DNA of 8,494 bases from a bacterium. Its GTDB lineage: Bacteria; BMS3Abin14. Below are positions 1 to 8,494 of this stretch, in pieces (the first letter of the stretch is position 1; the number at the start of each line of letters is the position of its first letter). Position numbers and translations under genes: made by a program. Under the pieces are notes generated by a model that made no database searches, was not told where the DNA came from, and saw nothing but the letters and a program-made list of their open reading frames with translations. Where the stretch lies: positions 1,167,530 through 1,176,023 of the forward strand of contig CP070719.1 in assembly GCA_020350725.1 (NCBI GenBank), given 5' to 3'.

Positions 1-40
1 AATCACTAATCACGGCTATTTTCAACTGCGAACCGTGAAC
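1..40 (-). repeat. Heptamer arrays at window edge (AATCAC and GTGAAC families)
   Basis: Positions 1-14 hold one partial and one full unit of a 7-bp repeat (TAATCAC, then G). Positions 21-40 hold units TGCGAAC and CGTGAAC of a second 7-bp family. On the minus strand these read GTGATTN and GTTCACG, the same two families found at 103-157, 4196-4296, 5410-5528 and 8311-8444. The array is cut by the window start. Confidence 0.7.
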
Positions 41-41
41 C

Positions 42-83
42 CTTCGACAGGCTCCGTTCGACAAGCTCACGGCAGGCAGGGCG
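42..83. repeat. TTCGACAGGCTC direct repeat insert
   Basis: TTCGACAGGCTC (43-54) is followed 14 bp later by TTCGACAAGCTC (57-68), then a G-rich tail (CACGGCAGGCAGGGCGGG). The 14-bp spacing is twice the 7-bp period of the flanking arrays. Similar CCTTCGACAGGCTC motifs are, to my recollection, common intergenic repeats in many environmental bacterial genomes. It lies between two heptamer blocks, as if inserted. Confidence 0.5.
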
Positions 84-85
84 GG

Positions 86-157
86 CTGTGAACCAGTCTT
101 TTCGAATCACCAATTACGAATCACTAATCACGATGGTCTCAACCGTAAACCATGAAC
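86..157 (-). repeat. Composite heptamer module upstream of the PHP gene
   Basis: Four 7-bp units of consensus NAATYAC occupy 104-131 and three units ending in AAC occupy 137-157 (including CGTAAAC and CATGAAC). Read on the minus strand, away from the PHP gene, the order is GTTYACG-type units, then GTGATTN-type units, then a spacer (86-108 reversed) that matches 8353-8375 at about 20 of 23 positions by eye. It is one copy of a module that recurs at other gene borders in the window. Confidence 0.75.
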
Positions 158-233
158 CGGTCATCTTTCCCCGGGGTTTCCGTTTTTCGACCACAAAAAT
201 ACCGACATAATCGATAAGATCGGCCCTGCACTG

Positions 234-266
234 TTGACAAATTGGTCCATAATTGTTAGCTATACC
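234..266 (+). promoter_or_regulatory. Possible promoter for the PHP gene
   Basis: A perfect TTGACA sits at 234-239. The expected -10 position, 17 bp downstream, reads TAGCTA (257-262), a poor match. TATACC at 261-266 fits TATAAT better but needs a 21-bp spacer. This is the first non-repeat stretch after the arrays, so a promoter is expected here, but the -10 box is unconvincing. Confidence 0.35.
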
Positions 267-313
267 CGAACGCAATTCGGCCGGCGAGGATAGAGTTCCC
301 CCGGCCTTATTTT

Positions 314-320
314 AGGAGGT
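314..320 (+). promoter_or_regulatory. Strong Shine-Dalgarno of the PHP gene
   Basis: AGGAGGT lies 12 nt before the ATG at 333, a little farther than usual. A second weak AGGA sits at 326-329, only 3 nt from the start. Together they support the ATG at 333. Confidence 0.75.
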
Positions 321-332
321 ACACCAGGAAAG

Positions 333-1016
333 ATGCGTCTCAAGTGCGATATTCACCTTCACAGCAAGGAAGACCCAAGGCACCAACTCCAGTACGACGC
401 CAAACAGCTCATCGATACCGCCGCCCGGCGGGGATATCAAGTCCTCTCCATAACCAACCACAATACGGTTACCTACAGCCAGGACCTGTCTGACTATGCT
501 GCTGAGCGTGGGATCTTTCTCATCCCGGGCGTCGAGGCAACGGTCATGGGGAAGCATGTCCTTCTGTACGGGGTGGACGGCCTCGACGAGAAGTGGGACC
601 GACTGACATTCTTCGACATCAAGAGGCTCCGGGCCAAAGGGGTTTTCGTCGTGGCTCCCCATCCCTATTATCCGAACTACAACTGCCTCGGCAATCTCCT
701 TGACCGTTTTTCCCACCTGTTCGATGCCGTGGAGTATTCCCATCTCTATACGCACAAGGTCAATTTCAATCGGAGGGCGCAGGATCTGGCCTCGGCGAGA
801 GATCTGCCCATTCTCGGCCTGTCGGATGCGCATTCCCTCAAGCAGCTCGACTACACCTATACCCTCATCGATTCCGAACCCGATATGGAGAGCATCTTCC
901 AGGCCATTCGAGAGGGGAGGACCACCATCGTAACTCAACCCGCCAAGCTCTCAACCAGCGGTGTGGTAGGGATTCAACTGCTGACGACTTTTCTCATGCT
1001 TCAGCTGTTCGGGTAA
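333..1016 (+). CDS. PHP-domain metal-dependent hydrolase with hydrophobic C-terminal tail
   Basis: This 227-residue protein has the PHP (polymerase and histidinol phosphatase) fold, whose members usually hydrolyse phosphoesters using a cluster of two or three metals. Visible ligand motifs are H8-x-H10 near the N-terminus, H43 in TNHNT (41-45), E68 in GVEAT, H110 in APHP, and D165/H167 in SDAH. The usual TDH motif reads TNH here (N42); the histidine is kept. The length fits stand-alone PHP hydrolases of the COG0613 or YcdX kind. The last 17 residues (211-227) are hydrophobic and uncharged, which is odd for a soluble PHP enzyme and could be a short tail anchor. The gene stands alone: it has its own Shine-Dalgarno, and an intrinsic terminator follows about 80 bp after the stop. 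The substrate cannot be told from sequence (nucleotides, oligonucleotides or small phosphoesters are possible). The family call is secure; the exact activity is open. Confidence 0.9.
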   Translation: MRLKCDIHLHSKEDPRHQLQYDAKQLIDTAARRGYQVLSITNHNTVTYSQDLSDYAAERGIFLIPGVEATVMGKHVLLYGVDGLDEKWDRLTFFDIKRLRAKGVFVVAPHPYYPNYNCLGNLLDRFSHLFDAVEYSHLYTHKVNFNRRAQDLASARDLPILGLSDAHSLKQLDYTYTLIDSEPDMESIFQAIREGRTTIVTQPAKLSTSGVVGIQLLTTFLMLQLFG

Positions 1017-1095
1017 GATTTGGCCCGAAGGACAGATATCACCGAGCCGAGGTCATTGTAAAGATTTGACGGGAGGCCGGACAAACATTCAATGG

Positions 1096-1126
1096 AAACC
1101 CGCTTATCCGAGCGGGTTTATTTTTT
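1096..1126 (+). terminator. Rho-independent terminator after the PHP gene
   Basis: A perfect 9-bp stem, AAACCCGCT (1096-1104) with AGCGGGTTT (1111-1119), encloses the 6-nt loop TATCCG and is followed by A and six T residues (1121-1126). It ends PHP transcription before the kinase promoter. Confidence 0.92.
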
Positions 1127-1133
1127 CCCCACA

Positions 1134-1160
1134 GCAGACGGATCGAAGAGGGTCGTCTGC
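1134..1160. other. Hairpin in the PHP-kinase gap
   Basis: GCAGACG (1134-1140) pairs with CGTCTGC (1154-1160) around a 13-nt loop. No T-run follows, so it is not a second terminator. It lies upstream of the kinase promoter and could be a protein-binding inverted repeat. I recognise no RNA family here. The rest of 1127-1207 shows nothing I can name. Confidence 0.4.
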
Positions 1161-1207
1161 CGGTGGAACCCACGCGGTAAGTTCAAAGCGCTGACGGCTG
1201 CTTTCAG

Positions 1208-1236
1208 TTGAGCTATGACACCGTTTCTCTTATAAT
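1208..1236 (+). promoter_or_regulatory. Sigma70-type promoter of the kinase gene
   Basis: TTGAGC (1208-1213) and a perfect TATAAT (1231-1236) are separated by exactly 17 bp. The predicted start of transcription is about 1242-1244, immediately before the ATG at 1245, so the mRNA would be leaderless or nearly so. Confidence 0.75.
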
Positions 1237-1244
1237 CACTCTCC

Positions 1245-3683
1245 ATGTTGAAACAGTACCAAGGCATAATCGAATCCTTTCTGGCTCAGCACTCGGTTCC
1301 TTCACCGTGGGGCCTGGATCTGATGGATTCCATCAGCGTCACGGCAGCAGGCCTTTCCCTCCTTTTCTTTATCATGCATCTGTTCCGGAGCCGACCCTCG
1401 GCGGCAGTCGTCGACCGGCCAGGGGGAGTTCTGGCCAAGAAGGCCCGAAAGGCAGAGAAAAGAGGAAGCTACCTCGAGGCTGGCGATCTCTATTCCCGGG
1501 CGAGGATGTTCAAGGAGGCGGCAAAGGCGTTCGTGAAGGTTGGCGAGTTTCAGCGGGCGGCCGATTCGTGTCTGGAGTTCAACGACTTCAGAAACGCCGC
1601 CGAGTGTTTCTTCCGCATGGGCGACATGGACCGGGCGGCGGAGTATTTTCTGAAGGCAAAGGACTATATCAGGGCTGCCGAAACCTACGCCGACATAGGG
1701 CTGCTTCACGAGGCTGCTCCGCTCTTTGTCAAGGGTGGTCAGACGCAGCGGTCGGCGGAGGCCTACGCCCGAAGCGGATTTTTCCAGAAAGCCGGAGAGC
1801 TCCTGGCGAATTCGGGTGATCACTCCAGCGCAGCTTCCCACCTCATGAGGGCCCTTCAGGACAGGATCAGCCGGCGGGATTCTTCGGTGAAACCGGAGGA
1901 AGACAGGGTTACGATGAATCTTGCCGCCCAGGCCTCCGCGAGCCTTATCCAGAGCGGGCAGAGGGAGAAGGCTGCCCAGGTTCTGGAAAGCGGGGGCCAT
2001 TTCGGAAAGTCCGCCTCCCTTTTCGAGGAACTCGGCCAGACAACCAGGGCAGCCGAGCTTTACATCAAGGCCAACGACACCCTGTCCGCTGCCCGCATTT
2101 TCGAGTCCGTCGACGCACCGGAATCGGGGGGAGCCCAGATCGCCGAGGCCCTCTACACGGAGGGCAAGAAGGCGGAGGCCGCCAAACTCTTCGAGCGGTT
2201 GAACGACTGGAACAGGGCTGCCCGGATCCACCAGGAGTCCGGCGACCTTGAGAACGCGGCAAAAGCCTTCCAGAGGGGCGGTGACAACTCTAAGGCGGCC
2301 GACCTCCTTGTGAGGATGGATCGGCCATCCGAGGCCGCTGCACTGCTTCTTTCCTCCGGCCGAGCGGAAGAGGCCGCCCGGATCTTTCAGAAGGTCGGCG
2401 AGACGGAGCGGGAGGCCGAGGCGCTGATGGAGGCGGGGGCGTTCATGCAGGCGGCTCGCCTGTTGATGAGGCTCGGGATGGACAAAGAGGCTACCGATGC
2501 CCTTCAGAAGGTAGAGGAAAAGAGCCCCGATTACCGGGATGCCAATCGTCTGCTGGGGGATCTTTTCTACGGACAACAGATCTGGTCTCTGGCCATCTCC
2601 AGCTATCAGAAATCCCTTGGCGACAAGGACGTCAGGAGAGATAACCTGGATTCATTCTATCGGTACGCGACGTCCCTCAAGGAGGACGGCCAGTTCCAGG
2701 GGGCGGTTTCTCTCTTCGAGAAGATCCTTCTCGTCGATTACCACTACCGGGACGTCAAGGATCTTCTTCAATCCCTCAGGGCGGTGATCGGCAATTCCAC
2801 GCCGGGAGGGGGCTCCGTCCGGCAGCCTCACCAGGCAGGCCAGGGATCGCCGGACCTCACCCGTCCCTCCGCTCCCCGGCAGGCGGCCAAGGCAAGCCGT
2901 TATGAGATCATCGAGGAGGTCGGCAGGGGGGGAATGGGGGTCGTCTACAGGGCCAGGGACACACTCCTGGACAGGGAGGTGGCCTACAAGGCCCTTCCGC
3001 CCCACGTCCAGAGGAACCAGCGCGTCCTGGATCTGTTCCTCAGGGAAGCTAAATCGGCCGCTAAACTCTCCCATCCCAACATCGTGACCATATTCGACGC
3101 CGATGAGGACAGTGGAGAATATTATATCATTATGGAGTTTGTGGAGGGCGAATCCCTCAAGGATCTTCTTGAAAACCAGGGCAAATTCGAGGTCAAACCG
3201 GCCCTCGTCCTCATCGGGCAGGTAATGCGGGCCCTCTCCTATGCCCACAGCAGGGGTATCGTCCACAGGGACATCAAGCCGGCGAACCTCCTCTGGTCAG
3301 GAGGCGAGAAACTGGTCAAGATAACAGATTTCGGCCTGGCCAGGGCGGTGGAGGAGGGCAGAAAGAACCACACCCAGATGGCGGGCACACCCTACTACAT
3401 GGCGCCGGAGCAGATCCTTGGCGGCCAGGTCGACAGTCGGGCCGATCTCTACTCCCTGGGAATCACGCTCTACGAGTTCCTGACCGGCACGGTACCCTTC
3501 AAGGAAGGGGACATCATGTACCATCATGTCCACACCGCGCCTGCCTCTCCCGACACTCACAACCCCGAGATCTCAGACAGCCTCAATCGCTTTATCCTCC
3601 GCTGCATCGAGAAGAACGTGGAGAAAAGGTATCCCAGCGTGGATGAGGCCATCGAGGATATGAAGGTCATCCTGAGAACCTGA
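1245..3683 (+). CDS. Membrane-anchored Ser/Thr protein kinase with long helical-repeat (TPR-like) region
   Basis: This 812-residue Hanks-type kinase is probably anchored in the inner membrane with its bulk in the cytoplasm. A hydrophobic segment (about 29-47) is followed by basic residues (R48, R50, K65, K66), predicting N-out/C-in. Residues about 65-420 form an alpha-helical repeat with Ala-Ala pairs nearly every 13 residues. Residues about 428-515 look like ordinary TPRs. A Gly/Pro/Gln-rich linker (516-550) leads to the kinase domain (552-812): glycine loop GRGGMG (560-565), K582 in VAYK, E601, HRD-K-N (H674, D676, K678, N681), DFG (695-697), GTPYYMAPE (714-722), D734 and R795. All catalytic residues are present, so it should be active; T710 and T715 are likely activation-loop sites. 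ATG 1245 has no Shine-Dalgarno but sits at the transcription start; an in-frame ATG at 1323 (M27) would still keep the anchor. No clear terminator follows. Confidence 0.93.
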   Translation: MLKQYQGIIESFLAQHSVPSPWGLDLMDSISVTAAGLSLLFFIMHLFRSRPSAAVVDRPGGVLAKKARKAEKRGSYLEAGDLYSRARMFKEAAKAFVKVGEFQRAADSCLEFNDFRNAAECFFRMGDMDRAAEYFLKAKDYIRAAETYADIGLLHEAAPLFVKGGQTQRSAEAYARSGFFQKAGELLANSGDHSSAASHLMRALQDRISRRDSSVKPEEDRVTMNLAAQASASLIQSGQREKAAQVLESGGHFGKSASLFEELGQTTRAAELYIKANDTLSAARIFESVDAPESGGAQIAEALYTEGKKAEAAKLFERLNDWNRAARIHQESGDLENAAKAFQRGGDNSKAADLLVRMDRPSEAAALLLSSGRAEEAARIFQKVGETEREAEALMEAGAFMQAARLLMRLGMDKEATDALQKVEEKSPDYRDANRLLGDLFYGQQIWSLAISSYQKSLGDKDVRRDNLDSFYRYATSLKEDGQFQGAVSLFEKILLVDYHYRDVKDLLQSLRAVIGNSTPGGGSVRQPHQAGQGSPDLTRPSAPRQAAKASRYEIIEEVGRGGMGVVYRARDTLLDREVAYKALPPHVQRNQRVLDLFLREAKSAAKLSHPNIVTIFDADEDSGEYYIIMEFVEGESLKDLLENQGKFEVKPALVLIGQVMRALSYAHSRGIVHRDIKPANLLWSGGEKLVKITDFGLARAVEEGRKNHTQMAGTPYYMAPEQILGGQVDSRADLYSLGITLYEFLTGTVPFKEGDIMYHHVHTAPASPDTHNPEISDSLNRFILRCIEKNVEKRYPSVDEAIEDMKVILRT

Positions 3684-3690
3684 AAAAACC

Positions 3691-3718
3691 AGTCCAGAGT
3701 CCAGAGTCCAGCGTCCAG
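3691..3718 (-). repeat. Four-unit heptamer array (AGTCCAG; CTGGACT on the minus strand)
   Basis: AGTCCAG occurs three times in tandem, followed by CGTCCAG, with no spacing, starting 7 bp after the kinase stop codon. It is the inverse orientation of the four-unit CTGGACT arrays at 5816-5843 and 5898-5925. Confidence 0.85.
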
Positions 3719-3740
3719 AGGAACGATTTAAAGGTAATGG

Positions 3741-3843
3741 GTACCGAAGTATCGATGTAGGAAAGTATCGAGGTGTTTAGAACAATAAAGAAGGCACCTG
3801 AGGTTTAATTCCTCGATACCTCCATACCTCGTTACACCGATAC
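3741..3843. repeat. Inverted pair of octamer arrays (GTATCGAG / CCTCGATA)
   Basis: Five 8-bp units (GTACCGAA, GTATCGAT, GTAGGAAA, GTATCGAG, GTGTTTAG) fill 3741-3780. Four 8-bp units of the reverse-complement family (CCTCGATA, CCTCCATA, CCTCGTTA, CACCGATA) fill 3811-3842. The arms 3741-3773 and 3811-3843 match as an inverted repeat at 25 of 33 positions, with the nine innermost bases perfect, so a long imperfect hairpin with a 37-nt loop could form in DNA or in read-through kinase mRNA. Confidence 0.75.
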
Positions 3844-3909
3844 TGACCACATGGCCTGGAACCTCAATCTTCTAACGAGGGGGAGATGGGGCGGAGGGTG
3901 GATGTATAG

Positions 3910-3986
3910 TTCTAAGAGATAAGTGATAAGAGATAAGTATACTGAGCTGTTACTTATCACATATCACTTAGTACTTAGGACTCAGC
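3910..3986. repeat. Inverted pair of heptamer arrays (AGATAAG / ACTTATC) forming a hairpin
   Basis: Four 7-bp units (TTCTAAG, AGATAAG, TGATAAG, AGATAAG) at 3910-3937 face five units (ACTTATC, ACATATC, ACTTAGT, ACTTAGG, ACTCAGC) at 3952-3986. Arms 3912-3938 and 3952-3978 are complementary at 22 of 27 positions around a 13-nt loop. There is no following T-run. Confidence 0.75.
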
Positions 3987-4043
3987 TCTCGGTGAACAGT
4001 TAGTACCTGGAACGTGGCACCTCAGACACGGGACTTGGACATC
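3987..4043. repeat. Continuation of the heptamer register with drifting unit sequence
   Basis: The 7-bp register set at 3952 continues without slippage through units such as TAGTACC, TGGAACG, TGGCACC, TCAGACA and CGGGACT (4001-4035), which share an AC at unit positions 5-6. The distance 3952 to 4001 is exactly seven units. The match is degenerate and visible mainly through the constant period. Confidence 0.5.
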
Positions 4044-4065
4044 AGAGGCAGAGAGAAACAGCGGT

Positions 4066-4156
4066 TGTCATTGCGAGGAGTTACGAGAGGGACGAGGGCG
4101 ACGCGGCAATCCAAGATTTTCCGGATCGCTTCACCTGAAGGCAGTTCGCGATGACA
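4066..4156. repeat. Palindromic intergenic element, TGTCATTGCGA type
   Basis: It begins TGTCATTGCGAGG (4066-4078) and ends TTCGCGATGACA (4145-4156), near-perfect inverted termini, with degraded inner arms GGCAATCC (4105-4112) and GGATCGCTTC (4123-4132). Elements with these termini are, as I recall, widespread dispersed intergenic palindromes in many environmental bacteria. A second copy is at 5686-5765. It encodes nothing and resembles a REP- or MITE-like element. Confidence 0.7.
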
Positions 4157-4166
4157 GGTAATGCGC

Positions 4167-4262
4167 GGAGACATGGGGACGCGGGGAAAAAACGCGAATC
4201 ACTAATTACGAATCACTAATCACGGGTGCTACCTAATCACGAATCACAAATCACTGATCACG
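4167..4262 (-). repeat. Octamer run plus two four-unit heptamer arrays (NAATCAC)
   Basis: Three G-rich octamers (GGAGACAT, GGGGACGC, GGGGAAAA) fill 4167-4190. Four NAATYAC heptamers follow at 4196-4223 and four more at 4234-4261. Reverse-complemented, the junction reads GTGATTN arrays running into CGTTTTTTCCCCGCGTC (4179-4195 reversed), which is repeated on the plus strand at 8443-8459. It lies 3' of the pentapeptide gene. Confidence 0.85.
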
Positions 4263-4268
4263 GCGGTT

Positions 4269-4296
4269 TAACAACCGTAAACTGGAAACGGTGAAC
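4269..4296 (-). repeat. Four-unit heptamer array (CGTAAAC / GGTGAAC family)
   Basis: Units TAACAAC, CGTAAAC, TGGAAAC and GGTGAAC follow with a strict 7-bp period, ending 15 bp from the pentapeptide stop codon. On the minus strand this is the GTTYACN family, the block always found closest to a gene in this window. Confidence 0.75.
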
Positions 4297-4311
4297 TTTG
4301 GTTAGCGCCTC

Positions 4312-5403
4312 TCAATCCAGCGACGGATGTCTTGTCCCCGTGAGTTTCGCATCCTGAAGGTCGGTCCCGACCACGGTCGCTCCGGAAAGATCAGCCCGCG
4401 AGAGGTCGGTGCCGACGACTATGGCTCGGGTAATGTCGGCGTTTTTCAGGATGGCCCCCGTCAGGTTCGAACCGATGAGACTGCACCCGGACATCCTGGC
4501 ACCGGTGAAATCGGCACCCTGAACGGCGCATTTCTTCAGCTTGGCCTCCTTCAGCACGGTGCCCACAAAAGAGCACCTTCCGAGATCGGCCTCCTCGGCC
4601 GTCACGTATGTCATCCGGGCGTAACTGAAGTCGCATTCGTTCAGGTCGGTGCCGGTCAGGAGGCCCTGCGACATCTCGGCGCCCCTGAAGGTGGCTTTCT
4701 TAAAGACGGCCCCGGTGAGGTTGGCGCCGGTGAGGTTGGAGAGCGAGAAGTCGGCTCCGGGACCCCTGGCCCCGGTGAGGTCGGATTTCAGCATGGTGGC
4801 TTCGAAGAAGCCCGTTGAGAAAAGGGCCGCTCCCCGCAGATCGGCCCTCGTCAGGTTTGCCCCCTTGAGGTCGGCTCCGGAGAGGTCGCATTTCTCGAGG
4901 GAACTGGCGGTCAGGTTCGCCCCGCCGAGAGATACTCCTCTCAGATTTGCGCCGTCCAGACGGGATTCTTCCAGGTCCGCCCCGTCGAGTATTGCGCCCG
5001 GTGCCTGAACGGTATTACCGTGGGACCTCCTCAGAGCGGCTCCTGACAGATTGGCGGCGGACAGGTCGCAGTCGTTGATCTTCACGTCATCCATATTGGT
5101 GCTTGAAAAACTGGCGCTTGAGGCCTTGGCGCTCTGCAGATCCGCTCCGACAAGCTTGGCCCTGTCCAGACGGGCCGATCGCATCGTTGCCCCTGAAAGG
5201 TTCGCGTAGGAGAGGTCCGCACCGGAGAGGTCGGCACCGGAGAGGTCGGCACTGGAGAGATCCGCGTACTGGAGATTGGCCTCATGGAGGTTCAGGCCGG
5301 AAAGGTCCTCGCCCCTGAGATCGATCCTTACCAGGTTGGCCCCGGCAAGGCTTTCGCCGCGCTCCTTCTTCCGTAAGATCTCCGCAGAGGTGTAGTCGGC
5401 CAT
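4312..5403 (-). CDS. Long pentapeptide-repeat protein (right-handed quadrilateral beta-helix)
   Basis: This 363-residue protein is almost entirely A(D/N)LXX repeats. The central Leu/Phe/Met falls at every residue numbered 4 modulo 5 from L24 to L354: 67 consecutive pentapeptides with only five weak centres (A94, G129, A134, G214, A269) and no phase break. Four pentapeptides make one coil, so 16-17 coils are expected. A short charged helix-like N-terminus (about 5-17) probably caps the helix. There is no signal peptide or membrane segment, so it is probably cytoplasmic. Known members include Qnr/MfpA, DNA mimics of gyrase ligands, but those are about 180-220 residues; this one is much longer and no specific target is indicated. 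Cysteines 112, 172, 257, 277, 292 and 307 all occupy the same position of the pentapeptide. The Shine-Dalgarno is weak (GGGA about 10 nt upstream). It is transcribed alone, opposite to its neighbours. Confidence 0.92.
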   Translation of the reverse strand: MADYTSAEILRKKERGESLAGANLVRIDLRGEDLSGLNLHEANLQYADLSSADLSGADLSGADLSYANLSGATMRSARLDRAKLVGADLQSAKASSASFSSTNMDDVKINDCDLSAANLSGAALRRSHGNTVQAPGAILDGADLEESRLDGANLRGVSLGGANLTASSLEKCDLSGADLKGANLTRADLRGAALFSTGFFEATMLKSDLTGARGPGADFSLSNLTGANLTGAVFKKATFRGAEMSQGLLTGTDLNECDFSYARMTYVTAEEADLGRCSFVGTVLKEAKLKKCAVQGADFTGARMSGCSLIGSNLTGAILKNADITRAIVVGTDLSRADLSGATVVGTDLQDAKLTGTRHPSLD

Positions 5404-5409
5404 TGATCA

Positions 5410-5437
5410 GTTCCCGGTTTTCGGTTTACGGTTTATA
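5410..5437 (+). repeat. Four-unit heptamer array (GTTTACG family) upstream of the pentapeptide gene
   Basis: GTTCCCG, GTTTTCG, GTTTACG and GTTTATA follow one another with no spacing, starting 6 bp outside the pentapeptide start codon. This is the mirror image of the array at 4269-4296 on the other side of the same gene. Confidence 0.8.
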
Positions 5438-5442
5438 GTATA
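5437..5442 (-). promoter_or_regulatory. Possible -10 box of the pentapeptide gene
   Basis: On the minus strand TATACT lies about 34 nt before the ATG at 5403, giving a leader of roughly 28 nt. No good -35 is seen at 16-18 bp upstream. The box overlaps the edge of the GTTTATA heptamer unit, so the promoter, if real, sits inside repeat DNA. Confidence 0.3.
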
Positions 5443-5452
5443 AAGCAGAGCA

Positions 5453-5494
5453 TTAGAAATTAGAGATTAGAGATCAATCCAAAGTCCAAAATAT
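5453..5494 (+). repeat. Heptamer array (TTAGAGA passing into AAAGTCC)
   Basis: TTAGAAA, TTAGAGA and TTAGAGA (5453-5473) are followed in the same 7-bp register by TCAATCC and AAAGTCC and an A-rich unit. The sequence family changes but the register is kept. Confidence 0.65.
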
Positions 5495-5500
5495 AACTTC

Positions 5501-5577
5501 CGTGATTAGTGACTCGTGATTCGTGATTAGTTAACGAATCCCAAATCCCAAATCCAAAATCCAAAACTGAAAACATC
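5501..5577 (+). repeat. Eleven heptamers in one register, CGTGATT switching to AAATCCM
   Basis: Units CGTGATT, AGTGACT, CGTGATT, CGTGATT (5501-5528) continue through AGTTAAC into GAATCCC, AAATCCC, AAATCCA, AAATCCA, AAACTGA and AAACATC (5536-5577) with no insertion or deletion. Two unrelated heptamer families thus share one uninterrupted 7-bp frame. Confidence 0.85.
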
Positions 5578-5630
5578 TCTGTGGCCCTCTGTGATGCGGT
5601 CTGAAAGGGACCGCTCTGTGGCCCTCTGTG
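5577..5630 (+). repeat. 17-bp direct repeats flanking a hairpin
   Basis: CTCTGTGGCCCTCTGTG occurs perfectly at 5577-5593 and 5614-5630. Between them GCGGTC (5596-5601) and GACCGC (5609-5614) can form a 6-bp stem with a 7-nt loop. Confidence 0.8.
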
Positions 5631-5644
5631 GTAAATGCCTTTCC

Positions 5645-5765
5645 CGAGATCGCTTCGCTCATGGACAGCTCGCGATGACAACACCTGTCACTGCGAGGCT
5701 GTTTCAGGGCCGAAGCAGTCTCGGCCATCGAGATTGCTTCACCCGGGTAGCGGTTCGCAATGACA
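5645..5765. repeat. One and a half copies of the TGTCATTGCGA palindromic element
   Basis: 5686-5765 starts TGTCACTGCGAGG and ends TTCGCAATGACA, with inner arms GAAGCAGTCTC (5712-5722) and GAGATTGCTTC (5730-5740). 5645-5680 is the right half only of another copy (GAGATCGCTTCGCTC to CGCGATGACA). They belong to the same family as 4066-4156 and stand nested next to each other. Confidence 0.7.
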
Positions 5766-5774
5766 ACCGCTTTT

Positions 5775-5939
5775 TCCCCGCGTCTTCCCTTCGCCCACTC
5801 GCCCCACCGCCCCCTCTGGACACTGGGCCCTGGACTCTGGACTCATTTGTCCCCGCGTCTCCCCTTCGCCCTCTCGACTCCTCGCCAAAGCGCCCCTCTG
5901 GACACTGGCCTCTGGACTCTGGACTCATTTCTCCCCGCG
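5775..5939 (+). repeat. Duplicated octamer-heptamer cassette
   Basis: Copy 1 has five C-rich 8-bp units from TCCCCGCG (5775-5814) and then four heptamers of the CTGGACT family (5816-5843). Copy 2 repeats the order: six octamers (5850-5897) and four heptamers (5898-5925). A third TCCCCGCG begins at 5932. The last two heptamers and following bases (CTGGACTCTGGACTCATTT) are identical in both copies. Translated frames here have low-complexity Pro/Arg/Ser composition and no family resemblance, so no gene is called. Confidence 0.8.
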
Positions 5940-6009
5940 TCGGGTTTCCCTCTGGAACGGGGACTTCCTTCCGCTCAGTGAGAGCCATAGTATGATTCCC
6001 GTATCACCC

Positions 6010-6038
6010 TTGTCAACATGCGTACTGTGAGCTAACAT
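6010..6038 (+). promoter_or_regulatory. Promoter of the FHA-amrS operon
   Basis: TTGTCA (6010-6015) and TAACAT (6033-6038) match the consensus at five of six and four of six positions with a 17-bp spacer. Transcription would begin near 6045, giving a leader of about 35 nt that carries the Shine-Dalgarno AAGGAG at 6064-6069. Confidence 0.55.
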
Positions 6039-6079
6039 CACTCCACACGGTTATCCTCTATGGAAGGAGAGGCTATCTC

Positions 6080-7270
6080 ATGGCGGGTACAGCATCCGGC
6101 GGTACACCATTCCCTTTCTCGGGGGTCGTTCTCGAGGATATCCACCCGGAGCCGGCTCTCTTTGACCGTATCCTGGAGGGGGAGGGTGAGCTGTCGTCAC
6201 TCGAATACGGGTTCTGCATGACGTCCGTTAACGAGGATGCGCCTGAACGCCGCTACCTCCTCATTTTCCAGGGGAAACCCTATTCCGCCGGCGTCATGTC
6301 GGCAAAGGGGAGCATCGAACCCACGCCGATCAGGGACTTTTTCGTCTACCTTGCCCAGAATCCCCATATTCTTCTCTCCTTTTTCCAGGCCGATCCCGTT
6401 CTGCTCAAATCCATACTCGTCATACAGGACAGCACCCCGGACACGGAAGGGGCCTCGGAGCTGATCAAGATTGAAAACCTGGTTGTCGGGCTCATGGAAG
6501 GCCGCAGTGACGCCTTGGTGACCCTCATCCAGGAGGGCCGTTTCAGCATCGTTTTTGTCAAGGGAGGCAAGGTGGTCAAGGCCTATTTCTCGGACAAGAT
6601 CCTTCAGGCATCCGGAGGCATGGAGTGGTTGGATCTTTTTAAAAAGATCCAGGTGGACCAGATCAAGGGGAAACAGGTCAGAATAAGGGTCTTTCAGGAC
6701 ATGGCCACCTCACCGGCCCCCGACTACCTCGAAGGTGAGCCCCGGTACACGGGCGGGGTGTTCCGTCACTACACACGGTCGTTCCCTGAGATCATCGTCA
6801 GGGACAGGACCAGGACTCTCAGGAGGGTCACTGTCGGAGAGTATCCCTTCATCATCGGAAGAGGGCAGGACGCGGACCTCACGCTCAACGATCCAGGCAT
6901 CTCCAGAAAACATGCCGCCCTCGAGGAGAAGAACGGAAGGGTCATCGTCAGGGATCTGGACAGCCTGAACGGGATCTTCGTCAATGATCACTTCACCCGC
7001 GAGTTCACCCTCCAGGACGGTGACCGGATCGCGGTCGGCAGCTATACCCTTCAGGTCGTTCTGCCCCGGTCGCCTGCCGAGGACGTTCAACTCGTCTCCC
7101 GGTCAAGCGACGACGCGACTATGGCGATGGACCGGAACGCCAAGGTCAAGGTCTCCTGCCCCCAATGCGGCGTGGCCGGATCCGTTGAGGCAGCCAAAAT
7201 GTACAGCAGAAAAAAGGTCCGGATCAAATGCCCCCAGTGCAGACACCGGTTCACGCCGGCAGGCTCCTGA
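6080..7270 (+). CDS. FHA-domain protein with C-terminal MJ0042-type zinc ribbon
   Basis: This 396-residue protein has three parts. Residues about 15-205 form a region I do not recognise with certainty; it contains two similar strand motifs, around 58-74 (RYLLIFQGK..) and 154-171 (RFSIVFVKGGK..), suggesting an internal duplication reminiscent of DUF4388-like domains. Residues about 236-327 are an FHA domain with the phosphothreonine-binding signatures G260-R261, S275-x-x-H278 and N297-G298 plus N302. Residues 360-387 are a zinc ribbon, C360-x2-C363 and C384-x2-C387, of the MJ0042 kind, normally found at protein N-termini. There is no signal peptide or membrane segment. The start is fixed by AAGGAG 10 nt upstream. 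Its natural role is to bind a Thr-phosphorylated partner, possibly a substrate of the kinase at 1245-3683 (inference). It shares an operon with the radical SAM gene 12 bp downstream. Confidence 0.88.
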   Translation: MAGTASGGTPFPFSGVVLEDIHPEPALFDRILEGEGELSSLEYGFCMTSVNEDAPERRYLLIFQGKPYSAGVMSAKGSIEPTPIRDFFVYLAQNPHILLSFFQADPVLLKSILVIQDSTPDTEGASELIKIENLVVGLMEGRSDALVTLIQEGRFSIVFVKGGKVVKAYFSDKILQASGGMEWLDLFKKIQVDQIKGKQVRIRVFQDMATSPAPDYLEGEPRYTGGVFRHYTRSFPEIIVRDRTRTLRRVTVGEYPFIIGRGQDADLTLNDPGISRKHAALEEKNGRVIVRDLDSLNGIFVNDHFTREFTLQDGDRIAVGSYTLQVVLPRSPAEDVQLVSRSSDDATMAMDRNAKVKVSCPQCGVAGSVEAAKMYSRKKVRIKCPQCRHRFTPAGS

Positions 7271-7282
7271 TCGCACCCTGAA

Positions 7283-8308
7283 ATGGCACAGGAAGCTATC
7301 CTCTACAGCAGATCTCCGGAAGGGTGGGTTGTCTGCGAGCTGTGCGCCCACAGATGCCGAGTCGTCCGCGGTAGAAGGGGGATCTGCCAAGTCCGGGAAA
7401 ACAGGGAAGGGACCCTCTACACCCTGGTCTACGGCAGGCTCGTGGCCGAGAACGTCGATCCCATTGAGAAAAAACCCCTCTACCATTTTCTTCCCGGCTC
7501 CCTTTCCTATTCCATCGCGACCGCCGGGTGCAACATGTCCTGTCATCACTGCCAGAATTTTCAGATCAGTCTGCAGGCTCCCCGGGTCACCCCCATACCG
7601 GGCGTGACAAGGACGGCTGAGGAGGTTGTCCGGTCCGCGGAGGAGGCCGGCTGTCTCTCCATATCCTATACCTATACTGAACCGGTGGTTTTCCTTGAAT
7701 TCGCCCGCGACTGCGGCATCCTGGCCTCCGAAAGCCGGATCGCCAATGTGTTCGTGACCAACGGGTTCATGACTCCCGAGACCGTCCAGACCATCACGCC
7801 ATGGCTTGATGCGGCCAATATCGACCTGAAGGGGGCCACGGAAGAGCACTACCGGAACATCTGCGGCGGTCGTCTGGAACCGGTCCTGGAGACCATTCGG
7901 GCCCTTCACGAGGCGGGTGTCTGGATAGAGATCACCACGCTGCTTATCCCGGGTCTCAACGACGACGATGGATCACTCGCCTTCTACGCCGATTTCATCG
8001 CATCCCTGGATCCTCTCATTCCATGGCACATCTCGCGCTTCCACCCGACCCACAGGATGACCGACAGACCGCCTACACCATTGAAATCGCTGGAGAAAGC
8101 CCGTCATGCCGGAGAGCAGGCGGGCCTGAAATATGTCTACCTCGGTAATGTTCCCCAGAGTCAGGATCTTACCTTGTGCCATGCTTGCGGTCACGTCCTT
8201 CTGGAAAGGGCCGGCTTTTCTCTGGTCAGGAACCTCGTTGCCGCGGCAGGGGACGGATCAGCGAGCTGCCCCGAGTGCGGTGCCGGATTTCACGGCGTCA
8301 TCAAATAA
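7283..8308 (+). CDS. amrS: AmmeMemoRadiSam system radical SAM enzyme
   Basis: This 341-residue protein matches the PflA-like radical SAM family found with AMMECR1 and Memo proteins (AmmeMemoRadiSam). The radical SAM cluster motif is C83-x3-C87-x2-C90 (GCNMSCHHC). The N-terminus has the family's cysteine set C18, C21, C25 and C35, followed by VDPIEKKPLYHFLPG (58-72), highly typical of this family. YTEP (131-134) and an extra C-terminal CxxC pair (C299/C302, C329/C332), probably a metal site, are also present. The length is normal and complete. The reaction of the family is not settled as far as I know; it should cleave S-adenosylmethionine to a 5'-deoxyadenosyl radical. ATG 7283 has no Shine-Dalgarno and lies 12 bp after the FHA stop, so translation is probably coupled. 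The AMMECR1 and Memo genes are absent from the window. No terminator is seen after the stop. Confidence 0.92.
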   Translation: MAQEAILYSRSPEGWVVCELCAHRCRVVRGRRGICQVRENREGTLYTLVYGRLVAENVDPIEKKPLYHFLPGSLSYSIATAGCNMSCHHCQNFQISLQAPRVTPIPGVTRTAEEVVRSAEEAGCLSISYTYTEPVVFLEFARDCGILASESRIANVFVTNGFMTPETVQTITPWLDAANIDLKGATEEHYRNICGGRLEPVLETIRALHEAGVWIEITTLLIPGLNDDDGSLAFYADFIASLDPLIPWHISRFHPTHRMTDRPPTPLKSLEKARHAGEQAGLKYVYLGNVPQSQDLTLCHACGHVLLERAGFSLVRNLVAAAGDGSASCPECGAGFHGVIK

Positions 8309-8310
8309 CA

Positions 8311-8444
8311 GTTCACGGTTGGTGAATCAGTGATTCGTGATTTGTGATTCGTGATTCGTAAAGACCAGTTCACAGTTCACCGTTCACCATTCACGGTTTA
8401 CGGTTGAAGACCGCCGTGATTCGTGATTTGTGATTCGTGATTCG
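8311..8444 (+). repeat. Composite heptamer module downstream of amrS
   Basis: In order: GTTCACG (8311-8317), four GTGATTN units (8330-8357), a spacer AAAGACCA (8360-8367), six GTTCAC/GTTTAC-type units (8368-8409), and four GTGATTN units again (8416-8443). The two GTGATTN arrays are a perfect 30-bp direct repeat (8330-8359 and 8416-8445). From 8375 on, the arrangement corresponds to the reverse complement of 4179-4296. Confidence 0.88.
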
Positions 8445-8494
8445 TTTTTTCCCCGCGTCTGCTTTTCGCCCCCTCTCCCTATCTCCCCCTCGCA
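8445..8494 (+). repeat. T-run and C-rich octamer array at window end
   Basis: Six T residues (8445-8450) lead into 8-bp units TCCCCGCG, TCTGCTTT, TCGCCCCC, TCTCCCTA and TCTCCCCC (8450-8489), cut off by the window end. It is the same octamer family as 5775-5814 and 5850-5897. The T-run is not preceded by a self-complementary stem, so I do not call a terminator. Confidence 0.7.

Follow-up and report, generated by a model that had tools for sequence, protein, structure and literature searches.

What generates, and what maintains, bacterial intergenic DNA that appears to be laid out in steps of 7 bp? The question is raised by positions 3684–4311 of an 8,494-nucleotide stretch (the window; 1,167,530–1,176,023 of a 2.78-Mb single-scaffold genome). 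A sequence-only reading had described this gap and two similar mosaics as degenerate tandem units of 7 or 8 bp. We analyzed the window together with 100 evenly spaced 20-kb stretches of the genome (L001–L100; 2.0 Mb, 72% of the genome), in which genes were called via codon usage and the intergenic part amounts to ~0.3 Mb.

The period itself is robust. Across the window gaps, sequence matched itself at lag 7 with a frequency of 0.378, compared to 0.253 in dinucleotide shuffles (z 12.4); lag 14 reached z 9.8, and nothing comparable was seen at other lags except multiples of 7. No comparable lag-7 excess was found within the window's genes, and the gap at 3684–4311 taken singly gave z 7.6. Genome-wide autocorrelation of intergenic DNA, which the sequence-only reading had proposed as its check, revealed the same excess at lag 7 (0.321 vs 0.2545, z 84) and, less strongly, at lag 8 (0.281, z 34), with some included 100-N gaps slightly lifting every lag. 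Once N-containing arrays were removed, 431 lag-7 and 84 lag-8 arrays remained in the sample, as against just 2, 6, and 4 arrays at lags 5, 6, and 9. Mononucleotide shuffles or a Markov null at the same array threshold yielded zero arrays. Heptamer arrays are overwhelmingly intergenic (478 vs 13.8 in genes scaled to equal length; 47 of the 478 were later dropped, mostly because of Ns). About 73 N runs are scattered through the sampled stretches, several of them at repeat mosaics, and a scaffold assembly of this kind may misjoin or under-represent arrays.

How much of the intergenic DNA is periodic had been overstated. The claim that nearly every base outside genes falls into such units is too strong for the three mosaic gaps, where lag-7/8 arrays (threshold 8) cover 28% of 3684–4311, 26% of 5404–6079, and 62% of 8309–8494. 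They cover 8% of the gap at 1–332 and none of the gap at 1017–1244. The gap at 3684–4311 also contains non-tandem elements, such as a GTCATTGCGA...TCGCGATGACA hairpin.

Table 1. Repeat arrays and hairpin elements located in the window (window coordinates).
Feature	Position	Strand	Basis
GTGATTN four-unit array (+ reads AATCACC AATTACG AATCACT AATCAC)	105..131	-	lag-7 array
CTGGACT four-unit array (AGTCCAG x4 on +)	3691..3718	-	lag-7/8 array detection
Octamer hairpin element, left arm (GTATCGAN units)	3741..3773	.	inverted repeat I2, 76% complementary to 3811-3843
Octamer hairpin element, right arm (CCTCGATA units)	3811..3843	.	inverted repeat I2
Heptamer hairpin element, left arm (AGATAAG/TGATAAG units)	3908..3939	.	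inverted repeat I1
Heptamer hairpin element, right arm (CTTATCA/ACTTAGN units)	3951..3982	.	inverted repeat I1
Dispersed non-tandem hairpin element (GTCATTGCGAG...CGCGATGACA)	4065..4156	.	fold z -2.3
GTGATTN four-unit array	4197..4223	-	lag-7/8 array detection
GTGATTN four-unit array, second in gap	4235..4261	-	lag-7/8 array detection
Degenerate GTTYACN-type units (+: ACAACCG TAAACTG GAAACGG TGAAC)	4271..4297	-	sequence
CGGTTTA x3, GTTYACN-type module	5415..5435	+	lag-7/8 array detection
ATTAGAG/AGAGATT units	5452..5474	+	lag-7/8 array detection
GTGATTN four-unit array	5502..5528	+	lag-7/8 array detection
AATCCAA four-unit array	5537..5566	+	lag array detection
CTGGACN four-unit array	5814..5844	+	lag-7/8 array detection
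CTGGACN four-unit array, near copy of 5814-5844	5896..5926	+	lag-7/8 array detection
GTGATTN four-unit array	8330..8359	+	lag-7/8 array detection
GTTCACN array, 5-6 units	8366..8405	+	lag array detection
GTGATTN four-unit array, units identical to 8330-8359	8415..8445	+	sequence, lag array
C-rich octamer-type words (CCCCGCGTCT, TCGCCCCC, TCTCCCTA)	8448..8494	+	sequence

Several entries in Table 1 have relatives elsewhere in the genome. The degenerate units at 4271–4297 match the GTTCACN module that in other places precedes GTGATTN, and the C-rich words at 8448–8494 belong with a family of the genome sample, CGCCCCNT/CCCCGCGT. Near-full copies in the sample number 26 for the heptamer hairpin element (3908–3982) and 13 for the octamer hairpin element (3741–3843); four were found for the hairpin at 4065–4156, and words related to it occur in other mosaics. 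A further dispersed word, CCCTTCGACAGGCTC / GACAAGCTCACGG, lies at 42–80 beside GTTCACN modules and recurs in other mosaics as CCTGAGCCTGTCGAAGGG. Among the genes of the window, a pentapeptide-repeat gene is flanked by a TPR-repeat protein kinase and an FHA-domain protein (1245–3683, 6080–7270), possibly a signaling cluster; the kinase is present in most relatives, usually adjacent to the pentapeptide gene.

The period is held constant across many unrelated unit families, as the earlier reading had proposed, and this diversity was evident among the 431 lag-7 and 84 lag-8 arrays. EM applied to three sets of non-redundant families (38, 34, and 38) to look for a common heptamer motif recovered no more information than shuffled letters: 4.23 vs 4.05 ± 0.24 in this genome, 4.34 vs 4.13 ± 0.19 in relatives, and 3.97 vs 4.17 ± 0.13 in other phyla. 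A universal heptamer code was rejected on this basis.

A second regularity is the number of units. The recurrence of four-unit blocks had been noticed in the window, and four proved to be the modal number, with the blocks recurring as blocks. GTGATTN arrays with at most one mismatch per unit comprised three units in 27 cases, four in 113, and five in 15, and CTGGACT arrays three units in 16 cases and four in 79. At the loosest threshold (8), heptamer arrays of this genome had three, four, or five units in 191, 338, and 90 cases; this mode persisted at every threshold and does not arise from the choice of cutoff. Four is likewise the peak for octamer arrays at the standard threshold. Within the sampled 72% of the genome, four-unit copies number 133 for GTGATTN, 131 for CTGGACN, 91 for GTTCACN, and 73 for AATCCAA.

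Substitutions within units provide a third line of evidence. Among the 133 GTGATTN blocks, pairwise differences between copies run at 0.06 per site in the six-position core but at 0.52–0.67 in the seventh position, like unrelated flank; in the linkers adjoining the blocks they run at 0.23–0.32, and 80 of the 133 blocks fall into three linker classes. The sample was capped at four mismatches to the motif, but only 5 of 133 arrays reach this cap and the mismatch distribution peaks at one, so the core constraint was not made by sample selection. Neighboring GTGATTN units carried an equal seventh base in 77 of 399 cases, compared to 121.5 ± 7.7 expected. This avoidance is the opposite of simple slippage. 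In CTGGACN, no such avoidance between neighbors was seen (226 vs 220.5 expected). Degenerate positions in other families are position 5 in CTGGACN and GTTCACN and positions 2 and 6 in AATCCAA. Deviations in families other than GTGATTN concentrate by phase, which copying of mutated units could partly cause; the core constraint is well measured in GTGATTN alone, the degeneracy of the other families being less clean. Patterns of similarity between neighbors were discounted, since detecting arrays at lag 7 already favors them. A conserved six-base core with a free seventh base fits what would be expected if GTGATTN were read in 7-bp steps. The pattern as a whole is consistent with recognition of a six-base core at that spacing, together with selection against perfect, unstable repeats.

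The blocks appear to travel as wholes. A CTGGACN unit matches the same-numbered unit of other arrays at 6.19 of 7 positions but units of its own array at about 5.76–5.77 of 7, indicating that blocks are copied whole. Linkers between blocks are specific to each ordered pair. In one chain, a GTTCACN run is followed by GTTGGGAAACCGCC, GTGATTN x4, and then GAAAAGACTA with a further GTTCACN run; in an alternative chain, GTGATTN x4 is followed by GGAAACG and an AATCCAA run. On the GTGATT strand the order is nearly fixed: GTTCACN and GTGATTN lead, CTCTGTGG words and the GCAATGAC element follow, and hairpin modules and CTGGACT come last. CTGGACT preceded GTTCACN in 0 of 50 pairs and GTGATTN in 0 of 53 (0 of 103 together), and 237 of 285 array pairs share an orientation. 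That the blocks are chained in one favored order and orientation, through linkers particular to each junction, also argues for copying as blocks. About 18% of intergenic bases genome-wide match a different intergenic region, and near-identical intergenic segments of up to ~300 bp occur at distant sites. This recurrence and the fixed order indicate that finished mosaics are copied in pieces.

Could slippage alone account for these features? Under this explanation, polymerase slips most readily by ~7 nt, the heptamers are neutral, and local sequences are expanded and then duplicated. Homologous copies do differ mainly by single units: we found 166 distinct contexts of 7-bp indels, 121 of them tandem-like (the inserted unit resembles its neighbor), compared to 42 contexts with 0 tandem-like at 6 bp, 25 with 2 at 9 bp, and 33 with 17 at 14 bp. 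The dominance of unit-sized tandem-like indels implies that one-unit slippage acts on existing arrays. The period is also common to relatives and other phyla, the words largely are not, and a universal code is absent, all as neutral expansion would have it. As cited in PMC4679880, Mrazek 2007 found heptanucleotides to be more abundant than any other class of long repeat in most bacterial genomes, and proposed a cause of the same kind, perhaps because ~7 nt interact with polymerase. Slippage alone, however, predicts decaying unit numbers, whereas GTGATTN shows a mode at four and a dip at three; it also predicts similar neighbors, whereas GTGATTN neighbors avoid an equal seventh base. Moreover, non-tandem gaps show no 7-bp preference (45 at 7 bp, 42 at 6 bp, and 45 at 8 bp). 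We consider pure slippage unlikely.

Comparison with other genomes separates the period from the words. The phylum comparison set comprised 12 genomes of one family, the nearest belonging to other genera with unalignable intergenic DNA; neither a pair of empty and occupied sites nor a target duplication could be demonstrated with this set. On whether related genomes would share the families, the answer was divided: the period recurs, lag 7 being the commonest array period in the sampled stretches of 11 of 11 relatives, but the words are largely different. Unit numbers in these stretches again peak at four (44 arrays of three units, 82 of four, 26 of five). Several relatives carry heptamer arrays of differing families in the orthologous gap between the kinase and pentapeptide genes, some as an inverted pair. 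Another genus (G007) has a relative of the GTCATTGCGAG...GCGATGACA hairpin at 4065–4156 in its orthologous gap, as TTGTCATCGCGAGC...GCAGTGACTGC downstream of the kinase gene in stretch L232.

Among the matches listed, many phyla carry exact four-unit GTGATTN arrays. Those listed from Xanthomonadales have four units, and their partners, where found, are always inverted and mostly four by four; run lengths at the listed loci outside Xanthomonadales decay, with no mode at four. On the latter result we rejected a four-unit rule across bacteria, and the absence of the mode elsewhere suggests one restricted to this lineage and Xanthomonadales. A phage origin was likewise rejected, since the four-unit GTGATTN pattern was found in just 24 stretches of 2.9 million viral contigs.

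Inverted array pairs are enriched in relatives (15 of 107 vs 3 in the control) and, among the matches listed, in other phyla (60 of 160 vs 20). Such pairs could serve as terminal inverted repeats of REP/BIME- or MITE-like non-autonomous elements moved by a RAYT-type transposase (Y1_Tnp), an explanation that would also suit the dispersal of the mosaics and the position of one of the two Y1_Tnp genes just before the window. In this genome, however, inverted partners are no commoner than in the control (24 vs 26). The gene adjoining the window (L043:355–1153, genome ~1,166,737–1,167,535; RAYT-like, with GGGGTCAGAG...TGCTCTGACCCC-type ends) lies across a 100-N assembly gap from the nearest array, the first of the GTGATTN arrays, and the second has no adjacent arrays and has its own GGGGTCGCATC-type ends. 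RAYT mobilization was rejected, the two genes having no consistent link to arrays, and we give the wider class of mobile-element explanations a slim chance.

Hairpin formation raises the possibility of RNA-level elements that terminate or stabilize transcripts. Good folds were obtained for two modules of the gap, the heptamer hairpin (I1, 81% complementary with an 11-nt loop; z -5.2) and the octamer hairpin (z -2.6). In stretches L236, L237, and L239 of relatives, inverted heptamer pairs lie after the kinase gene, between the same orthologous convergent genes (in L239 after position 1393), and the L239 pair surrounds a terminator-like GGCCACCGTTACGGTGGC hairpin. Covariation speaks against selected folding: the score for 22 distinct copies of the heptamer hairpin was 0.070 vs 0.068 in shuffles, and the 13 octamer hairpins contained one compensatory pair. 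A selected RNA hairpin was rejected because covariation is no higher than in shuffles. In addition, the GTGATTN and CTGGACT blocks show no tendency to fold (z about +0.8), no terminator-like site was found in 3600–4400, and array density is only modestly higher between convergent than between divergent genes (1.82 vs 1.18 per kb). No Rfam match was found anywhere in the window. We regard an RNA-level role as very improbable.

We favor, at roughly even chances of being right, an account in which these are dispersed non-coding mosaics of the STRR type, with units born by slippage, spread as blocks, and kept in their core by a factor. Each module is a block of ~28–32 bp made up of about four units in tandem, mostly of 7 bp and less often of 8 bp. 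Slippage would create units and alter their number, and finished blocks with their linkers would spread from one intergenic region to another, either by copying of segments or by recombination. A sequence-specific factor, either a DNA-binding protein or a mobilizing enzyme of the block itself, may recognize the six-base core as it recurs every 7 bp, thereby keeping the core, and would work best on about four contiguous units. That a factor reads 7-bp steps is, on sequence evidence, plausible but unproven. Of the dedicated generating mechanism or 7-bp-step reader suggested earlier, the reader finds backing in the GTGATTN core and free seventh base; unit-sized slippage is visible, and neither a reading factor nor a dedicated generating enzyme was identified in this analysis. 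The 7-bp preference of bacterial intergenic repeats is an old open question, to which polymerase slippage is the usual answer. Several families that for the most part have an equal unit number, together with the GTGATTN core and free seventh base, offer a direct test of slippage against recognition, and the copy numbers here suffice for a simple pull-down.

STRR is the name given to heptanucleotide repeats of cyanobacteria. Like STRR/LSSR repeats, the mosaics are intergenic degenerate tandem heptamers with several words per genome and a period constant across taxa; heptamers exceed chance, lie mainly between genes, and vary in unit number between copies. Unlike STRR/LSSR, they show a four-unit mode, block dispersal, ordered modular chains, and junction-specific linkers. 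The exact word strings are mostly absent from the open literature searched, the few matches being to unrelated aptamer, plant, and protein papers. A multi-family heptamer vocabulary had been thought undescribed, but precedents exist (PMC4679880, PMC2700814, PMC4692102). MacGregor (PMC4679880) describes mixed heptamers in Microcystis and Elizabethkingia, and these and the Beggiatoaceae TAACTGA repeats resemble the present ones in being abundant and intergenic and, in some genomes, mixed; the Beggiatoaceae repeats differ in using mostly one word, which is repeated two to six times and often located ahead of start codons (PMC4679880).

Closer parallels exist in Geobacter and Xanthomonas. PMC2700814 describes Geobacter metallireducens families of 4x GGACCGG, paired 4x GTTGCTYN octamers, 3x TCTCCGTS, and 5x MTYCTGA, with the octamers paired on opposite strands and the repeats interpreted as regulator sites. 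The likeness extends to several families, about four tandem 7- or 8-bp units, opposite-strand octamer pairs, and dozens of copies; the sequences differ, and linked ordered mosaics are not among the features described in the text consulted. None of the GGACCGG, GTTGCTYN, and MTYCTGA families appeared in the array listing of our genome sample. Xanthomonas GGGAATC arrays, for which a G-quadruplex explanation has been given, are mostly of four units and often in inverted pairs (PMC4692102). They share the intergenic location and four-unit majority seen here, many of them standing in inverted pairs. Unlike these and the Nostoc GGGGAYT heptamers (PMC4692102), the main families here have no G-tracts, so quadruplexes are not required for a four-unit mode. 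G-quadruplex heptamers were rejected for this genome, as GTGATTN, GTTCACN, CTGGACN, and AATCCAA lack G-tracts of three or more.

The functional parallel is parS of plasmid pSM19035, where the ribbon-helix-helix protein ParB/omega binds as one dimer per WATCACW heptad, direct order is accepted, and at least four contiguous heptads are needed for full ParA activation (PMC9499535). Operator- or centromere-like sites of this type, with one heptad per dimer and four contiguous heptads, would explain why contiguous heptads with an ATCAC core occur here with four, the minimum for full parS activity, as their modal number. A GTGATTN block reads AATCACN x4 on the other strand, and the hairpin module contains TATCACT. 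The seventh base, however, is A or T in 224 of 532 GTGATTN units (42%), which departs from WATCACW. The omega profile PF07764 had no match in this genome, but it had none in control genomes either, so this absence weighs little. Whereas parS is a plasmid locus with few sites, there are hundreds of chromosomal sites of several families here, including at least 133 four-unit sites all round the chromosome, and the remaining families would require other proteins. Centromere-like clustering was rejected, as arrays are spread over all 20 of 20 chromosome bins. By our own estimate, the chance that one of ~ten families shares an ATCAC-type core is roughly 3–14%. Given the 42% A/T and no detected omega homologue, we treat the resemblance as a lead to how the sites might work rather than as membership, and an omega/ParB-like system proper as improbable. 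Scarcely more probable is the broader proposal of chromosomal sites read in 7-bp steps by factors needing four heptads, in which the word diversifies and the period and number are kept. If it were true, plasmid parS heptads and the four-unit repeats of Xanthomonas and Geobacter would be separate glimpses of one architectural system. Set beside these systems, the heptamer mosaics are a known kind of repeat, unusually developed and modular in this genome.
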